Part shown: positions 1-64,000 of the stretch, piece after piece
How positions within the stretch are numbered: the stretch's first letter is position 1
Layout of the letters: every line of letters starts with the position of its first letter
NCBI RefSeq assembly: GCF_012295575.1
Contig: NZ_CP051180.1
Span: forward strand, 2,356,001-2,420,000
Length of the DNA: 64,000 nucleotides
Origin: Ferrimonas lipolytica
GTDB taxonomy: Bacteria; Pseudomonadota; Gammaproteobacteria; Enterobacterales; Shewanellaceae
Direction of reading: 5' to 3'
Position numbers and translations under genes: made by a program
Notes under the pieces: generated by a model
The model's database searches: none
Seen by the model: only the letters and a program-made list of their open reading frames with translations
What the model was told of the DNA's origin: nothing

Positions 1-295
1 CCGCTTCCAGCTCTTCGCCTTCATCTTCTTGAAAACGCTGATTTGACTGCTCACGCTCATCCATTAGCGGTTGGTCAGAATAGTCGCTTTGCGAGCTGCT
101 GGCGCCACTTGCGCCTGAAAGCATGGCCGGATCTATCCCATACTGTTGTGCTAGTCGTTTTTGCTCAGTAGGTGGTAACTTTTTGAACTGTTCAATCATC
201 TCAGGAGAGATTGACATCGCGTCAACAGATACTGTCATCAGCAACGGCAGAGTAGCGACCATTACGGTCAACCATTTGCGGAGTGTGTGCTTCAT
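1..295 (-). CDS. N-terminal fragment of a secreted protein, probably polysaccharide export (Wza/SLBB type)
   Basis: The first 98 codons are in the window and the gene runs off the left edge. It starts at ATG 295 with MKHTLRKWLTVMV, a short basic N-region and a hydrophobic stretch ending near VDAMS, so it is a Sec-type signal peptide. The mature start holds the segment MIEQFKKLPPTEQKRLAQQYGID, which I split as MIEQFKKLPP and TEQKRLAQQYGID. This resembles from memory the region after the signal peptide in Wza/OtnA-like capsule export proteins with Poly_export and SLBB domains. An acidic and Ser-rich linker follows. The export domains themselves lie outside the window, so the function is inference. 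The ugd gene at 12.5 kb would fit a polysaccharide theme but is not adjacent. Confidence 0.6.
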   Translation of the reverse strand, partial: MKHTLRKWLTVMVATLPLLMTVSVDAMSISPEMIEQFKKLPPTEQKRLAQQYGIDPAMLSGASGASSSQSDYSDQPLMDEREQSNQRFQEDEGEELEA

Positions 296-1064
296 TGGTC
301 GTTTAGTCCGGCATTTAAGAAAGATGTTAGTACACACCAACTTATAACCAGTTGATTTAATAAATAATTAATATTTAACCTGGCATATTTTAGACACGCT
401 TTCGCCCTTAGGTTTGGCTCCTAAACAGCACAAAGCATTGTTGGTATGTTAAACGCACAAATGCCAGCGACGATTCCTTTACGGCGCTGGCATTTGTGCT
501 GTTGTAATTTTATTTATACTGAAACAAAGGCTTAGCTGTAACCTCAGTATTCAGTCACTTTCAAAGTGGTTCGAAAGGGATTGCAATGTTAACAAGCCAA
601 GACACAGACGCAAGGCTTTGTGTCGTTATTATTAACGAAATAACATTCATACTTGTCTGACTGGATAAATAAAAATCGATACCTATTTACCCTATAGCGA
701 ATAAGGGGCAATCTCTTACAACAATTATCTTGGATAAGATGTTGATATATACATCCAGAATATGGCCATTCCTTATAAAAATTAAAGCAACAATTTAGCT
801 ACCGTTTACAAACAAATAAAACCAGCCCCATTGACTGTACGCTTTTACAGCAGCAAAAGTGTTGCGCAACGCACATACTCCCGCTTTTGGAGTAAACAAT
901 GGCTAACAGGTGCCTCTAGCGACTTCAAATCTTGGCTTTTTCTCGTTATGGTAGTGCAATCTACCCTATGGACGGGGTGACAAAAAATACAAGAACCAAC
1001 GGAATTCTATATGGAGCCGCTCGCTCCATCGCTAAAACTATAAATATTCAAGGTAAATTCGCAG
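296..1064. other. Divergent intergenic region between export gene and POT transporter
   Basis: This 769-bp gap separates two divergently transcribed genes and should hold both promoters. I see no convincing ORF in it. It contains the hairpin at 455-499, a perfect 10-bp palindrome GTTGCGCAAC at 861-870 that could be an operator, and AT-rich DNA. No JUMPstart/ops element (GGCGGTAGCG) was found ahead of the minus-strand gene. Confidence 0.6.
455..499. repeat. 15-bp perfect inverted repeat (hairpin) in the 5' leader region
   Basis: GCACAAATGCCAGCG at 455-469 is matched exactly by its reverse complement at 485-499 with a 15-base loop. It lies 160 bp upstream of the minus-strand export gene. On the plus strand it is followed by TGTTGTAATTTTATTT, a weak U-rich tail; on the minus strand no U-run follows. 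It could be a leader structure of the polysaccharide gene or a terminator for unseen plus-strand transcription. Confidence 0.6.
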
Positions 1065-2528
1065 ATGAGCTCAAACATCAATCGCGGAGAGTTTCTAGGC
1101 CATCCTAAAGGCCTGTTCCTCCTGTTCACCACTGAGTTGTGGGAACGCTTCTCTTACTACGCTATGCGTGCCATTTTGGTATTGTACCTCGTAGACCAAG
1201 TTACCACTCAAGGCGGCCACGGTTTAGGCTGGAGCCAAGCAGACGCTCTTTCCTTATACGGTACCTTTACTGGTTTAGTATACATTACCCCACTTATCGG
1301 TGGTTGGTTGGCAGATAACTACTTAGGCCAACGTAAAGCCATCTATATTGGTGGTTTCTTAATGGCGGCTGGCCAATTCTTGTTGGGTACCCCACATGCG
1401 TGGATCCCTGGCATGGAAACCGCGGTATTTTACTTTGGTTTGGGCGTACTGATTTTAGGTAACGGTCTGTTTAAACCAAACATCTCTACCATGGTTGGCG
1501 ACTTATACGAAGAAGGCGATCACCGTCGTGACGGTGCATTCACCATCTTCTACATGGGTATCAACGTAGGTGCTTTCCTTTCTGGTATTGTGGTTGGCAA
1601 CGTTGTTGCTGCTTACGGCGGTAGCTTCCAAGCTGGCTTCGTTTGTGCTGGTATCGGTATGTTGCTGTCTCTGGTTATTCAGTTCATGTTTGCGCAAAAG
1701 CTGTTGGGCGACATCGGTACCGTGCCTGCAGCTAAACTAGACAAACTGCAGCAAACCGAAGTTCGTAATGAACCTCTAACAGCAGTTGAGCGTGATCGCA
1801 TTAAAGTGATCATGGTGCTTGGTCTGTTTACTATCGTTTTCTGGGCTGGCTTCGAGCAAGCTGGTGGCCTGATGAACTTGTTCACCAACAACTTCACCGA
1901 CCGCATGCTGGGTGATTGGGAAATCCCAACCACTTACTTCCAGTCTCTAAACGCCTTCTTCATCGTTGTATTTGCACCAGTAATCGCTTCCCTTTGGGTT
2001 CGTATGGGTGCTAACGAGCCTAACTCTCCAGTTAAATTCGCATTGGGCCTTATCCTGTTGGGTATCGGTTTCATCTTTATGATGGGTGCGGTAATGGAGA
2101 TGGGCGGTGACGCTAACGCTAAATCATCCATGTGGTGGTTAGTTGGTGCATACTTCTTCCACACCATGGGTGAGCTGTGCTTGTCTCCTATCGGTCTGTC
2201 GATGGTAACCAAACTTGCTCCGCTGCGTATGGCATCCTTAATGATGGGCGCATGGTTCGGTTTCGTTGCTATTGCAAACAAGGTTGGTGGTTTCGTTGGT
2301 TCCTTCATCGGTCACGACGGTTCTGCAGAAGAGCAATTAGCTAACGCTATGTCTATCTTCTCCGGCATTTTCATCACTGCTGTTGTTTCTGGCATCATCC
2401 TGTACTTCATGTCCGACAAGCTTGTTGACTGGATGCACGGCGCTGAAGATGGCCATGATAAAAATGAAGCTCAAGCATTAGAGCAAGAAGTTGCTGTAAC
2501 TGCTGACCATGAAGGCATGAAGCACTAA
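1065..2528 (+). CDS. POT/PTR2-family proton-dependent oligopeptide transporter
   Basis: 487 residues, the usual size for bacterial Dtp/POT transporters, which import di- and tripeptides with protons across the inner membrane. The signature ExxER is present early (ELWERFSYY, E24-R28), followed by about 12-14 hydrophobic segments. The PTR2 signature GNGLFKPNISTMVGDLY and the FYMGINVGAF segment are both visible. The C-terminus is a short charged tail. A rho-independent terminator follows at once, so it is likely monocistronic. The paralogue (DtpA, B or D) cannot be told from sequence alone. Confidence 0.93.
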   Translation: MSSNINRGEFLGHPKGLFLLFTTELWERFSYYAMRAILVLYLVDQVTTQGGHGLGWSQADALSLYGTFTGLVYITPLIGGWLADNYLGQRKAIYIGGFLMAAGQFLLGTPHAWIPGMETAVFYFGLGVLILGNGLFKPNISTMVGDLYEEGDHRRDGAFTIFYMGINVGAFLSGIVVGNVVAAYGGSFQAGFVCAGIGMLLSLVIQFMFAQKLLGDIGTVPAAKLDKLQQTEVRNEPLTAVERDRIKVIMVLGLFTIVFWAGFEQAGGLMNLFTNNFTDRMLGDWEIPTTYFQSLNAFFIVVFAPVIASLWVRMGANEPNSPVKFALGLILLGIGFIFMMGAVMEMGGDANAKSSMWWLVGAYFFHTMGELCLSPIGLSMVTKLAPLRMASLMMGAWFGFVAIANKVGGFVGSFIGHDGSAEEQLANAMSIFSGIFITAVVSGIILYFMSDKLVDWMHGAEDGHDKNEAQALEQEVAVTADHEGMKH

Positions 2529-2571
2529 GTTGTGTTTTAGGGGGGTTAGCTGCCTCCCTCCTGATTGATTC

Positions 2572-2607
2572 AAAAGCCTCAATGCGATAACCGCATTGGG
2601 GCTTTTT
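2572..2607 (+). terminator. Rho-independent terminator of the POT transporter
   Basis: AAAAGCCTCAATGCG is followed by a five-base loop, a near-complementary arm CGCATTGGGGC and a T-run (GCTTTTTT). It starts 44 bp after the stop codon. Confidence 0.9.
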
Positions 2608-2627
2608 TGTTGTTTATTTTTGAATTC

Positions 2628-3495
2628 GGTCGCACGCGTGCGCCCCTACGGGAACCATCCGCCTCAAACGGCCAGCCCCAACCTGCTACCCCACACTTGT
2701 AGGGGCACTCATGAGTGACCTTAGCTGACGGCAACTGTTACAGATAAATAAACGGTCGGACATGTCCGCCCCTACGGGCAATATTCACCTCAAACGGCCA
2801 GCCCCAACATGCTCCCCGAACTTGTAGGGGCACTCGTGAGTGACCGCACCGAAGTGACACCTTATGAAACGGTCGGACATGTCCGTCCCTACGGGTAATA
2901 TTCACCTCAAACTGCCAACCCCAACATGTTCCCCGAACTTGTAGGGGCACTCATGAGTGACCTTAGCTGACGGCAGCTGTTACAGATAAATTAACGGTCG
3001 GACATGTCCGCCCCTACGGGTAATATTCACCTCAAACTGCCAGCCCCAAACGTGTTATCCCACACTTGTAGGGGCACTCATGAGTGACCGCGCCGAAGTT
3101 ACGCCTTATGAAACAGTCGGACATGTCCGCCCCTACGGGCATCATCCGCCTCAAACGGCCAGCCCAAACGTGTTATCCAAGCCTGTAGGGGCACTCATGA
3201 GTGACCTTAGCTGACGGCAACTGTTACAGATAAATAAACGGTCGGACGCGTCCGCCCCTACGGGTAATATTCACCTCAAACGGCCAACCCCAACATGTTC
3301 CCCGAACTTGTAGGGGCACTCGTGAGTGACCGCACCGAAGTGACACCTTATGAAACGGTCGGACATGTCCGTCCCTACGGGTAATATTCACCTCAAACTG
3401 CCAACCCCAACATGTTCCCCGAACTTGTAGGGGCACTCATGAGTGACCGCACCGAAGTGACACCTTATGAAACGGTCGGACATGTCCGCCCCTAC
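2628..3495. repeat. REP-like palindrome array 1 (a/b families, about 117-127 bp period)
   Basis: Alternating inverted 22-nt elements. The a type reads GGTCGGAC, two bases, GTCCGCCCCTAC. The b type reads GTAGGGGCACTC, two bases, GAGTGACC. Eight a-type starts (2628, 2754, ... 3474) and seven b-type starts (2699, 2824, 2941, 3068, 3185, 3310, 3427) are present. The first a-type unit is a variant with the stem CGCAC/GTGCG. Two conserved spacers alternate between them. The b elements at 2699/2824/2941 recur exactly 486 bp later at 3185/3310/3427, so a higher-order duplication built this array. Open frames through it are by-products of periods divisible by three. Confidence 0.95.
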
Positions 3496-3646
3496 GGGCA
3501 TCATCCGCCTTGAATAAGAGGCGCGAAATCCATTACACGGATGCGTATATTGCAAAGCCTACTAAATAGGCAGTTGCTGCCCTTCCCCTTGCTCCTGAGC
3601 TAATCAAGGTAAATACTGAGTTCACAGCACTTGCAAGGAATCAATT

Positions 3647-4261
3647 GTGGACAAGAATCTCACCTTAAACGAAACCCGCGTTATCGGCTGCCTGATGGAG
3701 AAAGAGTCAACCACACCGGATCTCTATCCATTAACCCTCAACGCACTAAAGGGCGCCTGCAATCAAAAAAGCAATCGCGAACCGGTATTGTCTCTATCAG
3801 ATACCGAAGTACAGCAAACCGTTGCCCAACTGTTAGGTAAAAGATTACTCCATGAAGAGGGCAGCGCTCGCACCAGCAAATATAAGCACCGCTTCTGCAA
3901 TACTCCATTTGGTGGTCTGCAATTTACTCAGCAAGAGCGCGCCATCGTTTGTGTATTACTGTTACGTGGGCCACAAACCCCCGGTGAATTACGCTCTCGT
4001 ACTAATCGGCTATGTGAATTTTCCGATGTAAGCGAAACCGAATCAGCCTTACAACAACTGGTTGAAAAGGAGTTGGTAGTACAACTTCCGCGAGAAGCAG
4101 GAAAGCGTGAGAGTCGTTATGCTCACTTATTTAGTGGCGAAGTTGAGATAGTCACTAGTGCAAATGTTGCTTCAAACGATAAAACCAGAATTCTTGAATT
4201 GGAAAAAGAGAATATGATTCTTAAGGCTGAGGTTGAACGGTTAAAACAGATGTTATCGTAA
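3647..4261 (+). CDS. yceH: YceH family protein (UPF0502/DUF480)
   Basis: 204 residues starting at GTG 3647 with AAGGA a few bases upstream. LNETRVIGCLMEKESTTPDLYP at the N-terminus (given here in two parts: LNETRVIGCLMEKE and STTPDLYP) and the segments NALKGACNQKSNREPV and LLRGPQTPGELRSRT are hallmarks of the YceH family. The family consists of two winged-helix domains; its molecular function is not established. A C-terminal coiled coil (ILELEKENMILKAEVERLKQ) follows the two domains, as in E. coli YceH. The gene lies between repeat array 1 and the convergent adenosyltransferase gene. Confidence 0.93.
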   Translation: MDKNLTLNETRVIGCLMEKESTTPDLYPLTLNALKGACNQKSNREPVLSLSDTEVQQTVAQLLGKRLLHEEGSARTSKYKHRFCNTPFGGLQFTQQERAIVCVLLLRGPQTPGELRSRTNRLCEFSDVSETESALQQLVEKELVVQLPREAGKRESRYAHLFSGEVEIVTSANVASNDKTRILELEKENMILKAEVERLKQMLS

Positions 4262-4385
4262 GCACAACGCTTTGCCGTTACTTGAGCACGCTCGAAAACA
4301 AGCAAAGTGCCTTTCGACGGTTTGGCGTTATCAAGCCTAGGGCCTACATGTACGCCGCTACATTGAGTAATGCTTACTATGTAAC

Positions 4386-4408
4386 ATAGGGGGCACTCAA
4401 GAGTGGTC
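4386..4408 (+). repeat. Solitary degenerate b-type REP element
   Basis: ATAGGGGGCACTCAAGAGTGGTC matches the b-type element (GTAGGGGCACTC, two bases, GAGTGACC) with a few changes, and the CACTC/GAGTG stem is intact. It sits between the convergent genes yceH and the adenosyltransferase and shows that single copies exist outside the arrays. Confidence 0.7.
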
Positions 4409-4446
4409 ATTGCGACACTCGATTGTATTCGTGCCCCATTGTTAAT

Positions 4447-5043
4447 CTACCAATCCAAACCCTTTTGGGCTTTTACGCCTGCTTCGAACGCATGTTTAAT
4501 TGGTTGGATTTCAGATACGGTGTCGGCCAAATCGGTCAAGCGACGATGACAGGCGCGTCCAGTAATAACTACATGTTGATTCTTGGGCCGATTTTGAATG
4601 GCTGCGACTACCTCATCAATATCGAGATAGTGATAGCTAACCATATAAGTGATTTCATCGAGTAGCACCATATCAACCGTAGGATCCGCCAGCGCCAATT
4701 TAATCTGTTGCCATACAGCTTGTGCAGCAGCAGTATCACCGTCACGATCTTGAGTATTCCAAGTGAAGCCCGTTTTCATTATGTAAAACGGCACACCCAA
4801 ATTCTCTAGTATATTGCGTTCACCACACTCCCACTGGCCTTTAATAAATTGCGCTACCTGACAATTAAATCCATGACCAACTGCACGCAGCACCGTCCCA
4901 AAACCCGCTGTCGATTTACCTTTGCCATTACCAGTTAACACCAGCAACACGCCTTTATCGATCTGAGCTTGCTCTATTTTCCCATCAACAGCTTGCTTCA
5001 ATGTTTGTTGTCGCTGCTTATGTTTTTCGTTATCTCGTTCCAT
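4447..5043 (-). CDS. btuR: Cob(I)yrinic acid a,c-diamide adenosyltransferase (BtuR/CobO type)
   Basis: 198 residues. It transfers the 5'-deoxyadenosyl group of ATP to the cobalt of corrinoids, giving adenosylcobalamin, in the cytoplasm. The P-loop GNGKGKST is at residues 38-45. GHGFNCQVAQFIKGQW, the aromatic segment near FTWNTQD, the LLDEITYM strand and the VVITGRACHRRLTDLAD motif are typical of CobA/BtuR. I chose ATG 5043 because GGAGC lies eight bases upstream; a longer frame back to 5121 has no such site. No cobalamin riboswitch was recognised upstream. It lies near the B12-dependent metH, a functional link but not an operon. Confidence 0.94.
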   Translation of the reverse strand: MERDNEKHKQRQQTLKQAVDGKIEQAQIDKGVLLVLTGNGKGKSTAGFGTVLRAVGHGFNCQVAQFIKGQWECGERNILENLGVPFYIMKTGFTWNTQDRDGDTAAAQAVWQQIKLALADPTVDMVLLDEITYMVSYHYLDIDEVVAAIQNRPKNQHVVITGRACHRRLTDLADTVSEIQPIKHAFEAGVKAQKGLDW

Positions 5044-5187
5044 CGAAAGCGCTCCAGTAATTTTACTTTTTGCTGTGCATTTTAAGATCGTAAGTTGCCT
5101 CAAGCCGTTACTTGCCGCCACTCCTACAAAAAATAATGACCATAGCGTAACTCCAGCTGCGTTTGATTGTTTAAAAGGAGATATAGC

Positions 5188-5700
5188 ATGCCCAACTACA
5201 AACGATTACGGCAACCCGGAGGAACCTATTTCTTTACTCTGGCATTAGCAGAACGAAACAACAATGACCTTTTGGTTCGACATATTGCGATTTTGCGTCG
5301 GGCGATCTCTGAGATTAAAGCAAAGCACCCTTTTCGAACCCATGCGGTCGTTGTATTGCCAGAACATGTTCATTTGATGATTACTCTTCCTCAGGGAGAT
5401 TCCGACTTTTTTACTCGCATACGCCTGATAAAATTTTCGTTTACCAAACTTGTCAATCGTTCTACCGGTCAGGCTCAATCTGTATGGCAGAAAGGCTATT
5501 GGGAGCATCTAATTCGAGACCAACAGGATTTCGATAATCACTTCAATTACATCCACTTCAACCCGGTTAAACACGGCTATGTCGATAAAACCAAAGATTG
5601 GCCTCATTCCACCTTCCATATTTATGTTGAACGCGGCGTGTTAGATGCTGAGTGGGGACAAAAGAATGAAGTGGAAATATCCGGCGCAGAATACGACTAA
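5188..5700 (+). CDS. REP-associated tyrosine transposase (RAYT, Y1/HUH family)
   Basis: 170 residues. RAYTs are single-strand DNA endonucleases related to IS200/IS605 TnpA that bind hairpins with a GTAG (or GGAG) foot and are thought to spread REP palindromes. The histidine pair is in LPEHVHLMITLP (H60, H62) and the catalytic tyrosine in HFNYIHFNPVKHG (Y121). The N-terminal RLRQPGGTYFFTL and WQKGYWEHLIRD are also family signatures. The start at ATG 5188 follows a strong AAAAGGAG; the open frame extends to a TTG at 5167, which I judge unlikely. The gene looks intact. A hairpin abuts the stop codon and REP array 2 begins 36 bp later, with GTAG as the element foot. Which repeats it acts on is inference. 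Confidence 0.93.
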   Translation: MPNYKRLRQPGGTYFFTLALAERNNNDLLVRHIAILRRAISEIKAKHPFRTHAVVVLPEHVHLMITLPQGDSDFFTRIRLIKFSFTKLVNRSTGQAQSVWQKGYWEHLIRDQQDFDNHFNYIHFNPVKHGYVDKTKDWPHSTFHIYVERGVLDAEWGQKNEVEISGAEYD

Positions 5701-5730
5701 CATACACAACCGCTGAAGGGTTTGTGTATG
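5701..5730 (+). terminator. Hairpin abutting the RAYT stop codon
   Basis: CATACACAA at 5701-5709 pairs with TTGTGTATG at 5722-5730 around a 12-base loop, beginning at the base after the stop codon. There is no T-run, so it may be a 3' end structure or an element boundary rather than an ordinary terminator. Confidence 0.55.
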
Positions 5731-5735
5731 AATAC

Positions 5736-6462
5736 GGTCGGACATGTCCGCCCCTACGGGTAATATTCACCTCAAACTGCCAACCCAAACATGTTACCCC
5801 ACACTTGTAGGGGCACTCGTGAGTGACCGCACCGAAGTTACGCCTTATGAAACGGTCGGACATGTCCGCCCCTACGGGCAACATTCACCTCAAACTGCCA
5901 GCCCAAACATGTTACCCCACACTTGTAGGGGCACTCGTGAGTGACCGCACCGAAGTGACACCTTATCAAACGGTCGGACATGTCCGCCCCTACGGGTAAT
6001 ATTCGCCTCAAACTGCCAGCCCAAACGTGTTATCCAAGCCTGTAGGGGCACTCATGAGTGACCGCACCGAAGTGACGCCTTATGAAACGGTCGGACATGT
6101 CCGCCCCTACGGGCAATATTAGCCTCAAACTGCCAGCCCCAAACGTGTATCCCACACTTGTAGGGGCACTCGTGAGTGACCGCACCGAAGTGACGCCTTA
6201 TGAAACGGTCGGACATGTCCGCCCCTACGGGAAATATTAGCCTCAAACTGCCAACCCAAATGTGTTGCCTAAGCCTGTAGGGGCACTCGTGAGTGACCGC
6301 ACCGAAGTGACACCTTATCAAACGGTCGGACATGTCCGCCCCTACGGGCAACATTCGCCTCAAACTGCCAGCCCAAACGTGTTGCCTAAGCCTGTAGGGG
6401 CACTCGTGAGTGACCGCACCGAAGTGACACCTTATCAAACGGTCGGACATGTCCGCCCCTAC
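5736..6462. repeat. REP-like palindrome array 2 (a/b families, 117-118 bp period)
   Basis: Seven a-type elements (first at 5736, last at 6441) alternate with six b-type elements (5807, 5925, 6042, 6160, 6277, 6394). Spacings are 117 or 118 bp. Spacer 1 resembles CACCTCAAACTGCCAGCCC and spacer 2 resembles GCACCGAAGTGACACCTTAT, the same as in array 1. Most a units are CGGAC-AT-GTCCG. The array fills the gap between the RAYT gene and metH. Confidence 0.95.
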
Positions 6463-6561
6463 GACAGTACCTTCCCTCAGCCAATAGATACTATCGATTC
6501 ATAACTGATTTTAGATCTGCCCTAATAACAGGCTTGGCATCATAACCGTTCTCAGGCACGA

Positions 6562-6571
6562 TAGACGTCTA
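6562..6571. promoter_or_regulatory. Candidate MetJ operator (met box) upstream of metH
   Basis: TAGACGTCTA contains AGACGTCT, the exact 8-bp MetJ box consensus, 41 bp before the metH start. MetJ normally binds two or more adjacent boxes; the neighbouring octamers match only weakly, so this is a candidate. The role (repression by S-adenosylmethionine-bound MetJ) is inferred. Confidence 0.45.
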
Positions 6572-6611
6572 TATGGATAAAAGGCCAATTGGGTTTATAA
6601 GGATCGGTAGT

Positions 6612-9600
6612 ATGACAACAACCCTCAAGCAATCACTGGCAGAGCGCATTCTCATCTTAGATGGCGCTATGGGTACCATGATCCAGCGCCATAAGCTGGA
6701 AGAAGAAGACTTTCGCGGTGAACGCTTTGCCGATTGGCCATCACTACTGAAAGGCAATAACGACCTGCTATCGCTAACGCAGCCACAGATCATTGCTCAG
6801 ATCCATCGTGACTACCTGCTTGCTGGTGCGGATATCATCGAAACCAACACCTTCAATAGCACCACCGTCGCCATGGCTGACTACCAGATGGAAGCGCTAT
6901 CGAAAGAGATTAACTTCGAATCTGCCAAGCTCGCCCGTCAAGTGGCAGACGAAGTAGCCCAAGAGACCGGTATCCCCCGTTATGTTGCCGGTACGTTAGG
7001 GCCTACTAACCGTACCTGTTCAATTAGCCCAGACGTTAATGATCCCGGTTTTCGTAATATCGCCTTTGATATCCTGGTAGAAGCCTATACCGAATCTACC
7101 AATGCCCTGCTTAATGGCGGCGCCGATATCATTATGGTTGAAACCGTGTTTGATACCCTTAATGCTAAGGCCGCGCTCTATGCCATTGATAGTGTGTTTG
7201 AGCAACGAGGCCAGAAATGGCCGGTGATGATCTCCGGCACCATCACCGATAGCTCTGGCCGCACTCTTACCGGTCAAACCACCGAAGCGTTCTACAACTC
7301 ACTGCGTCATATCGACCCAATTAGTTTTGGCCTGAACTGCGCTTTAGGCCCTAAAGAATTGGTCCCGTATATGGCTGAACTCAATCGCATCAGCGAATGC
7401 CCTATATCTGCGCATCCAAATGCCGGCTTACCCAATGAGTTTGGCGAGTATGACGAAACTCCAGCGCAAATGGCGCAGATAATCGGCCAGTGGGCAGCAG
7501 ATGGTTGGCTTAATATTGTCGGTGGTTGTTGTGGTACCACACCAGAGCACATCAGTGCGATAGCTGCAGTAGTAAGTAAACACCAACCTCGGCAAGCTCC
7601 TAAACTGCCACATCACACCCGCTTAGCGGGGCTTGAACCTTGTACTATCGAGGCCAACTCATTGTTCGTCAACGTGGGTGAACGCACCAACGTTACTGGT
7701 TCCGCGCGCTTTCTTCGCTTGATTAAGGAGGGCGATTACGAAACCGCGCTTGAGGTAGCTAAGCAGCAAGTTGAAAACGGCGCGCAGATCATCGATATCA
7801 ATATGGATGAAGGGATGCTGGACTCAGAAGCGGCAATGGTGCGCTTCTTAAACCTGATTGCCGCAGAGCCAGATATCTCGAAAGTGCCGATCATGATCGA
7901 CTCTTCAAAGTGGTCAGTGATTGAGGCTGGCCTGAAATGCATCCAAGGCAAGGGGATCGTTAACTCAATCTCCCTTAAGGAGGGTGAACAGGCCTTTATC
8001 GAGCAAGGCAAGTTAGTCCGCCGCTACGGCGCTGCTGCTATTGTTATGGCGTTTGACGAACAGGGCCAAGCCGATACTTACCAGCGCAAGGTTGAGATCT
8101 GTACTCGCGCCTATCGGGTGCTTACCGAAAAAGTCGGTTTAGCCCCAGAAGACATCATCTTCGATCCCAACATCTTTGCCATTGCCACTGGTATTGATGA
8201 GCACAACAATTACGCCGTCGACTTTATCGAGGCCTGTAAAACCATTCGCGACACCCTCCCCCATGCACGTCTTTCCGGCGGTGTATCCAACGTATCGTTC
8301 TCTTTTCGGGGCAATAACCCGGTGCGGGAAGCGATTCACGCGGTATTCCTCTACCACGCCATTAAAAATGGTCTCACCATGGGCATTGTTAACGCTGGCC
8401 AGCTGGCGATATTCGATGATATTCCCAAACAATTGTTAGAGCGGGTTGAGGATGTGGTACTCAATCGCCGCGACGATGCAACAGAGCGGCTGCTGGCTAT
8501 CGCTAATGATTACCGCGGTGAAGGTAAACAACAGGCGGATCCTCGTGATGCCCAGTGGCGTAGTTGGCCAGTAAACAAACGCTTAGAACATGCCTTGGTG
8601 AAGGGTATAACCGATTTTATCGAAGAGGATACTGAAGCGGCTCGATTGAAAGCCAATATTCCCCTCGAGGTAATTGAAGGGCCGTTAATGGATGGCATGA
8701 ACGTGGTTGGCGATCTGTTCGGCGATGGCCGCATGTTCCTACCACAGGTTGTAAAATCCGCCCGGGTGATGAAGCGGGCAGTTGCCTACCTCAACCCGTA
8801 CATTGAAGCATCCAAAGTGAAAGGGCAAAGCAACGGTAAAGTGTTGATGGCAACTGTAAAGGGGGATGTCCACGACATTGGTAAAAACATTGTTGGCGTG
8901 GTTTTACAGTGTAACGGTTACGAAGTTATCGATCTTGGTGTAATGGTGCCGGTAGAGAAGTTGATAGAGGTAGCCATTGCTGAGCAAGTCGATGTAATAG
9001 GCATGTCTGGTCTAATTACCCCGTCGCTGGACGAGATGATCCACAACGTAAAAGCGTATCAAAAGGCTGGCTTAACCATTCCGTGTATTATTGGTGGTGC
9101 CACCACCTCGAAAATCCACACCGCGGTGAAGATCCACGAGCATTATCCTCATGGGGCTATCTATGTGCCAGATGCATCTAGAACCGTGCCAGTTATCGCC
9201 AAACTTTGTGGCCCAGATAAGCAGGCCTTTGTGGAGGAGCGTTACCGCGAATACGCCGCTCTCAAATTGAAACGCGAAAGCCAAGGTCGACGTAAGCAGC
9301 TAATCAGTCTCGACGCCGCTAGGGCTAATCGTAATCAGATTGATTGGCCAAACTATGTTCCTAAGATCCCAAACAGCTTAGGGGTTCATACCCTCGAAGA
9401 TTACCCAATCACCGATCTGCTGGAGCGCATCGATTGGACCCCATTCTTCCGCAGCTGGGGCTTGCACGGTAAGTATCCGCAGATTTTCGACAACACCACC
9501 GTAGGTGGCGAAGCCCGTGAGCTATTCGATAACGCACAGATCATGCTGACACAGATCATCGAACACAAATGGCTTAAGGCAGCGGCGGTGTTTGGCCTGT

Positions 9601-10283
9601 TCCCTGCCAACACCCTCGACAATCATGATGATATTGCTATCTACAGCGATGAAAGCCGCCAGCAAAGTCTATTAACGCTACAAATGCTGCGGCAACAAGT
9701 TGAGCGCATCGATAACGACAACTTTGCCCTGTCTGACTTTGTCGCGCCGCAATCTTCAGGCATAAATGACTACATGGGCGCCTTTGCGGTAACTGCAGGG
9801 ATCGGTATTGATGAACATGTACAACGATTTGAGCAAGATGGCGACGATTATAGTGCCATCATGCTTAAGGCTATTGCAGATAGATTAGCGGAAGCCTTTG
9901 CCGAACGTTTGCACGAACGAGTACGCAAAGAGTTTTGGGGCTATGACGCTGACGAGAGCCTTGATAACGACGCTTTAATCAAAGAACGTTACAAAGGTAT
10001 TCGCCCCGCCCCTGGTTACGCAGCCTGCCCAGATCACACCGAGAAAGGACTGCTGTGGCAACTATTAGAACCAACCAAACGTATCGGTCTTAATATCACC
10101 GAGAACTTCGCCATGTACCCGACAGCGGCAGTATCCGGTTGGTACTTTGCCCATCCACAATCACGCTATTTTGGTGTTACCGATATCGGTAAGGATCAGG
10201 TTGAGGATTACGCCAAACGCAAAGGGATGAGTATCGAGCAAACAGAGAAGTGGTTAGCGCCTATTTTAGGCTACGACGCATAG
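6612..10283 (+). CDS. metH: Cobalamin-dependent methionine synthase
   Basis: 1223 residues, close to E. coli MetH (1227). It transfers the methyl group of 5-methyltetrahydrofolate through cobalamin to homocysteine. All modules are present in order: the homocysteine/zinc barrel ([27 protein letters not shown]), the folate barrel ([13 protein letters not shown]), the four-helix cap, the B12-binding domain with [11 protein letters not shown] (cobalt ligand His at about residue 754), and the C-terminal reactivation domain with [13 protein letters not shown] chose ATG 6612 because AAGGA lies eight bases upstream; an in-frame ATG at 6573 has no clear site. The nearby adenosyltransferase gene makes a different cobalamin form. 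No riboswitch was seen in the leader. Confidence 0.97.
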
Positions 10284-10302
10284 CTAGCCTTATCTAAACT
10301 GC

Positions 10303-10474
10303 GGTCGGATACGTATGGGTAGGGGCACTCGTGAGTGACCTTAGCTAACGGCAGGTGTTACCGCTGCATTACCGGTCGGACACGTCCGACCCTACGAGTA
10401 GGGGCACTCGTGAGTGACCTTAGCTGACGGCAGCTGTTACAGAGAAATTATCGGTCGGACGCGTCCGCCCCTAC
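10303..10474. repeat. REP-like palindrome array 3 (short, 79-bp unit)
   Basis: b elements at 10319 and 10398 are exactly 79 bp apart, and a elements lie at 10374 and 10453. A degenerate a-like unit (GGTCGGATACGTATGGG) begins at 10303. The spacer TTAGCTAACGGCAGGTGTTA is that of array 4, so this is the same 79-bp unit in two copies, downstream of metH. Confidence 0.92.
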
Positions 10475-10502
10475 GGGCTATACCAATGAAGAGCCCCAAA
10501 CG

Positions 10503-10530
10503 AAAAAACCACCGCATGCGGTGGTTTTTC
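10503..10530. terminator. Bidirectional rho-independent terminator
   Basis: AAAAAACCACCGCATGCGGTGGTTTTT is a near-perfect GC-rich hairpin with T-runs on both strands. It lies between convergent metH and the DUF3010 gene, 18 bp from the latter's stop codon, and can serve both. Confidence 0.9.
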
Positions 10531-10547
10531 ATTACTGAGGCAAGCGC

Positions 10548-10991
10548 TTATGCGTCGTCTTCAGTGTAGGTTTCACGCTGACAGTAGGCGTAAGCCGCAT
10601 CAAATGCTGCCTTCTGGAACTTCTTCAATCCAAGTTCATCGAAGCTCGCCTGTACTGGGTTACGCTTGATCCACTCTTTAACTTCAGTCGGGTGTACAAC
10701 GGCAGCGTTAACACCAACCAACTGCATCGCCGCTTCCATCTTAAAACTACCACCACTGCCGGCAAACTTACCTTTTTGTGGGCGGTCGATAATCACAATC
10801 TGATCCACATGGTAATCTTCCATCAACTTACCAAAGGCAAAATGGAACTTACGGATAGCCTCAGTGCTCTCTAACTTCGGCATCGGCATTGATAGTTGGC
10901 GCATTGATGGCACCGCAAACAAGCCATCTTCCATACCCAGCAGACAAAATACCGCTTCCCCACCTTTGATCTCTACGCCAATTACTCTCAT
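10548..10991 (-). CDS. DUF3010 family protein
   Basis: 147 residues starting MRVIGVEIKGGEAVFCLLG and ending in an acidic TYTEDDA tail. The central IVIIDRPQKGKFAGSGGSFKM (IVIIDRPQKGK then FAGSGGSFKM) and the VHPTEVKEWIKRN segment are features I associate with DUF3010 proteins of Vibrio and Shewanella. The N-terminal pattern of short strands with D/E residues suggests an RNase H-like fold, but no function is established. It stands alone, convergent with metH and flanked by repeat arrays. Confidence 0.85.
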   Translation of the reverse strand: MRVIGVEIKGGEAVFCLLGMEDGLFAVPSMRQLSMPMPKLESTEAIRKFHFAFGKLMEDYHVDQIVIIDRPQKGKFAGSGGSFKMEAAMQLVGVNAAVVHPTEVKEWIKRNPVQASFDELGLKKFQKAAFDAAYAYCQRETYTEDDA

Positions 10992-11205
10992 GCCAAACCT
11001 TTCTGATAATTCATAACAATGGCGCTATTGTAGCGTGAATCAACAAACGACACCTTGGCTTTCAATGAACTTCTGCACAAAACCATCACTTTCGAGTGTA
11101 TTTGTGTGTAATTCAGGCGATTAGATCAAATGTTGGCTGTAGCCGCCACCGATATTTATACAATATCAACCACCAGCACTACTGCCACGTTACCGTTACA
11201 GTAAC

Positions 11206-12540
11206 GGTCGGACATGTCCGCCCCTACGAGTAATATTCACCTCAAACAACAAGCTGCAACATGTTCCCCGAACTTGTAGGGGCACTCGTGAGTGACCTTA
11301 GCTAACGGCAGGTGTTACCGCTGCATTACCGGTCGGACGCGTCCGCCCCTACGAGTAGGGGCACTCATGAGTGACCTTAGCTAATGGCAAATGTTACCGC
11401 TGCATTATCGGTCGGACAGGTCCGCCCCTACGAGTAGGGGCACTCATGAGCGACCTTTGGCAACAGCAGGTGTTACCGCTGCATTATCGGTCGGACAGGT
11501 CCGCCCCTACGAGTAGGGGCACTCGTGAGTGGCCTTAGGCAACGGCAGGTGTTGCCGCTGCATTAACGGTCAGACATGTCCGCCCCTACGAGTAGGGGCA
11601 CTCGTGAGTGACCTTTGGCAACGGCAGGTGTTACCGCTACATTATCGGTCGGACATGTCCGCCCCTACGGGTAGGGGCACTCGTGAGTGACCTTTGGCAA
11701 CGGCAGGTGTTGCCGCTGCATTAACGGTCGGACGCGTCCGCCCCTACGAGCAGGGTCACTCATGAGTGACCTTTGGCAACAGCAGGTGTTGCCGCTGCAT
11801 TAACGGTCGGACACGTCCGCCCCTACGAGTAGGGGCACTCGTGAGTGGCCTTAGGCAACGGCAGGTGTTGCCGCTGCATTAACGGTCAGACATGTCCGCC
11901 CCTACGGGTAGGGGCACTCGTGAGTGACCTTAGCTAATGGCAAATGTTACCGCTGCATTAACGGTCGGACACGTCCGCCCCTACGGGTAGGGGCACTCGA
12001 GAGTGACCTTAGCTAACGGCAGGTGTTACCGCTACATTAACGGTCGGACGCGTCCGCCCCTACGGGTAGGGGCACTCGAGAGTGACCTTAGCTAATGGCA
12101 AATGTTACCGCTGCATTATCGGTCGGACAGGTCCGCCCCTACGGGTAGGGGCACTCGAGAGTGACCTTAGCTAATGGCAAATGTTACCGCTGCATTATCG
12201 GTCGGACAGGTCCGCCCCTACGAGTAGGGGCACTCGTGAGTGACCTTAGCTAACGGCAGGTGTTACCGCTGCATTAACGGTCTGACACGTCCGCCCCTAC
12301 GAGTAGGGGCACTCGTGAATGACCTTAGCTAACGGCAGGTGTTACCGCTACATTAACGGTCGGACAGGTCCGCCCCTACGGGTAGGGGCACTCATGAGTG
12401 ACCGTAGCTAATGGCAGATGTTGCCACTACATTATTGGTCGGACACGTCCGCCCCTACGAGTAGGGGCACTCGTGAGTGACCGTAGCTAATGGCAGGTGT
12501 TGCCGCTAAATTAACGGTCGGACTCGTCCGCCCCTACGGG
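11206..12540. repeat. REP-like palindrome array 4 (16 units of exactly 79 bp)
   Basis: GTAGGGG starts recur at 11276, 11355, 11434 and so on every 79 bp to 12461, sixteen times. Each unit has a b element, a spacer of the type TTAGCTAACGGCAGGTGTTA-CCGCTGCATTA, and an a element. The next start would be 12540, where the ugd stop codon interrupts the period. An extra a element at 11206 is joined to the first unit by the 117-bp-type spacer, so the array is a hybrid of the two unit kinds. The middle two bases of the a stem vary among AT, GC, AC, AG and TC; b centres include AT, GT and GA. 79 is not divisible by three, so no coding role is possible. Confidence 0.96.
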
Positions 12541-13707
12541 TTAATCGCTGCCAAACAGGTCGCGGGTGTAAACCTTTGCAGCAACGTCTTTGATATCATC
12601 GGTAAGACGATTGGCCACAATCACATCAGATACTTTCTTAAACTCTTCCAGATCGTTAATAACGCGAGAGTTAAAGAATTCTGCATCTTGCAGCACCGGT
12701 TCAAACACCACGACCTCAATACCTTTGGCCTTGATTCGTTTCATCACCCCTTGGATAGACGAAGCGCGGAAGTTATCTGAGCCAGCTTTCATGATCAGGC
12801 GGTGTACCCCAACCACTTTAGGCTTGCGGGCAATAATGGCATCCGCGATAAAGTCTTTACGGGTGCGGTTGGCATCAACAATGGCCGAAATGATGTTATT
12901 CGGTACATTTTCGTAGTTGGCACGCAGTTGCTTGGTGTCTTTTGGTAAGCAATAACCACCGTAACCAAAGCTTGGGTTGTTGTAGTGGTTGCCAATACGT
13001 GGGTCGAGGCCAACGCCTTCAATGATCTGGCGCGCATTTAAGCCATGGGCTTCAGCGTAGCTATCAAGCTCATTAAAATAAGCTACCCGCAGCGCTAAAA
13101 AGGTATTGGAGAACAACTTAACCGCTTCTGCCTCAGTCGAGTCGGTAAACAGCACCTCAATCTCTTCTTTTACAGCACCTTCAACCAGTAAATTAGCGAA
13201 TACTTCAGCTCGCTCAGAACGCTCACCAACAATAATACGTGATGGATAGAGGTTGTCGTACAACGCTTTGCCTTCACGCAGAAACTCTGGCGAGAAGATC
13301 AGGTTGTCGCAGTTAAAGCGAGCCTTAGCTTCAGCGGTGTAACCCACAGGTACAGTAGATTTAATTATCATCACTGCATCTGGGTTGATCGCCATAACGT
13401 CTTTTATTACCGCTTCAACCGAATTGGTGTTGAAGTAGTTAGTTTGCGGATCGTAATCGGTAGGGGTAGCAATTACCACGTAGTCGGCATCAGCATACGC
13501 TTGTTGCTTATCTAAGGTAGCAGTGAAGTTGAGGGCTTTATTAGCCAAAAAATCTTCAATTTCTGCATCAACAATTGGCGATTTTTTGTTGTTTAACAGC
13601 TCAACTTTTTCCGCCACAATATCGATTGCAACAACTTGATGTTGCTGCGACAACAGCATGGCATTGGATAGGCCTACATAGCCCGTGCCGGCGATGGCAA
13701 TTTTCAT
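12541..13707 (-). CDS. ugd: UDP-glucose 6-dehydrogenase
   Basis: 388 residues, the same length as E. coli Ugd. It oxidises UDP-glucose to UDP-glucuronate with two NAD+, supplying capsule and exopolysaccharide precursors. The N-terminal Rossmann motif GTGYVGL is at residues 7-13 and the catalytic cysteine is C253 in [14 protein letters not shown]. The central dimerisation helix and a C-terminal UDP-binding domain follow. No terminator lies between its stop codon and array 4; the TAA directly adjoins the last repeat. It may serve the polysaccharide system hinted at by the gene at position 1. Confidence 0.96.
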
Positions 13708-13743
13708 ATCAATCCTAAACGCTTTGATAACTAGAAGCAGAAC

Positions 13744-13772
13744 AAAAAGGTAGCAGAAAAACCGCTACCTTT
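13744..13772 (-). terminator. Terminator of the chemotaxis operon
   Basis: AAAAGGTAGC at 13744-13753 pairs with GCTACCTTTT at 13763-13772, with a T-run on the minus strand. It lies 31 bp after the DUF2802 stop codon, just ahead of ugd on the same strand. Confidence 0.88.
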
Positions 13773-13803
13773 TATTACAATATTGAATTGCATTAATTTT
13801 GGA

Positions 13804-14217
13804 TTACTGGCCGCGCCGATGCAAGGTTACCAGCAGTTGAGCTTCCGCTTTCGGGAGCTCGCACTCCTTCATAATCTCTTCAACGTCAGCCCCAAGCTCT
13901 ACCATCTTCATGCCACGGTTATACAGCTTGGCATCGGGGTCAGTCTGTATTACTTCGTCTTGGCGAGCTTGCAGGTGCGATTGCAACTGCTCCAACTCCT
14001 TCACTCGCTTGCCAACCCCAAGTGCGCCATTGCGCACTTCAGCCAACTCACGTTGTAATGCTTCGTTATTGGTTTCGGCCGCTTTTAATAGCAGTTTCAC
14101 CGCTTCGACTTTACGGTCTACTTGGGTCATGCATTTACGAACCCAAAACACCAAGCTGGCACAGACGATGGCCATCACCACCGCCGCCACGAGTGCTATT
14201 GCTAATAGGTCATTCAC
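13804..14217 (-). CDS. DUF2802 membrane-anchored coiled-coil protein of the chemotaxis cluster
   Basis: 137 residues. An N-terminal hydrophobic helix (LLAIALVAAVVMAIVCASLVF, shown in parts: LLAIALVAAVV and MAIVCASLVF) is followed by a coiled coil (about residues 40-85) and a conserved C-terminal helix-turn-helix-like segment ELPKAEAQLLVTLHRRGQ. DUF2802 genes commonly close the cheW end of polar flagellar clusters in Vibrio and Shewanella; the role is unknown. I prefer GTG 14217, whose GTGA overlaps the cheW TGA stop, over the ATG at 14238 inside cheW. Confidence 0.85.
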   Translation of the reverse strand: MNDLLAIALVAAVVMAIVCASLVFWVRKCMTQVDRKVEAVKLLLKAAETNNEALQRELAEVRNGALGVGKRVKELEQLQSHLQARQDEVIQTDPDAKLYNRGMKMVELGADVEEIMKECELPKAEAQLLVTLHRRGQ

Positions 14218-14705
14218 AAAGTCGCCATCTCCGTCCATTCGTCATTGCTCAGCAACTTCTCCAGATCCACCAAGATCAACAAACGGTCGTCACGATGTGA
14301 TACCCCTTGAATAAACTTGGCGCTCTCTTCATTACCGACGTTAGGCGCGGTATCGATCTCGGAGCTGTTGAGGTAAACCACCTCTGCCACCGAATCGACT
14401 TGAATCCCCACAACCTGATCTTCCGCTTCAATAATGACGATACGGGTATTGTCGGTGATCTCTCCAGGCATCAAACCAAACCGAGCCCGAGTATCGATAA
14501 CCGTAACCACGTTACCACGGAGGTTGATGATACCCAGAACGTACGACGGAGCGCCTGGTACCGGTGCAATGTCTGAATAACGGAGCACCTCACGCACCTG
14601 CATTACATTGATGCCATAAGTTTCTTGTTCCAGTTGGAAGGTAACCCACTGCACCACTTCGTCGTTCTTATCGTTATTTGTTGCAATCTGTTGTTGCATG
14701 CTCAT
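14214..14705 (-). CDS. cheW: Chemotaxis coupling protein CheW
   Basis: 163 residues, a single CheW domain. It links methyl-accepting receptors to CheA in polar arrays. Diagnostic segments are VQWVTFQLEQETYGINV, VREVLRY, PSYVLGIINLRGNVV and the D-T-R strand VIDTRARFG. It is three bases from parP upstream and overlaps the DUF2802 gene by four bases, so it is within one operon. Confidence 0.96.
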   Translation of the reverse strand: MSMQQQIATNNDKNDEVVQWVTFQLEQETYGINVMQVREVLRYSDIAPVPGAPSYVLGIINLRGNVVTVIDTRARFGLMPGEITDNTRIVIIEAEDQVVGIQVDSVAEVVYLNSSEIDTAPNVGNEESAKFIQGVSHRDDRLLILVDLEKLLSNDEWTEMATL

Positions 14706-14708
14706 CAG

Positions 14709-15531
<823 letters not shown>

Positions 15532-15560
<29 letters not shown>

Positions 15561-16335
15561 CGTTCTGACCTCGTTCTAATAAGCCTTCAAGCAGTTCATT
15601 ATATGCATTGATGCCACGACTGCGGCCGGCAAATTGTGGGCCGGGCAAGTGCGCTAAACTGGCGTCTCGCAAGCGGGTATCGACTGGGATCACCGAATGC
15701 CACAACCGCTCTGGGTAACTACGAGCTAACTCAGATAGCGCCAGTAATGATGCCTTGGTACGGCGATCAAACATGGTAGGCACAATGGTGTAGGGTGGAA
15801 TCGCTTTGCCTGATTTTCCCATTCGCTCAAGGGTGCCAACCATCCGCCCTAATCCTTTCAGCGCTAGGTATTCTGTTTGTACTGGCACAATCACATGCTG
15901 ACAGCAGGCTAAGGCATTGATCATCAACACTCCAAGCACCGGCGGGCAATCAATAATAATGGCGTCATAACGGCATTTTAGTGACTCAATCACTCGGCTA
16001 AGTACAAAGCCCATGCCGGGCTTGTTACCAAGGCTACGATCCAGAGTAGCCAGTGCAGAAGAGGCTGGCATAAGGTGCAGCCGTTCTACCTTCGTTGGCA
16101 CAATGACCGATTGGCACAGTTTGGTAGAGATCGCTTGGTGATGATAAAAAAGATCATACAGTGAGCGCGGCAACTCCTCTGGATCTAGGCCGAGGTAATA
16201 GCCGAGGGACCCCTGCGGATCGGTGTCGATCATCAACACTCGCTTGCCTTGTTGCACCAGTAAACCAGCCAAGCTCACCACTGTGGTGGTTTTACCTACC
16301 CCACCCTTTTGGTTTACTACCGTCCACACTTGCAT
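15532..16335 (-). CDS. parC: ParA-like ATPase ParC (polar localisation of chemosensory arrays)
   Basis: 267 residues. The deviant Walker [10 protein letters not shown] is at residues 10-18, followed by Walker A' ([16 protein letters not shown]) and Walker B ([11 protein letters not shown]). It belongs to the ParA/MinD family. In vibrios the ParA-like protein encoded between cheB and cheW places chemotaxis arrays at the cell pole and passes them to daughter cells through ParP. It is distinct from the FlhG MinD-type ATPase also encoded here. The gene overlaps parP and starts two bases after the small membrane protein gene. The symbol parC here is the array-localisation gene, not topoisomerase IV. 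Confidence 0.88.
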
Positions 16336-16337
16336 GG

Positions 16338-16685
16338 TTATTGTGGTGCCACTATCTGAATACCACCGTCAACCTGTTGCATCACCGCCAAGCCTTGCTC
16401 GGTGCGTTCAATCTGGACAGGGTTGCCATGCAAGCGAAGCTGCGTTAGCTGATGCTGTAACACCTGCTTTTGCGCCAACAATGATTCTGCCTTAGCCACC
16501 AGCTGCCGTTGCTGCTGTTGTTGTTGTTCGAGCTGTTGCGACAGACTACTGTTGTGCTGCTGCAACTCTTGCGCATACAGATGCTTATCTACCGCCCATA
16601 CCATGGTTAGTAAGGTCACTATGCTCAAGCCAGCCGTTAGCAACGGCAGCCATTGGGTCGTCCAATTAGTGTGTGTGGCTTTCAC
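16338..16685 (-). CDS. Small single-pass membrane protein with Gln-rich coiled coil
   Basis: 115 residues from a GTG start that overlaps the end of cheB by 20 bases. One transmembrane helix (about residues 12-31, [20 protein letters not shown]) is followed by a Gln-rich coiled coil (about 37-80) and a short C-terminal segment. The upstream open frame back to 16844 is only the shadow of cheB. Genes of this shape occur between cheB and parC in related clusters, but I know of no function. An inner-membrane scaffold for the chemotaxis pole is a guess. Confidence 0.75.
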
Positions 16686-17808
16686 GCAAAATACTCCCAG
16701 ACATTTTATCCAGTGGTATCGAATGGCTCGAAATACCAGCGGCAGAGACCGCCTGCGGCATCCCATAAACCACACAGCTAGCCGCGTCTTGCGCCCAGAT
16801 GGTGGCGCCATGGCGCTGCAGCAACCGACAGCCTTCACGGCCATCAGCCCCCATGCCAGTTAAGATCACCGCCAGCACGTCGCCGCCAAAGATGCGGCTG
16901 CTGCTGCCGAAGGTAATATCAACCGATGGTTTGTAGTTGATTTGTTCATCCCCTTCGCGGATAACAATACGCGTCGCAGCCGCATTGCCTTCCAGCAACA
17001 TCTGCTTGCCGCCGGGCGCTAAGTAAGCGTGCCCAGGCCGTAACCTGTCACCAGTCTCGGCTTCTTTAACGCTAATTTGACACAACCCATCCAACCGGCG
17101 GGCAAAGGCTGGAGTAAAGGCCGCAGGCATATGCTGCACTAATAAAATGGGTAACGGATAGTTCGCCGGCAACTGCGTTAAGATCTTTTGTAGTGCCACG
17201 GGCCCACCGGTAGAGGTGCCAATAAGCAGCGCCTTATAGCGCTTGCCGCTGGCGCGTCCAGGTAGATTCACTTTACCGCATTCGGGAGTGTCGCTAACGC
17301 CTGCATGAGCTCTGGAGGCTGATATTGCTGCAGTTGTGTTTACCCGAGTCGTTGTTTGCACGCCAGCAGTAGTGCTAGCCCCAGTTCTAATCGCTACGTT
17401 AGGAGCTAGCCGGCGCTTACACAGCGACTTAACTCGTTGCTGCAGCAGATGTGCAGCCTGCTGATGATCGTTGGCTATCTCTTCAAACCGTTTCGGGAGA
17501 AAGTCCGCCGCGCCAGCCTCAAGTGCATCTAAGGTGGCTCGCGCCCCTTGGTAGGTTAACGATGAAAACATCAATACTGGTGTCGGGAGCTCGGCGTTAA
17601 TCAACCGCACAGCCGTGATCCCATCCATAATCGGCATCTCAATGTCCATGGTGATGACATCGGGCCGATGAGTGCGTACCTTCTCTATCGCGTCACGGCC
17701 ATTGGTGGCAGTGGCGATAACCTCAAGCTGGGGATCTTTATTCAAAATCTCCGCCACGCGGCGGCGGAAGAAACTTGAATCATCCACCACTAATACCTTT
17801 ATCGCCAT
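16666..17808 (-). CDS. cheB: Protein-glutamate methylesterase/glutaminase CheB
   Basis: 380 residues. An N-terminal receiver domain has D9/D10 and the phosphoacceptor D55 (VITMDIEMP). The C-terminal methylesterase domain has the catalytic serine in [11 protein letters not shown], the histidine in [10 protein letters not shown] and the aspartate in [10 protein letters not shown]. It removes methyl groups from chemoreceptors for adaptation. The linker (about 135-190) is Thr/Ala-rich. I chose ATG 17808; a TTG four codons earlier sits too close to the AAGGA to be used. No cheR lies in the window. Confidence 0.95.
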
Positions 17809-17837
17809 CCTGTTACTCAATCCTTGTTAACTTACGC

Positions 17838-20156
17838 TTAGCGTCGCCGAGCGTAATGTTTCAACATGCCCGGTACATCTAAGATCAGCGCAATGCCGCC
17901 GTTAGAAGTAATGGTCGAGCCAGCCATCCCTGGTACGTTTTGTAACATTGTGCCTAGTGGCTTAATCACCACTTCTTCTTGTCCTATTAACGCATCCACC
18001 ACAAAGCCGACTAAAGTCGTACCAATGTGCACAATCACCACATGGCCATTGCCGATACGTTCTTCTCGGCCTGGGCCTTTACACAACCACTTATCCAAAT
18101 AGAACAGCGGTATCGCTCGCTCGCGCACGGTAATAGAGAGTTGCCCATCCACCACGTTGGTGTTAGCCAGTTCCATATGGAAGATCTCTGAAACGCAAGA
18201 CAGTGGTAACGCGAACACCTGCTCAGAAACCCGTACCATCAGCGTTGGCATAATCGCCAACGTCAACGGTACCTTAATCTCAACCAAGGTGCCGATACCG
18301 GGGGCCGAGTCCACTTCAACCGAGCCATTTAGCTGGGTAATGCGAGTTTTCACCACATCCATGCCAACACCACGGCCAGAAATATCGCTAATCTCTTGTT
18401 TGGTCGAGAAACCAGGGGCAAAGATAAGGTTATAGGCGTCTTTATCGGACATCCGATTAGCAGCATCGGTATCCAGCACACCGCGGTCGATGGCAATCTG
18501 CTTCAGCTTGTTGGCATTCATACCGCCGCCATCATCGCGAATGCACAGCAGGATATGATCTCCCTCCTGCGCCGCAGACAGCAAAATGGTGCCTTGGCGT
18601 GTCTTACCTGCGGCCTCACGCTCATTAGGCATCTCGATGCCGTGATCAATCGAGTTACGCACCAAGTGCACCAACGGATCCGCCAGTGCTTCCACTAGGT
18701 TCTTATCCAGATCGGTCTCTTCACCTTCCAGCTCTAACACAATCTCTTTCTTTAGCGAGCGCGCTAAATCGCGCACCACTCGAGGGAAACGGCCAAACAC
18801 CTTTTTAATTGGCTGCATACGGGTTTTCATCACCCCGCCTTGCAGATCGCCGGTAACCATGTCCAAGCTGGCAAGTGCCTTGGACATCTCTTCGTCATCA
18901 CGTTCAACCCCTAGGGTTAGCAAGCGATTTCGCACCAGCACCAACTCGCCGACCATATTCATGATCTCATCAAGGCGAGCGGTATCAACCCGAACGGTGG
19001 TTTCAGCTTGGGGCATATTAGACGCGGGCTTCTTGGCGGCAGGAGCCACTTTGGTGGTTGTTATAGGGCTTGCTGCAGCAATTTTTTCAGCGGTTGACGC
19101 CGCACTGGCTAACGACGCAGAAACGCCTTGCTCAGGCTTAGGCGATGGCATTGCTGACGCTTGTGGCGTCGTTACCTTTGGCACTGATGGTGTCTCTGGT
19201 GTTGGCGCATCGTCAGCCCCGTGAAGGTTATCCAACAACTGCTCAAACTCATCGTCGTCAATTAGCTCACTGCTTGGGGAATCGGCATTGCCACTAATAT
19301 CAGGGTCGACGCTGAATTGCCCTTTACCGTGCAACTCATCGAGCAGTGACTCAAACTCATCATCACTGATATCGTCGCTTGACGTAGCCCCCGTTTCCTC
19401 GGTTGCTACGGTACCAAACTGATCTTTGCCATGCAGTTCATCGAGCAATGACTCGAACTCATCTGCCTTGATATCAATATCGCTATTAGCAGTAATTGTG
19501 GTTGCGTTAGAATCGGGCGCTTGGAATTGACCTTTACCGTGCAGACTATCAAGCAACGATTCAAATTCGTCGTCGCTGATGTCATCGTTATCACTTTGAC
19601 TGTCTCCACCTAGGGCACTGAGCATATGCTGATATTCTTCGCTATTGAGGCTATCAATATCGCTGCCGTTAGATGCCGTTGGTGGCTCAGGTGACGTTGG
19701 TATTTGCTCGTTCTCAATCGCTGTAGCTATCATGGCTTCAGGGGTAGCAGGTGTCGCACCAATGGGCTCGCCCGCGGCGATACGGGCCATTAAACCGACA
19801 AGCTCTTGGTTTGCTAAGTTCGGCTCCTGCCCACTTTGAATGCAAATAAACATATCGTTTACTTCATCCAACGCCTGCAACACCACATCCATCAGTTCAG
19901 AGCTTACCGCTAACTGGCCGTTACGTAACAAATCAAACAAGTTTTCGGCACCGTGGCAGGTATCCACCATTGGGTTCAGGCTTAAAAAGCCTGCCCCCCC
20001 CTTCACGGTGTGAAAGCCACGAAAAATCGCATTAAGCAGATCCTTGTCAGTGGGGTTTTGCTCCAACTCCACTAACTGTGCTTGCAACTGTTCGATGATC
20101 TCTCCGGCTTCTACCAGAAAGTCTTGTAAAATTTCATCATCAAAGTCGAGCGCCAT
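17838..20156 (-). CDS. cheA: Chemotaxis histidine kinase CheA
   Basis: 772 residues. The Hpt domain carries H49 in FRGFHTVKGGAGFL. A long acidic linker (about 130-370) follows with four copies of a motif like DEFESLLDxLHGKxQF, then the dimerisation domain (TTVRVDTARLDEIMNMVGEL), the ATPase core (HLVRNSIDHGIE, GRGVGMDVV) and a C-terminal CheW-like domain. It phosphorylates CheY and CheB in response to receptors. A classical CheY-binding P2 domain is not obvious where the repeats lie; in vibrios the corresponding region binds ParP. The gene follows cheZ with a short gap. Confidence 0.96.
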   Translation of the reverse strand: MALDFDDEILQDFLVEAGEIIEQLQAQLVELEQNPTDKDLLNAIFRGFHTVKGGAGFLSLNPMVDTCHGAENLFDLLRNGQLAVSSELMDVVLQALDEVNDMFICIQSGQEPNLANQELVGLMARIAAGEPIGATPATPEAMIATAIENEQIPTSPEPPTASNGSDIDSLNSEEYQHMLSALGGDSQSDNDDISDDEFESLLDSLHGKGQFQAPDSNATTITANSDIDIKADEFESLLDELHGKDQFGTVATEETGATSSDDISDDEFESLLDELHGKGQFSVDPDISGNADSPSSELIDDDEFEQLLDNLHGADDAPTPETPSVPKVTTPQASAMPSPKPEQGVSASLASAASTAEKIAAASPITTTKVAPAAKKPASNMPQAETTVRVDTARLDEIMNMVGELVLVRNRLLTLGVERDDEEMSKALASLDMVTGDLQGGVMKTRMQPIKKVFGRFPRVVRDLARSLKKEIVLELEGEETDLDKNLVEALADPLVHLVRNSIDHGIEMPNEREAAGKTRQGTILLSAAQEGDHILLCIRDDGGGMNANKLKQIAIDRGVLDTDAANRMSDKDAYNLIFAPGFSTKQEISDISGRGVGMDVVKTRITQLNGSVEVDSAPGIGTLVEIKVPLTLAIMPTLMVRVSEQVFALPLSCVSEIFHMELANTNVVDGQLSITVRERAIPLFYLDKWLCKGPGREERIGNGHVVIVHIGTTLVGFVVDALIGQEEVVIKPLGTMLQNVPGMAGSTITSNGGIALILDVPGMLKHYARRR

Positions 20157-20166
20157 TGAAAACTCC

Positions 20167-20892
20167 CTAGAAGCCTAAGCTAGACAAAAGATCGTCGACT
20201 TCATCTTGGCCACTGACCACATCAACTCGATTTGTTGTCGAGACAATAGGCCCTTCAGCTTTAACCAAATCCTGTTGCTGTTCAGCTGGCTCTGGCTCGC
20301 CAAACACCGTTAACAGATCAACCAAACTCAACTCCACCTCTCGGACCAAATCGATCACTTTGCGGATAACTTGGCCGGTTAGATCTTGGAAGTCTTGCGC
20401 CAGCAACACCTGGTTTAATAACTCTTTCAACCGCTCCACATCATTATTGGAATCAGTCAATAGGGTTTCGACATCGTGGCACAGGGTCTTAAATTGATTT
20501 AGCTCTAATTCACGCCGCATCAGCTGTTCAAACCGAGGCTTAACCTGAGCCACTTTGGTTTGCATCGCTTGTGCCAATGGCAAACTTTCTTCTACCGCGT
20601 CCATTGTGCGGTTGGCCGCTTGTTCGGTCATTCCGATAACGTAATTCAGGCGTTCTTTCGCATCTGGGATATCGTGATTTGCCAATTCGGAAATACGATC
20701 ATCCAGAGCAAAATCGGCCATTGAATTGTGCAGTTGGCGCGTCAATTTACCCACTTCATCAAACAGTTGTTGATTGAGTGGTTGGCTGATCTGACGACAA
20801 TGTTGGTTAGCACCTTCAATGTCGTTTTGCTCTAATAGCAGCACCAATGCACGTGCATCATCTAGCGAAACAAGCGGTTGTTGTTCTGTCAT
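20167..20892 (-). CDS. cheZ: Protein phosphatase CheZ
   Basis: 241 residues. CheZ dephosphorylates CheY-P. The long central hairpin ends in LLAQDFQDLTGQVIRKVIDLV, containing the catalytic glutamine of the family, and the C-terminal DEVDDLLSSLGF is the CheY-binding tail. I chose ATG 20892 because AAGGA is correctly spaced upstream; the ATG three codons earlier touches that site. Confidence 0.95.
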   Translation of the reverse strand: MTEQQPLVSLDDARALVLLLEQNDIEGANQHCRQISQPLNQQLFDEVGKLTRQLHNSMADFALDDRISELANHDIPDAKERLNYVIGMTEQAANRTMDAVEESLPLAQAMQTKVAQVKPRFEQLMRRELELNQFKTLCHDVETLLTDSNNDVERLKELLNQVLLAQDFQDLTGQVIRKVIDLVREVELSLVDLLTVFGEPEPAEQQQDLVKAEGPIVSTTNRVDVVSGQDEVDDLLSSLGF

Positions 20893-20908
20893 GACAGACA
20901 TCCTTGTA

Positions 20909-21292
20909 TTAATTCAATCGCTCAAATACTTTTGCTAACTTTTCTTTCAAGGTGGCGGCGGTAAATGGTTTAACGATATAACCATTAACACCGGCTTGAG
21001 CAGCAGTGATGATCTGCTCGCGTTTGGCTTCGGCAGTCACCATCAATACTGGTAAGTGCTTCAGATTGTTATCGGCACGGATTGCACGCAACAGGTCAAT
21101 CCCTTGCATACCTGGCATGTTCCAATCGGTTACCACAAAATCGAAGTCACCGTTTTGTAGCATTGGCAGTGCGGTTGAACCATCATCAGCTTCTTGGGTG
21201 TTATTAAAACCAAGATCTCGTAGCAAATTTTTGATGATCCGTCTCATTGTTGAAAAATCGTCAACAATGAGAATCTTCATATTCTTATCCAA
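20909..21292 (-). CDS. cheY: Chemotaxis response regulator CheY
   Basis: 127 residues, a lone receiver domain that binds FliM to switch rotation. The active-site residues are all present: D11, D12, phosphoacceptor D56 (VVTDWNMPG), T86 (MVTAEA) and K108 (YIVKPF). The start is placed at TTG 21292, five bases after a GGAGGGG stretch; the next ATG is too far from it. This gives the N-terminus [12 protein letters not shown] expected for polar-flagellum CheY. Confidence 0.95.
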
Positions 21293-21358
21293 AGTCCCCT
21301 CCAGGCGAGGCAAATCAATAAAATTGTGAAAAGTCAGTACACCGCAGTGCGCTGATAG

Positions 21359-22081
21359 TTAAATGGCTGGTTGAGTCCAGTCCTTTAGTTTTGATTTCAG
21401 CCGCACCATTGCTTGGCTGTGGATCTGACTGACCCGAGACTCACTTACGCTCAGTACGTGACCGATCTCTTTTAAGTTAAGTTCTTCGTCATAATAAAGT
21501 GATAACACTAACGCTTCGCGCTCTGGCATGGTCTTAATCGCTGCAACCAGAGCCTCTTTAAATCTTATATCAGCAACATTAGAAAAATTATCAACAGCAT
21601 CGTCGTTCGGACCGATAACGTCCATTGGCGTGCCTAGATCTTCGATCCCGATCACCTTACCGCAGCTCACATCACGCACAATGTCGTGATAGTCCGGTAA
21701 TGACATATTTAGATGCTGCGCAATCTCTACGTCACTTGGGTCTCGACCCAGTGCAGTTTCCAACTCTGAGATGGCATCATTAACCATACGGCCGTTGCGA
21801 TGGACTGAACGCGGCGTCCAATCGCCACGACGAATCTCATCCAACATCGCCCCACGAATACGAATACCGGCAAAGGTTTCGAAGCTGGCACCTTTGGTGG
21901 CATCAAAGTTACCTGATGCCTCCAATAAACCGAGCATGCCCGCTTGCAGCAAGTCGTCTAACTGCACACTGGCTGGTAAACGCGCCAGCAGGTGATGTCC
22001 AATGCGCTTAACCAGTGGAGCATAACGGGTAACAATGACGGTTTTATTGTCTACTTGACCGTATCCAGCAAGCTTATTCAC
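21359..22081 (-). CDS. fliA: Flagellar sigma factor FliA (sigma-28)
   Basis: 240 residues with sigma regions 2 (LLQAGMLGLLEA, FETFAGIRIRGAMLDEIR), 3 and 4 (LNLKEIGHVLSVSESRVSQIHSQA, given as LNLKEIGHVLSV and SESRVSQIHSQA). It directs late flagellar and chemotaxis promoters, and a matching promoter stands before the flagellin gene here. It overlaps flhG by eight bases, so it is made from the flhA operon, as in Vibrio. Confidence 0.97.
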   Translation of the reverse strand: MNKLAGYGQVDNKTVIVTRYAPLVKRIGHHLLARLPASVQLDDLLQAGMLGLLEASGNFDATKGASFETFAGIRIRGAMLDEIRRGDWTPRSVHRNGRMVNDAISELETALGRDPSDVEIAQHLNMSLPDYHDIVRDVSCGKVIGIEDLGTPMDVIGPNDDAVDNFSNVADIRFKEALVAAIKTMPEREALVLSLYYDEELNLKEIGHVLSVSESRVSQIHSQAMVRLKSKLKDWTQPAI

Positions 22082-22970
22082 CGACTACCTCCGCATACAT
22101 GTCATTGCGAACTAAGCGTTCAACAAAAAACTCAAGATGGCCGCTAGGCTCCTGCTTGATAGGCCACGATTTGACCTTATTGGCCAAGCCTTGATAAGCG
22201 ATGGCAGCAGGGCTGCGCGGATAGGCTTCCACCACTACTTTTTGCTGCCGCACTGCCTTTCGCACGCTCTCATCAAACGGCACCGTAGCCACGAGTTCCA
22301 GGGCAACGTCGAGGAAACGGTCAGTCACCTTCGATAGCTTGGCAAACAGCTCTTTGCCTTCGCGTAGGTTGCGCACCATGTTGGCGACGATACGGAAGCG
22401 GAACACCCCATGCTCCCGCGACAACAGCTTAATCAAGGCATAGGCATCGGTGATGGAGGTCGGCTCATCACATACCACCACCACCACTTCCTGGGCAGCA
22501 CGAGAGAAGCTCAGCACCATATCGGAGATCCCAGCAGCGGTATCAACAATCATGCAATCGAAGCTGCTTTCTAACTCGGAGAACGATTGGATCAAGGCGG
22601 CATGCTGGGCTTGGGTCAACTCGACCATACCCCGAGTTCCGGAAGCCGCCGGCACGATTTTGATGCCGTGCGGTCCTTCAATCAGTACCTCTTCCAAGCT
22701 GCATTCGCCAGACAGTACATGGGATAGGTTCTTGCGAGCCCGCACCCCAAGTAATACATCAACGTTGGCTAGGCCAAGGTCCGCATCCAGCACCAACACG
22801 CGCTCGCCTTGGGCTGCCATTGCGGTGGCAGTGTTGATGGATACGTTAGTTTTACCCACGCCCCCTTTGCCACCAGTCACCGCGATCACACGGGTCATCT
22901 GTTCCTGCTCCTGCTTCTGCGCCATCTTCCTTAGCCCACTCGCTTGATCATTCAAAAACCACTCAGTCAT
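22074..22970 (-). CDS. flhG: MinD-like ATPase FlhG (FleN), flagellar number regulator
   Basis: 298 residues. The deviant Walker A GGKGGVGKT is at 33-41, with LVLDADLGLANVDVLLG and the Walker B segment MIVDTAAGISD. FlhG restrains flagellar number in polarly flagellated gammaproteobacteria by acting on FlhF and the FlrA/FleQ regulator. The start ATG 22970 lies within the end of flhF (eight-base overlap), matching an N-terminal activator helix before the ATPase core. Confidence 0.95.
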   Translation of the reverse strand: MTEWFLNDQASGLRKMAQKQEQEQMTRVIAVTGGKGGVGKTNVSINTATAMAAQGERVLVLDADLGLANVDVLLGVRARKNLSHVLSGECSLEEVLIEGPHGIKIVPAASGTRGMVELTQAQHAALIQSFSELESSFDCMIVDTAAGISDMVLSFSRAAQEVVVVVCDEPTSITDAYALIKLLSREHGVFRFRIVANMVRNLREGKELFAKLSKVTDRFLDVALELVATVPFDESVRKAVRQQKVVVEAYPRSPAAIAYQGLANKVKSWPIKQEPSGHLEFFVERLVRNDMYAEVVGE

Positions 22971-24378
22971 ACATCCCCACTGCATTGTGCTGTTGAGATG
23001 GAGACAGGGGCACTGCTGCAACGTCTTCATCAGCTAAAGCGCGATTGGCCAAATAATGTGGATCCGCCGCGCGCAGATCTTCCGGAACTCGTTGTCCGTC
23101 GGTTAGATAAGAAACCGCTAAATTGTTTTGCAGTAACACGCTTAACACATCACCAATGTTATGGGCTTCGTCCAGCTTGGTAATGATACTGCCGGCCAAA
23201 TCGATGCGGCGAAAACGTTCAACCGTTTCCTGAAGCACCTGATATTGCGCTGTCGACGACACCACCAAGTAGGGTTTGATCGGGATCCGCGATGAGCCGG
23301 TTAGCTGCTCTAGTTGCTGTACTAAGCGGATATCTCGCTGCCCCATGCCGGCGGTATCAACCAGCACCATGCGACGACTGCGGAGGCGATATAACACCTG
23401 CTCCAGCTCTTCCACCGTTGCAGCTCGCAATACTGGGCAGCCCATAATCTTACCGAAGGTAGTTAGCTGCTCTTGCGCGCCAATGCGGTAGTTGTCGGTG
23501 GTGACCAAGGCCACTTGGTCAACCCCAAATCGGGCCGCATAACGAGCGGCCAACTTAGCAATGGTGGTGGTTTTACCTACACCAGTTGGGCCAACCAAGG
23601 CGATAACACCGCCTTCATCCCACAAATTTTCACTGTCGCACTGCAATTGGTTAGCAACCACACTTGGCAACTGAGCTAACACCTCGTGGAGTTCTCCATC
23701 TTGTGGCAATAACTCAGCAAAGTGGGCCGCAACCTCACGGTGGAAGCCCAAGTCTCGAAGTTGCTCTTTGACCATGCTGCGGACAGGCTCAGTGCGGGCG
23801 GAATCTTGCTCCATCAAGTTCGACATCTGATGCTGCAACAACTGTCGAATCGATGACATCTCCTCCCGCATTGCAGTGATTTCTGCACTGGCAGAGGCCG
23901 CACGTGGTTTGCCGTTTCGAGATGTTACCGGGCTTGGCTTAGCTGCCGCTTTTACTGGCTTCGGTTGCTCCGGTTCAAACGCACGTTGAGCCCATTGTGG
24001 TAACGCCTGTTCTTGCTTGCTCAGTACCGACTGGGCCTGCTTTTGTTGGCGCCGCTGCTGCTGCCGCTCTAACAACGCTCGCAGACCATCGTTATCGGCA
24101 TTGGGAGCAGAAGGTTTAGGGCCATTTGCCACTTGGCGACGACCGGATAGGCTCACTCGGTCTTCACCAATAGGACGCGCGCTATCGACCGCCGGTGTTT
24201 TCTCCGCTTGCGGGCTAGGAAGATTTGCCGGTGGAGCATCAAAGTCAACAGCAGCGACAATCTCAACGCCTCCGGTAACTTTCTTATTGGACATGATCAC
24301 CGCTTCAGCACCGAGGACATCCTTCACCTCAGCTAATGCAGTCCGCATGTCTTTCGCGAAAAAGCGCTTTATTTTCAC
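22963..24378 (-). CDS. flhF: SRP-type GTPase FlhF, polar flagellum placement
   Basis: 471 residues with the N-terminal MKIKRFFAKDMRTAL basic segment, a long linker, and the NG GTPase domain in the second half: GPTGVGKTTT (G1), DTAGMGQRD (G3) and TKLDEA (G4). It marks the pole where the flagellum is built. It is followed by flhG and preceded by flhA in the standard order. Confidence 0.96.
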   Translation of the reverse strand: MKIKRFFAKDMRTALAEVKDVLGAEAVIMSNKKVTGGVEIVAAVDFDAPPANLPSPQAEKTPAVDSARPIGEDRVSLSGRRQVANGPKPSAPNADNDGLRALLERQQQRRQQKQAQSVLSKQEQALPQWAQRAFEPEQPKPVKAAAKPSPVTSRNGKPRAASASAEITAMREEMSSIRQLLQHQMSNLMEQDSARTEPVRSMVKEQLRDLGFHREVAAHFAELLPQDGELHEVLAQLPSVVANQLQCDSENLWDEGGVIALVGPTGVGKTTTIAKLAARYAARFGVDQVALVTTDNYRIGAQEQLTTFGKIMGCPVLRAATVEELEQVLYRLRSRRMVLVDTAGMGQRDIRLVQQLEQLTGSSRIPIKPYLVVSSTAQYQVLQETVERFRRIDLAGSIITKLDEAHNIGDVLSVLLQNNLAVSYLTDGQRVPEDLRAADPHYLANRALADEDVAAVPLSPSQQHNAVGMYD

Positions 24379-24399
24379 CTTATCTCTCCGAAACTAGGC

Positions 24400-26505
24400 C
24401 TATTGGCCTACCGATTGGACGATCTTAATCTGTTTGTCATCCGGGACCTCTTGGTAAGAGAGCACCCGCAATGCTGGGATGGTGTGCTTAACAAAGCGCG
24501 ACAATGTTGTCCGCAATAAGCCAGAGGTTAATAACACCGCCGGTTCGCCTACCATCTCCTGTTTCTGAGCCGCTTCTCGAAGCGACTTTTGTAATCTTTC
24601 TGCTAGTCCAGGTTCTAAGCCGCCATTCTCGCCATTACTGGCTTGCAAAGACTGGTGCAGGATCTGTTCCAACTCTGGCGCCAAAGTAATAACGGGGATT
24701 TCATGCTCTGGGCCGTTGATCTCTTGGATAATTAGCCGTTTCATCGCGATCCGCGCTGCTGCCGTCAAGACGTCAGGATCTTGACTCTTAGGCCCGTACT
24801 CCACCAAGGTTTGCACCAACGTGCGGGTATCCCGAATTGGCACTCCTTCGTTAAGCAGGTTTTGCATCACCTTAACGATGATCCCCAGCGACAACACATC
24901 AGGCACCAGTCCCTCAACCAGTTTTGGAGTTTGCTTAGCCAAAATATCCAGTAGCTGCTGTGCTTCTTCGTAACCCAATAGTTGCGAGGCGTTGTTGCTT
25001 AACAGTTGCGATAAATGAGTAGCCACCACAGTGGAAGCATCCACCACGGTATAACCCAGTGTCTGCGCATAATCTCGTTGATTGGTGTTGATCCACACCG
25101 CTTCGAGCCCAAAGGCGGGATCGATGGTTGGTTGCCCTTCCAACTGGCCGAAAACTTGGCCTGGATTGATGGCCAGCTCGCCGTCGTGACGGATGTCAGC
25201 TTCACCCACCACAACTCCCATCAGACTGATGCGGTAGGTACTTGGGCCTAAATCGAGATTGTCACGAATGTGTACCGGCGGGATAAGGAAGCCGAACTCT
25301 TGCGACAGCTTCTTGCGCACCCCCTTAATCCGCGACAGCAGTTCGCCGTCTTGGCCTTTATCTACCAATGGGATTAACCGGTATCCTACCTCTAGGCCAA
25401 TGATATCGACATGATTGACATCATCCCACACCAGCTCTTTCGGCTCCTTATTCATCACCTCAGTGCTGCTGCCACCATTGGCGTTAGTAACTGCTTGTTG
25501 CTGTTGCTCTTGTTGTTGACGCTTGTGACTCCACCAACTTAAAGCGGCAATCATCAACCCAAGTGAAAGAAATGCGATATGCGGCATGCCTGGAACTAGG
25601 CCCATTACGATCATCACACCAGCACAAATGGCCACCACTCGCGGGTTGGACAGCATCTGCCGCGACACCTCTTCACCCATCTTTTGCGATTCATTTTGAC
25701 GGGTAATGATGATTGCAGCACCAATCGACAGCAGTAGCCCGGGGATCTGCGCCACCAAACCGTCACCAATAGTCAGTAGCGTGTAGATCTCAATCGCTTC
25801 ACCGAATGGCAAACCATACTGAGCCATACCAATGATAAATCCGCCAATGATGTTGAGCGCGAGGATCATCAAACCAGCAATAGCATCGCCTTTGACAAAC
25901 TTCGACGCACCATCCATCGATCCGTAGAAGTCCGCTTCACGGGCAACATCGGCACGGCGTTCACGGGCTTGTTCTTGGTTGATTAAACCGGAGTTTAGAT
26001 CGGCGTCGATCGCCATCTGTTTGCCTGGCATCGCATCCAACGTAAAGCGGGCGCTCACTTCGGAGATCCGCCCTGCACCTTTAGTTACCACCACAAAGTT
26101 AATGATAACCAAGATTAAAAACACGACTAAACCAACGGCGTAGTTACCGCCAATCACCACCGAGCCAAAGGCTTCAATCACCTTACCGGCTGCGTCTGGG
26201 CCTTCGTGACCATGCAACAACACCAGTCGAGTCGAGGCCACGTTCAATGCCAAACGGAGTAAGGTGGCGACCAACAACACAGTAGGGAAGGCAGAAAAAT
26301 CAAGCGGACGCAGGGTGTATACCGCCACCAGCAACACTACCAGCGAGAGGGCAATATTGAAGGTAAACAGCATATCCAGCAAAAACGCTGGCATCGGCAA
26401 CGTCACCATCGCCAACGCGGCGAGAACAACCAGCGGAGTCGCGAGGCTTTGCAGGTGGTTTACTCGGTGCTGATAAAGCGAACCAAATATGGCTTTGAGA
26501 TTCAT
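24400..26505 (-). CDS. flhA: Flagellar export gate protein FlhA
   Basis: 701 residues: an N-terminal half with about eight transmembrane helices, the FHIPEP-region signature (AIDADLNSGLINQEQA), and a cytosolic C-terminal half that binds chaperone-substrate complexes. FlhA forms the nonameric gate of the flagellar type III export apparatus. I chose ATG 26505 (MNLKAIFGSLYQ); no good ribosome site is visible, and the frame extends to 26565 across a likely sigma-54 promoter, so that extension is unlikely. Confidence 0.95.
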   Translation of the reverse strand: MNLKAIFGSLYQHRVNHLQSLATPLVVLAALAMVTLPMPAFLLDMLFTFNIALSLVVLLVAVYTLRPLDFSAFPTVLLVATLLRLALNVASTRLVLLHGHEGPDAAGKVIEAFGSVVIGGNYAVGLVVFLILVIINFVVVTKGAGRISEVSARFTLDAMPGKQMAIDADLNSGLINQEQARERRADVAREADFYGSMDGASKFVKGDAIAGLMILALNIIGGFIIGMAQYGLPFGEAIEIYTLLTIGDGLVAQIPGLLLSIGAAIIITRQNESQKMGEEVSRQMLSNPRVVAICAGVMIVMGLVPGMPHIAFLSLGLMIAALSWWSHKRQQQEQQQQAVTNANGGSSTEVMNKEPKELVWDDVNHVDIIGLEVGYRLIPLVDKGQDGELLSRIKGVRKKLSQEFGFLIPPVHIRDNLDLGPSTYRISLMGVVVGEADIRHDGELAINPGQVFGQLEGQPTIDPAFGLEAVWINTNQRDYAQTLGYTVVDASTVVATHLSQLLSNNASQLLGYEEAQQLLDILAKQTPKLVEGLVPDVLSLGIIVKVMQNLLNEGVPIRDTRTLVQTLVEYGPKSQDPDVLTAAARIAMKRLIIQEINGPEHEIPVITLAPELEQILHQSLQASNGENGGLEPGLAERLQKSLREAAQKQEMVGEPAVLLTSGLLRTTLSRFVKHTIPALRVLSYQEVPDDKQIKIVQSVGQ

Positions 26506-26538
26506 AAACTGTCGTTGAATTGACGCATGGCCTGCTTT

Positions 26539-26554
26539 TGCAATAATTAGGCCA
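26539..26554 (-). promoter_or_regulatory. Candidate sigma-54 promoter of the flhA-flhF-flhG-fliA-che operon
   Basis: On the minus strand the sequence is TGGCCT, AATTA, TTGCA. This keeps the GG-N10-GC core of sigma-54 promoters. Transcription would start near 26527, about 22 bases before the flhA start. FlrC is the expected activator. Confidence 0.65.
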
Positions 26555-26627
26555 CATGGCAACAAGTCTGTTATATATCAGCAACGCCTGCGCAAATATT
26601 ATGCAGATGGCACGTTCAGCAAGATAA

Positions 26628-27764
26628 TTAGCTTGGATCGATCTTCAATTCATCTGGAATCGGCAGTTCAGTTGGTAACGCTATCGGGCGACGACCACGC
26701 CCAGTCCGAAACTGTTTCAGCTGGAAAACATAAGCCAAGATCTGTGCCACCGCAGTAAACAACCCTTCCGGAATAGGCTTATCGAGATCGGTTGAATGGT
26801 AGATGGCTCGAGCAAGTGCCGGCGAAGAGATAACTGGGATCTCATATTCCCGCGCTATTTCACGGATCTTCAACGCAATTTCGTCGTTGCCTTTAGCAAC
26901 CATCAACGGCGCGGCATTAACGGTGCGGTCGTACTTAATTGCCACCGAGTAGTGAGTTGGGTTAACGACTACCACGTCGGCCTTGGGCACTTCCGCCATC
27001 ATCCGTCGTTGTGCCATCTCACGTTGCAATTGGCGAATACGTCCCTTTACCTCTGGCTTACCTTCGCTCTGTTTGTATTCATCCTTGATCTCCTGCTTGC
27101 TCATCTTCAATTGTTTATTGTGATTCCAGATTTGATAAGGCGCATCAATAATGACTATCAACAACAGCGAGCAGCACAGCAAAACAAATAGGCTCAATAA
27201 CAATTCAAGTGCACTGCGAATAGCGCCTTCGGAGTTACCGCTAGAAAGTTTGAGAATGTCGTCAAAGTTGGCCGCAAGTAACAAGTAGGCGGTGGTGGCA
27301 ATCACCAGAAATTTGGCTATCGACTTAACCAATTCAACCAAAGCCTGAACCCCAAACATCCGCTTAATGCCTTTGAGTGGGCTCATTTTATTGGCCTTCG
27401 GCGCGGCAGCACTCCAGCTAAAACTGAAACCACCTAAACCGATATTGCCAACAAAACCTGCGATGGTTAGGGCAATGATAAAACCGAGTACCGGCTCGGC
27501 GATATTGGCCAGCACACCGAAAAACATCTGGCCAAACTCAATGCCATCAAAGGCTTCTGCGCGGGACAGCTCAAACTGATTCTTGGCCACTTCCAGTATG
27601 GCGGTAGCAATGCCCTCCCCCATCGACATCATTGCTAAGGCGGCAGCAACCAACACGGCAGCGGTACCTAACTCTTTAGAGCGCGGGACTTGGCCTTTAT
27701 TTTTGGCCTCCTCCCGCCTCTTGGGCGTCGCGTCTTCTGTCTTTTCCTGATCGTCAGCTGCCAT
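26628..27764 (-). CDS. flhB: Flagellar export switch protein FlhB
   Basis: 378 residues: four transmembrane helices after a charged N-terminus (EKTEDATPKRREEAKNKGQV), then a cytosolic domain with the self-cleavage site NPTH in VVNPTHYSVAIKYD. Autocleavage there switches export from rod/hook to filament substrates. It is the last gene of the fliK-flhB run; a 122-bp gap containing a sigma-54 promoter separates it from flhA. Confidence 0.97.
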   Translation of the reverse strand: MAADDQEKTEDATPKRREEAKNKGQVPRSKELGTAAVLVAAALAMMSMGEGIATAILEVAKNQFELSRAEAFDGIEFGQMFFGVLANIAEPVLGFIIALTIAGFVGNIGLGGFSFSWSAAAPKANKMSPLKGIKRMFGVQALVELVKSIAKFLVIATTAYLLLAANFDDILKLSSGNSEGAIRSALELLLSLFVLLCCSLLLIVIIDAPYQIWNHNKQLKMSKQEIKDEYKQSEGKPEVKGRIRQLQREMAQRRMMAEVPKADVVVVNPTHYSVAIKYDRTVNAAPLMVAKGNDEIALKIREIAREYEIPVISSPALARAIYHSTDLDKPIPEGLFTAVAQILAYVFQLKQFRTGRGRRPIALPTELPIPDELKIDPS

Positions 27765-27771
27765 GACTTAC

Positions 27772-28557
27772 CTAAGGGATATCGCAGGTCAGTTGTAGTA
27801 AATCACAGATCACCTCTTGGCCTTGCTGCCAAGTCGCATAAAAGTGCGGCACGATGCCGCTCAGCGTCAGCCATAAAATAATCAGGCCTGACAACATGGT
27901 GACTGGGAAACCGATAGAGAAAATGTTGAGCTGTGGTGCCGCTCGGGTCATTACCCCGAAGGAAAAGTTAATCAACAGCAGGGCTGTCGCGGCAGAGAGT
28001 GAGATAGTCAATGCGTTGGCAAAGGTGAGTGCGACGAACTCTGATAGGCGCGGCAAACTGGTCCGCAGCAGTGGTTCGCCAATGGGCAATGTTTCAAAAC
28101 TGACGAACAGCATCTTGATCATCAACAGGTGGCCGTCGACGCCAAAGAACATCAAGGTTGCCAACATCAAATAGAATTGGCCTACCAATGGCACCTGTTG
28201 GCCGTTGCTGGGGTCAACCATTGAGGCAAAACCAAGCGAGGTTTGCATACCGATAATCTGCCCTGCCAACACGAAAGTCGACATCACCAACACGCTAACA
28301 AATCCAACGACGAGGCCGATCAACACTTGTTGGGCGCCAACCAAAAATCCTTGCGGTGAGAACAACTCAATTGCCGGTGGGGTTGGCAATACCGGTGCCA
28401 TCACTGCGGTGATAACCATTGCTAAGCCAAGCCGAATCGGTGTTGGTACCGTGCCACCGCCGATGGTGGTCATCACCATCAACATCGACGCCACTCGAAA
28501 CAGCGGCCACAGGACCGAACGAAGCCAGTCGTAGATCACCGGCAGCGGCAACTCCAT
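27772..28557 (-). CDS. fliR: Flagellar export protein FliR
   Basis: 261 residues, about six hydrophobic segments, with the typical LGFASMVDPSNGQQVP segment after the third helix. FliR is part of the FliPQR export channel. Its ATG overlaps the fliQ stop by one base, which suggests translational coupling. Confidence 0.96.
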   Translation of the reverse strand: MELPLPVIYDWLRSVLWPLFRVASMLMVMTTIGGGTVPTPIRLGLAMVITAVMAPVLPTPPAIELFSPQGFLVGAQQVLIGLVVGFVSVLVMSTFVLAGQIIGMQTSLGFASMVDPSNGQQVPLVGQFYLMLATLMFFGVDGHLLMIKMLFVSFETLPIGEPLLRTSLPRLSEFVALTFANALTISLSAATALLLINFSFGVMTRAAPQLNIFSIGFPVTMLSGLIILWLTLSGIVPHFYATWQQGQEVICDLLQLTCDIP

Positions 28558-28826
28558 TAGCCAATCACCTGGGGGATCATATCCACAAGGTTAAAGAAAA
28601 AGTCCATCAACACCTGTACCACCCAGTGACCGATTATCATCATGGTAGTGAGGGTAACCAGCAAACGTGGCAGAAACGATAGGGTTTGTTCGTTGATCGA
28701 AGTGGCGGCTTGGAATACTGCCACCACTAAACCAATCAATAGGCCAGGCACGATAATCGCCGCAACCAGCATCACAATCACTTGCAACGCTTCGCGGAAG
28801 ATCTCGACAAAGGCTTCAGGAGTCAT
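28557..28826 (-). CDS. fliQ: Flagellar export protein FliQ
   Basis: 89 residues with two transmembrane helices, starting [16 protein letters not shown] and containing [13 protein letters not shown]. It is a FliPQR channel subunit. It overlaps fliP by four bases (ATGA) and fliR by one. Confidence 0.97.
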
Positions 28827-29572
28827 CCGGTGCCCAACCCAAAGCTGACGGCTAGTGTTCCCATTACTAGGTTCCAGCCATCCACCAGTACAAACAGCAT
28901 GATCTTAAATGGCAACGATACAATCATCGGCGACAGCATCATCATACCCATCGCCATCAGTACTGAAGCGACCACTAAGTCGATGACCAGAAACGGTACG
29001 AACAGCATGAAGCCGATCTGAAAGGCTGTTTTTAGCTCTGAAGTGACAAATGAGGGGATGATCACCGTCATCGGCAGATCTTCAACCGAATCGACGTCGA
29101 CGTTGCCACTGATCTCAGCAAAGGTATTGAGATCGGTCATCCGTGTTTGCGACAACATAAAGGTTCTGATTGGCAACTTGGCATTTTCAAACGCCTCCAT
29201 AGCACCTATCTCTTCAGCCATATAGGGCACTAGCGCATTGTCATAAACCTCATCCAGCACTGGCCGCATGATAAACAGACTCATAAATAGCGCTAAGCCT
29301 AACAACACCTGATTGGATGGCGTTGATTGTAAGCCTAAAGCTTGACGCAGAATCGCTAACACCACGATGATGCGAGTAAAGCTACTCATCAGCACCACCA
29401 TCGCTGGCAAGAACGACATCACCGTCATCAGCATCAAGATCTGCAGGGTAACGGTGTACTCTTGCTGCCCTTGTTCGCCAGTTATCACCGACAGCGCCGG
29501 GATACCGACTTCAGCGCTGGCAAATGAAGGAAACAGCACCGCAGTAACCGCGATGAGCATTGCGATAGGCAC
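28823..29572 (-). CDS. fliP: Flagellar export protein FliP
   Basis: 249 residues. A cleavable signal peptide ([16 protein letters not shown], near the start) is followed by helices with the family signatures [21 protein letters not shown] (as [12 protein letters not shown] and LAILRQALG) and [11 protein letters not shown]. FliP nucleates the export channel. I chose GTG 29572, which has GGAG eight bases upstream and follows the fliO stop by one base. The frame extends further into fliO but without support. Confidence 0.95.
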
Positions 29573-29573
29573 G

Positions 29574-29945
29574 TCAGCTCTCCTGCTTATTCTTAAACTT
29601 ATCCAACAAGGCACCAAATTGCGGTAACTCGGCGACGGGTAATGGCTCTTCTAAGGTAGTAAGCAAACGAGTTCCGGCTGCGCCGCTACTGAGCAGATGC
29701 TGTTGTTCACCAACCTGAACCACCAACAAGCGCTCTTTCGGGCCAAGCGGCAGCGTTGCCACCACCTTCATCGGCCCGTTACCGGCCACAGGTAACTGCA
29801 ATCGTTTACTTAGCCAAGCGAGCAACAGGATCAGCGCCACAATGCCAACCAAGCTCCCCAGCATAGTGAGGTACGATTCCTGAGCTGAAAAAGGTTCGGC
29901 GCTGGCTGGCATCGCCACCAAAAGTAACAACAGCAAACGACTCAT
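29574..29945 (-). CDS. fliO: Flagellar export assembly protein FliO
   Basis: 123 residues: an N-terminal signal-like hydrophobic stretch, one strong transmembrane helix (about 30-47), and a cytosolic tail with [19 protein letters not shown], typical of FliO/FliZ-type proteins. It assists FliP ring assembly. ATG overlaps fliN by four bases. Confidence 0.92.
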
Positions 29946-30325
29946 TTTAACTTCTTAATTCGTTCGGTTTGGCTGATGACATCAGTTAAACGAATACCGA
30001 ACTTATCGTTTACCACCACCACTTCGCCATGGGCGATTAACGTGCCATTAACCATCACATCCAATGGTTCACCTGCTACACGGTCCAATTCCACGACTGA
30101 GCCTTGATTTAGCTGGAGAAGGTTACGAATGCTGATCTGACTGCGGCCAACCTCCATCGAAATGGTGACTGGAATGTCCAAGATGGTATCGAGCTTGCGA
30201 CGTTCATCGGCAGAGATGTCACCGGGTTGATCAAATGATTCCAGCGCCACCGGTTCTACCTGCTGTTCTAGCGCAGCGGCCCACTCATCGGCTAAATCAT
30301 CTTGGCTATTGGGATCGTCTATCAT
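29942..30325 (-). CDS. fliN: Flagellar motor switch protein FliN
   Basis: 127 residues. The acidic N-terminus is followed by the SpoA (C-ring) domain: ILDIPVTISMEVGRSQISI, LLQLNQGSVVELDRVAGEP and KFGIRLTDVIS. FliN builds the base of the C-ring with FliM and binds FliH. Confidence 0.97.
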   Translation of the reverse strand: MIDDPNSQDDLADEWAAALEQQVEPVALESFDQPGDISADERRKLDTILDIPVTISMEVGRSQISIRNLLQLNQGSVVELDRVAGEPLDVMVNGTLIAHGEVVVVNDKFGIRLTDVISQTERIKKLK

Positions 30326-30348
30326 CTTCTACCTTCTTACCTTGCTAT

Positions 30349-31398
30349 CTATTGTTCGCTATCGGCGTCGACACTGACTTTCGTGCCCCGTCGAGTAACA
30401 GTATCGAGTTCGTTTTTATAAGATTTTGGTCGCGGGATCCGCTCAGCAATGCGGATGGCGACATTGTCGTTGCTGCGCCCCAGTTTGCCACGGAAGGTCG
30501 GCAGTTCTTCCACCTTAACCAACACATGCTCAGGCAGATCAATTGGGATAACATCCCCCACCTTAAGCTCCATAATCTCTCGTAATGAGAGATCCTTTTC
30601 GAGCATATTGGCTTCAATATTTACTGGGACATCCATCACTTCATCTTGCAGCGCTTTGGCCCAGCGCATATCAGTGTCTTGCTTATCGCTTTGCACACCA
30701 GCATCGAGGAGTTCGCGGATAGGCTCAATCATTGAGTACGGCATGGTAATGTGAAAATCACCACCGCCGCCATCCAGTTCGATATGGAAGCTCGACACCA
30801 CCACAACTTCGGTTGGGCTTACTATGTTTGCCATCGCTGGGTTAACTTCGGAATCGAGATACTCAAAACCAACATCCATCACCGGAGACCAAGCTTCTTT
30901 GTAGTCCTCAAACACGGTTTTCAGCATCAACTGAATTATCCGTCGTTCGGTCGGGGTGAACTCTCGCCCTTCAATCTTCGCTTGGAAACGGCCATCGCCA
31001 CCAAAGAAATTATCCACCAAAATAAACACTAGCCGTGCTTCCATGGTGATAAGGCCAGTACCTTTGAGGGGCCGGAAGCGAACCATATTGAGACTGGTCG
31101 GAACGAACAATGAATGCACGTATTCGCCGAACTTAACCATCTGGACGCCGTTAATCGACACTTCCGGGCTACGGCGCATCATATTAAATAAGCTGATCCG
31201 CAAATGGCGGGCAAAGCGTTCGTTAACCAACTCTAGGGTTGGCATGCGGCCACGAACAATACGGTCTTGTGAAGTAAAATCGTAACTTATGGTGTTAGGG
31301 TCGTCGTTGGGGACGCTGCTCTGGGGCGCTTCCTCTTCGACATCGTCCACTCCATGAAGGAGTGCGTCAATCTCGTCTTGGCTCAGAAGATCGGTCAT
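30349..31398 (-). CDS. fliM: Flagellar motor switch protein FliM
   Basis: 349 residues. The N-terminal LLSQDEIDALLHG is the CheY-P binding peptide; the middle domain contains the GGxG-type loop (FFGGDGRF), and a C-terminal SpoA domain follows (LSLREIMELKVGDVIPIDLP). FliM is the receiver of the CheY signal and lies in the C-ring. Confidence 0.97.
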   Translation of the reverse strand: MTDLLSQDEIDALLHGVDDVEEEAPQSSVPNDDPNTISYDFTSQDRIVRGRMPTLELVNERFARHLRISLFNMMRRSPEVSINGVQMVKFGEYVHSLFVPTSLNMVRFRPLKGTGLITMEARLVFILVDNFFGGDGRFQAKIEGREFTPTERRIIQLMLKTVFEDYKEAWSPVMDVGFEYLDSEVNPAMANIVSPTEVVVVSSFHIELDGGGGDFHITMPYSMIEPIRELLDAGVQSDKQDTDMRWAKALQDEVMDVPVNIEANMLEKDLSLREIMELKVGDVIPIDLPEHVLVKVEELPTFRGKLGRSNDNVAIRIAERIPRPKSYKNELDTVTRRGTKVSVDADSEQ

Positions 31399-31406
31399 CT
31401 GTTGCC

Positions 31407-31919
31407 CTATTGCATGACAAAGCCGGTGAACAACACCCGCTCGATATATGGACTGCCAGTAATTGCCGTCATTGCGGTCTGTACATTGAGAAGAGCACGG
31501 GTTCGAAGCTCCTCTTTGCCCTCACTGGAATTAATGGTGATGCCATTGGCACTGCTGAACGTAGTGAGTAGTGCATCTCTAAGGAACGGAAGGTGTTTGC
31601 GCACGACTACCTGATGTTCATCATTACGCACCTGTAGTTGCACCTTAATCTGCACCACATGTTCATTGCCGTTAATGGGCAAGTTAAACAAAAACGGCGC
31701 AGGTAAACTGACATACATCGAATTTCTTGGGCCTTCTGGCTCTGCCATCGCTGTCTCAGTTTGAGCTGGGCTACTGTCGTTGCTGTCTCCTGACAACAAA
31801 AAATAGGCAGCAATAGCACCGCCAATCAACACCAACAATCCAACGACCGCAGCGATAATAATGTTCTTTTTAGATTTTGCTTGTGGCTTGATTTCAAGCT
31901 CTAATGATTCTTCTGCCAT
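31407..31919 (-). CDS. fliL: Flagellar basal body protein FliL
   Basis: 170 residues with one N-terminal transmembrane helix (about 19-42) and a periplasmic stomatin-like FliL domain (YVSLPAPFLFNLP, VQIKVQLQVRN, RDALLTTFSS). FliL supports stator function in the motor. It follows fliK by 49 bases and precedes fliM by eight. Confidence 0.94.
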   Translation of the reverse strand: MAEESLELEIKPQAKSKKNIIIAAVVGLLVLIGGAIAAYFLLSGDSNDSSPAQTETAMAEPEGPRNSMYVSLPAPFLFNLPINGNEHVVQIKVQLQVRNDEHQVVVRKHLPFLRDALLTTFSSANGITINSSEGKEELRTRALLNVQTAMTAITGSPYIERVLFTGFVMQ

Positions 31920-31968
31920 CGGTTTACTTTATTGTTGTTGAATAAATACGGCTTGCGCGCCAAGCTAA

Positions 31969-33480
31969 TCAAGCGAAGTAGTCTATGCCACCGCTGTCGG
32001 TACGGCCAGTAACAGTTACCATCTCAACGTCACTATCACTATTGTCGCTGCTAAAGCCAGCGCCATGGCCAGGTTGCTGTTGGCCACCATCATCCCCCGC
32101 CTGCTGCTGCGATACATCCGTTTGCCCAAGCTGCAAACCTTGCTCTTGCAACATTTCCCGTAAACGCGGTAGCGCTTGCTCAATCATATCCTTAGCTTGT
32201 CCCTGCTGAGTGACAATCTGCACATTAGCCTGATCGCCATTCATCTGAATACGCACCTGCAAAGCACCTAGCTCTGGTGGATCTAGCCTGATCTCGGCAC
32301 TAAGTTTGTCGGTGTTAACCATCATCTGCAGTCGGTCCCGTAACTCCGGCACCATCCGCTCTGCATTAACCGGCTGTTTCATCACTTCAGCCTGCGCGTT
32401 AGCGGCCGTGGTGGCATTAGGAAGTGTTGCACCACGAGATTCCCCTCGGACACCAGTAAGCATATTAGGCTCGCTCTCGGTGCTGTGGCTGTTATCCATT
32501 GCCGCTTCGGTTGGCGCCGCCAGTGCCGACATCAGATTACTATTGAGTGGCTCTTTGGCCACGTTAACTGCATTCCCTGATAACTCAAGCTTGCCTTGGC
32601 TGAGAGGCTCTTTCATTGTCGTGGCACTGGGGTCTTCGCTGCTGCCAGCCTGAAGCTCTGTTGCAACGACAGCGGCTTGCTCCAAAGAGACACCATTTAC
32701 TTGCCCCTTCAATGATTTATCGTTAATCAATGTTCCACTGTTAACAAGGATATTTGCCACCGCAGGCTTAGGGGCAATCTTATCAGCAGCAATACCGGTT
32801 TCGTTCATTGGCTGACCGGTGGCGATACTATTTGCCATTAATAAGTTGTCAGCTGGCTCGGTGTTAGGACTGACGGTAGCGGTAGCGGTAGCGGCAGCGG
32901 CAGCGGCAGCGGTAGCGGTAGCGGTAGCGGCAGCGGCAGCGGCAGCGGTAGCAGCAGTCGTAGTGGCAGTCGTAGTGGCAGTGGCAGTGGCAGTGGCAGT
33001 GAGATTGGAGCTTATCGCTTGGGCTGTATCTGCCAATAGCGGCTTGGACTCGATCATGCCCGATGCTGCGCTCTGGGCACCTTTAGGGGATAGCGCTGGT
33101 GCGAGTAACTCATCGTTACTGGCGTTGCTCCCCATCGGGTTGTCGCTAACCTTTGCTGCAGCACCGTTAGCCTCGGTAGGCACTTGGTTTCCGTCAGCTG
33201 ATAATGCAGCGAAATAGCTATCGAGTTGGCTCAACAGATCGGTTGAGTCGGCATCAACAACAATATCGTCGTTAACGGCAAGTTTTTGCCCCTGCGGCAA
33301 CAACTCATCAATCCCTTCCATTTCCAAACCCAGCTGCGGTTTGCCGGTCTCAGCATCATCGGCTAGCTCAGCAAATAGCTCAGAGAAATCGCTGTCGCTC
33401 CCCATATCGAGAGAGCCTGTCGCACTAGCCAGCTCTGAGCTTGGCGCAAACAATGTGATCGGATTAGCGATATTAGCCAT
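31969..33480 (-). CDS. fliK: Flagellar hook-length control protein FliK
   Basis: 503 residues. The N-terminal two thirds are low-complexity and include an Ala/Thr tract (about residues 160-200) encoded by degenerate hexamers. The C-terminal domain (about 370-460) is conserved: LRDRLQMMVNTDKLSAEIRLDPPELGALQVRI (core LDPPELGALQVRI), then the Gln-rich tail. FliK measures hook length and triggers the FlhB switch. It is first in its operon and has its own candidate sigma-54 promoter. Confidence 0.93.
   Translation of the reverse strand: MANIANPITLFAPSSELASATGSLDMGSDSDFSELFAELADDAETGKPQLGLEMEGIDELLPQGQKLAVNDDIVVDADSTDLLSQLDSYFAALSADGNQVPTEANGAAAKVSDNPMGSNASNDELLAPALSPKGAQSAASGMIESKPLLADTAQAISSNLTATATATATTTATTTAATAAAAAAATATATAAAAAAATATATVSPNTEPADNLLMANSIATGQPMNETGIAADKIAPKPAVANILVNSGTLINDKSLKGQVNGVSLEQAAVVATELQAGSSEDPSATTMKEPLSQGKLELSGNAVNVAKEPLNSNLMSALAAPTEAAMDNSHSTESEPNMLTGVRGESRGATLPNATTAANAQAEVMKQPVNAERMVPELRDRLQMMVNTDKLSAEIRLDPPELGALQVRIQMNGDQANVQIVTQQGQAKDMIEQALPRLREMLQEQGLQLGQTDVSQQQAGDDGGQQQPGHGAGFSSDNSDSDVEMVTVTGRTDSGGIDYFA
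32874..33001. repeat. Imperfect hexanucleotide tract inside fliK
   Basis: About 128 bp of GGTAGC/GGCAGC units, then GGCAGT units, encode the Ala/Thr-rich stretch of FliK. The unit is two codons long, so length changes stay in frame. Unlike the parP tract, it is interrupted by third-base changes. Confidence 0.9.
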
Positions 33481-33539
33481 AGCATCAATATTCCATTAGC
33501 GATGGGGCGTCATAAAAACGGTCTCTATTGCAGAAACTT

Positions 33540-33555
33540 AGCAAGATATAGGCCA
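33540..33555 (-). promoter_or_regulatory. Candidate sigma-54 promoter of the fliK-to-flhB operon
   Basis: Minus strand: TGGCCT, ATATC, TTGCT, keeping GG-N10-GC. It stands in the 85-bp gap between fliJ and fliK, about 60 bases before the fliK start. Confidence 0.6.
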
Positions 33556-33565
33556 CAAAGTGACT

Positions 33566-34009
33566 TTATCGTTGCCGGCGCAGGTATTGTTGGGTTGAAA
33601 ATTCATCCAAAGCGCTTTGTTCTCGCTTGGCTTCCGCACTGCGACGCTGCTGCTCAGCGTTGTCGATCAGCAATTGTAAGGCCTGCTGCCGCTGTTTGGC
33701 TTGCTGCCAGTCCTGCTGCTTTTGTTGCACTGCTTCCTGCGCCTGCCGTTGCTTGGCCACATGCTGGGTAATGGTGCTATCAAGCTTACTAATATAGAAA
33801 TGAAACTGCTGGTATTCTGACGCCTGCAAGGTGCCGCCCTTTTTATTTTGGGCTTGTTTAATATAGTCCCAGCGGTAGTTTTGTAATTGCTGCATCTGTT
33901 GCTGTAAGGCATCAACGGTACTGCGTGCCTGTCTAAGCGCTAGATTAGCTTGCTCCAGCTGCTTATCTACCATAACCAACACTTTGCCCAGTTGCTTCGG
34001 ATCGGCCAT
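33566..34009 (-). CDS. fliJ: Flagellar export chaperone FliJ
   Basis: 147 residues, almost wholly a Gln-rich antiparallel coiled coil (LEQANLALRQARSTVDALQQ at the start of the coil). FliJ sits in the FliI ATPase ring and links it to FlhA. Identity rests on fold and on its place directly after fliI. Confidence 0.92.
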   Translation of the reverse strand: MADPKQLGKVLVMVDKQLEQANLALRQARSTVDALQQQMQQLQNYRWDYIKQAQNKKGGTLQASEYQQFHFYISKLDSTITQHVAKQRQAQEAVQQKQQDWQQAKQRQQALQLLIDNAEQQRRSAEAKREQSALDEFSTQQYLRRQR

Positions 34010-34013
34010 TTAA

Positions 34014-35375
34014 TTACACCTTACACTGGGCGGCGATACGGGCCATCTGCTCTAAGCTGAGCTGAAAGTTTATCGGCGAACGCATCTCTTGTTGCAGGAA
34101 CTTAGCTAATACAGGTTGCATGGTAATCGCTTTGTCTACCATGGGGTCAGCACCCTTGCTGTAGGCACCGATTGCAATCAGATCTTGATTCTGACGATAA
34201 GCCGACCATAACCGCTTTATGTTTTGCGCCGCGCCCAGATGAGCAGGTTCAGTTACCTGCGGCATCACTCGACTGATGGAGGCTTCAATGTCGATAGCCG
34301 GATAGTGGCCACTTTCCGCCAAGGCACGGCTTAACACAATGTGGCCATCCAAAATGGCACGGGCACTATCAGCGATTGGGTCTTGTTGGTCGTCCCCCTC
34401 GGTCAACACCGTATAGAAAGCAGTAATGCTGCCCTGCCCTTCACCACCGTTACCGGCCCGCTCTACTAATTTGGGTAACTTAGCAAACACCGATGGCGGA
34501 TAACCTTTGGTTGCAGGTGGCTCGCCAATCGCTAGTGCAATCTCCCGCTGAGCTTGGGCATAACGAGTGAGCGAGTCCATCAACAGCAGCACATTCTTAC
34601 CGCTATCGCGGAAGTATTCGGCAATGCGGGTTGAGGTTTCACAGGCCCTTAAACGCATCAACGGACTGGTGTCTGCCGGTGCCGCAATCACCACCGACCG
34701 AGCGCGCCCTTCAGGCCCTAAGATCTCTTCAATAAACTCTTTTACTTCGCGACCACGCTCACCGACCAGCCCAACCACGATCACGTCGGCGTTGGTGCCT
34801 CGAGTCATCATCCCTAGCAGAACCGATTTGCCTACACCTGAACCGGCCATCAACCCCATTCGTTGGCCCACACCGACGGTAAGCATGCCATTGATAGCGC
34901 GTACACCAACATCAATAGGGTGTGCTACCGGGCGGCGAGCCATCGGATTAAGTAAAGGTGGGTGCGGATCGATGGTTTCTCTAGATAGTAGCGGCCCAAG
35001 GCCATCCAAAGGGTTGCCGTTACCATCAAGCACACGCCCAAGTAGCTCTGGTCCGCCCTGCAGACTTTGGCGTTGCCCCAGTGGCGTAACCCGCGCACCT
35101 GGTAGCACCCCTTTTAATTCATCCACCGGCATTAGATAAAGGATCTGATCATCGAAGCCAACCACTTCTGCGGTTAGTTCACCGGCTTCGGTTTCAATCA
35201 AACAAAGTGAACCCACCGGCGCCCGGCACCCCACCGCTTCGAGGGTCAGTCCGACTACCCGTAATAGCTGGCCAGAAGCGACCACAGCAGAACTGTGTAC
35301 CTGCTGTTGCCATGCATTAACGCGCATGCTGAGGCGACTACTCCGGCGCTGTTTCAGCTCCATTGCCGTTGGCAT
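34014..35375 (-). CDS. fliI: Flagellum-specific ATPase FliI
   Basis: 453 residues. F1-beta-like ATPase of the flagellar export system: Walker [22 protein letters not shown], and Walker [18 protein letters not shown]. The C-terminal helix bundle that binds FliJ follows. The start is uncertain; ATG 35375 has GAGG nine bases upstream and overlaps fliH by 38 bases. Other in-frame starts are 35384, 35363 and 35327 (the last clears fliH). Confidence 0.95.
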
Positions 35376-36255
35376 CGGTGTCATCCTCAGAGGTTGGTGA
35401 AGAAGGGGATGGAAGATCTGCCGCTGACTGCGTCATATCATTGACGCCATCAGCAATTTCAACTGGCGGGTGTTGTGGTTCATTAACATCAGCCCGAGGC
35501 TGACTAGCAAACTGTTCTAACACTTTGTGCAGGCGCTCTTCGCTAAGCAAAGAGACCTGACTGCGTTCGGTATTGATCTGCAACGAGCCTTTACTCAGAC
35601 TGGGCTCCAATTGCAGCTGCCAATTTCGCTTCGCTAGCTCGTCGGCACCATAGCTTTGTTCAATCAATTGATGGTCTTCACTGCTGGCACATATCTGTAC
35701 CTGTTGCCGCTGTTGCGGTAATGCAGCAATACCAGCTTGAAGTGCGTGCAACACTGCGGCTTCTGAGGTTTTTAACTCAACCTGAACCACCGCTTGGGCT
35801 AGTTTCATCGCCAAGGTAACCAGTTCTTGCTCTACCTGGTTATCCACCGCATTGAGGGGTTCTATCAATTCGTTTAATAGATTGTCCCATTGCAAGCAGC
35901 GCTGCTGGATCTCTTGCTCACCCGCTTCAATACCTTGGCTACGACCTTGTTCCAAACCCTCTTGTAAGCCTTGGTCGGCACCGCTTAAGCGACCTTCCGC
36001 TAACCCTTTATCGAGGCCTTCTTGTTTACCTTGGTCGAAACCCTCTTGCCAAGCCTGCTGTTGAATCGCTTCGAGCTCTTCCAGCGTGGGCGGCTCTGGC
36101 AGCTCACATGCAACCTCCGCCGCAGCCTTTTGGCTGGCACTGCTGCCATGAATGGCATGTTGGTCGTTAGTAACCGGCGTATCAAAATCTTCAAGCTGCC
36201 AATCTTCGACTTGGGCAGGGTTGATGTAACCGAGGCGGCTCACGGGCGAATTCAT
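35338..36255 (-). CDS. fliH: Flagellar assembly protein FliH
   Basis: 305 residues. The middle contains the Gly-spaced repeats of FliH ([18 protein letters not shown] and following units), then the C-terminal V1/A-ATPase stator-like domain. FliH dimers bind FliI and tether it to FliN. The C-terminus has an acidic, Pro/Ser-rich extension (after about residue 250) that is longer than in most FliH. Confidence 0.93.
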
Positions 36256-36258
36256 AGC

Positions 36259-37296
36259 TTATAAGAACTCTTCGCCACCGCCGCCGCCCAGCATAATTTC
36301 GCCGGCATCGGCCAAACGGCGTGCAACCGTAAGGATCTCTTTCTGGGCAGCTTCCACTTCGGACAACCGGATTGGCCCCATCGCTTCGAGGTCGTCTTTG
36401 ATTAAGTCGGCCTGACGCTTGGACATATTGCCCAAGATCTTGCCCTGCAAATCGTTGTCTGCACCCTTCAATGCCGGTAACAATATATCCGCTTGAACAT
36501 CGCGCAAAATGGCCTGAATAGCTCGGTCGTCGACCTCTTTGAGATTGTCGAATACAAACATCAGATCTTGAATATTTTGCGTTAGCTCTTCGTCGATCTC
36601 GCGTAACTGATCCATCAGCAACGCTTCAGTACCGGTATCCATGTAGTTCATGATATCGGCAGCGGCCTTGAGACCGCCCATTTTGGCCGCTTGCGCACCG
36701 GATTGGCCAGCAAACTGCTTCTCCATGATGTCGTTCAACTCTTGCAGTGCCGCCGGTTGAACCTCTTCCAAGTTGGAAACCCGCATCATCAAATCAAGAC
36801 GAACTCGTTCGCTAAACTGACTTAAAATTTGTGCCGCTTGATCAGCCTCAAGGTACGACAACACAATAGTTTGGATCTGCGGGTGTTCGTTCTGAATGAT
36901 GTTGGCAACCTGACGTGCATCCATCCACTTCAACGACTCAAGCCCGGTTGAGCCACTACCCATCACAATCTGATCGATCAAGTTGCCGGCTTTATCTTCA
37001 CCCAAAGCTTGGGTTAAAGCTTTACGCACAAAATCTTGGCTGTTAAGACCGATGGAACTAAAGCGTTGGATCTCTTCAAGGAACAAGCGATGAACCGAAA
37101 CAACTTTATCTTGCACAAAGTCCTGCATACCAGCCATCACTGTACCGACCTTCTGCACCTGCTTTGGCTCAAGGTTTTTAAGCACCTGAGCGGCATCGGC
37201 TTCGCTTAAGCTCAGCAGCAAGATGGCCGTTTTTTCGGCGCCGCTGAGGGTAGATACGTCATATCGCGCACCTGTTTCTGCTGAGGGATTAGGCAT
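36259..37296 (-). CDS. fliG: Flagellar motor switch protein FliG
   Basis: 345 residues: an N-terminal FliF-binding domain (LSGAEKTAILLLSLSE), armadillo-type middle domain with EHPQIQTIVLSYLEADQAAQ (20 residues), and a C-terminal torque domain with LLPALKGADNDLQGKILGN and KRQADLIKDDLEA. Its C-terminal charged helix interacts with stators. It overlaps fliF by eight bases. Confidence 0.97.
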   Translation of the reverse strand: MPNPSAETGARYDVSTLSGAEKTAILLLSLSEADAAQVLKNLEPKQVQKVGTVMAGMQDFVQDKVVSVHRLFLEEIQRFSSIGLNSQDFVRKALTQALGEDKAGNLIDQIVMGSGSTGLESLKWMDARQVANIIQNEHPQIQTIVLSYLEADQAAQILSQFSERVRLDLMMRVSNLEEVQPAALQELNDIMEKQFAGQSGAQAAKMGGLKAAADIMNYMDTGTEALLMDQLREIDEELTQNIQDLMFVFDNLKEVDDRAIQAILRDVQADILLPALKGADNDLQGKILGNMSKRQADLIKDDLEAMGPIRLSEVEAAQKEILTVARRLADAGEIMLGGGGGEEFL

Positions 37297-39010
37297 CGTC
37301 TTCTAACCAACTTTTAATCACACGGGTCGACAGCTCAGGTTCATTAGCCACAAGGGCTCGGATAGCCCGCAACATATCGTCGTCTTTACGCAGATCAGGC
37401 AACATAATCGAGCCATCATCCGCATAGCCATAATCCGATGCGTCGTTACCAGCACCACCAATAATATCGGTCGAGAATTGATCCTCAAGATCCGCTAATT
37501 CATTTCCAGCGTTAGCCTGTTCAATCTCGGCCTGTACCTGCTCAGGGAACAGCAGCTTCTTAACCATCGGACGAACAACAACCAGCAATAACACCAGCAA
37601 CACGATACCACCAAGGGTCAGCCTCACCGCGCGCCAGAACCACGGCTGTTCAACTAATGTCGCTTCCTCCAGCTCAGGCATTAACTCTTGAGCAAATGGG
37701 ACAGAAACCACTTCCAATACATCACCACGGCTACCATCAAAACCGATACTGCCTGCCAGCAACCGTTCAATCGCTTTCAGCTCAGCTTCGCTGCGAGGCT
37801 CCATCGTTACCGAGCCATCGGCTGCCGTAGAAGGACGATAATCCACCGCCACTGACATGGTCACCCGCTGAACCGTACCAATTTGGCTACGGGTATGGCT
37901 GATGGTGCTATCTAATTCATAGTTGCGAGTCGCTTCACTGCGGCTACGGCCGTTGGCGACGCTTTCAGTTTGAGCGGCGCCATTCACCTGTTGTGGAATA
38001 TCTGATTCGAGCGGCGGCTGGTTGGTCAAGGCACCTGGGATCCCCATTGAGCCTTTGCCGTTTTGATTGTCCTCAATCAGCATCTCACTGCGGATTACGG
38101 TATCAGGGGCATAACTGCGGGTTGTCTTCTCGTTGGCGGAAAAGTCCATATCAACCGCGACCTGAGCGGTAAATTGGCCTAGGCCAAGAACGGGGATAAG
38201 CAGTGAATCGATCTTATTAAGGTAAAGCTGCTCCTGCTTTATTTGCAGTTCGAGCTCTCGTCGACCCTGAGCCGTCACGCTATTTTGCGAACCAGAGTGC
38301 AACAAGCGACCATGTTGATCGGTCACGGTAACCTTCTCGGTTTGCAACCCATGCACCGCTGAACCAACAATATCGACAATGGCGTCCACTTCGCTCTGCT
38401 TCAGCTCAGTACCACGGCCTAGGGTTACCACAACCGTCGCGCTTGGTTGCTGACGCTTACGGGCAAATACGTTGTGCTTCGGTAACGCCAAGATAACCCG
38501 AGCTCGGTTAACACTGCGTAGCTCACTAATAGCACTCGCCAAGCTCTCTTCTTGGCTTTTTTTCAGTCGTGCCTGTTCCAACCGTTGGCTTACGCCAAAG
38601 CCGCTGTCTTGATTAAGGAAGTCTTGCTGTTGTCGACCTGGACCTAATCCAGCGCGGGTTAACTGCAGCTTAATATCGGCAATATCCTCTTCCGGGAATG
38701 AGAGCACATTGCCTTGCAATTTATAATCAATCTGTTGTTTATCGAGAAAATCGAGGGTTTCAACCAACTCCGCGGTTTCCATCTCAGCGATAGGGCGGTA
38801 GTTGGGCTCTTGCGCCCACAGCATCACCAATACTGCGAGCGCCAATGAGATAGCCAGTGCCAGCACTAAGCTAATTTGGCGTAGGACGTCGACATTACCC
38901 ACTGACGAGAGTGGACTGGATTGATTCTCTTCGATCTGGTCGCCATTAGCAGACGTCGCCGGAGTTTGTCCGCCGTTACCCGATACCGCTAATTCAGTTG
39001 ATGCAGCCAT
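37289..39010 (-). CDS. fliF: Flagellar MS-ring protein FliF
   Basis: 573 residues with two transmembrane segments (about 47-66 and 455-475) bounding a large periplasmic ring-building region (RALVILALPKH-type segment seen as RARVILALPKHNVFARK). The C-terminal cytosolic tail ends in VIKSWLEDDA, the FliG-binding helix. FliF forms the base of the motor and the housing of the export gate. Confidence 0.96.
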   Translation of the reverse strand: MAASTELAVSGNGGQTPATSANGDQIEENQSSPLSSVGNVDVLRQISLVLALAISLALAVLVMLWAQEPNYRPIAEMETAELVETLDFLDKQQIDYKLQGNVLSFPEEDIADIKLQLTRAGLGPGRQQQDFLNQDSGFGVSQRLEQARLKKSQEESLASAISELRSVNRARVILALPKHNVFARKRQQPSATVVVTLGRGTELKQSEVDAIVDIVGSAVHGLQTEKVTVTDQHGRLLHSGSQNSVTAQGRRELELQIKQEQLYLNKIDSLLIPVLGLGQFTAQVAVDMDFSANEKTTRSYAPDTVIRSEMLIEDNQNGKGSMGIPGALTNQPPLESDIPQQVNGAAQTESVANGRSRSEATRNYELDSTISHTRSQIGTVQRVTMSVAVDYRPSTAADGSVTMEPRSEAELKAIERLLAGSIGFDGSRGDVLEVVSVPFAQELMPELEEATLVEQPWFWRAVRLTLGGIVLLVLLLVVVRPMVKKLLFPEQVQAEIEQANAGNELADLEDQFSTDIIGGAGNDASDYGYADDGSIMLPDLRKDDDMLRAIRALVANEPELSTRVIKSWLEDDA

Positions 39011-39036
39011 GTTGTCTACCTAGATACCTCAGCCGA

Positions 39037-39357
39037 TTAAACCGGCATGCTCATAATTTCTTTGTAGGAATCAACAAGTTTGTTGCGCACCTGTATCGTT
39101 GCTTCGAAAGCTACACTGGACTTCTCTTTCGCTATCATGGTGTCGCTCAAGGTGACAGTGCTGTCGCCCATTTCAAATCGGGTTGCCAAATCACTGGAGG
39201 ATTTTTGCAGATGATTAACGTGATTGATGGCGTTAGTCAGTAGATCGTCAAAATTACTGCCACTGGTTGCGGTAGGCGTCAAGTTACCTGGCGATGCCCC
39301 CGCCTCTACAGCCATGGTATTCATCTCAGCCAAAAGTGATTGATTACTGATCTGCAT
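39037..39357 (-). CDS. fliE: Flagellar hook-basal body protein FliE
   Basis: 106 residues starting MQISNQSLLAEM at ATG 39357, with AAGGA nine bases upstream; the frame runs back to 39396 without support. The C-terminal part, FEATIQVRNKLVDSYKEIMSMPV (ending LVDSYKEIMSMPV), is the family signature. FliE joins the MS ring to the rod. It is first in the fliEFGHIJ operon, 40 bases from a sigma-54 promoter start. Confidence 0.96.
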   Translation of the reverse strand: MQISNQSLLAEMNTMAVEAGASPGNLTPTATSGSNFDDLLTNAINHVNHLQKSSSDLATRFEMGDSTVTLSDTMIAKEKSSVAFEATIQVRNKLVDSYKEIMSMPV

Positions 39358-39409
39358 CGTTAAAAATCCTTGTCGAAAATATGACGCCTTGGTCACTTGT
39401 TTCTTTTAA

Positions 39410-39425
39410 TGCAATAATCGCACCA
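39410..39425 (-). promoter_or_regulatory. Candidate sigma-54 promoter of the fliEFGHIJ operon
   Basis: Minus strand: TGGTGC, GATTA, TTGCA, with GG-N10-GC intact. It stands between flrC and fliE, as in Vibrio where this operon depends on sigma-54 and FlrC. Confidence 0.65.
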
Positions 39426-39455
39426 TTTTACGTTAACTAATGTTCAAAGTGTTAA

Positions 39456-40829
39456 CTAAGCGGGAATTTCGTAGCCTTCGTCGCGCATTTTGGCCATTTT
39501 GTAGCGCAGTGTGCGTGGGCTCAACCCTAGCTTTTCAGCCACACCTTTGCGGCTACCACCAAGTGTTTTAAGGGCATCTTGAATAATCTGAAACTCTTGA
39601 TGCTTAAGATCGCTACTGAGATCCTTAGCCTGAGTAGCAACGCGAGGGGCTTCAACCATCGCTTCAGCGGCAATAGGGTTGTTCACAATCGGTGAAGAGA
39701 ACGCTTCACCATCGATAAACAGATCCGCTGCAGTCAGCCTTTCGCCATTGCATAAGATCATCGCTCGTTGCATCACATTATCCAACTCACGAACGTTACC
39801 AGGCCAGCTGTGGCAGGATAGGCGCTCAACCGCACAAGCGGCGATAATAGGTTGTGGCAAGCCGCTGCGGCTGGCGTGGCGGCCCAATAAATGATTTGCC
39901 AGCGGCAAGATATCACCGCTACGTTGCGCCAGCGATGGCCAAGTAAGTGGAAATACGTTTAAACGATAATAGAGGTCTTCACGGAAGCGCCCTTGTTCAA
40001 CAGCTAAGCGTAAATCGCGATTTGAGGTGGCCAATACGCGTACATCTAAACGAATAGTCTTGCGCGAACCAAGGCGTTCCACCTCGCGCTCTTGCAACAC
40101 CCGCAACAGCTTCGCTTGTAAGTTGAGATCCATCTCGGTGATCTCATCCAACAAGATGGTTCCACCCTGAGCCTGTTCAAATTTGCCCGGGCACGCTTGC
40201 ACCGCTCCAGTAAAGGCACCTTTGTCATAGCCAAAAAGGGTGGCTTCTAACATATTATCGGGAATAGCCGCGCAATTGATGGCAACAAATGCTGCACCGC
40301 TTCGCTTAGAGCGATTGTGAATGTACCGTGCGAGCACTTCTTTGCCGGAGCCGCTCGGCCCCAACACCATCACTGAAGCGTCTGATTGAGCCACTCGAGC
40401 CGCCAGGGTCAGCAGTTGCTTAGAGCTGGGATCTCCCACAACCGGCTGATCAGTTTCAACCGGTTGGGCGCGCATGTAACGGCTAATTTGATCAAGTAAC
40501 ACCTGCGGGGCAAACGGCTTAGAGAGATAATCGGTCGCGCCGTAACGCATCGCTTCAACCGCAGCGTCAATACTGCCATAGGCGGTCATCAACAAAATCG
40601 GCAACTGACAATCTTTCGCGCGCAGATTTTTTAGCAAGGTAAGGCCGTCCATACCAGCCATCTGCACGTCACTAATCACCATATCAATAGGGTTTTGATT
40701 TAGCTGCACTAACGCAGAGGCGCCATCACTGGCCTCGATACAGCGAAAGCCACCAAGCAATAACGTATCCACTAGGGCTTCGCGTAAACCCAGATCGTCT
40801 TCAACCACGAGGATGGTTCCATTACTCAT
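39456..40829 (-). CDS. flrC: Sigma-54 response regulator FlrC (FleR)
   Basis: 457 residues: receiver domain with D54 (VISDVQMAGMDG), AAA+ domain with Walker A GPSGSGKEVLAR and the sigma-54 contact loop GAFTGA, and a C-terminal Fis-type helix-turn-helix (GSRKGVAEKLGLSPRTLRYK). Phosphorylated by FlrB, it activates the hook-basal body operons, which have matching promoters here. Its start overlaps the flrB stop by four bases. Confidence 0.96.
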   Translation of the reverse strand: MSNGTILVVEDDLGLREALVDTLLLGGFRCIEASDGASALVQLNQNPIDMVISDVQMAGMDGLTLLKNLRAKDCQLPILLMTAYGSIDAAVEAMRYGATDYLSKPFAPQVLLDQISRYMRAQPVETDQPVVGDPSSKQLLTLAARVAQSDASVMVLGPSGSGKEVLARYIHNRSKRSGAAFVAINCAAIPDNMLEATLFGYDKGAFTGAVQACPGKFEQAQGGTILLDEITEMDLNLQAKLLRVLQEREVERLGSRKTIRLDVRVLATSNRDLRLAVEQGRFREDLYYRLNVFPLTWPSLAQRSGDILPLANHLLGRHASRSGLPQPIIAACAVERLSCHSWPGNVRELDNVMQRAMILCNGERLTAADLFIDGEAFSSPIVNNPIAAEAMVEAPRVATQAKDLSSDLKHQEFQIIQDALKTLGGSRKGVAEKLGLSPRTLRYKMAKMRDEGYEIPA

Positions 40830-41839
40830 CGCGATGTTCCTTGTTCAAAACGCGGCAATACCACGGTAAAACAGCTGCCTTGCCCAAGAGCAGAGGTCAC
40901 TTCCAGTCGCCCCCCGTGATTACTGCAAACGCTCGCAACCACAGAAAGTCCCAACCCAGTGCCGTTTGGCTTGGTGGTATAGAACGGACTTAGAATTCGC
41001 TGTTGCACCGCATCATCCATGCCGCTGCCATTATCTAAAATACGGATCTTAACGAAGTGTTGGCACTGCTCGACTTGCAATTGCAGCGCCGTCGCGCCAG
41101 CTTCAAGGGCATTAATGACCAGATTCTGTAAGGCGCTGTTTAGGGTTTCAATATTGGCGCTTATCTTTCCCGGCAGTTGAGGCGGCGCTAGCCATGTTGC
41201 CCCCTTCTGCAATAACTGAGCCTCACAGCTTTGCTGTAATAACTGCACCAATTGCTGTAGTGAAATGGGTTTATTAACGTTGTTTTGATTGCCACCGCGG
41301 GCAAACAGTAGCAAGTCATTTACCCGTTGCTCCAACTCCCCTAAACGAGCCATCAGCTTGGTTTGAAAGCGCTCGCGCCCGCGCTCATCGAGATTCCGGT
41401 TACCCATATTCGCGGCGTACAACAACGCAGCGGATAGCGGCGTGCGGATCTGATGTGCCAATGACGCGGCCATCTTTCCTAAGGCAGATAAACGCTCAAG
41501 GTGGGAGATGTTGTGTTGTAACTGCCGAGTTTCAGTAAGATCGGTGAGCATGATTAATTGGCCAGGCTCCGGATCTAAAGCTCTGGTTGCAAGCTTTACC
41601 CGGCGACCATTGTGTAAGGTGATTTCGTGGCCATCATCCCGCTGCGGAGCAAACGCTCGCTTAATCAGCTCGCGCCAGCGCGTACCAATTAACGGTTCAC
41701 CCAACAACTCGATCGCTTGTGGGTTTGCCTCAATCACAATGCCGCGGCTGTCGAGAACAACGATCCCCGCCGGTAACAGCTGCATCAAGTGGTGCAAGCG
41801 GCTACTGGCCTGTTGCTGGGCAGTTATCTGATCGCTCAC
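40826..41839 (-). CDS. flrB: Sensor histidine kinase FlrB (FleS)
   Basis: 337 residues without transmembrane helices: a PAS domain (about 15-105), a dimerisation/phosphoacceptor helix with H129 in SLAHQIRTPLSAALLY, and a HATPase domain (NALQNLVINALEAGA-type N box, ILDNGSGMDD, TGLGLSVVASV). It is the cytosolic partner of FlrC. Confidence 0.95.
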   Translation of the reverse strand: MSDQITAQQQASSRLHHLMQLLPAGIVVLDSRGIVIEANPQAIELLGEPLIGTRWRELIKRAFAPQRDDGHEITLHNGRRVKLATRALDPEPGQLIMLTDLTETRQLQHNISHLERLSALGKMAASLAHQIRTPLSAALLYAANMGNRNLDERGRERFQTKLMARLGELEQRVNDLLLFARGGNQNNVNKPISLQQLVQLLQQSCEAQLLQKGATWLAPPQLPGKISANIETLNSALQNLVINALEAGATALQLQVEQCQHFVKIRILDNGSGMDDAVQQRILSPFYTTKPNGTGLGLSVVASVCSNHGGRLEVTSALGQGSCFTVVLPRFEQGTSR

Positions 41840-41890
41840 CGGTTGCTTCCTTAGCCTAGTCAGTCAAAATTTTGCTCTGCCATCAACCCA

Positions 41891-41906
41891 AGCAAAAAGT
41901 GAACCA
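41891..41906 (-). promoter_or_regulatory. Candidate sigma-54 promoter of flrBC
   Basis: Minus strand: TGGTTC, ACTTT, TTGCT, GG-N10-GC intact, between the flrA terminator and flrB. FlrA would be the activator, as in Vibrio. Confidence 0.6.
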
Positions 41907-41922
41907 AGTTAACCCACGATAC

Positions 41923-41950
41923 AAAAAAGCAACGCCTAGGCGTTGCTTTT
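41923..41950 (-). terminator. Terminator of flrA
   Basis: AAAAGCAACGCC pairs with GGCGTTGCTTTT around TA, with a T-run on the minus strand, 23 bp after the flrA stop. It isolates flrA from flrBC. Confidence 0.9.
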
Positions 41951-41972
41951 GGGGTTTAAGCGTAGTTTGTAG

Positions 41973-43406
41973 CTACTTATTCAAGCCATATTTACGCATT
42001 TTCTCTACTAATGTAGTACGGCGCATTCCCAACAGCTCAGCGGCACGAGCGACAACGTTGCCGCCTTGATCGAGCGCCTGACGGATCATGTCGATCTCCA
42101 GCTCAGAAAGCATGTCCTTCAGATTGACACCATCTTGAGGCAGCTCATTAGCGAAGCGAGGCTCACTGATTTCAATCGGCTCATCACCACTGAACAGTGC
42201 TGCTAGCATATCCCCTTCTTGCTCCTCTTCAGAGGCAGCACTGAGGGGCTCCGGCACATACTCAGACTGATCGCCATAGCGATATTTAAGAGGCAGATCA
42301 TTCACATCCACCAAACCGCCAGGGCAAAGAATAACCATGCGTTCAACTAAGTTAGATAACTCACGGACGTTACCTGGCCAAGGGTGTTCAACCAATGAAG
42401 CCAGTGCGCGACGAGTAAAGCGAACACTGCCTTTACCTTCATTTTCGAGGCGATTAACTAGCTCATTTAGCAACAGTGGTACGTCTTCACGGCGGGAACG
42501 TAGCTCCGGCATATCGATTGGAAATACGTTCAAGCGATAATAGAGATCTTCGCGAAACTCACCGTCAGTAATCATCTTTTCAAGATTACGGTGTGTCGCT
42601 GCAACAATGCGCACGTTGGCATTAACTTGTTTACTTCCACCAACCCGCTCAAAGCTGCGCTCTTGCAGGAAACGGAGGATCTTGACCTGCATATGCGCTG
42701 GCATATCACCAATCTCATCCAAGAACAGTGTGCCGCCATCGGCAAGTTCGAAACGACCTTTACGGGTGCTAATTGCGCCAGTAAACGCGCCTTTCTCGTG
42801 GCCAAATAACTCGCTTTCCAACAGTTCAGATGGAATAGCACCGCAATTAACCGGAATAAACGGACCATCGCGTCGATCGGAAATGTAGTGGATGTTACGT
42901 GCAACCACCTCTTTTCCGGTACCTGACTCGCCGGTAATCAATACACTGGCATCCGCTTTGGCAACTTGAGAAATAAGCTGACGAACATTCACAAGCGATT
43001 CGCTGCTACCAACCAGTGAGCGGAACAACTTAGTATGATGAGCGCAGCTCGATACAGTGCTCCGACGATTCCGACCAAATACCTGACTGTAATGCAGTAA
43101 TTGCGTCACTACTTCATAGCTAAATGGCTCATTCATTTCACCAAGTACATTGGGGTAAGCTAACTTAGCGGAACCAATGGTGATAAAGGCTTGGCGATTA
43201 TGCTTGTGGATAATTGCAGCGATAGAGTCGGAGATGAGATCGCACGCAATCAACACCACACGGTATCGATTGGTGCATAGCAACTGACTAAGTTGGTCTA
43301 GGGAAATCGGTTCAACTTGCTCGCCAATGAAGCGAAACAAAAGGCTTAGCTTTTGACTTCGCTCTGGATCGTTGTCGACAAGCAATATTTGTTGATCAGT
43401 TTGCAT
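41973..43406 (-). CDS. flrA: Sigma-54 master regulator FlrA (FleQ)
   Basis: 477 residues. The N-terminal receiver-like FleQ domain (ILLVDNDPERSQKL) lacks an obvious phosphoacceptor aspartate. The AAA+ domain has GESGTGKEVVAR, GAFTGA and the ATP-sensing GNVRELSN; the C-terminus is a Fis-type helix-turn-helix (ARAAELLGMRRTTLVEKMRK, 20 residues). It is the top activator of polar flagellar genes and a target of FlhG and, in relatives, of cyclic di-GMP. The gene is monocistronic by its terminators. Confidence 0.95.
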   Translation of the reverse strand: MQTDQQILLVDNDPERSQKLSLLFRFIGEQVEPISLDQLSQLLCTNRYRVVLIACDLISDSIAAIIHKHNRQAFITIGSAKLAYPNVLGEMNEPFSYEVVTQLLHYSQVFGRNRRSTVSSCAHHTKLFRSLVGSSESLVNVRQLISQVAKADASVLITGESGTGKEVVARNIHYISDRRDGPFIPVNCGAIPSELLESELFGHEKGAFTGAISTRKGRFELADGGTLFLDEIGDMPAHMQVKILRFLQERSFERVGGSKQVNANVRIVAATHRNLEKMITDGEFREDLYYRLNVFPIDMPELRSRREDVPLLLNELVNRLENEGKGSVRFTRRALASLVEHPWPGNVRELSNLVERMVILCPGGLVDVNDLPLKYRYGDQSEYVPEPLSAASEEEQEGDMLAALFSGDEPIEISEPRFANELPQDGVNLKDMLSELEIDMIRQALDQGGNVVARAAELLGMRRTTLVEKMRKYGLNK

Positions 43407-43585
43407 TAGTTAAGACGAGCTCTTCGGCTGTTATGATAAGAACCAATATACCTACGACAGTAAAACCCTTTTCTACTGCACCTCGGCTAAATTACCAGTC
43501 ATTCTAACTTCCGCCAAGAAGATAACGCTCGACTGTTGGATATATGCTCAAAAAAGTAGAACAACGCCCAAATATTGACGCTGAA

Positions 43586-43633
43586 CAAAAAAAACGAAGC
43601 AATTAAGAACAGTTTGTTTCGCATGCTTCGTTT
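43586..43633 (-). terminator. Terminator of the flaG-fliD-fliT-fliS operon
   Basis: AAACGAAGCA at 43592-43601 pairs with TGCTTCGTTT at 43624-43633, with an eight-T run on the minus strand. It lies 27 bp after the fliS stop. The loop is long (22 bases). Confidence 0.85.
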
Positions 43634-43659
43634 CTGTGAGCTTCATCAACGGTTATGGT

Positions 43660-44061
43660 CTAACTAACTTTGTCCATTTGATGGAATTCAGGCGGAATCG
43701 CGTCCCAGCCCTCCTTAATGGTGCGCAGTAAGCTTACTACCTCTAATAAAGCCTCAGTATCATTATTAACATTGGCAAAGCTTAATCGACGCGTCGCATA
43801 GGCATAGATAGCAGACAAATTGTCGGAAATCTCACCGCCTTTATCGTGATCAAGCGCTGCTTGTAGATGAGCAATAATCTCAATAGAGCGACCAATCAGT
43901 TCGCCTTTCTTAGCAGTGTCGTTTTGCTCTATCGCCAACTTAGCGCGCAAAGATTTTTCCATCGCGCCTGCAAGTAGCATCTGGACAATCTTGTGCGGGC
44001 TAGCTTCAGCGGCTTGGGCACCAATGTTAACCTTATTGTAAGCCTTTAATGAGCCTCTCAT
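43660..44061 (-). CDS. fliS: Flagellin chaperone FliS
   Basis: 133 residues with the FliS pattern: AYNKVNIGAQAAEASPHKIVQMLLAGA (core SPHKIVQMLLAGA) near the N-terminus and LSFANVNNDTEALLEVVSLL later. FliS binds the flagellin C-terminus and prevents polymerisation in the cytosol. Its ATG overlaps the preceding stop by one base (TAATG). Confidence 0.95.
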   Translation of the reverse strand: MRGSLKAYNKVNIGAQAAEASPHKIVQMLLAGAMEKSLRAKLAIEQNDTAKKGELIGRSIEIIAHLQAALDHDKGGEISDNLSAIYAYATRRLSFANVNNDTEALLEVVSLLRTIKEGWDAIPPEFHQMDKVS

Positions 44062-44402
44062 TACCCTCTCCCCGCTTCTATTTGTTTATATCGATTTACT
44101 TGTTGGCGACCTTTTTTATAGCCACCTAGTTGTTGTTTGGCTTTGTCTTTCAGAGCAACTGCCCGCTGCGCTATCTGCTTGGTAGTGGCGACTGCTTGCT
44201 CTAACCACTGGCGGTCACTGCCTAAAGGCGTTACCAATAGCGCCGCCAAACAGCTTTGGCGCTGATCTAATAACGGCTGCAGCTGGGAAAATGGCAGCTC
44301 TTCTTGATTCGAAGCGTTGTCTTGGTTGGTTTCTAGTAACGACAATAATTTTTCAATCTGCTTATCAAGCGCAGCAAATTGTTCAGCATTTACTTGGGTC
44401 AT
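44061..44402 (-). CDS. FliT-like / FlaI-type flagellar chaperone
   Basis: 113 residues, mostly helical and charged, with a basic C-terminus (GGYKKGRQQVNRYKQIE). It occupies the place between fliD and fliS held by FlaI in Vibrio and FliT in enterobacteria, which chaperone the cap protein FliD. Sequence similarity to FliT is weak; assignment rests mainly on position and size. Confidence 0.75.
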   Translation of the reverse strand: MTQVNAEQFAALDKQIEKLLSLLETNQDNASNQEELPFSQLQPLLDQRQSCLAALLVTPLGSDRQWLEQAVATTKQIAQRAVALKDKAKQQLGGYKKGRQQVNRYKQIEAGRG

Positions 44403-45773
44403 CTACGAAGAGGTACCTAGGTTGGCTAACAGTGAATCCAATTGGGCATAGATGGAATACACCGCTGAATCCATAGCGTTGTATTGGTCAAACAAGCGGT
44501 CTTCATATGAGGCTTCTTGAATAAGCAAATCGGCTTGGTCATCTTCAAGGCCATCGATCTGACTCTCGTATGAACTGGTTTTGGTTTCAAACAACCCGTC
44601 GCTTTCCAGGTAATATTCTAGATTTTCATCCAATACATAGGCTAAACCGGTGTCTTCGGCACTAAACAAGGAGGTTAAACTGCCGACGTCATTCTCAATT
44701 GCTTCATCCAGCATGTCCTCATCGATCTCAAGTTTACCGTAAGCATCGAAACTCACCCCAAATTGACTTAGAGAAGCTGATTGCCCATCAAGGTTATATT
44801 GATCACCCAAGCTACTGCGCAAGATACTGGTGATGCCACGGGTCATCGAATCCCCTTGCAGGGCTCCAGCGCTCTCCTCCTCAGCATCATACTCAGTGAG
44901 ATCCGCGATGGTTTCGGCCATGGCATTGTATGCCTCAACAAAATCCTCTATGGCGGTTTTTGTTGTGCCAGTATCCATATCAATGGTGAGCTTCGTGGTT
45001 TCGTCTGGATCAGCTTTGGTAAGGTTTAGCGTTAAGCCATTAACGGCATCATCTACTTCATTGCTCGAAGAAGTGATAGTAATACCATCGACCACAATTT
45101 CGGAATCTTGAGCTTTAACCAACTCATCCATGGTGCCGAAGGTATCCGTTAAGCCCGTGCCCACCGTATCTGTCGCACTGATGGTCAACTCATTTTCAAC
45201 GCCGGTCTCATCAGAGGTCATGATCAAACGGGGGCCATCGTCACTGTTAATAATGGTCGCGGTCACGCCGGGGTTATCTTCAGAGCCGTTGATTTTATCG
45301 ACAATGTCGGCAAGGGTATCGTCAGCGTTAACATCAATGGTTAACTGGGCCTCTGGGTCAGGATCACCATTGTCATCTAATCCGACATTAATTTGCAGCT
45401 GCCCTTCACCAACAGTTGCATCAGCATCGGCTACAGCAGCACTACCCAACTTCTGACTTTCCGCCAGTTGATTAACGGTAAGGTTGTAACTGCCTTCGAC
45501 AGCGTCTGGCGATGCTTCTACGTCAAGATATTCACTTTGACTTAAGCTGGTGGTGCGCTGGCCGAAGGTTTCTGGGTCCTGCAGGGCTTCAAGCGTATCT
45601 TGAAACTCGGTCATGCTTGATTTGAGCGTTCCCAAAGCAGATATTTGAGTTTCAAGTTCGGAAACTCTGCCAGTCAGCGCCGTTTTCCGCGGTGAGTAGC
45701 TGGCGTCAACCAATGACGTTACGATGCTGTTGATATCGAGCCCGGAGCCCATACCTGTAGACGTTAAACCCAT
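44403..45773 (-). CDS. fliD: Flagellar filament cap protein FliD
   Basis: 456 residues. The N-terminal MGLTSTGMGSGLDINSIVTSL is the FliD_N signature (shown as MGLTSTGMGSG and LDINSIVTSL); the C-terminal FliD_C domain includes TKTAIEDFVEAYNAM and ends in a coiled-coil (ALLIQEASYEDRLFDQYNAMDSAV-type helix). The middle is very acidic, typical of a marine secreted protein. It follows flaG by nine bases. Confidence 0.95.
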   Translation of the reverse strand: MGLTSTGMGSGLDINSIVTSLVDASYSPRKTALTGRVSELETQISALGTLKSSMTEFQDTLEALQDPETFGQRTTSLSQSEYLDVEASPDAVEGSYNLTVNQLAESQKLGSAAVADADATVGEGQLQINVGLDDNGDPDPEAQLTIDVNADDTLADIVDKINGSEDNPGVTATIINSDDGPRLIMTSDETGVENELTISATDTVGTGLTDTFGTMDELVKAQDSEIVVDGITITSSSNEVDDAVNGLTLNLTKADPDETTKLTIDMDTGTTKTAIEDFVEAYNAMAETIADLTEYDAEEESAGALQGDSMTRGITSILRSSLGDQYNLDGQSASLSQFGVSFDAYGKLEIDEDMLDEAIENDVGSLTSLFSAEDTGLAYVLDENLEYYLESDGLFETKTSSYESQIDGLEDDQADLLIQEASYEDRLFDQYNAMDSAVYSIYAQLDSLLANLGTSS

Positions 45774-45782
45774 GCTGCCCCC

Positions 45783-46202
45783 TTACACTTCAGTATTAAA
45801 CAACAAGCCATTAAGATCGGTCATCTTCATCGCTAGCTTAAGCATCTCTTCGGATGGGATCTGGCGGATGATTTCGTCAGCGGCAATGTCTTTAACCACC
45901 ACTACGTCGCTACCGGTCGAATCATCAACGTGAAACGACAGTGCCCGTTGATTCTGTTCCATAAACGCTTCAAGCGCTGCAGCCATCTCTTGTAATTGCT
46001 CTTTATCAAGCTGTTGTTGTTCAAAATCTTGAACTTTAGCTTCACTGTTGGCAGCAACCTTATCCACCGCAAGTTGTGACTCAATTGCATCGGCATCGGT
46101 CTGCTGTTGCGTCGCAAACTGCTTATTCGGCGGCGGATTATTGCCGCTACCGCGAATCTCTGCAATATTTACACCAATTACAGAGGTGATATCTCCATTC
46201 AT
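45783..46202 (-). CDS. flaG: FlaG family protein
   Basis: 139 residues from ATG 46202, preceded by GGGAG. The C-terminal half has the FlaG pattern: ALSFHVDDSTGSDVVVVKD and EIIRQIPSEEMLKLAMKM. FlaG influences filament length and lies beside fliD in polar flagellar clusters. I could not find a clear sigma-28 or sigma-54 promoter in the 58 bp between its start and repeat array 5. Confidence 0.92.
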   Translation of the reverse strand: MNGDITSVIGVNIAEIRGSGNNPPPNKQFATQQQTDADAIESQLAVDKVAANSEAKVQDFEQQQLDKEQLQEMAAALEAFMEQNQRALSFHVDDSTGSDVVVVKDIAADEIIRQIPSEEMLKLAMKMTDLNGLLFNTEV

Positions 46203-46260
46203 GGTCTCTCTCCCTATACTTCGCCTCAAACCCCAACGTCATTGGTATCAGCACCGCTTC

Positions 46261-47072
46261 GGTCGGACACGTCCGCCCCTACAAGATGCTCAACGTAGGG
46301 GCCATCATGATGGACCTTCGCCAGTGTCCGCCCCTACAAAATGCTCAACGTAGGAGCCATCGTGATGGACCTTCGCCAGTGTCCGCCCAACAAGATACTC
46401 AACGTAGGGGCCATCGTGATGGACCTTCGCCAGTGGTAAACCCATCGACAAGCACAAAACCACCGCGCCTCTTGGCATAAACACCCTTCGGTCGGACACA
46501 TCCGCCCCAACAAAATGCCCAACGTAGGGGCCATCATGATGGACCTTCGCCAGTGTCCGCCCCTACAAGATGTTCAACGTAGGGGCCATCGTGATGGACC
46601 TTCGCCAGTGTCCGCCCCTACAAGATGCTCAACGTAGGGGCCATCGTGATGGACCTTCGCCAGTGTCCGCCCCTACAAGATGCTCAACGTAGGGGCCATC
46701 ATGATGGACCTTCGCCAGTGTCCGCCCCTACAAAATGCTCAACGTAGGAGCCATCGTGATGGACCTTAGCCAGTGTCCGCCCCGACAAGATGCTCAACGT
46801 AGGAGCCATCGTGATGGACCTTCGCCAGTGTCCGCCCCGACAAGATGTTCAACGTAGGGTCCATCATGATGGACCTTAGCCAGTGTCCGCCCCTACAAGA
46901 TGTTCAACGTAGGGGCCATCGCGATGGACCTTCGCCAGTGTCCGCCCCTACAAGATGCTCAACGTAGGGGCCATCATGATGGACCTTCGCCAGTAGTAAC
47001 CCCATCGACAAGCACAAAACCACCGCGCCTCTTGGCATAAACACCGCGTCGGTCGGACACGTCCGCCCCTAC
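46261..47072. repeat. REP-like palindrome array 5 (c family, exact 55-bp period) between flagellin and flaG
   Basis: Twelve c-type elements (GTAGGGGCCATC, two bases, GATGGACC) start at 46295, 46350, 46404, 46524 and then every 55 bp to 46964. Each 55-bp unit also has a truncated a element that keeps only GTGTCCGCCCCTAC. Complete a elements occur only at 46261, about 46491 and 47051. Two of these are preceded by the same 60-bp non-repeat segment (CATCGACAAGCACAAAACC...), at about 46440 and 47000. Confidence 0.95.
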
Positions 47073-47081
47073 GGTGATACC

Positions 47082-47115
47082 AAAAAAAACGGTAGAGCCT
47101 CTCGACTCTACCGTT
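47082..47115 (-). terminator. Terminator of the flagellin gene
   Basis: AACGGTAGAG pairs with CTCTACCGTT around an eight-base loop; the minus strand ends in a T8 run. It lies 52 bp after the flagellin stop and next to array 5. Confidence 0.92.
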
Positions 47116-47166
47116 CTATCGGCCGCTACAATATAAAGCTTTAGCCTAAATTTTAACTTACCGACT

Positions 47167-48324
47167 TTACAGCAGTGATAGTGCCGCTGAAGGCAATTGG
47201 TTTGCCTGCGCTAACATAGCTGAAGAGGATTGTGACAGTACCTGCTGCTTCGCTAGCTCTGTCGATTCTTTGGCGAAGTCGACATCTTGAATACGGGAGC
47301 GTGCATCAGACACGTTGGTTTGGATGTTGCTCAAGTTATTGATGGTGTGTTCCATCCGGTTTTGAGTCGCACCCAGCTCCGAACGCTGTGAATCAATTTG
47401 AGAAATTGCTTCATCAATCATAGTGATAGCAGATTGCGCGCCTTGAGTAGTACTAACGTCAATAGTATCAACACTAGAGCTATCATTTGCTCCTAACGTT
47501 GGTGCTGCCGTAACGCTAGTTCCTGCAAATACTAAATTGGAATCCGTAGTGCCTGGGTCATCACTATTTTCAATTTGCCCCGACAACACAACATTACCAG
47601 ATTCATCGACACCGGCAGAGACACCACTATCACCCAAAGCTTTATTCATTGCAGCTGCAATACCACCTGCATCTTCGGCATCAGATAAATCTACTGAGAC
47701 TGTACTGCCCGCCGAACCATCGCCGCTGGTTAATGTAAATGTCATATCGTCAGCTTTAATCACTGCGTCGATGTTAGCTACTGCTACTGAGGTACCAGAA
47801 ACACTGCGCCCCTGAGCCAGATGGTCTGCACCCACATCATTCATAGAGAGTTCAATTGTCTCGTTTGCATTAGAGCCAATTTGGAAACTCTGTGTACCGT
47901 ATGAACCATCGAGTAAACTTTGGCCACCAAACGAAGTAGTGTCAGAGATTCGAGTCAGCTCATCTTGCAAAGAGGTGATCTCTTCTTGAATTGCAGTACG
48001 GTCGTCGGCAGAGTTTGAGCCGTTAGCAGACTGTACTGACAGGTCACGCATCCGCTGCAGAATATCAGTTGATTCCTGCATTGCACCTTCGGCTGTTTGC
48101 GCCATGGAGATACCATCGTTAGCGTTACGCATCGCTACGTCCATACCACTAATCTGCGAAGAAAGTCGGTTAGAGATCTGCAAGCCAGCCGCATCATCTT
48201 TGGCAGAGTTGATACGCAAACCGGAAGACAAACGCTCCATTGAAGTCTGGGTAGCGCTGTTAGCCGAATTTACCGCATTTTGGGACGACATCGCTGTTAC
48301 GTTGGAGTTTACTGAGATACTCAT
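47167..48324 (-). CDS. flaA: Flagellin
   Basis: 385 residues, with typical D0/D1 N-terminal ([20 protein letters not shown], 20 residues; [18 protein letters not shown]) and C-terminal ends ([37 protein letters not shown]). The variable centre (about 170-290) is acidic with few aromatic residues. TAAGGA lies eight bases before the ATG. It is the only flagellin in the window, monocistronic, with a sigma-28 promoter and its own terminator, and repeat arrays on both sides. Confidence 0.97.
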
Positions 48325-48392
48325 ATTGATTATTCCTTAGGTTGTTATCCATCGGGACCAACTAACGATGCTGCATCCCCGGTACAATCAAT

Positions 48393-48419
48393 ATTTCGGC
48401 GCCACGACCATTTCCTTTA
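48393..48419 (-). promoter_or_regulatory. Sigma-28 (FliA) promoter of flagellin
   Basis: Minus strand: TAAA, 15 bases, GCCGAAAT, an excellent match to TAAA-N15-GCCGATAA. The predicted start is about 60 bases upstream of the flagellin ATG. Confidence 0.85.
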
Positions 48420-48542
48420 GTGCTTTTTTTAACTTTTTGTTCTGACTGCCTTTAACGGCACAGAAAAAGCCACTTACAATCAACAACTTAACCTTTGCGC
48501 AACATTGCAAAAAATTAAATAACTTAATGACTTTAGAGCGTT

Positions 48543-49491
48543 CTATCACGATGGTTCCGACGTGAACATCAACATCGTAGGGGCAGACGTGTCTGACCGT
48601 TGCCGAGCGCAAATCCAGCTGAGGTGAAGGTTCAAGCTGAGGTGAATACCCAAACTGTGGCGAATACCCAAGCTGTGTCGAAGGTCCATCACGATGGCCC
48701 CTACGCAACACCGTAGGGGCAGACGTGTCTGACCGTTGCCGAGCGCAAACCTAGCTGAGGTGAAGGCCCAAGCTGAGGTGAAGGTTCAATCGCGGTGAAT
48801 ACCCAAGCTGTGGCGAAGGTCCATCACGATGGCCCCTACGCAACATCGTAGGGGCAGACGTGTCTGACCGTTGCAGAGAACAAACCCAGCTGCGGTGAAG
48901 GTCCAAGCTGTGGCGAATACCCAAGCTGCGGCAAAGGTCCAAGCTGTGGCGAATACCCAAGCTGAGGCGAAGGTCCAAGCTGTGGCGAATACCCAAGCTG
49001 TGGCGAAGGTCCATCACGATGGCCCCTACGCAACACCGTAGGGGCAGACGTGTCTGACCGTTGCCGAGCGCAAATCCAGCTGAGGTGAAGGTTCAAGCTG
49101 AGGTGAATACCCAAACTGTGGCGAATACCCAAGCTGTGTCGAAGGTCCATCACGATGGCCCCTACGCAACACCGTAGGAGCAGACGTGTCTGACCGTTGC
49201 CGAGAACAAACCCAGCTGTGGCGAATACCCAAGCTGTGGCGAATACCCAAGCTGCGGCAAAGGTCCAAGCTGTGGCGAATACCCAAGCTGAGGCGAAGGT
49301 CCAAGCTGTGGCGAATACCCAAGCTGTGGCGAAGGTCCATCACGATGGCCCCTACGCAACACCGTAGGGGCAGACGTGTCTGACCGTTGCCGAGCGCAAA
49401 CCTAGCTGAGGTGAAGGTTCAAGCTGCGATGAAGGTTCAAGCTGAGGCGAATACCCAAGCTGTGGCGAAGGTCCATCACGATGGCCCCTAC
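48543..49491. repeat. REP-like palindrome array 6 (c/d families with 18-bp tandem repeats) upstream of flagellin
   Basis: Six d elements (GTAGGGGCAGAC, two bases, GTCTGACC) start at 48577, 48713, 48848, 49038, 49174 and 49364. Each is tail to tail with an inverted c element (GGTCCATCACGATGGCCCCTAC-type, the first degenerate at 48543). The stretches between pairs are made of 18-bp repeats alternating CAAGCTGTGGCGAATACC and CAAGCTGTGGCGAAGGTC, the last running into the GGTCC of the c element. Spacings of 135-136 and 190 bp reflect the number of 18-bp units. Open frames reading six-residue periods here are not genes. Confidence 0.95.
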
Positions 49492-49496
49492 AAAAT

Positions 49497-49524
49497 ATAA
49501 AGCAACGCTGAGGCGTTGCTTTAT
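49497..49524 (-). terminator. Probable terminator of tdk
   Basis: ATAAAGCAACGC pairs with GCGTTGCTTTAT around TGAG. It lies about 105 bp after the tdk stop and resembles the flrA terminator stem. Confidence 0.7.
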
Positions 49525-49628
49525 CAGAGCACTAACATGGGGACGCTAGCTATTATTCGAACGCGGCTAACCGACAATCAGCCGATGTGGTTTCGGCATG
49601 CCTTTGCGTAACGTCAGCCGCTATGCTT

Positions 49629-50201
49629 TTAATCCCAAGCTAATTCACGATAATGCTTACGGCACATCGAGACGTAACTGTCGTTACCGCCAATTTGAAC
49701 CTGCGCTCCGCCACGAACGGCAACGCCGCTTTCATCGAGACGAACCACCATGTTAGCTTTGCGACCGCAGTGGCAGATGGTTTTCAGTTCCACCAATTTG
49801 TCTGCCCACGCCAATAGGTATTGAGAGCCTTCAAACAGTTCGCCTAAGAAGTCGGTACGCAAGCCAAAACACAGCACTGGAATATTCAGTACATCGACCA
49901 CCTTAGTCAGTTGGCGCACCTGTGCTTTGGAGAGGAACTGGCTCTCATCAACCAACACACAGTTGGGTTGTTGCTGCTGATCTTCAATCAACTGACTTAA
50001 ATCATCGTCGGTTCCAAAGATTAGCGCTTCCGATTCCAGTCCAATCCGCGAGGTAACTTTGCCAACGCCGTAGCGATCGTCTAGGGCTGCAGTTAACACC
50101 AAGGCCTTCATCCCGCGCTCATGGTAGTTGTACGCCGATTGCAGCAATGAAGTGGATTTACCGGCATTCATGGCCGAGTAATAGAAATAGAGTTGAGCCA
50201 A
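49629..50201 (-). CDS. tdk: Thymidine kinase (type II)
   Basis: 190 residues. It phosphorylates thymidine to dTMP in the salvage pathway. The P-loop is in [14 protein letters not shown], the catalytic acidic segment is VLVDESQFL, and zinc-binding cysteines appear in ICHCGRKAN and MCRKHYRE. The start is a TTG with GGGGA six bases upstream. It is monocistronic, separated from the antiporter gene by a terminator. Confidence 0.96.
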
Positions 50202-50234
50202 GGTGTGTCCCCAAATTTGAGTTTGCGAGAGTAT

Positions 50235-50268
50235 AAAAAAAACCGACGGTGGCGACCACCGTCGGTTT
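50235..50268 (-). terminator. Terminator of the nhaC-type gene
   Basis: AAACCGACGGTGG pairs with CCACCGTCGGTTT around CGA, with a long T-run on the minus strand, between the antiporter stop and the tdk start. Confidence 0.92.
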
Positions 50269-50303
50269 AGATATTTGTCGCGTGTTACCGAATTGACGTC
50301 AGC

Positions 50304-51857
50304 TTACTGAGCGATTCGACGCAGTGCAGTGATAGCGACAAACAGCGCTACCGTGCTCGCTGCAAAGCCGAAGGTGGCAGAGCCAGTGATACCAATAACC
50401 AGATAACCAACAGAGGCGATAGCTGCTACGGTTAATGCGTACGGTAGCTGAGTGGTAACGTGATCAATGTGGTGACAACCGGCGCCGGTACCAGACAACA
50501 CGGTGGTGTCGGAGATAGGCGAACAGTGATCGCCAAATACTGCACCGGCTAGAACAGCAGCCATCAACGGCAATAGCATTGCTACGTCAGCGGCCAAGGC
50601 AACGTCGGCTGCAATTGGCAGCATGATGGCAAAGGTACCCCAACTTGAGCCGGTAGAGAATGCGGTAACACCAGCCAAGACGAAGATAAGCAATGGCAGC
50701 AACCACATTGGCATGCTGGTTTGTACCAGTGACGCTAAGTACTTACCGGTTTCCAAGTCACCAATTACGCCAGCGATGGTCCATGCGAACAGCAGAATAT
50801 AAACCGCTTCTTTCATCGACGCTGCGCCGCTAAACAGGGCTTTCGCTACGGTAGCAGCAGCTAGGCGCTGGTAGAAGACCACACCGAAGGCAACCGTTAA
50901 GCTCACCAAAGAGGCATTAAATAGCGCCATAGTAGTGTCGGTGTTTTCCAGCGCGCCCATTACGGTAAATGGCGTATCGCCAAGGTTGGCAGCACCAGAG
51001 GCCAACATAAAGTAAACCGAGGCAACAACCAGTGACAGAATAGGCAGGAACAACCCCCAAACCGAGCCGTTGTCTGCTTCTTGCAAATCATTATCTACGC
51101 CTGGTGGATTGCCTTTGCTGGTATCCCACAGTTCGCCGGTAGCTTCAGTACGGGCAACGGCAGCACGCATTGGCCCAAACTGGATGTCAAAGATGATTAC
51201 GCAGAACAGGGTCGCCAGAGCAAAAATGGCGTACAGGTTCATCGGGATCATCTCAAGGAAGGCGTTCAATGGACCAATATCGGTTATCTCTCGGGCGGCA
51301 AATACGGTACCAATCAAGCCAACGATGTAGGCGCCCCATGAGGAGATAGGAGCCATGACACATACCGGAGCCGCAGTGGAATCGACACCGTAAGACAGCT
51401 CTTCACGCGAAACCTTATGATCGTCCGCTACTGGCTTGGCAACCGAACCAACAGACAGAGTATTAAAGTAATCATCAATAAAGATAATCATGCCCAGAGC
51501 CATAGTCATTAAACGGGCGTGACGCTTGGTTTTAATGCGACGGCGAGCCCACAGAGCAAAGGCACGAGCGGCACCAGAGACGTTAATAAGCGCGATGGTC
51601 ATACCTAATACCAACAAGAAGCCTAATAATGGCACGTTCCAGGTATCGATACCGTCTTCACCCCAGAATAACCCTTGAACTCGGCCAGCCAGATCGCTGA
51701 GCGCTTCCATTGGGGCGAAACCGGTGTGCATTAAAATGCCGACAATGATGCCTAAGCCAAGAGAGAGTAATACTTTGCGGGTAACCACAGCCATAGCAAT
51801 GGCAACCAGTGGTGGCAGTAGAGCAAAAATCGTGTTGTTAAATTCGTATGAAACCAT
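50304..51857 (-). CDS. NhaC-family Na+/H+ antiporter
   Basis: 517 residues, about 12 transmembrane helices. Typical segments are FIDDYFNTLSVGSVAKPVAD (20 residues), STAAPVCVMAPISSWG, AFSTGSSWGTFAIMLPIA and FGDHCSPISDTTVLSG. NhaC proteins exchange sodium and protons across the inner membrane; some relatives carry amino acids, so the substrate is not certain. It is divergent from a 400-bp gap and has its own terminator. Confidence 0.9.
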   Translation of the reverse strand: MVSYEFNNTIFALLPPLVAIAMAVVTRKVLLSLGLGIIVGILMHTGFAPMEALSDLAGRVQGLFWGEDGIDTWNVPLLGFLLVLGMTIALINVSGAARAFALWARRRIKTKRHARLMTMALGMIIFIDDYFNTLSVGSVAKPVADDHKVSREELSYGVDSTAAPVCVMAPISSWGAYIVGLIGTVFAAREITDIGPLNAFLEMIPMNLYAIFALATLFCVIIFDIQFGPMRAAVARTEATGELWDTSKGNPPGVDNDLQEADNGSVWGLFLPILSLVVASVYFMLASGAANLGDTPFTVMGALENTDTTMALFNASLVSLTVAFGVVFYQRLAAATVAKALFSGAASMKEAVYILLFAWTIAGVIGDLETGKYLASLVQTSMPMWLLPLLIFVLAGVTAFSTGSSWGTFAIMLPIAADVALAADVAMLLPLMAAVLAGAVFGDHCSPISDTTVLSGTGAGCHHIDHVTTQLPYALTVAAIASVGYLVIGITGSATFGFAASTVALFVAITALRRIAQ

Positions 51858-52254
51858 CTTTATTCTTCATTATTTAAGATGGAGGCACTGAGATCGCCGC
51901 AACTAGATGTTGTCGACTGAGGAGAAAAACAAAGAGAATTCTTGTTTCGCCGTTCTTTCAGTAGCGCTCCATAGTTACGGTAAACCTGTCTCTCGACAGA
52001 GATAACTATGGCAGTGTTGTACCTATTTGATACAACCCCAGCAGAATGGGATGACGCCCTATTCGCTTCGGCACTGACTCCTTTGGCCCAATATCAACGG
52101 TTGTCGACCTTCATTGGGTTACTGATAGGCAGTGCGCCTCTACACAAGTACGTTTTACTTGGTTTGTTACTTAGCGGGTAACGGCGGCATTCAACCATAG
52201 CAAACAGCTGTTTGCCTTGAAGATAACGCCATTGTGTGACCGATGTCTCGAACT
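51858..52254. other. Intergenic region with a two-tier hairpin
   Basis: It lies upstream of the antiporter and downstream of etfA, both on the minus strand. It contains a hairpin at 51969-52011 (outer arms CCATAGTTA/TAACTATGG, inner arms CTGTC/GACAG) and a possible 57-codon frame on the plus strand. No other structure was recognised. Confidence 0.6.
52008..52181 (+). CDS. Possible small protein, 57 residues
   Basis: ATG 52008 to TAA 52181 encodes MAVLYLFDTTPAEWDD and on to a hydrophobic C-terminus (FIGLLIGSAP, YVLLGLLLSG). There is no strong ribosome binding site, only AGAG eight bases before. The start codon is inside the 3' arm of the 51969-52011 hairpin. Without homologues it may be chance. 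Confidence 0.2.
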   Translation: MAVLYLFDTTPAEWDDALFASALTPLAQYQRLSTFIGLLIGSAPLHKYVLLGLLLSG

Positions 52255-53151
52255 TTATATGCTTGCGAGCAACTCTGGTAAAACTTTGTCCAACTCACCG
52301 GTTAAAGCGTAATCAGCCAGTTGCATCAGCGGTGCGTCTGCATCTTGGTTCACCGCTATCACGGTTTTTGCTTGTTTTATCCCCGCCATATGCTGAGTGG
52401 CACCAGAAATGCCTAAACCGATGTAGCGCTCTGGTGCAATTAACTGTCCAGTTTGGCCAACCTGCAGCTCACTCGGCAACCAACCAGAATCGATTACCGG
52501 TCGGGTGCCACCAATCGCGGCTTCGAGCTTGTCGGCGAGGGCTTCAACCAATGGCCACAGCTGTTCAGTACAGGCCCCGCGCCCCACGGCAATAACCGTT
52601 TTGGCTTCGGTTAATTGTGGCCGCATAGACTGGGACGGTTCAATGGTGCGTTCTACTAATGGAGTTAACTCCGCCACCGATAACCGTTGGTAATCTTTGG
52701 CAATGTCACCGGATACGGGGCTAAACCCCTGTGGGCGCACTGTAAATAGTACCGAACTGCCATCACCAACGATGCTTTGCTCAATCGCGCCAGCCCAGCT
52801 AGGTCGCGACCATTGCTGCGGCCCTGCAATTGCAGTGACTTCTGAAATCATCGGTAGATCTAGCTGCGCCGCCAGCCTTGGCATCAAATCTCGGCCCCAG
52901 TGATCGGTACCAGCGACAATGTGGCTACGCTTTTGGCAATAAGGCAACAACAGCTCACTCAACACCTCTGGGCCTGCCTCAGCTGCAACCGGTAATAACA
53001 GCACTTCACCATGTAACGGTTGAATAGGTAACCGATCCGCATCCAGTCCGCACACAATCACATCGAACCCTTGATTGAGTTTGGCTGTTGCCGCCAATAA
53101 GCGAGCCCATTCATTGTGATTGTGGCGGTGTAAAATCAACAGCGCGTTCAT
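52255..53151 (-). CDS. etfA: Electron transfer flavoprotein alpha subunit
   Basis: 298 residues. The C-terminal FAD-binding domain shows GSTRPVIDSGW-type motif as GGTRPVIDSGWLP, then VGQTGQLIAPERYIGLGISGA (as VGQTGQLIAPERY and IGLGISGATQH) and VIAVNQDADAPL. It passes electrons from acyl-CoA and other dehydrogenases to the ETF:quinone oxidoreductase. It overlaps etfB by four bases. The partner dehydrogenase genes are not in the window. Confidence 0.96.
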   Translation of the reverse strand: MNALLILHRHNHNEWARLLAATAKLNQGFDVIVCGLDADRLPIQPLHGEVLLLPVAAEAGPEVLSELLLPYCQKRSHIVAGTDHWGRDLMPRLAAQLDLPMISEVTAIAGPQQWSRPSWAGAIEQSIVGDGSSVLFTVRPQGFSPVSGDIAKDYQRLSVAELTPLVERTIEPSQSMRPQLTEAKTVIAVGRGACTEQLWPLVEALADKLEAAIGGTRPVIDSGWLPSELQVGQTGQLIAPERYIGLGISGATQHMAGIKQAKTVIAVNQDADAPLMQLADYALTGELDKVLPELLASI

Positions 53152-53864
53152 GCCAACTCTCCTTGCAGCAATACTGTCGCCAATGCCTGAGTGTCGGCTA
53201 ACTGCTGTCCCAGCCGAACCACTTGATGTCTTTGCTGGGCGACAACCTCAACTGAACCAGACGAAACCACGGCCGGTTCGAGCCGTTCTATTGGCAACCG
53301 ACGTGCCCTCATCAAGTTAGGTAGGGTGGCAAATCGAGGCGTGGCTAAACGCAGGTCGGCAGTAACCACCGCCGGTAAAGGTGTTTGATAATTACCGCGG
53401 CCGCCAGCACATAAACCACTGCCGCTAATGATGTTGCCATCCAGCTGCAGCTGGTCAACTGCAGACAACTGTGGCCAATTAAGCAAACCAGCTAGGCGTT
53501 GCCCAACCTGATGGTTATCGCCATCGCCGGATTGCTTGCCTAACAACACCAAATCCACTTTGGTGTGTTCAACCGCTTGCTGCAGTAGTTTGGCAATAAC
53601 ATTACAGTCATCGGTTAGTGTTGGTATTTGCAGAGCATGCTTACAGCCGAGCGCCATTGCAGCACGTAGCCCTTGCTCACTCGGGCTAACGGTCACTGCA
53701 ACCAATTCGGTCGCTTGCCCCGACTCTAATAATCGTAAGCCTTGCTCTAACGCCACTTCACTAAATGGGTCCAACACAAACTTTGGCTTATTTTCAGCGG
53801 ATTCCTGCACAGACGACTGCGGCATCAACTCCGGAATCGTCTTTATCGCGACCAATATCTTCAT
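53148..53864 (-). CDS. etfB: Electron transfer flavoprotein beta subunit
   Basis: 238 residues from ATG 53864 (MKILVAIKTIPE), with TAGAG just upstream; a TTG two codons earlier is less likely. Signatures are VLDPFSEVALEQGLRL, VLLGKQSGDGDNHQVGQRLAGLL (core GKQSGDGDNHQVGQ) and an N-terminal Rossmann-like fold that holds AMP. It forms the ETF heterodimer with EtfA, the next gene. Confidence 0.95.
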   Translation of the reverse strand: MKILVAIKTIPELMPQSSVQESAENKPKFVLDPFSEVALEQGLRLLESGQATELVAVTVSPSEQGLRAAMALGCKHALQIPTLTDDCNVIAKLLQQAVEHTKVDLVLLGKQSGDGDNHQVGQRLAGLLNWPQLSAVDQLQLDGNIISGSGLCAGGRGNYQTPLPAVVTADLRLATPRFATLPNLMRARRLPIERLEPAVVSSGSVEVVAQQRHQVVRLGQQLADTQALATVLLQGELA

Positions 53865-54174
53865 TAACAACTCTAAGTTTCAATAACTTAACGGCATTTT
53901 GAGTAGCAAAGTACCCAAAGGGATTGAAATTATTGTCCCACAGTGAAAATTTCAAGCGCAACACAACACCACAAATCACTGATAGAGATCACGTAAATGG
54001 TCGAATGGTTTTCAAAAGTGGCTTTTTGATTGAACTAATCAGGGAAAAGCTGAACTGAACATTATTAGAAGCAGAATTATAATGAAGATCAATAATCCTT
54101 ATTCTTGCTTTTTAGCAAAATAGATTTACTATTTATTTAAGCCATTAAAAAATTTTTCATAAGGGATACATCAC
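53865..54174. other. Divergent promoter region of etfBA and hns
   Basis: This AT-rich 310-bp gap must hold both promoters. AAGGGA lies just before the hns start. No ORF, hairpin or named operator was recognised with confidence. Confidence 0.5.
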
Positions 54175-54567
54175 ATGGTCGAATTTTTAGATGTGTTAAC
54201 TCACGGTCGTCGTCTTAAAGCACAACTTAAAGGCTTGTCTATTGATGAGCTTAATGAAGTTATCGAAAAGATGCAGGTTATTGCAGCTGAGCGCGAAGAA
54301 GAATTACGCGCAGAGAATGAAGCAAACGCAGAGCGCATTGCTAAAATCGAACAGCTACGCAAGTTAATGGCAGAAGATGGCATTAGCTTGGACGATCTAG
54401 GTTCTTCTACTGAGGTTAAAGTTCGTAAAAAACGCGCTCCTCGCCCAGCTAAGTACGCTATTGAAGTAGACGGTGAAACCATCACTTGGACTGGCCAAGG
54501 CCGTACTCCAAAAGCTATTAAAGAACGCTTAGATGCTGGTGCAAATTTGGACGATTTCCTAATTTAA
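54175..54567 (+). CDS. hns: H-NS family nucleoid protein
   Basis: 130 residues. The N-terminal helices (FLDVLTHGRRLKAQLKGLSI) and a charged coiled coil form the oligomerisation region. The basic linker VKVRKKRAPRPAKYAIEV leads to the DNA-binding domain with the TWTGQGRTPKAI motif (core GQGRTP, which contacts AT-rich minor groove). H-NS silences horizontally acquired and AT-rich genes. It is monocistronic with a strong terminator. Confidence 0.95.
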   Translation: MVEFLDVLTHGRRLKAQLKGLSIDELNEVIEKMQVIAAEREEELRAENEANAERIAKIEQLRKLMAEDGISLDDLGSSTEVKVRKKRAPRPAKYAIEVDGETITWTGQGRTPKAIKERLDAGANLDDFLI

Positions 54568-54582
54568 TTAAGCAGCAAATAT

Positions 54583-54610
54583 AAAACGGCCGCATATGCG
54601 GCCGTTTTTT
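54583..54610 (+). terminator. Terminator of hns
   Basis: AAAACGGCCGCATATGCGGCCGTTTT is a perfect hairpin followed by a T-run, 16 bp after the stop. Confidence 0.95.
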
Positions 54611-54723
54611 GTTACAAATTCATTCATTATTATTGGCAACAACCTTCATCGCGTTGCTTACAAGCTCCTAACCCCAAGGTAACATGCTGTTCATCCTAAG
54701 AGTTCTAAAGGACGACAGAATTC

Positions 54724-57700
54724 ATGAAGCATACTTACCTACAGGCCATTGGGCTGCTACTCCCAAGCCTAATTAGCCCCGTTAGCGCCAGCTCAGGGCA
54801 ATACCAATTAAGCCTAAGTAATAACACACCAACCTTAACTGCATTTACTAATGGCATTCTGGTAACAAAACCCGGGAAATTAGCTAAGAACCGCGTTTTA
54901 GTTGTTGAGGGTAATGTCATTACTGCTATTAGCGATGCCATTCCTAAAGGCGCTAAGGTTATCGACCTAAAAGGCCAATACGTTTATGCCGGTTTCATTG
55001 ATAGCTACGCCCAGTATGGATTAGATTGGGACTATGGTTATAGTGAAGATAAATCACCCCAATACACGGTAGAGCGATACGGTACTCGTTATAAGAATAC
55101 CGCTGTTCATAGCGACATGATCTGGGCAGATCATTTTAGCCCCGATAGCGAAGATGCCAAAACTTGGCTCAATAATGGTTTCACAAGTGTGCATTCAGCC
55201 TGGCAGGATGGAATATTCCAAGGCCAAGGGTTTGTTACCTCACTGGCACAAGGGGATGGCGCATCATTAATTTACAAATCTCAAAGCGGACCTTGGCTAT
55301 CTTTTAACAAGGGCTCGTCACAACAGGAATATCCCACATCAGTAATGGGGTCTATTGCGCTTATTAGACAAGTATTAGCTGAAGGTCAATGGTATAAACA
55401 ACAGTTTGGTAAACCTTTGTTACCTTCGGAACAAAGTTTGCTACCACTTACCAACTTCGATCAACAAGCCGCATTCTTTAAAGGAAGTCACCCAGATGAC
55501 ATTATCCGCGCCGCGCATCTGCTTGATAATAATCATGCAATTTTTGTTGGTTCCGGTCTGGAATTTGAGCGTATAGCGCAGCTTAAGCAATTAAACAGCA
55601 AATTAATCTTACCGCTAAGTTTCGCTAAGAAACCGGAAATTACATCGGTATATGACCCTCAAGAACTGACCTTAGCCAATATGCGCCACTGGGAACGTAG
55701 CCCAAGTAATATTGCCACGGTAGCCAACAACGATATTCCATTTGCCCTAACCATGGATGGTATCGACGGCGAAGACTTTTGGCCTCGGCTCAACAAGGCG
55801 ATGCGCTATGGTCTGTCTGGCGCAGATGCGCTTGCGGCCCTCACGACAACCCCCGCTCAATTCCTCGGCTTAGAAAGTGAACTCGGGCAGTTAGCACCGG
55901 GCTATCGTGCCGATTTAGTTATCAGTAACGGCGACCTATTTGCCGGCGGCACACTTGTGGCAACAGTACTGCAAGGGCAGTGGCATAACATCGGCGACAG
56001 CCAATATCAGCGGTACAGCGGTGAATGGCAGCTCCGTTGGTTTGATAACTCTCGCGTGCTTACTCTTACCGAAAAGGATGGCAAGCTCACTGGCAAACTT
56101 GGCGTTGATGACGATGCAATTACGTTACAGCAGCTAAACAGCCACACCACTGAGTTATCGTTCCAGTTGCCTGCGACAACATTCGGGCGCCAAGATAACG
56201 CCACCGTGACCTTGGTTCCATATGGCCAACAACTGCAAGGCAGCGTCCTATTGGCTAACGGTGAGTCTTGGTCATTAACAGCAGAAAAAACCAAACCGCA
56301 ACAGCACGAGTTAGCGACGGTCGAGCCGATAAACTTCGTATCAAAACAAACTTTTCCCAATGTCGCTTACGGACACAGCACCCTCCCCCAAGCACAAAAT
56401 ATGCTGATCCGAAATGCAACCGTTTGGACCAGCACCGAACAAGGCAATCTAGCCAATACCGATGTGTTGGTGCGTCACGGTAAGATCGACAAAATTGGCA
56501 GCAATCTTAAGCTCCCATCTGGCTATCAGTTAATCGATGGCAGTGGCAAGCACCTTACCGCCGGTATTATTGACGAGCACTCTCACATCGCCATTCATGG
56601 CGGGGTCAATGAATTCTCAGACAACAACACCGCTGAAGTGCGGATTGGCGATGTACTTGAACCAAGCGATATCGCTATCTACCGCTCTCTTGCCGGTGGC
56701 GTCACCAGCGCCCAACTATTGCATGGCAGCGCTAACCCTATCGGCGGCCAAGCACAGGTAATCAAGCTACGTTGGGGCCAAGACGCCCAAGGATTAGCAT
56801 TTACCGCTGCTCCGCCGTCGATTAAATTTGCCTTAGGTGAAAACGTCAAACAGAGCAACTGGGGTGACAACTACAACATTCGCTACCCTCAAACTAGGAT
56901 GGGCGTTGAAGCGATGCTACGTGATGGTTTTCAACAGGCCAGTAACTATCAGCACGAGTTAACCGCATGGGATGGGCTCAGCCGTCGCCAGCAGCGACGC
57001 ACCATTGCCCCTAAGCCAGATCTGCGACTGCAAACGGTATTGGAAGTACTTAACAGTGAACGCCATATTCATATCCACTCCTACGTCCACACTGAAATGT
57101 TGATGATGCTTGGCTTAGCCGATGAGCTGGGCTTTAAGGTGCAAACCTTTACCCACTCACTAGAGGGCTACAAATTGGCGTCAGAGATGGCCGCCGCGGG
57201 TACCAGCGCCGCCACCTTCGCCGATTGGTGGGCATATAAGTTTGAGGTGTATGACGCGATTCCGCAAAACGCCTGTGTAATGACCGAGCAAGGCGTTTTA
57301 ACCAGCATCCACTCCGACAGTAACGATCTGATTCGGCGCCTTAACCAAGAAGCAGCCAAGTCCATCATGTATTGCGGTATGTCAGAACAACAAGCATGGC
57401 AAATGGTCACTATTAACCCGGCTAAACAGCTCAAGGTTGATCACCTAGTCGGCTCAATTGAAGCAGGTAAACAGGCGGATTTGGTACTGTGGAGCGCTAA
57501 TCCGCTGTCGGTTTACGCACGCGCAGAAATCACCTGGATCGATGGCGCTCGTTATTTCTCTATCGAGCAAGACCAGCAACGGCGTCGAGCCATTAACCAA
57601 GAGCGACAACAGCTCATCGCTAAGCTACTGCAGGATGATTCCCCTGCCGAGGACGGTGAGCAGTTAACGCCATTGCCAGCATCAACTTGGCACTGCGATA

Positions 57701-57747
57701 CCGTTGGCCAACATAGCCATCAATCACACAGCCACCAGCAACACTAG
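54724..57747 (+). CDS. Secreted double-domain amidohydrolase-like protein
   Basis: 1007 residues with an N-terminal signal peptide (MKHTYLQAIGLLLPSLISPVSA, hydrophobic core IGLLLPSLIS). Two amidohydrolase-like halves follow. In the second the metal ligands are all visible: HSH (H619, H621), HIHSYVH (about 781-787), H811 in FTHSLEG, and D865 in IHSDSND. In the first, the HxH position reads DSY (93-95) and the later ligands are missing, so it is probably not catalytic. The halves are joined by a beta-rich segment (about 440-540). The C-terminus is His-rich (QHSHQSHSHQQH). The substrate is unknown; imidazolonepropionase- or dipeptidase-like activity is possible. It is followed by a related gene ten bases on. 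Confidence 0.9.
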   Translation: MKHTYLQAIGLLLPSLISPVSASSGQYQLSLSNNTPTLTAFTNGILVTKPGKLAKNRVLVVEGNVITAISDAIPKGAKVIDLKGQYVYAGFIDSYAQYGLDWDYGYSEDKSPQYTVERYGTRYKNTAVHSDMIWADHFSPDSEDAKTWLNNGFTSVHSAWQDGIFQGQGFVTSLAQGDGASLIYKSQSGPWLSFNKGSSQQEYPTSVMGSIALIRQVLAEGQWYKQQFGKPLLPSEQSLLPLTNFDQQAAFFKGSHPDDIIRAAHLLDNNHAIFVGSGLEFERIAQLKQLNSKLILPLSFAKKPEITSVYDPQELTLANMRHWERSPSNIATVANNDIPFALTMDGIDGEDFWPRLNKAMRYGLSGADALAALTTTPAQFLGLESELGQLAPGYRADLVISNGDLFAGGTLVATVLQGQWHNIGDSQYQRYSGEWQLRWFDNSRVLTLTEKDGKLTGKLGVDDDAITLQQLNSHTTELSFQLPATTFGRQDNATVTLVPYGQQLQGSVLLANGESWSLTAEKTKPQQHELATVEPINFVSKQTFPNVAYGHSTLPQAQNMLIRNATVWTSTEQGNLANTDVLVRHGKIDKIGSNLKLPSGYQLIDGSGKHLTAGIIDEHSHIAIHGGVNEFSDNNTAEVRIGDVLEPSDIAIYRSLAGGVTSAQLLHGSANPIGGQAQVIKLRWGQDAQGLAFTAAPPSIKFALGENVKQSNWGDNYNIRYPQTRMGVEAMLRDGFQQASNYQHELTAWDGLSRRQQRRTIAPKPDLRLQTVLEVLNSERHIHIHSYVHTEMLMMLGLADELGFKVQTFTHSLEGYKLASEMAAAGTSAATFADWWAYKFEVYDAIPQNACVMTEQGVLTSIHSDSNDLIRRLNQEAAKSIMYCGMSEQQAWQMVTINPAKQLKVDHLVGSIEAGKQADLVLWSANPLSVYARAEITWIDGARYFSIEQDQQRRRAINQERQQLIAKLLQDDSPAEDGEQLTPLPASTWHCDTVGQHSHQSHSHQQH

Positions 57748-57757
57748 GAGTACACAC

Positions 57758-59014
57758 ATGCTAAAACGTTATTCTGTCCTAGCGCTGATGGCGCTTATCC
57801 CGCTATGTAGTCAATCCCACGATCTGCTACCGGGCCAAACACAATCGCAACCCCAGTTAATCACCAACGCCACCGTGCATACCCCAACCGGGCCGCTACT
57901 GAATACCGATGTGCTACTTAAAGCTGGCAAGATAGCCTCGATCGGAACCGACATTGTTGCTGAGGGTGCTGCGGTAATTGATGCCAGCGGGAAACACCTT
58001 TACCCCGCGTTAATTAGCTTGGACAGTCAAATTGGTTTAACCGAAATTGGCGCGGTTCGTGCCACCGTAGATAGCTATGAAGTTGGCGAGATAAACCCGC
58101 AGATCAGAGCGGCAACGGCTTTTAACGTTGAATCGGAATTATTACCGACACTTAGAGCCAATGGCATAGGCTACGCCCAGATCACCCCGATTGGCGATCT
58201 CTTTGCTGGCCAATCGGCGCTGGTGCAACTTGATGGCTGGAACATCAATGACGCCTTAGTTAAAGCGGATACGGGCGTTCACCTATACTGGCCTGCCAGC
58301 ACACTGCCGCAAGGGCAAACTCGCGAGCAAGCTCAAGCGAACTACCAACGCCAGTACGACATTATTGTTGCCGCCTTCGACGATGCCAAGCACTACCTTC
58401 AAGTACCTCGAGAGATCCAAGATGCTCGATGGGAATCGATGCGGGCCTTGTTACAGGGAACTTCCACGCTGTTTGTGCACGCCGACGAGCGCCGCCAGAT
58501 AGAGCACGCCATGGCGCTTGCGGCCAAATACCAAGTGCAGCTGGTGATCGTTGGCGGCTACGACAGTCATCAAGTTGCTGAGCAATTAGCACAACAACAG
58601 GTAGCGGTGATCTACACCCACGCCAAAGGCTTGCCACGCCGCATCGGTGACCCCTACGACTTAGCCTTTGAGATCCCAGCGATACTGCACCACGCTGGGG
58701 TTGAATTGGCCATTACCTTTAGCGGTAGCTGGGAGAGCCGCAACCTACCTTTTGCCGTTGGTCAGGCCATCGCCTTTGGATTGCCGCCAACAGCGGCACT
58801 CAATAGCGTCAGCAAGAACGCGGCTAAGCTGTTAGGGCAACCACAGCTAGGGCAACTGATTGCAGGAGCCCCCGCCAGCGTCATCATCAGCGGTGGTGAT
58901 CTGTTTGACCCGAGTAAACATGCGGTTGAGCGAATGTGGCTTGATGGCCGTGCCATCGATTTGGACAACCGTCATCAGCGGCTCTACCAAAAGTATCAAC
59001 AGCGTTATCAGTAG
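57758..59014 (+). CDS. Secreted single-domain amidohydrolase-like protein, probably without a metal site
   Basis: 418 residues from ATG 57758, preceded by AGGAG. A signal peptide (MLKRYSVLALMALIPLCSQS) leads to an amidohydrolase-type fold with the N-terminal beta sandwich (ITNATVHTP, GKIASIGTD). The HxH position reads DSQ (89-91), and SGSWESR replaces the catalytic aspartate loop; a histidine at VHADERR is kept. The C-terminal GAPASVIISGGDLFDP is typical of the family. It probably partners the larger protein, with which it forms an operon. Function is not known. Confidence 0.88.
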   Translation: MLKRYSVLALMALIPLCSQSHDLLPGQTQSQPQLITNATVHTPTGPLLNTDVLLKAGKIASIGTDIVAEGAAVIDASGKHLYPALISLDSQIGLTEIGAVRATVDSYEVGEINPQIRAATAFNVESELLPTLRANGIGYAQITPIGDLFAGQSALVQLDGWNINDALVKADTGVHLYWPASTLPQGQTREQAQANYQRQYDIIVAAFDDAKHYLQVPREIQDARWESMRALLQGTSTLFVHADERRQIEHAMALAAKYQVQLVIVGGYDSHQVAEQLAQQQVAVIYTHAKGLPRRIGDPYDLAFEIPAILHHAGVELAITFSGSWESRNLPFAVGQAIAFGLPPTAALNSVSKNAAKLLGQPQLGQLIAGAPASVIISGGDLFDPSKHAVERMWLDGRAIDLDNRHQRLYQKYQQRYQ

Positions 59015-59041
59015 TCGGCACGCTAATAAACGCCTAAATTT

Positions 59042-59331
59042 GGCTGTGTACCAACTAAGTGTTGTTCTTGCTAATACAGTTAAAGCACTGGCTAGGCGAG
59101 TGTTGATACAAGGGCAAAGCAATACCGTCGTTGATCTTCTGCCGCATTAGAGCAGTCCAGCGAAGCGTTTTGGACTGCGACCTAAGGCAAGGGGGACTCC
59201 AAAGGGGGCGAAGCTCCCCCTAATGCATACAAGAGTGTGCCGTCGCCACCGCGACATAGTCCGCTAAAAGTACCGAAATCGGTACAGCCGAAGGCTTGAT
59301 ATAAACCTCAACACTTAACTGTGACACAGCC
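59042..59331. mobile_element. MITE-like element, copy 1 (290 bp)
   Basis: Ends are inverted repeats: GGCTGTGT...AAGTGTTG at the left and its inverse (CAACACTT...ACACAGCC) at the right, over 23 bp. Flanks are CTAAATTT and ATAAATTT, an 8-bp duplication with one mismatch. It has no ORF. About 80 percent similar by eye to copy 2 at 63289-63566, same orientation. It sits between the amidohydrolase stop and its apparent terminator. The autonomous partner is not in the window. Confidence 0.85.
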
Positions 59332-59354
59332 ATAAATTTGGCTTAGGTTAATGT

Positions 59355-59381
59355 AAACGGAGCTATTTATGGCTCCGTTTT
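59355..59381 (+). terminator. Terminator of the amidohydrolase pair
   Basis: AACGGAGC pairs with GCTCCGTT around an eight-base loop, followed by TTTC. It is now 340 bp from the stop codon because the MITE lies between. Confidence 0.75.
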
Positions 59382-59430
59382 CGATCTGAGCTTGATACAA
59401 TTAAACCATTACCACTATTGAGCACACCCT

Positions 59431-59790
59431 ATGCACCGCACTCTTGCCTTTGCTCTGCTGCTGTTAGGCGGCTGTAGCAACACTTACGACTTCAGCAGCA
59501 ACCTTGATCCCGAGCCGATTAAGGATTATTTCTCCACCGGTTCCGTCGCTATTTACGATGCTATGCCCGCCAATGCCGAGCGCTTAGCCTTTATCGATGG
59601 CAGCAGCTGCCAAACGGATGTCTCGCTGCCACCAGCCAGCGAAGTTGAAGCGCGAACTGAATTACGCCATACCGCGGCACAGTTAGGCGCTAACGGAGTG
59701 GTGTTAAGCCAATGCGTTGCCCTAGAGGAGCTGCCGGGTTGCGTAACCAATATCCTGTGCAGTGGCCAAGCGATTAAAATAAAGCAATGA
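59431..59790 (+). CDS. rcsF: RcsF-like outer membrane lipoprotein
   Basis: 119 residues. The lipobox LLGGC places the acylated cysteine at C15. The mature domain has four cysteines (C60, C95, C104, C110), as in RcsF, where they form two disulfides, and the conserved LPPASEVEARTELR and LGANGVVLSQC segments. In enterobacteria RcsF senses envelope stress for the Rcs phosphorelay; no other rcs gene is in the window. It overlaps trmO by four bases, and the order rcsF-trmO-proS is the same as in E. coli. Confidence 0.9.
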   Translation: MHRTLAFALLLLGGCSNTYDFSSNLDPEPIKDYFSTGSVAIYDAMPANAERLAFIDGSSCQTDVSLPPASEVEARTELRHTAAQLGANGVVLSQCVALEELPGCVTNILCSGQAIKIKQ

Positions 59791-60482
59791 GTCACAGCAT
59801 TGAACCGGTGGCGCTTTGCCAGTCGCCCTATAAGCAGAAGTTCGCTATTCCGCGCCAGCCCAACTTAGTGCCAGCCGCCATTGGTCGATTACTGCTGCAG
59901 GGCGATTGCAACCGCGACGAGTGCGTACGTGGCTTAGAGCAGTTTTCTCATCTGTGGCTGATCTGGAGCTTTCATCAAAACCTAGAGCAAGGCTGGAAAC
60001 CCATGGTGCGGCCACCTCGCTTGGGCGGCAATGCCCGGGTTGGCGTATTTGCCAGCCGCGCGACCTTTCGTCCCAATGGCTTGGCAATGTCGGTAGTAAA
60101 GCTTCATCGGGTGCTCAAAGAAGGCAAGCAACACATCGTTGAGATCTCTGGGTTAGACTTGCTCGATGGCACACCTATTTTCGATATTAAGCCCTACGTG
60201 CCCTACTCCGACGCAGTGCCCGATGCCATTGGCGGTTACGCCAGTGATGCACCAACACCGATGCCAATGCGTGTACTTGATGCTGCAGAGCAACAATGGC
60301 AACAGGCGCAACAGCGTTATCCTGAGTTTGCCCAGTTAGCAGAGCAGGTGTTGGCGCAGGATCCACGCCCAGCCTATCAGCGAGAAGCGGGGCGCGAGTA
60401 TGGGGTGCAGCTGCATGACTTGGATCTGCGTTGGCAGGTTATTGATGGCTGTAACTGCGTAACGGCGGTAGTGTCGATTTAA
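59787..60482 (+). CDS. trmO: tRNA (N6-threonylcarbamoyl-A37) methyltransferase TrmO (TsaA/YaeB)
   Basis: 231 residues; E. coli TrmO has 235. It methylates t6A37 in threonine tRNAs with S-adenosylmethionine. Family segments are SPYKQKFAIPRQPNLVP, GVFASRATFRPNGLAMS and LDLLDGTPIFDIKPYVPYSD (20 residues). The all-beta SAM-binding N-domain is followed by a small C-domain. It is cotranscribed with rcsF. Confidence 0.95.
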   Translation: MSHSIEPVALCQSPYKQKFAIPRQPNLVPAAIGRLLLQGDCNRDECVRGLEQFSHLWLIWSFHQNLEQGWKPMVRPPRLGGNARVGVFASRATFRPNGLAMSVVKLHRVLKEGKQHIVEISGLDLLDGTPIFDIKPYVPYSDAVPDAIGGYASDAPTPMPMRVLDAAEQQWQQAQQRYPEFAQLAEQVLAQDPRPAYQREAGREYGVQLHDLDLRWQVIDGCNCVTAVVSI

Positions 60483-60590
60483 TCCATTTATCGGATTACG
60501 CTTAAGGCTAATCACGACCTAAGCAACGCTGATAGTCGCTGTCATAGGTTAACCAATTGCCTTCGTGCGGTTCATGCGCCGGCAAGAGCC

Positions 60591-60612
60591 GGTCACACAT
60601 GTGTGCCCCTAC
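60591..60612 (-). repeat. Solitary REP element of a further family (e)
   Basis: On the minus strand it reads GTAGGGG, CACAC, AT, GTGTG, ACC. The stem differs from all array families but keeps full pairing. A partner GTAGGGGCCATG on the plus strand at 60623 has a degraded palindrome. The pair lies between the convergent trmO and acyltransferase genes. Confidence 0.8.
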
Positions 60613-60643
60613 AACGAAGCTCGTAGGGGCCATGTAATTGCCA

Positions 60644-61312
60644 TCAACCTGGGTGGTAATCCGGCTTGTCGCGGCGATCGCCAATACGTTGGGCTGGATT
60701 GCCCGCCCAGATCTCATACTCAGGCACCGCTTTGGTCACGACGCTCCCCATGCCGATGACGGCGTGGGCACCGATGGTTACTCCATCACAGATAGCCACA
60801 CCAGTGCCTATCCATACATCATGCTCAATGAGAACCCCTTGACTGGTGACCGGCTGCTCACACACTAATGCATTGGCGCCAAAACCATGATTGAAGGCGT
60901 AGATCTTCACATTAGCAGCAATACGACAGTAATCGCCGATCCTAATGCCACTGCTGCCACCATCAAAACTGCAATCGTGATTGATGCCGACCTCTCGGCC
61001 AATGCTAATTGGCCCATGCAAAAAAGCACCAGCACCGACGTGGCTGCGATCACCTAACTCAATATCGCGGCCACGCTCAGCAAACAGTTGCGCGGTTTCC
61101 GCGACAAAGCAGTTATCACCAAAGCGGATAGTCTCCAAGGCGGCTAATCGAGCTTGCAGCTGCTGTTGCCAAGGGCGCGCCCAAAGCAGTGCTTTGGGCT
61201 TCAGCTTGGGATAGAGCCACGGCATATAGTTAAGTCGCTGCTTATGCTGCTCAATCAAGGCCTCGGCCGGGTAAGCTCGCCAAGGTTTGTCATCATTATT
61301 ATCGCTGCTCAT
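60644..61312 (-). CDS. Hexapeptide-repeat acyltransferase (maltose/galactoside acetyltransferase type)
   Basis: 222 residues. The C-terminal half is a left-handed beta helix with hexapeptide steps (IELGDRSHVGAGAFLHGP; VWIGTGVAICDGVTIGAHAVIGMGSVV) and ends in a typical NPAQRIG. The catalytic histidine region is about FNHGF. It probably acetylates a sugar or similar acceptor with acetyl-CoA. It interrupts the usual trmO-proS neighbourhood on the opposite strand. Confidence 0.9.
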   Translation of the reverse strand: MSSDNNDDKPWRAYPAEALIEQHKQRLNYMPWLYPKLKPKALLWARPWQQQLQARLAALETIRFGDNCFVAETAQLFAERGRDIELGDRSHVGAGAFLHGPISIGREVGINHDCSFDGGSSGIRIGDYCRIAANVKIYAFNHGFGANALVCEQPVTSQGVLIEHDVWIGTGVAICDGVTIGAHAVIGMGSVVTKAVPEYEIWAGNPAQRIGDRRDKPDYHPG

Positions 61313-61501
61313 GCCATCTCAATTGCGGTCTAAAAGACAGTTAATCAGCTATTGTCTTCAATGTAACGTGAAGATGAAACCGCAAATTAGGCTCGATTTG
61401 ACAACAATCTACGTCAATCCACCTTAAGCCGTGGAATCACTGGTGTGATCTGATAAAATGTCGGACTTATTTTTCTGTGTTAACCAAAGCGAATTAGCGA
61501 A

Positions 61502-63214
61502 ATGCGTACTAGCCAAACTCTGATTTCCACCTTGAAGGAAACCCCAGCAGACGCTGAGGTGATTAGCCACAAGATGATGCTGCGCGCCGGCATGATCCGT
61601 CGTTTGGCCGCGGGCCTATACACCTACCTGCCAACCGGTTTACGTGTATTGCGTAAAGTTGAAGCCATCGTGCGTGAAGAGATGAACCGCGCTGGTGCCG
61701 TTGAAACCTTAATGCCTGTGGTTCAGCCAGCGGATCTGTGGCAAGAAACTGGCCGTTGGGACGACATGGGTGCTGAAATGGCACGCCTACAAGATCGTCA
61801 CAACCGCGACTTCGTTTTAGGTCCTACCCACGAAGAGGTTATCACCGACATCGTTCGTAACGAGGTGAAATCCTACAAGCAATTGCCACTGAACCTGTAC
61901 CAGATCCAGACCAAATTCCGCGATGAACGTCGTCCTCGCTTCGGTGTGATGCGTTCCCGTGAGTTCTTGATGAAGGACGCTTACTCGTTCCACATTGACC
62001 AAGAGTCAATGGATGAAACCTACGACACCATGTATGCCGCATACTGTCGCGTTCTCGAGCGCATGGGCTTGGCCTTCCGTCCAGTATTGGCAGACACCGG
62101 TGCCATCGGTGGCGATAAGTCGCACGAGTTCCAAGTGTTGGCTCAATCCGGTGAAGACGCTATCGCGTACTCGACCGAAAGCGATTACGCTGCCAACATC
62201 GAAAAGGCGGAAGCTCTGGCTATCGGCGTACGTGGTGAAGCCACTGCCGAGATGACTCTGGTTGAGACTCCGAACGCTAAGACCATCGCTGAGCTGGTTG
62301 AGCAACACGGTATCGCTATCGAAAAGACCGTTAAAACCCTTATCGTTAAAGCCAGCGACGCGTCTGAGCATGAACTGGTTGCCTTGATGATCCGTGGCGA
62401 TCACGAGCTAAACGAGATCAAAGCGGAGAAAGTAGCAGACGTTGCGGCCCCTCTGACCTTCGCGACTGAAGAGGAGATCAACGCTGCTATCGGTGCTGGC
62501 CCTGGTTCTTTAGGCCCTGTTGGTTTGAAGCTGAAGCTGGTTATCGATCGCTCCGTAGCAACCCTGAACGATTTTGGCGCAGGCGCCAACATCGATGGCA
62601 AGCACCACTTCAACATCAACTGGGAGCGCGACGTTGCTCTACCAGAGGTTGCTGATCTGCGTAACGTTATCGCTGGTGATGCAAGCCCATGTGGCAACGG
62701 TATCTTAGAGATCGCTCGCGGCATCGAAGTGGGTCACATCTTCCAGCTGGGCACTAAGTACTCCGAAGCCATGGGCGCCAATGTGCTCGACCAAAACGGT
62801 AAAGCCAAGCCATTAACCATGGGTTGTTACGGTATCGGTGTGTCTCGTTTGGTGGCCGCAGCCATCGAACAGAATCACGATGACCGCGGTATCATTTGGC
62901 CAGCCGCCATTGCTCCGTTCCAGGTATCTATCGTGCCGATGAACATGCACAAGTCCGAGCGTGTTAAAGCGTTGGCAGAGAAGTTCTACACTGAACTAAC
63001 CGCTGCTGGCATCGAAGTGCTGTTCGACGACCGTAAAGAGCGTCCAGGAGTGATGTTTGCTGATCACGAACTGATTGGTATTCCGTACAACATCGTTATT
63101 GGCGATCGCGGTATCGACGCTGGCGTATTGGAGCTGAAGTCTCGCGCTAGCGGCGACAAGAGCGAAGTGGCCGTTGACGATATGGTCGCTCAGGTTATCG
63201 CCGCGCTGGCATAA
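61502..63214 (+). CDS. proS: Prolyl-tRNA synthetase
   Basis: 570 residues, the bacterial-type ProRS with the editing (INS) insertion; E. coli has 572. Class II motifs are seen: motif 1 near [19 protein letters not shown], motif 2 as [17 protein letters not shown], and motif 3 [16 protein letters not shown] of GPTHEEVI and the editing domain (about 225-405, SLGPVGLKL) are present. It attaches proline to tRNA(Pro). Confidence 0.97.
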
Positions 63215-63240
63215 GCTAAATTGCTTATCAACCCGCTGCA

Positions 63241-63264
63241 AACGCCGCTCATATGAGCGGCGTT
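63241..63264 (+). terminator. Terminator of proS
   Basis: AACGCCGCTCATATGAGCGGCGTT is a perfect palindrome followed by GTTGT, 26 bp after the stop. Confidence 0.88.
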
Positions 63265-63288
63265 GTTGTATGTTCAACCCTACTAATG

Positions 63289-63566
63289 GGCTGTGTACCA
63301 ATTAAGTGTTGCTCTTTCCAAGGCTGTTAAAGCACTGGCTAGGCGAGTCGCGATACAAGGGTAAAGCACTCCGCTATTGATCTACTGCCGCATTGGAGCA
63401 GTTCAGCGAAGCGTTTTGGACTGCGACCTAAGGCAAAGGGGGCGAAGCTCCCCCCTAATGCATACAAAAATGTGCCGTCGCCACCGCGACATAGTCCCCT
63501 CAAAGCACCGAAATCGATGAAGCCGAAGGCTTAAGATAAACTTCAACAACTAACTACGACACAGCC
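63289..63566. mobile_element. MITE-like element, copy 2 (278 bp)
   Basis: Begins GGCTGTGTACCAATTAAG and ends CTAACTACGACACAGCC, the same inverted ends as copy 1. Flanking octamers are TACTAATG and TACTAATT, a duplication with one mismatch. It has no ORF. It lies just past the proS terminator, in the same orientation as copy 1. Confidence 0.85.
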
Positions 63567-63678
63567 TACTAATTGCCCCGTTAACCCTAGCGTTATCCAT
63601 GAGCTACGGGTGGTAAGTCAGTTATGGCTATACTAAAAAGAAACGATAACGGAATAATCGGCAACCTTTGGGGCATGG

Positions 63679-64000
63679 ATGGTAGAACAAGGAAAGTGCA
63701 GCTTACAGCTTGGTGGTGGTGGCGCTCGTGCAGCGTATCAGGTAGGGGTGTTACAGGCGATTGCAGAGCTGTTCCCTCGTAATCACGGCCTGCCTTTTCC
63801 CATATTATGCGGTACTAGCGCTGGTGCTATTAATGCAACGGCTTTGGCCTGTTATGCCAGCTGTTTTCACCTTGGGGTACGTAAACTCGACTACGTTTGG
63901 CGCCACTTTAAAACCGAGCAGGTCTATCGCAGCGATTTTCGCGGCCTAAGCCGACACCTACTGTCAGTGCTGCTCAAGCGTGGCCATCGGCCACCCAGTT
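63679..64000 (+). CDS. Patatin-like phospholipase, 5' part
   Basis: The first 107 codons are present; the gene runs off the right edge. GGGG lies five bases before ATG 63679. The oxyanion-hole motif GGGGAR (12-17) and nucleophile elbow GTSAG (S47) are characteristic of patatin-like lipases (RssA/YchK and ExoU type). The catalytic aspartate (DG dyad) would lie beyond the window. An acyl hydrolase role is inferred from the motifs. Confidence 0.88.
   Translation, partial: MVEQGKCSLQLGGGGARAAYQVGVLQAIAELFPRNHGLPFPILCGTSAGAINATALACYASCFHLGVRKLDYVWRHFKTEQVYRSDFRGLSRHLLSVLLKRGHRPPS

Follow-up and report, generated by a model that had tools for sequence, protein, structure and literature searches.

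We propose that the 22-nt palindromes arrayed in the window (the whole stretch of DNA analysed, 64,000 nucleotides of contig NZ_CP051180.1 of the marine bacterium Ferrimonas lipolytica) are GTAG-tagged REP elements, mostly organized as REPIN-like inverted pairs, and that they would belong to the single TnpAREP-like RAYT (REP-associated tyrosine transposase) encoded in the same window. We put the probability of this reading, which is drawn from sequence, at roughly two in three; a single enzyme probably served all the stem types. The attribution to a REP/RAYT system combines three lines of evidence: the identity of the RAYT, the fold and pattern of the element, and the GTAG hairpins that relatives carry beside their own RAYTs.

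The element family and its places in the genome

Exact copies of the pattern GTAGGGGC-NNN-C-NN-G-NNN-GACC number 153 in the 4.13-Mb genome, 80 of them in the window, and the reversed pattern used as control has no exact match in the whole genome. With up to two mismatches, 204 matches are found genome-wide against 17 for the reversed pattern; these controls rule out chance palindromes. The 110,508 bases examined closely contain 193 of the 204 near matches and one match of the reversed pattern. Discarding one match (window 4340) as chance gives a set of 192 near copies, spread over 15 places. Of these, 12 contain between 4 and 33 copies each, two have a pair and one a single copy. The 11 near matches elsewhere do not exceed the genome-wide control of 17, so that a dispersed population at this level of decay (up to two mismatches) was not found; a covariance-model search (model R1, built on a first set of 32 sequences), which scored 150 of 1210 candidates, cannot decide on dispersed near copies. 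The genome-wide spread that is usual, though not defining, for GTAG REP families is thus absent and the copies are clustered; PMC3733652 cites one clustered family as an exception among GTAG REPs.

The initial annotation had described the 22-nt plan with six inner triplets, and the plan and all six stems were recovered in their places. GCA (-) stands at the left edge, 2628, of an array of 15 elements (2628..3495), in which ACT (+) and GGA (-) alternate from 2699 onwards. The same two types form an array of 13 elements at 5736..6462, GGA (-) with ACT (+), a group of four at 10319..10474, ACT (+) with GGA (-), and the largest array of the window, 33 elements at 11206..12537, built mostly of a 79-bp unit in which ACT (+) is followed by 33 nt, GGA (-) and 2 nt. 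Further on, 15 elements at 46261..47072 comprise 12 CAT (+), mostly in 55-bp units, and three GGA (-), while AGA (+) and CAT (-) alternate in the 12 elements of 48577..49491 and a single ACA element lies on the minus strand at 60591..60612. A decayed ACT-type element, aligned by eye, is present on the plus strand at 4386..4408 between a DUF480 gene and btuR, with the foot ATAG, an extra G and the tail GTC. The window arrays, for which alone reading frames were compared, sit between long reading frames.

Genome-wide, the complementary inner triplets are eight and not six: GGA, AGA, GCA, ACA, ACT and CAT are joined by GCT and AAT, which occur outside the window only. The claim that every unit has matched arms holds for 176 of the 192 near copies, in which the triplets are strictly complementary; six others pair through a G-T wobble and ten contain a mismatch. 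Arm mismatches as frequent as matched changes, the outcome named beforehand as adverse to the claim, were accordingly not seen (16 of 192 not strictly complementary). Nor is the inner triplet free at all its positions, as had been supposed, the third stem pair being A-T or T-A in all eight types. The GTAG foot is intact in 172 of the 192.

Fold and covariation

Folding one representative per type as DNA produced an identical structure for all eight, ....((.((((....)))).)), made of a free GTAG, a GG/CC lower stem, a G·A mismatch, a 4-bp upper stem and a 4-nt loop; the outer GG/CC pairing with a G-A mismatch that had been suggested is therefore borne out. The foot and the lower stem are largely constant, as are the opposed G and A, the C-G pair that follows and the C-NN-G apex. 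The variable part consists of the upper-stem pairs, which mostly change in complementary fashion.

This covariation was counted over all 58 distinct sequences among the 192 near copies, giving 406 cells, 95.3% of which are paired against a mean of 76.4% after shuffling. Both sides are changed in 80 cells against 29.2 in the shuffles, none of 500 shuffles reaching as high, and slid controls are paired in 21-34.5%. Two of the five measures fail to exceed the shuffles: the number of pairs showing a double change is 3 (shuffled 2.9), and that of further pair types is 9 (shuffled 9.0). A first count, with 98.7% paired, was biased and has been replaced by the one above; it took in 32 of an initial 50 distinct sequences, and the 32 chosen all had complementary triplets. 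A single palindrome family, whose foot stays fixed while both arms change together, is supported.

Heterotypic inverted pairs

The stems of opposed neighbours differ in 118 of 118 cases, mostly combining a triplet xyA with xyT; those of same-direction neighbours are the same in 45 cases and different in 13. Pairs with GTAG outside number 63, in 12 of the 15 places, and opposed pairs connect seven of the eight stem types in one set, ACA being the exception. Across ten chosen contexts heterotypic pairing alone is not significant (random matching, p ~0.20); the xyA with xyT combination occurs in nine of the ten (p ~0.03). The third stem pair also tracks the 3' flank, and largely the dimer partner: the flank association has p 0.0013 by first base and 0.0019 with arrays 2628-12537 merged, the first-base count superseding one by commonest 4-mer (p 3.4e-4). 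Among 145 spacers of at least 20 nt compared by blastn (E<=1e-3), similarity between places is confined to the four window arrays at 2628-12537; outside these arrays the hairpin is what the loci have in common. When whole pairs were folded, the plus strand of the 2832604 pair formed one long hairpin and its minus strand mainly separate hairpins, as did both strands of the 10319 pair, and we draw no general rule from this.

The RAYT gene

The RAYT, a TnpAREP-like protein of 170 aa, is encoded at 5188..5700 (+). The initial annotation was right that a real RAYT lies beside an array; the gap between its stop codon and the array at 5736 is 35 bp and not 36. It is the one Y1_Tnp match from a genome search that could miss heavily decayed remnants. 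It matches NF047646 REP_Tyr_transpos (E 1.3e-52) and E. coli TnpAREP, 4er8 (E 7e-40), the sole PDB sequence matched at E<=0.1. Both histidines of its PEHVH motif and a tyrosine are kept, and align with 4er8 residues 59, 61 and 115, which we take to be the catalytic HUH histidines and tyrosine. An F stands where E. coli has K82, a reported bulge contact, which counts against our explanation. A C-terminal tail is present and ends in SGAEYD, in a comparison that included no group 3 reference; PMC8266576 gives a C-terminal extension of some 20 residues beyond the core as a group 2 trait. The tree of RAYTs does not place this protein, which also speaks against the explanation.

Inverted REPs on both sides of the gene, the REPtron layout, were not found: the close REP is on the downstream side only, the next gene upstream being btuR and the nearest REP remnant there lying about 780 bp away. 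This one-sided placement counts against our explanation. In genome G013, DUF480, btuR and metH follow each other, btuR and metH being about 215 bp apart, and no RAYT match is present there. Nor did any of the 13 btuR loci of other genomes of the genus have a RAYT match in the stretch examined.

Relatives and their own hairpins

None of 151 other genomes of the family contains the 22-nt plan, and the same elements were thus not seen to abound in relatives devoid of a RAYT, which would have spoken against the association. In an order-level sample of 394 genomes, four others have one match each, with non-complementary triplets in all four, and the reversed control also gives stray matches. The expectation that genomes with related RAYTs would carry the same elements was not confirmed; many carry a GTAG hairpin of their own. 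Two or more GTAG hairpins with 9 nt in common occur within 1 kb at 22 of the 35 RAYT loci outside this genome; among control stretches of 2.5 kb taken 3 kb upstream, the figure is 3 of 29. Repeated GTAG hairpins unlike the window elements in sequence stand at the homologous RAYTs of G002 (GTAGCGTGGGCT...AGCCCACG) and of G013 (GTAGGTCACGTTA...), the latter with two hairpin types in opposed orientation around the gene. Beta-proteobacterial RAYT-side hairpins, GTAGGGYGCAAT...ATTGCRCC, have the GTAGGG start and CC end in common with the window elements. Relatives' hairpins differ from these in sequence and in their longer lower stems, and the 2-bp lower stem of the window element, far shorter than in the beta-proteobacterial relatives, counts against our explanation. 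RAYT and REP presence is not strictly coupled, since G003 has 40 copies of the G002-type REP with no RAYT match at E<=0.001, a further point against our explanation.

Proposed model and alternative explanations

In the model we propose, the RAYT would recognize GTAG in single-stranded form, together with the lower stem and the unpaired position. The upper stem would serve as a structural prop, whose changes would be tolerated if pairing is kept, in some copies through a G-T wobble. The moving unit would be a REP pair with GTAG outside, usually with one xyA and one xyT end, and these units would then have multiplied locally into tandem arrays. Because the pairs carry two different stems, one enzyme would need to accept both. 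The concentration of copies at 15 places, 12 of them with at least four, without spread singles, fits local amplification better than frequent transposition. A bolder extension, which we consider improbable, would make of the element a two-ended unit with an end code (A-T with 3' flank G; T-A with 3' flank T), both ends being read by one RAYT. Two identical inverted ends would anneal to one another and not form separate hairpins, which would maintain the divergence of the stems; the ends' need to differ would drive the drift and the enzyme would hold the shape.

The same clustering, with no near-copy excess elsewhere, would also suit hairpin minisatellites, an explanation we consider unlikely, in which slippage or unequal exchange grew the arrays, template switching in replication corrects imperfect palindromes and so keeps the arms complementary, and the RAYT either supplied the first elements or played no part. 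Nine single-base-pair steps link all eight stem types, and in three of six arrays element columns are no less variable than spacers; in the other three they are less variable, at p 0.013, 0.038 and 0.042 before correction for six tests, which none survives. However, correction would have to be incomplete, given the 16 near copies without strict complementarity; the foot, the lower stem and the ACC tail are largely fixed across unrelated spacers although correction needs none of them; and many relatives of the RAYT are accompanied by GTAG hairpins of their own.

It is less probable still that the stem types came in at different times with separate RAYTs, one per type, and that all of these enzymes but one were lost. 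REPs do occur without a detectable RAYT, as in G003, and PMC3733652 describes repeat-specific transposases in species carrying several GTAG families. Yet all types have foot, lower stem, mismatch, tail and apex in common, the ends of a single pair differ in type, and the genome has its one Y1_Tnp match, the escape of decayed remnants being allowed for. Finally, it is very improbable that the elements are operator-like sites bound in double-stranded form by a dimeric protein, or that they act as RNA hairpins at the ends of genes, despite the location of the window arrays between long reading frames and the inverted repeat formed by the inner 12 nt, for the flanks are asymmetric, up to 33 consecutive copies suit neither role, and the central two bases (171 sites) are mostly not self-complementary (GT 63, AC 30, AA 10, GA 7, CT 5 and TC 1, against AT 44 and GC 11), these mostly non-palindromic loops leading us to reject a symmetric protein-binding site.

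Comparison with known systems

A text search of the open literature returned no paper joining GTAGGGGC with REP sequences, and no Ferrimonas among the matches listed for this genus with REP/RAYT. The principle of stem covariation is already known, complementary stem changes within REP families being in print (PMC2817692 and PMC3733652); here it is unusually clear and rich.

The E. coli REPs y, z1 and z2 with their TnpAREP (PMC8266576; PDB 4er8) share with the window system the GTAG foot, the lower stem, the unpaired position and the upper stem. TnpAREP is reported active on all three, and one RAYT acting on several stem types would be a further likeness. In E. coli, according to the same paper, the unpaired state weighs more than its sequence and the role of the upper stem-loop is non-specific and structural. 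The window element differs in its length of 22 nt, its 2-bp lower stem and a G-A replacing the AA/GC bulge, and its family in the eight stem types and the concentration at 15 places. With one genome, one detectable enzyme, eight stems and a largely fixed foot and mismatch, the family is in effect a naturally occurring mutational scan of what is probably a RAYT substrate, and predicts that the RAYT reads foot, lower stem and mismatch and not the upper stem.

The GTAG-1 and GTAG-2 REPs of Pseudomonas, Thauera and Shewanella (Di Nocera 2013, PMC3733652), compared here through that paper's description in words, likewise have short stems (5 bp in Thauera), unpaired bases that separate GTAG from the stem, and a 3-nt tail that is conserved; they too are clustered in some species and include subfamilies with complementary stem changes. 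In the window element, unlike these, the tail is able to form GG/CC pairs with the linker. As in REPINs and BIMEs, REPs form inverted pairs, and the pairs are tandemly repeated with flanking DNA, whereas in Ferrimonas lipolytica all 118 opposed pairs combine two stems, mostly xyA with xyT. What is new is an arrayed family found in one genome only, with eight stem alleles and opposed neighbours always differing in stem, and it bears on a question left open in PMC3733652: why REP dimers so often combine two different elements.

Results

Conserved plan and matched changes of the stem

A scan of the window for the 22-nt hairpin plan (GTAGGGG-C-xyz-C-NN-G-complement-G-ACC, with stem types named by the inner triplet xyz) listed 95 sites; of the exact matches there, 41 lie on the plus strand and 39 on the minus strand. 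The whole Ferrimonas lipolytica genome holds 153 exact matches (75 and 78 on the two strands) and none of the control pattern read backwards. Near copies, with at most two mismatches, were counted in 110,508 bases of this genome (the window and further stretches, containing all 153 exact copies), giving 193 sites, or 192 once window site 4340, judged from the scan not to be an element, was dropped. Site 46858 was also rejected as the shadow of a neighbour on the opposite strand.

The triplets are complementary in 143 of the 153 exact copies and in 176 of the 192 near copies (GGA 48, ACT 44, CAT 18, AGA 17, GCT 16, GCA 15, ACA 9 and AAT 9). The initial annotation held that every array unit fits the plan with co-changing arms; this stands for these 176, but not for 6 copies pairing via G-T and 10 with a mismatch, which together make up 11 triplet combinations. 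Its six stem types are borne out and become eight with GCT and AAT, absent from the window and present elsewhere in the genome. The matched stem changes are confirmed and enlarged. Among the near copies, the GTAG foot is present in 172/192 and GG/CC in 175; 182 retain the facing G and A, and 187 the C...G flanking the two central bases. By eye, no array was seen to have its own type changed on both arms, the one exception being the GCA edge copy of array 2628.

Over all 58 distinct element sequences (406 cells), 95.3% of the cells are paired, a share that drops to 21-34.5% in slid controls, and both-side changes occupy 80 cells, a value reached by no shuffle; pairs with a double change are no more numerous than in the shuffles, nor are further pair types. 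Because kinship among sequences inflates such counts, the type is the fair unit (n=8), and the eight types are linked by nine single-pair steps. For each type, one copy was folded as single-stranded DNA, and all eight adopt the shape ....((.((((....)))).)) with GTAG unpaired, at -3.4 to -5.9 kcal/mol; z-scores of the single folds are modest (-1.7 to -3.1), and the energies carry less weight than the shape held in common.

Arrangement of the elements

The elements occupy 15 places in the genome, 12 with 4 to 33 copies, two with pairs and one with a single copy; the 11 near copies outside these places are no excess over the genome-wide control, which gave 17 hits. Among 191 elements (one odd element, CGA, left out), and with counts that repeat within arrays, the 118 pairs of opposed neighbours (GTAG on the outside in 63, on the inside in 55) include no same-stem join, and 45 of the 58 same-orientation neighbours are of the same type, the other 13 involving one-arm variants. 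Opposed pairs connect GGA, ACT, GCA, CAT, AGA, AAT and GCT; ACA occurs only as a one-type array and a singlet. In random matching over 10 hand-picked contexts (related arrays 2628-12537 merged, GCA edge pair added), 20% of the trials gave no same-stem pair, and 3% gave 9/10 or more pairings of xyA with xyT types (third triplet base A or T). The GCT/AAT array at genome 2729646-2731010 is the exception to this pairing. The commonest base following ACC is G in 13 of the 14 xyA entries (one per array and type); for xyT, the 14 entries have T nine times, G four times and A once (exact test, p 0.0013; p 0.0019 with related arrays merged). A comparison of 145 spacers between places showed no similarity beyond that linking the four arrays at window 2628-12537.

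Three places deserve separate mention. In the GGA array at 4110647-4111558, GTCGTGG replaces the GTAGGGG foot in 9 of 18 plus-strand copies, interleaved with intact ones, possibly a set of foot-changed copies. The 123-nt spacer of the element pair at 3912511-3912677 seems, by eye, to hold several tandem decayed GGA elements. A flagellin gene (47167-48324, minus strand, Pfam) lies between two arrays whose stems differ (window 46261-49491), one of these arrays being upstream of it.

The RAYT and its relatives

The genome has a single Y1_Tnp match, the REP-associated tyrosine transposase (RAYT) gene at window 5188-5700 (plus strand, 170 aa; Pfam Y1_Tnp, E 3e-5; NCBIfam REP_Tyr_transpos, E 1.3e-52), which lies 35 bp from the array at 5736-6462; E. 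coli TnpAREP (4er8, E 7e-40) is the only PDB sequence matching it at E up to 0.1. RAYT matches at E up to 0.001 occur in 48 of 152 family genomes, F. lipolytica included; those better than 1e-40 are confined to F. lipolytica and two genomes of its genus, G013 and G002.

The search of relatives proposed by the initial annotation found the exact plan in no other of the 152 family genomes. It occurs in 5 of 394 genomes of an order-level sample, F. lipolytica included, each of the other four having a single copy whose triplets are not complementary. The REP pattern of G013 (42 occurrences) is confined to that genome among 14 of the genus. That of G002 has 39 copies there and 40 in a third genome, G003, which has no RAYT match at E up to 0.001; REPs can therefore occur without a detectable enzyme, which speaks against a strict form of the coupling test proposed by the initial annotation.

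In G013, DUF480 (yceH), btuR and metH are adjacent, with a btuR-metH gap of about 215 bp, the position at which F. lipolytica has the RAYT and a 13-element array. The btuR loci of the other genus genomes show no RAYT match (0/13; metH within reach in 6/13). In G002 (locus L109, 5535-7784), the RAYT adjoins a gene for a POT-family transporter with 77% identity to the one at window 1065-2528; in the window (1065-5700) about 2.7 kb separate the two genes, and the neighbourhood may be an old, shared one.

Of 35 RAYT loci from named genomes, 22 have their own repeated GTAG hairpins (at least two that share 9 nt and lie no more than 1 kb from the gene), and the other 13 lack them; 3 of 29 control stretches have such hairpins. 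At locus L073, two co-changed hairpin versions lie no more than about 700 bp from a single RAYT, and the phenomenon therefore extends beyond F. lipolytica.

Discussion

That the hairpins and the RAYT form a REP/RAYT system is well supported, and, judging from sequence, the single RAYT likely acts on all stem types. For E. coli REPs, Corneloup et al. (2021, PMC8266576) report that GTAG is essential, that an unpaired position counts more than the sequence there, that the upper stem and loop contribute structure without specificity, and that y, z1 and z2 are all substrates on which TnpA is active. An enzyme of this kind would leave the pattern seen here: foot, lower stem and mismatch retained, upper stem drifting in matched pairs.

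Several beta-proteobacterial RAYT hairpins read GTAGGGYGCAAT...ATTGCRCC, of which the window hairpin retains the initial GTAGGG and the final CC. According to Nunvar et al. (2010, PMC2817692), modified Stenotrophomonas REPs remain palindromic, 'suggesting selection for complementary mutations'. Di Nocera et al. (2013, PMC3733652) report that alternative complementary stem residues define subfamilies in most GTAG families, that heterodimers predominate in most of them with no obvious explanation, and that large clusters are mostly repeated singletons or dimers plus flanking DNA. The principle of complementary stem changes is therefore known, and the F. lipolytica hairpins represent a new, unusually clear variant of it, whose possibly new aspect is that stems are paired in an end-specific way.
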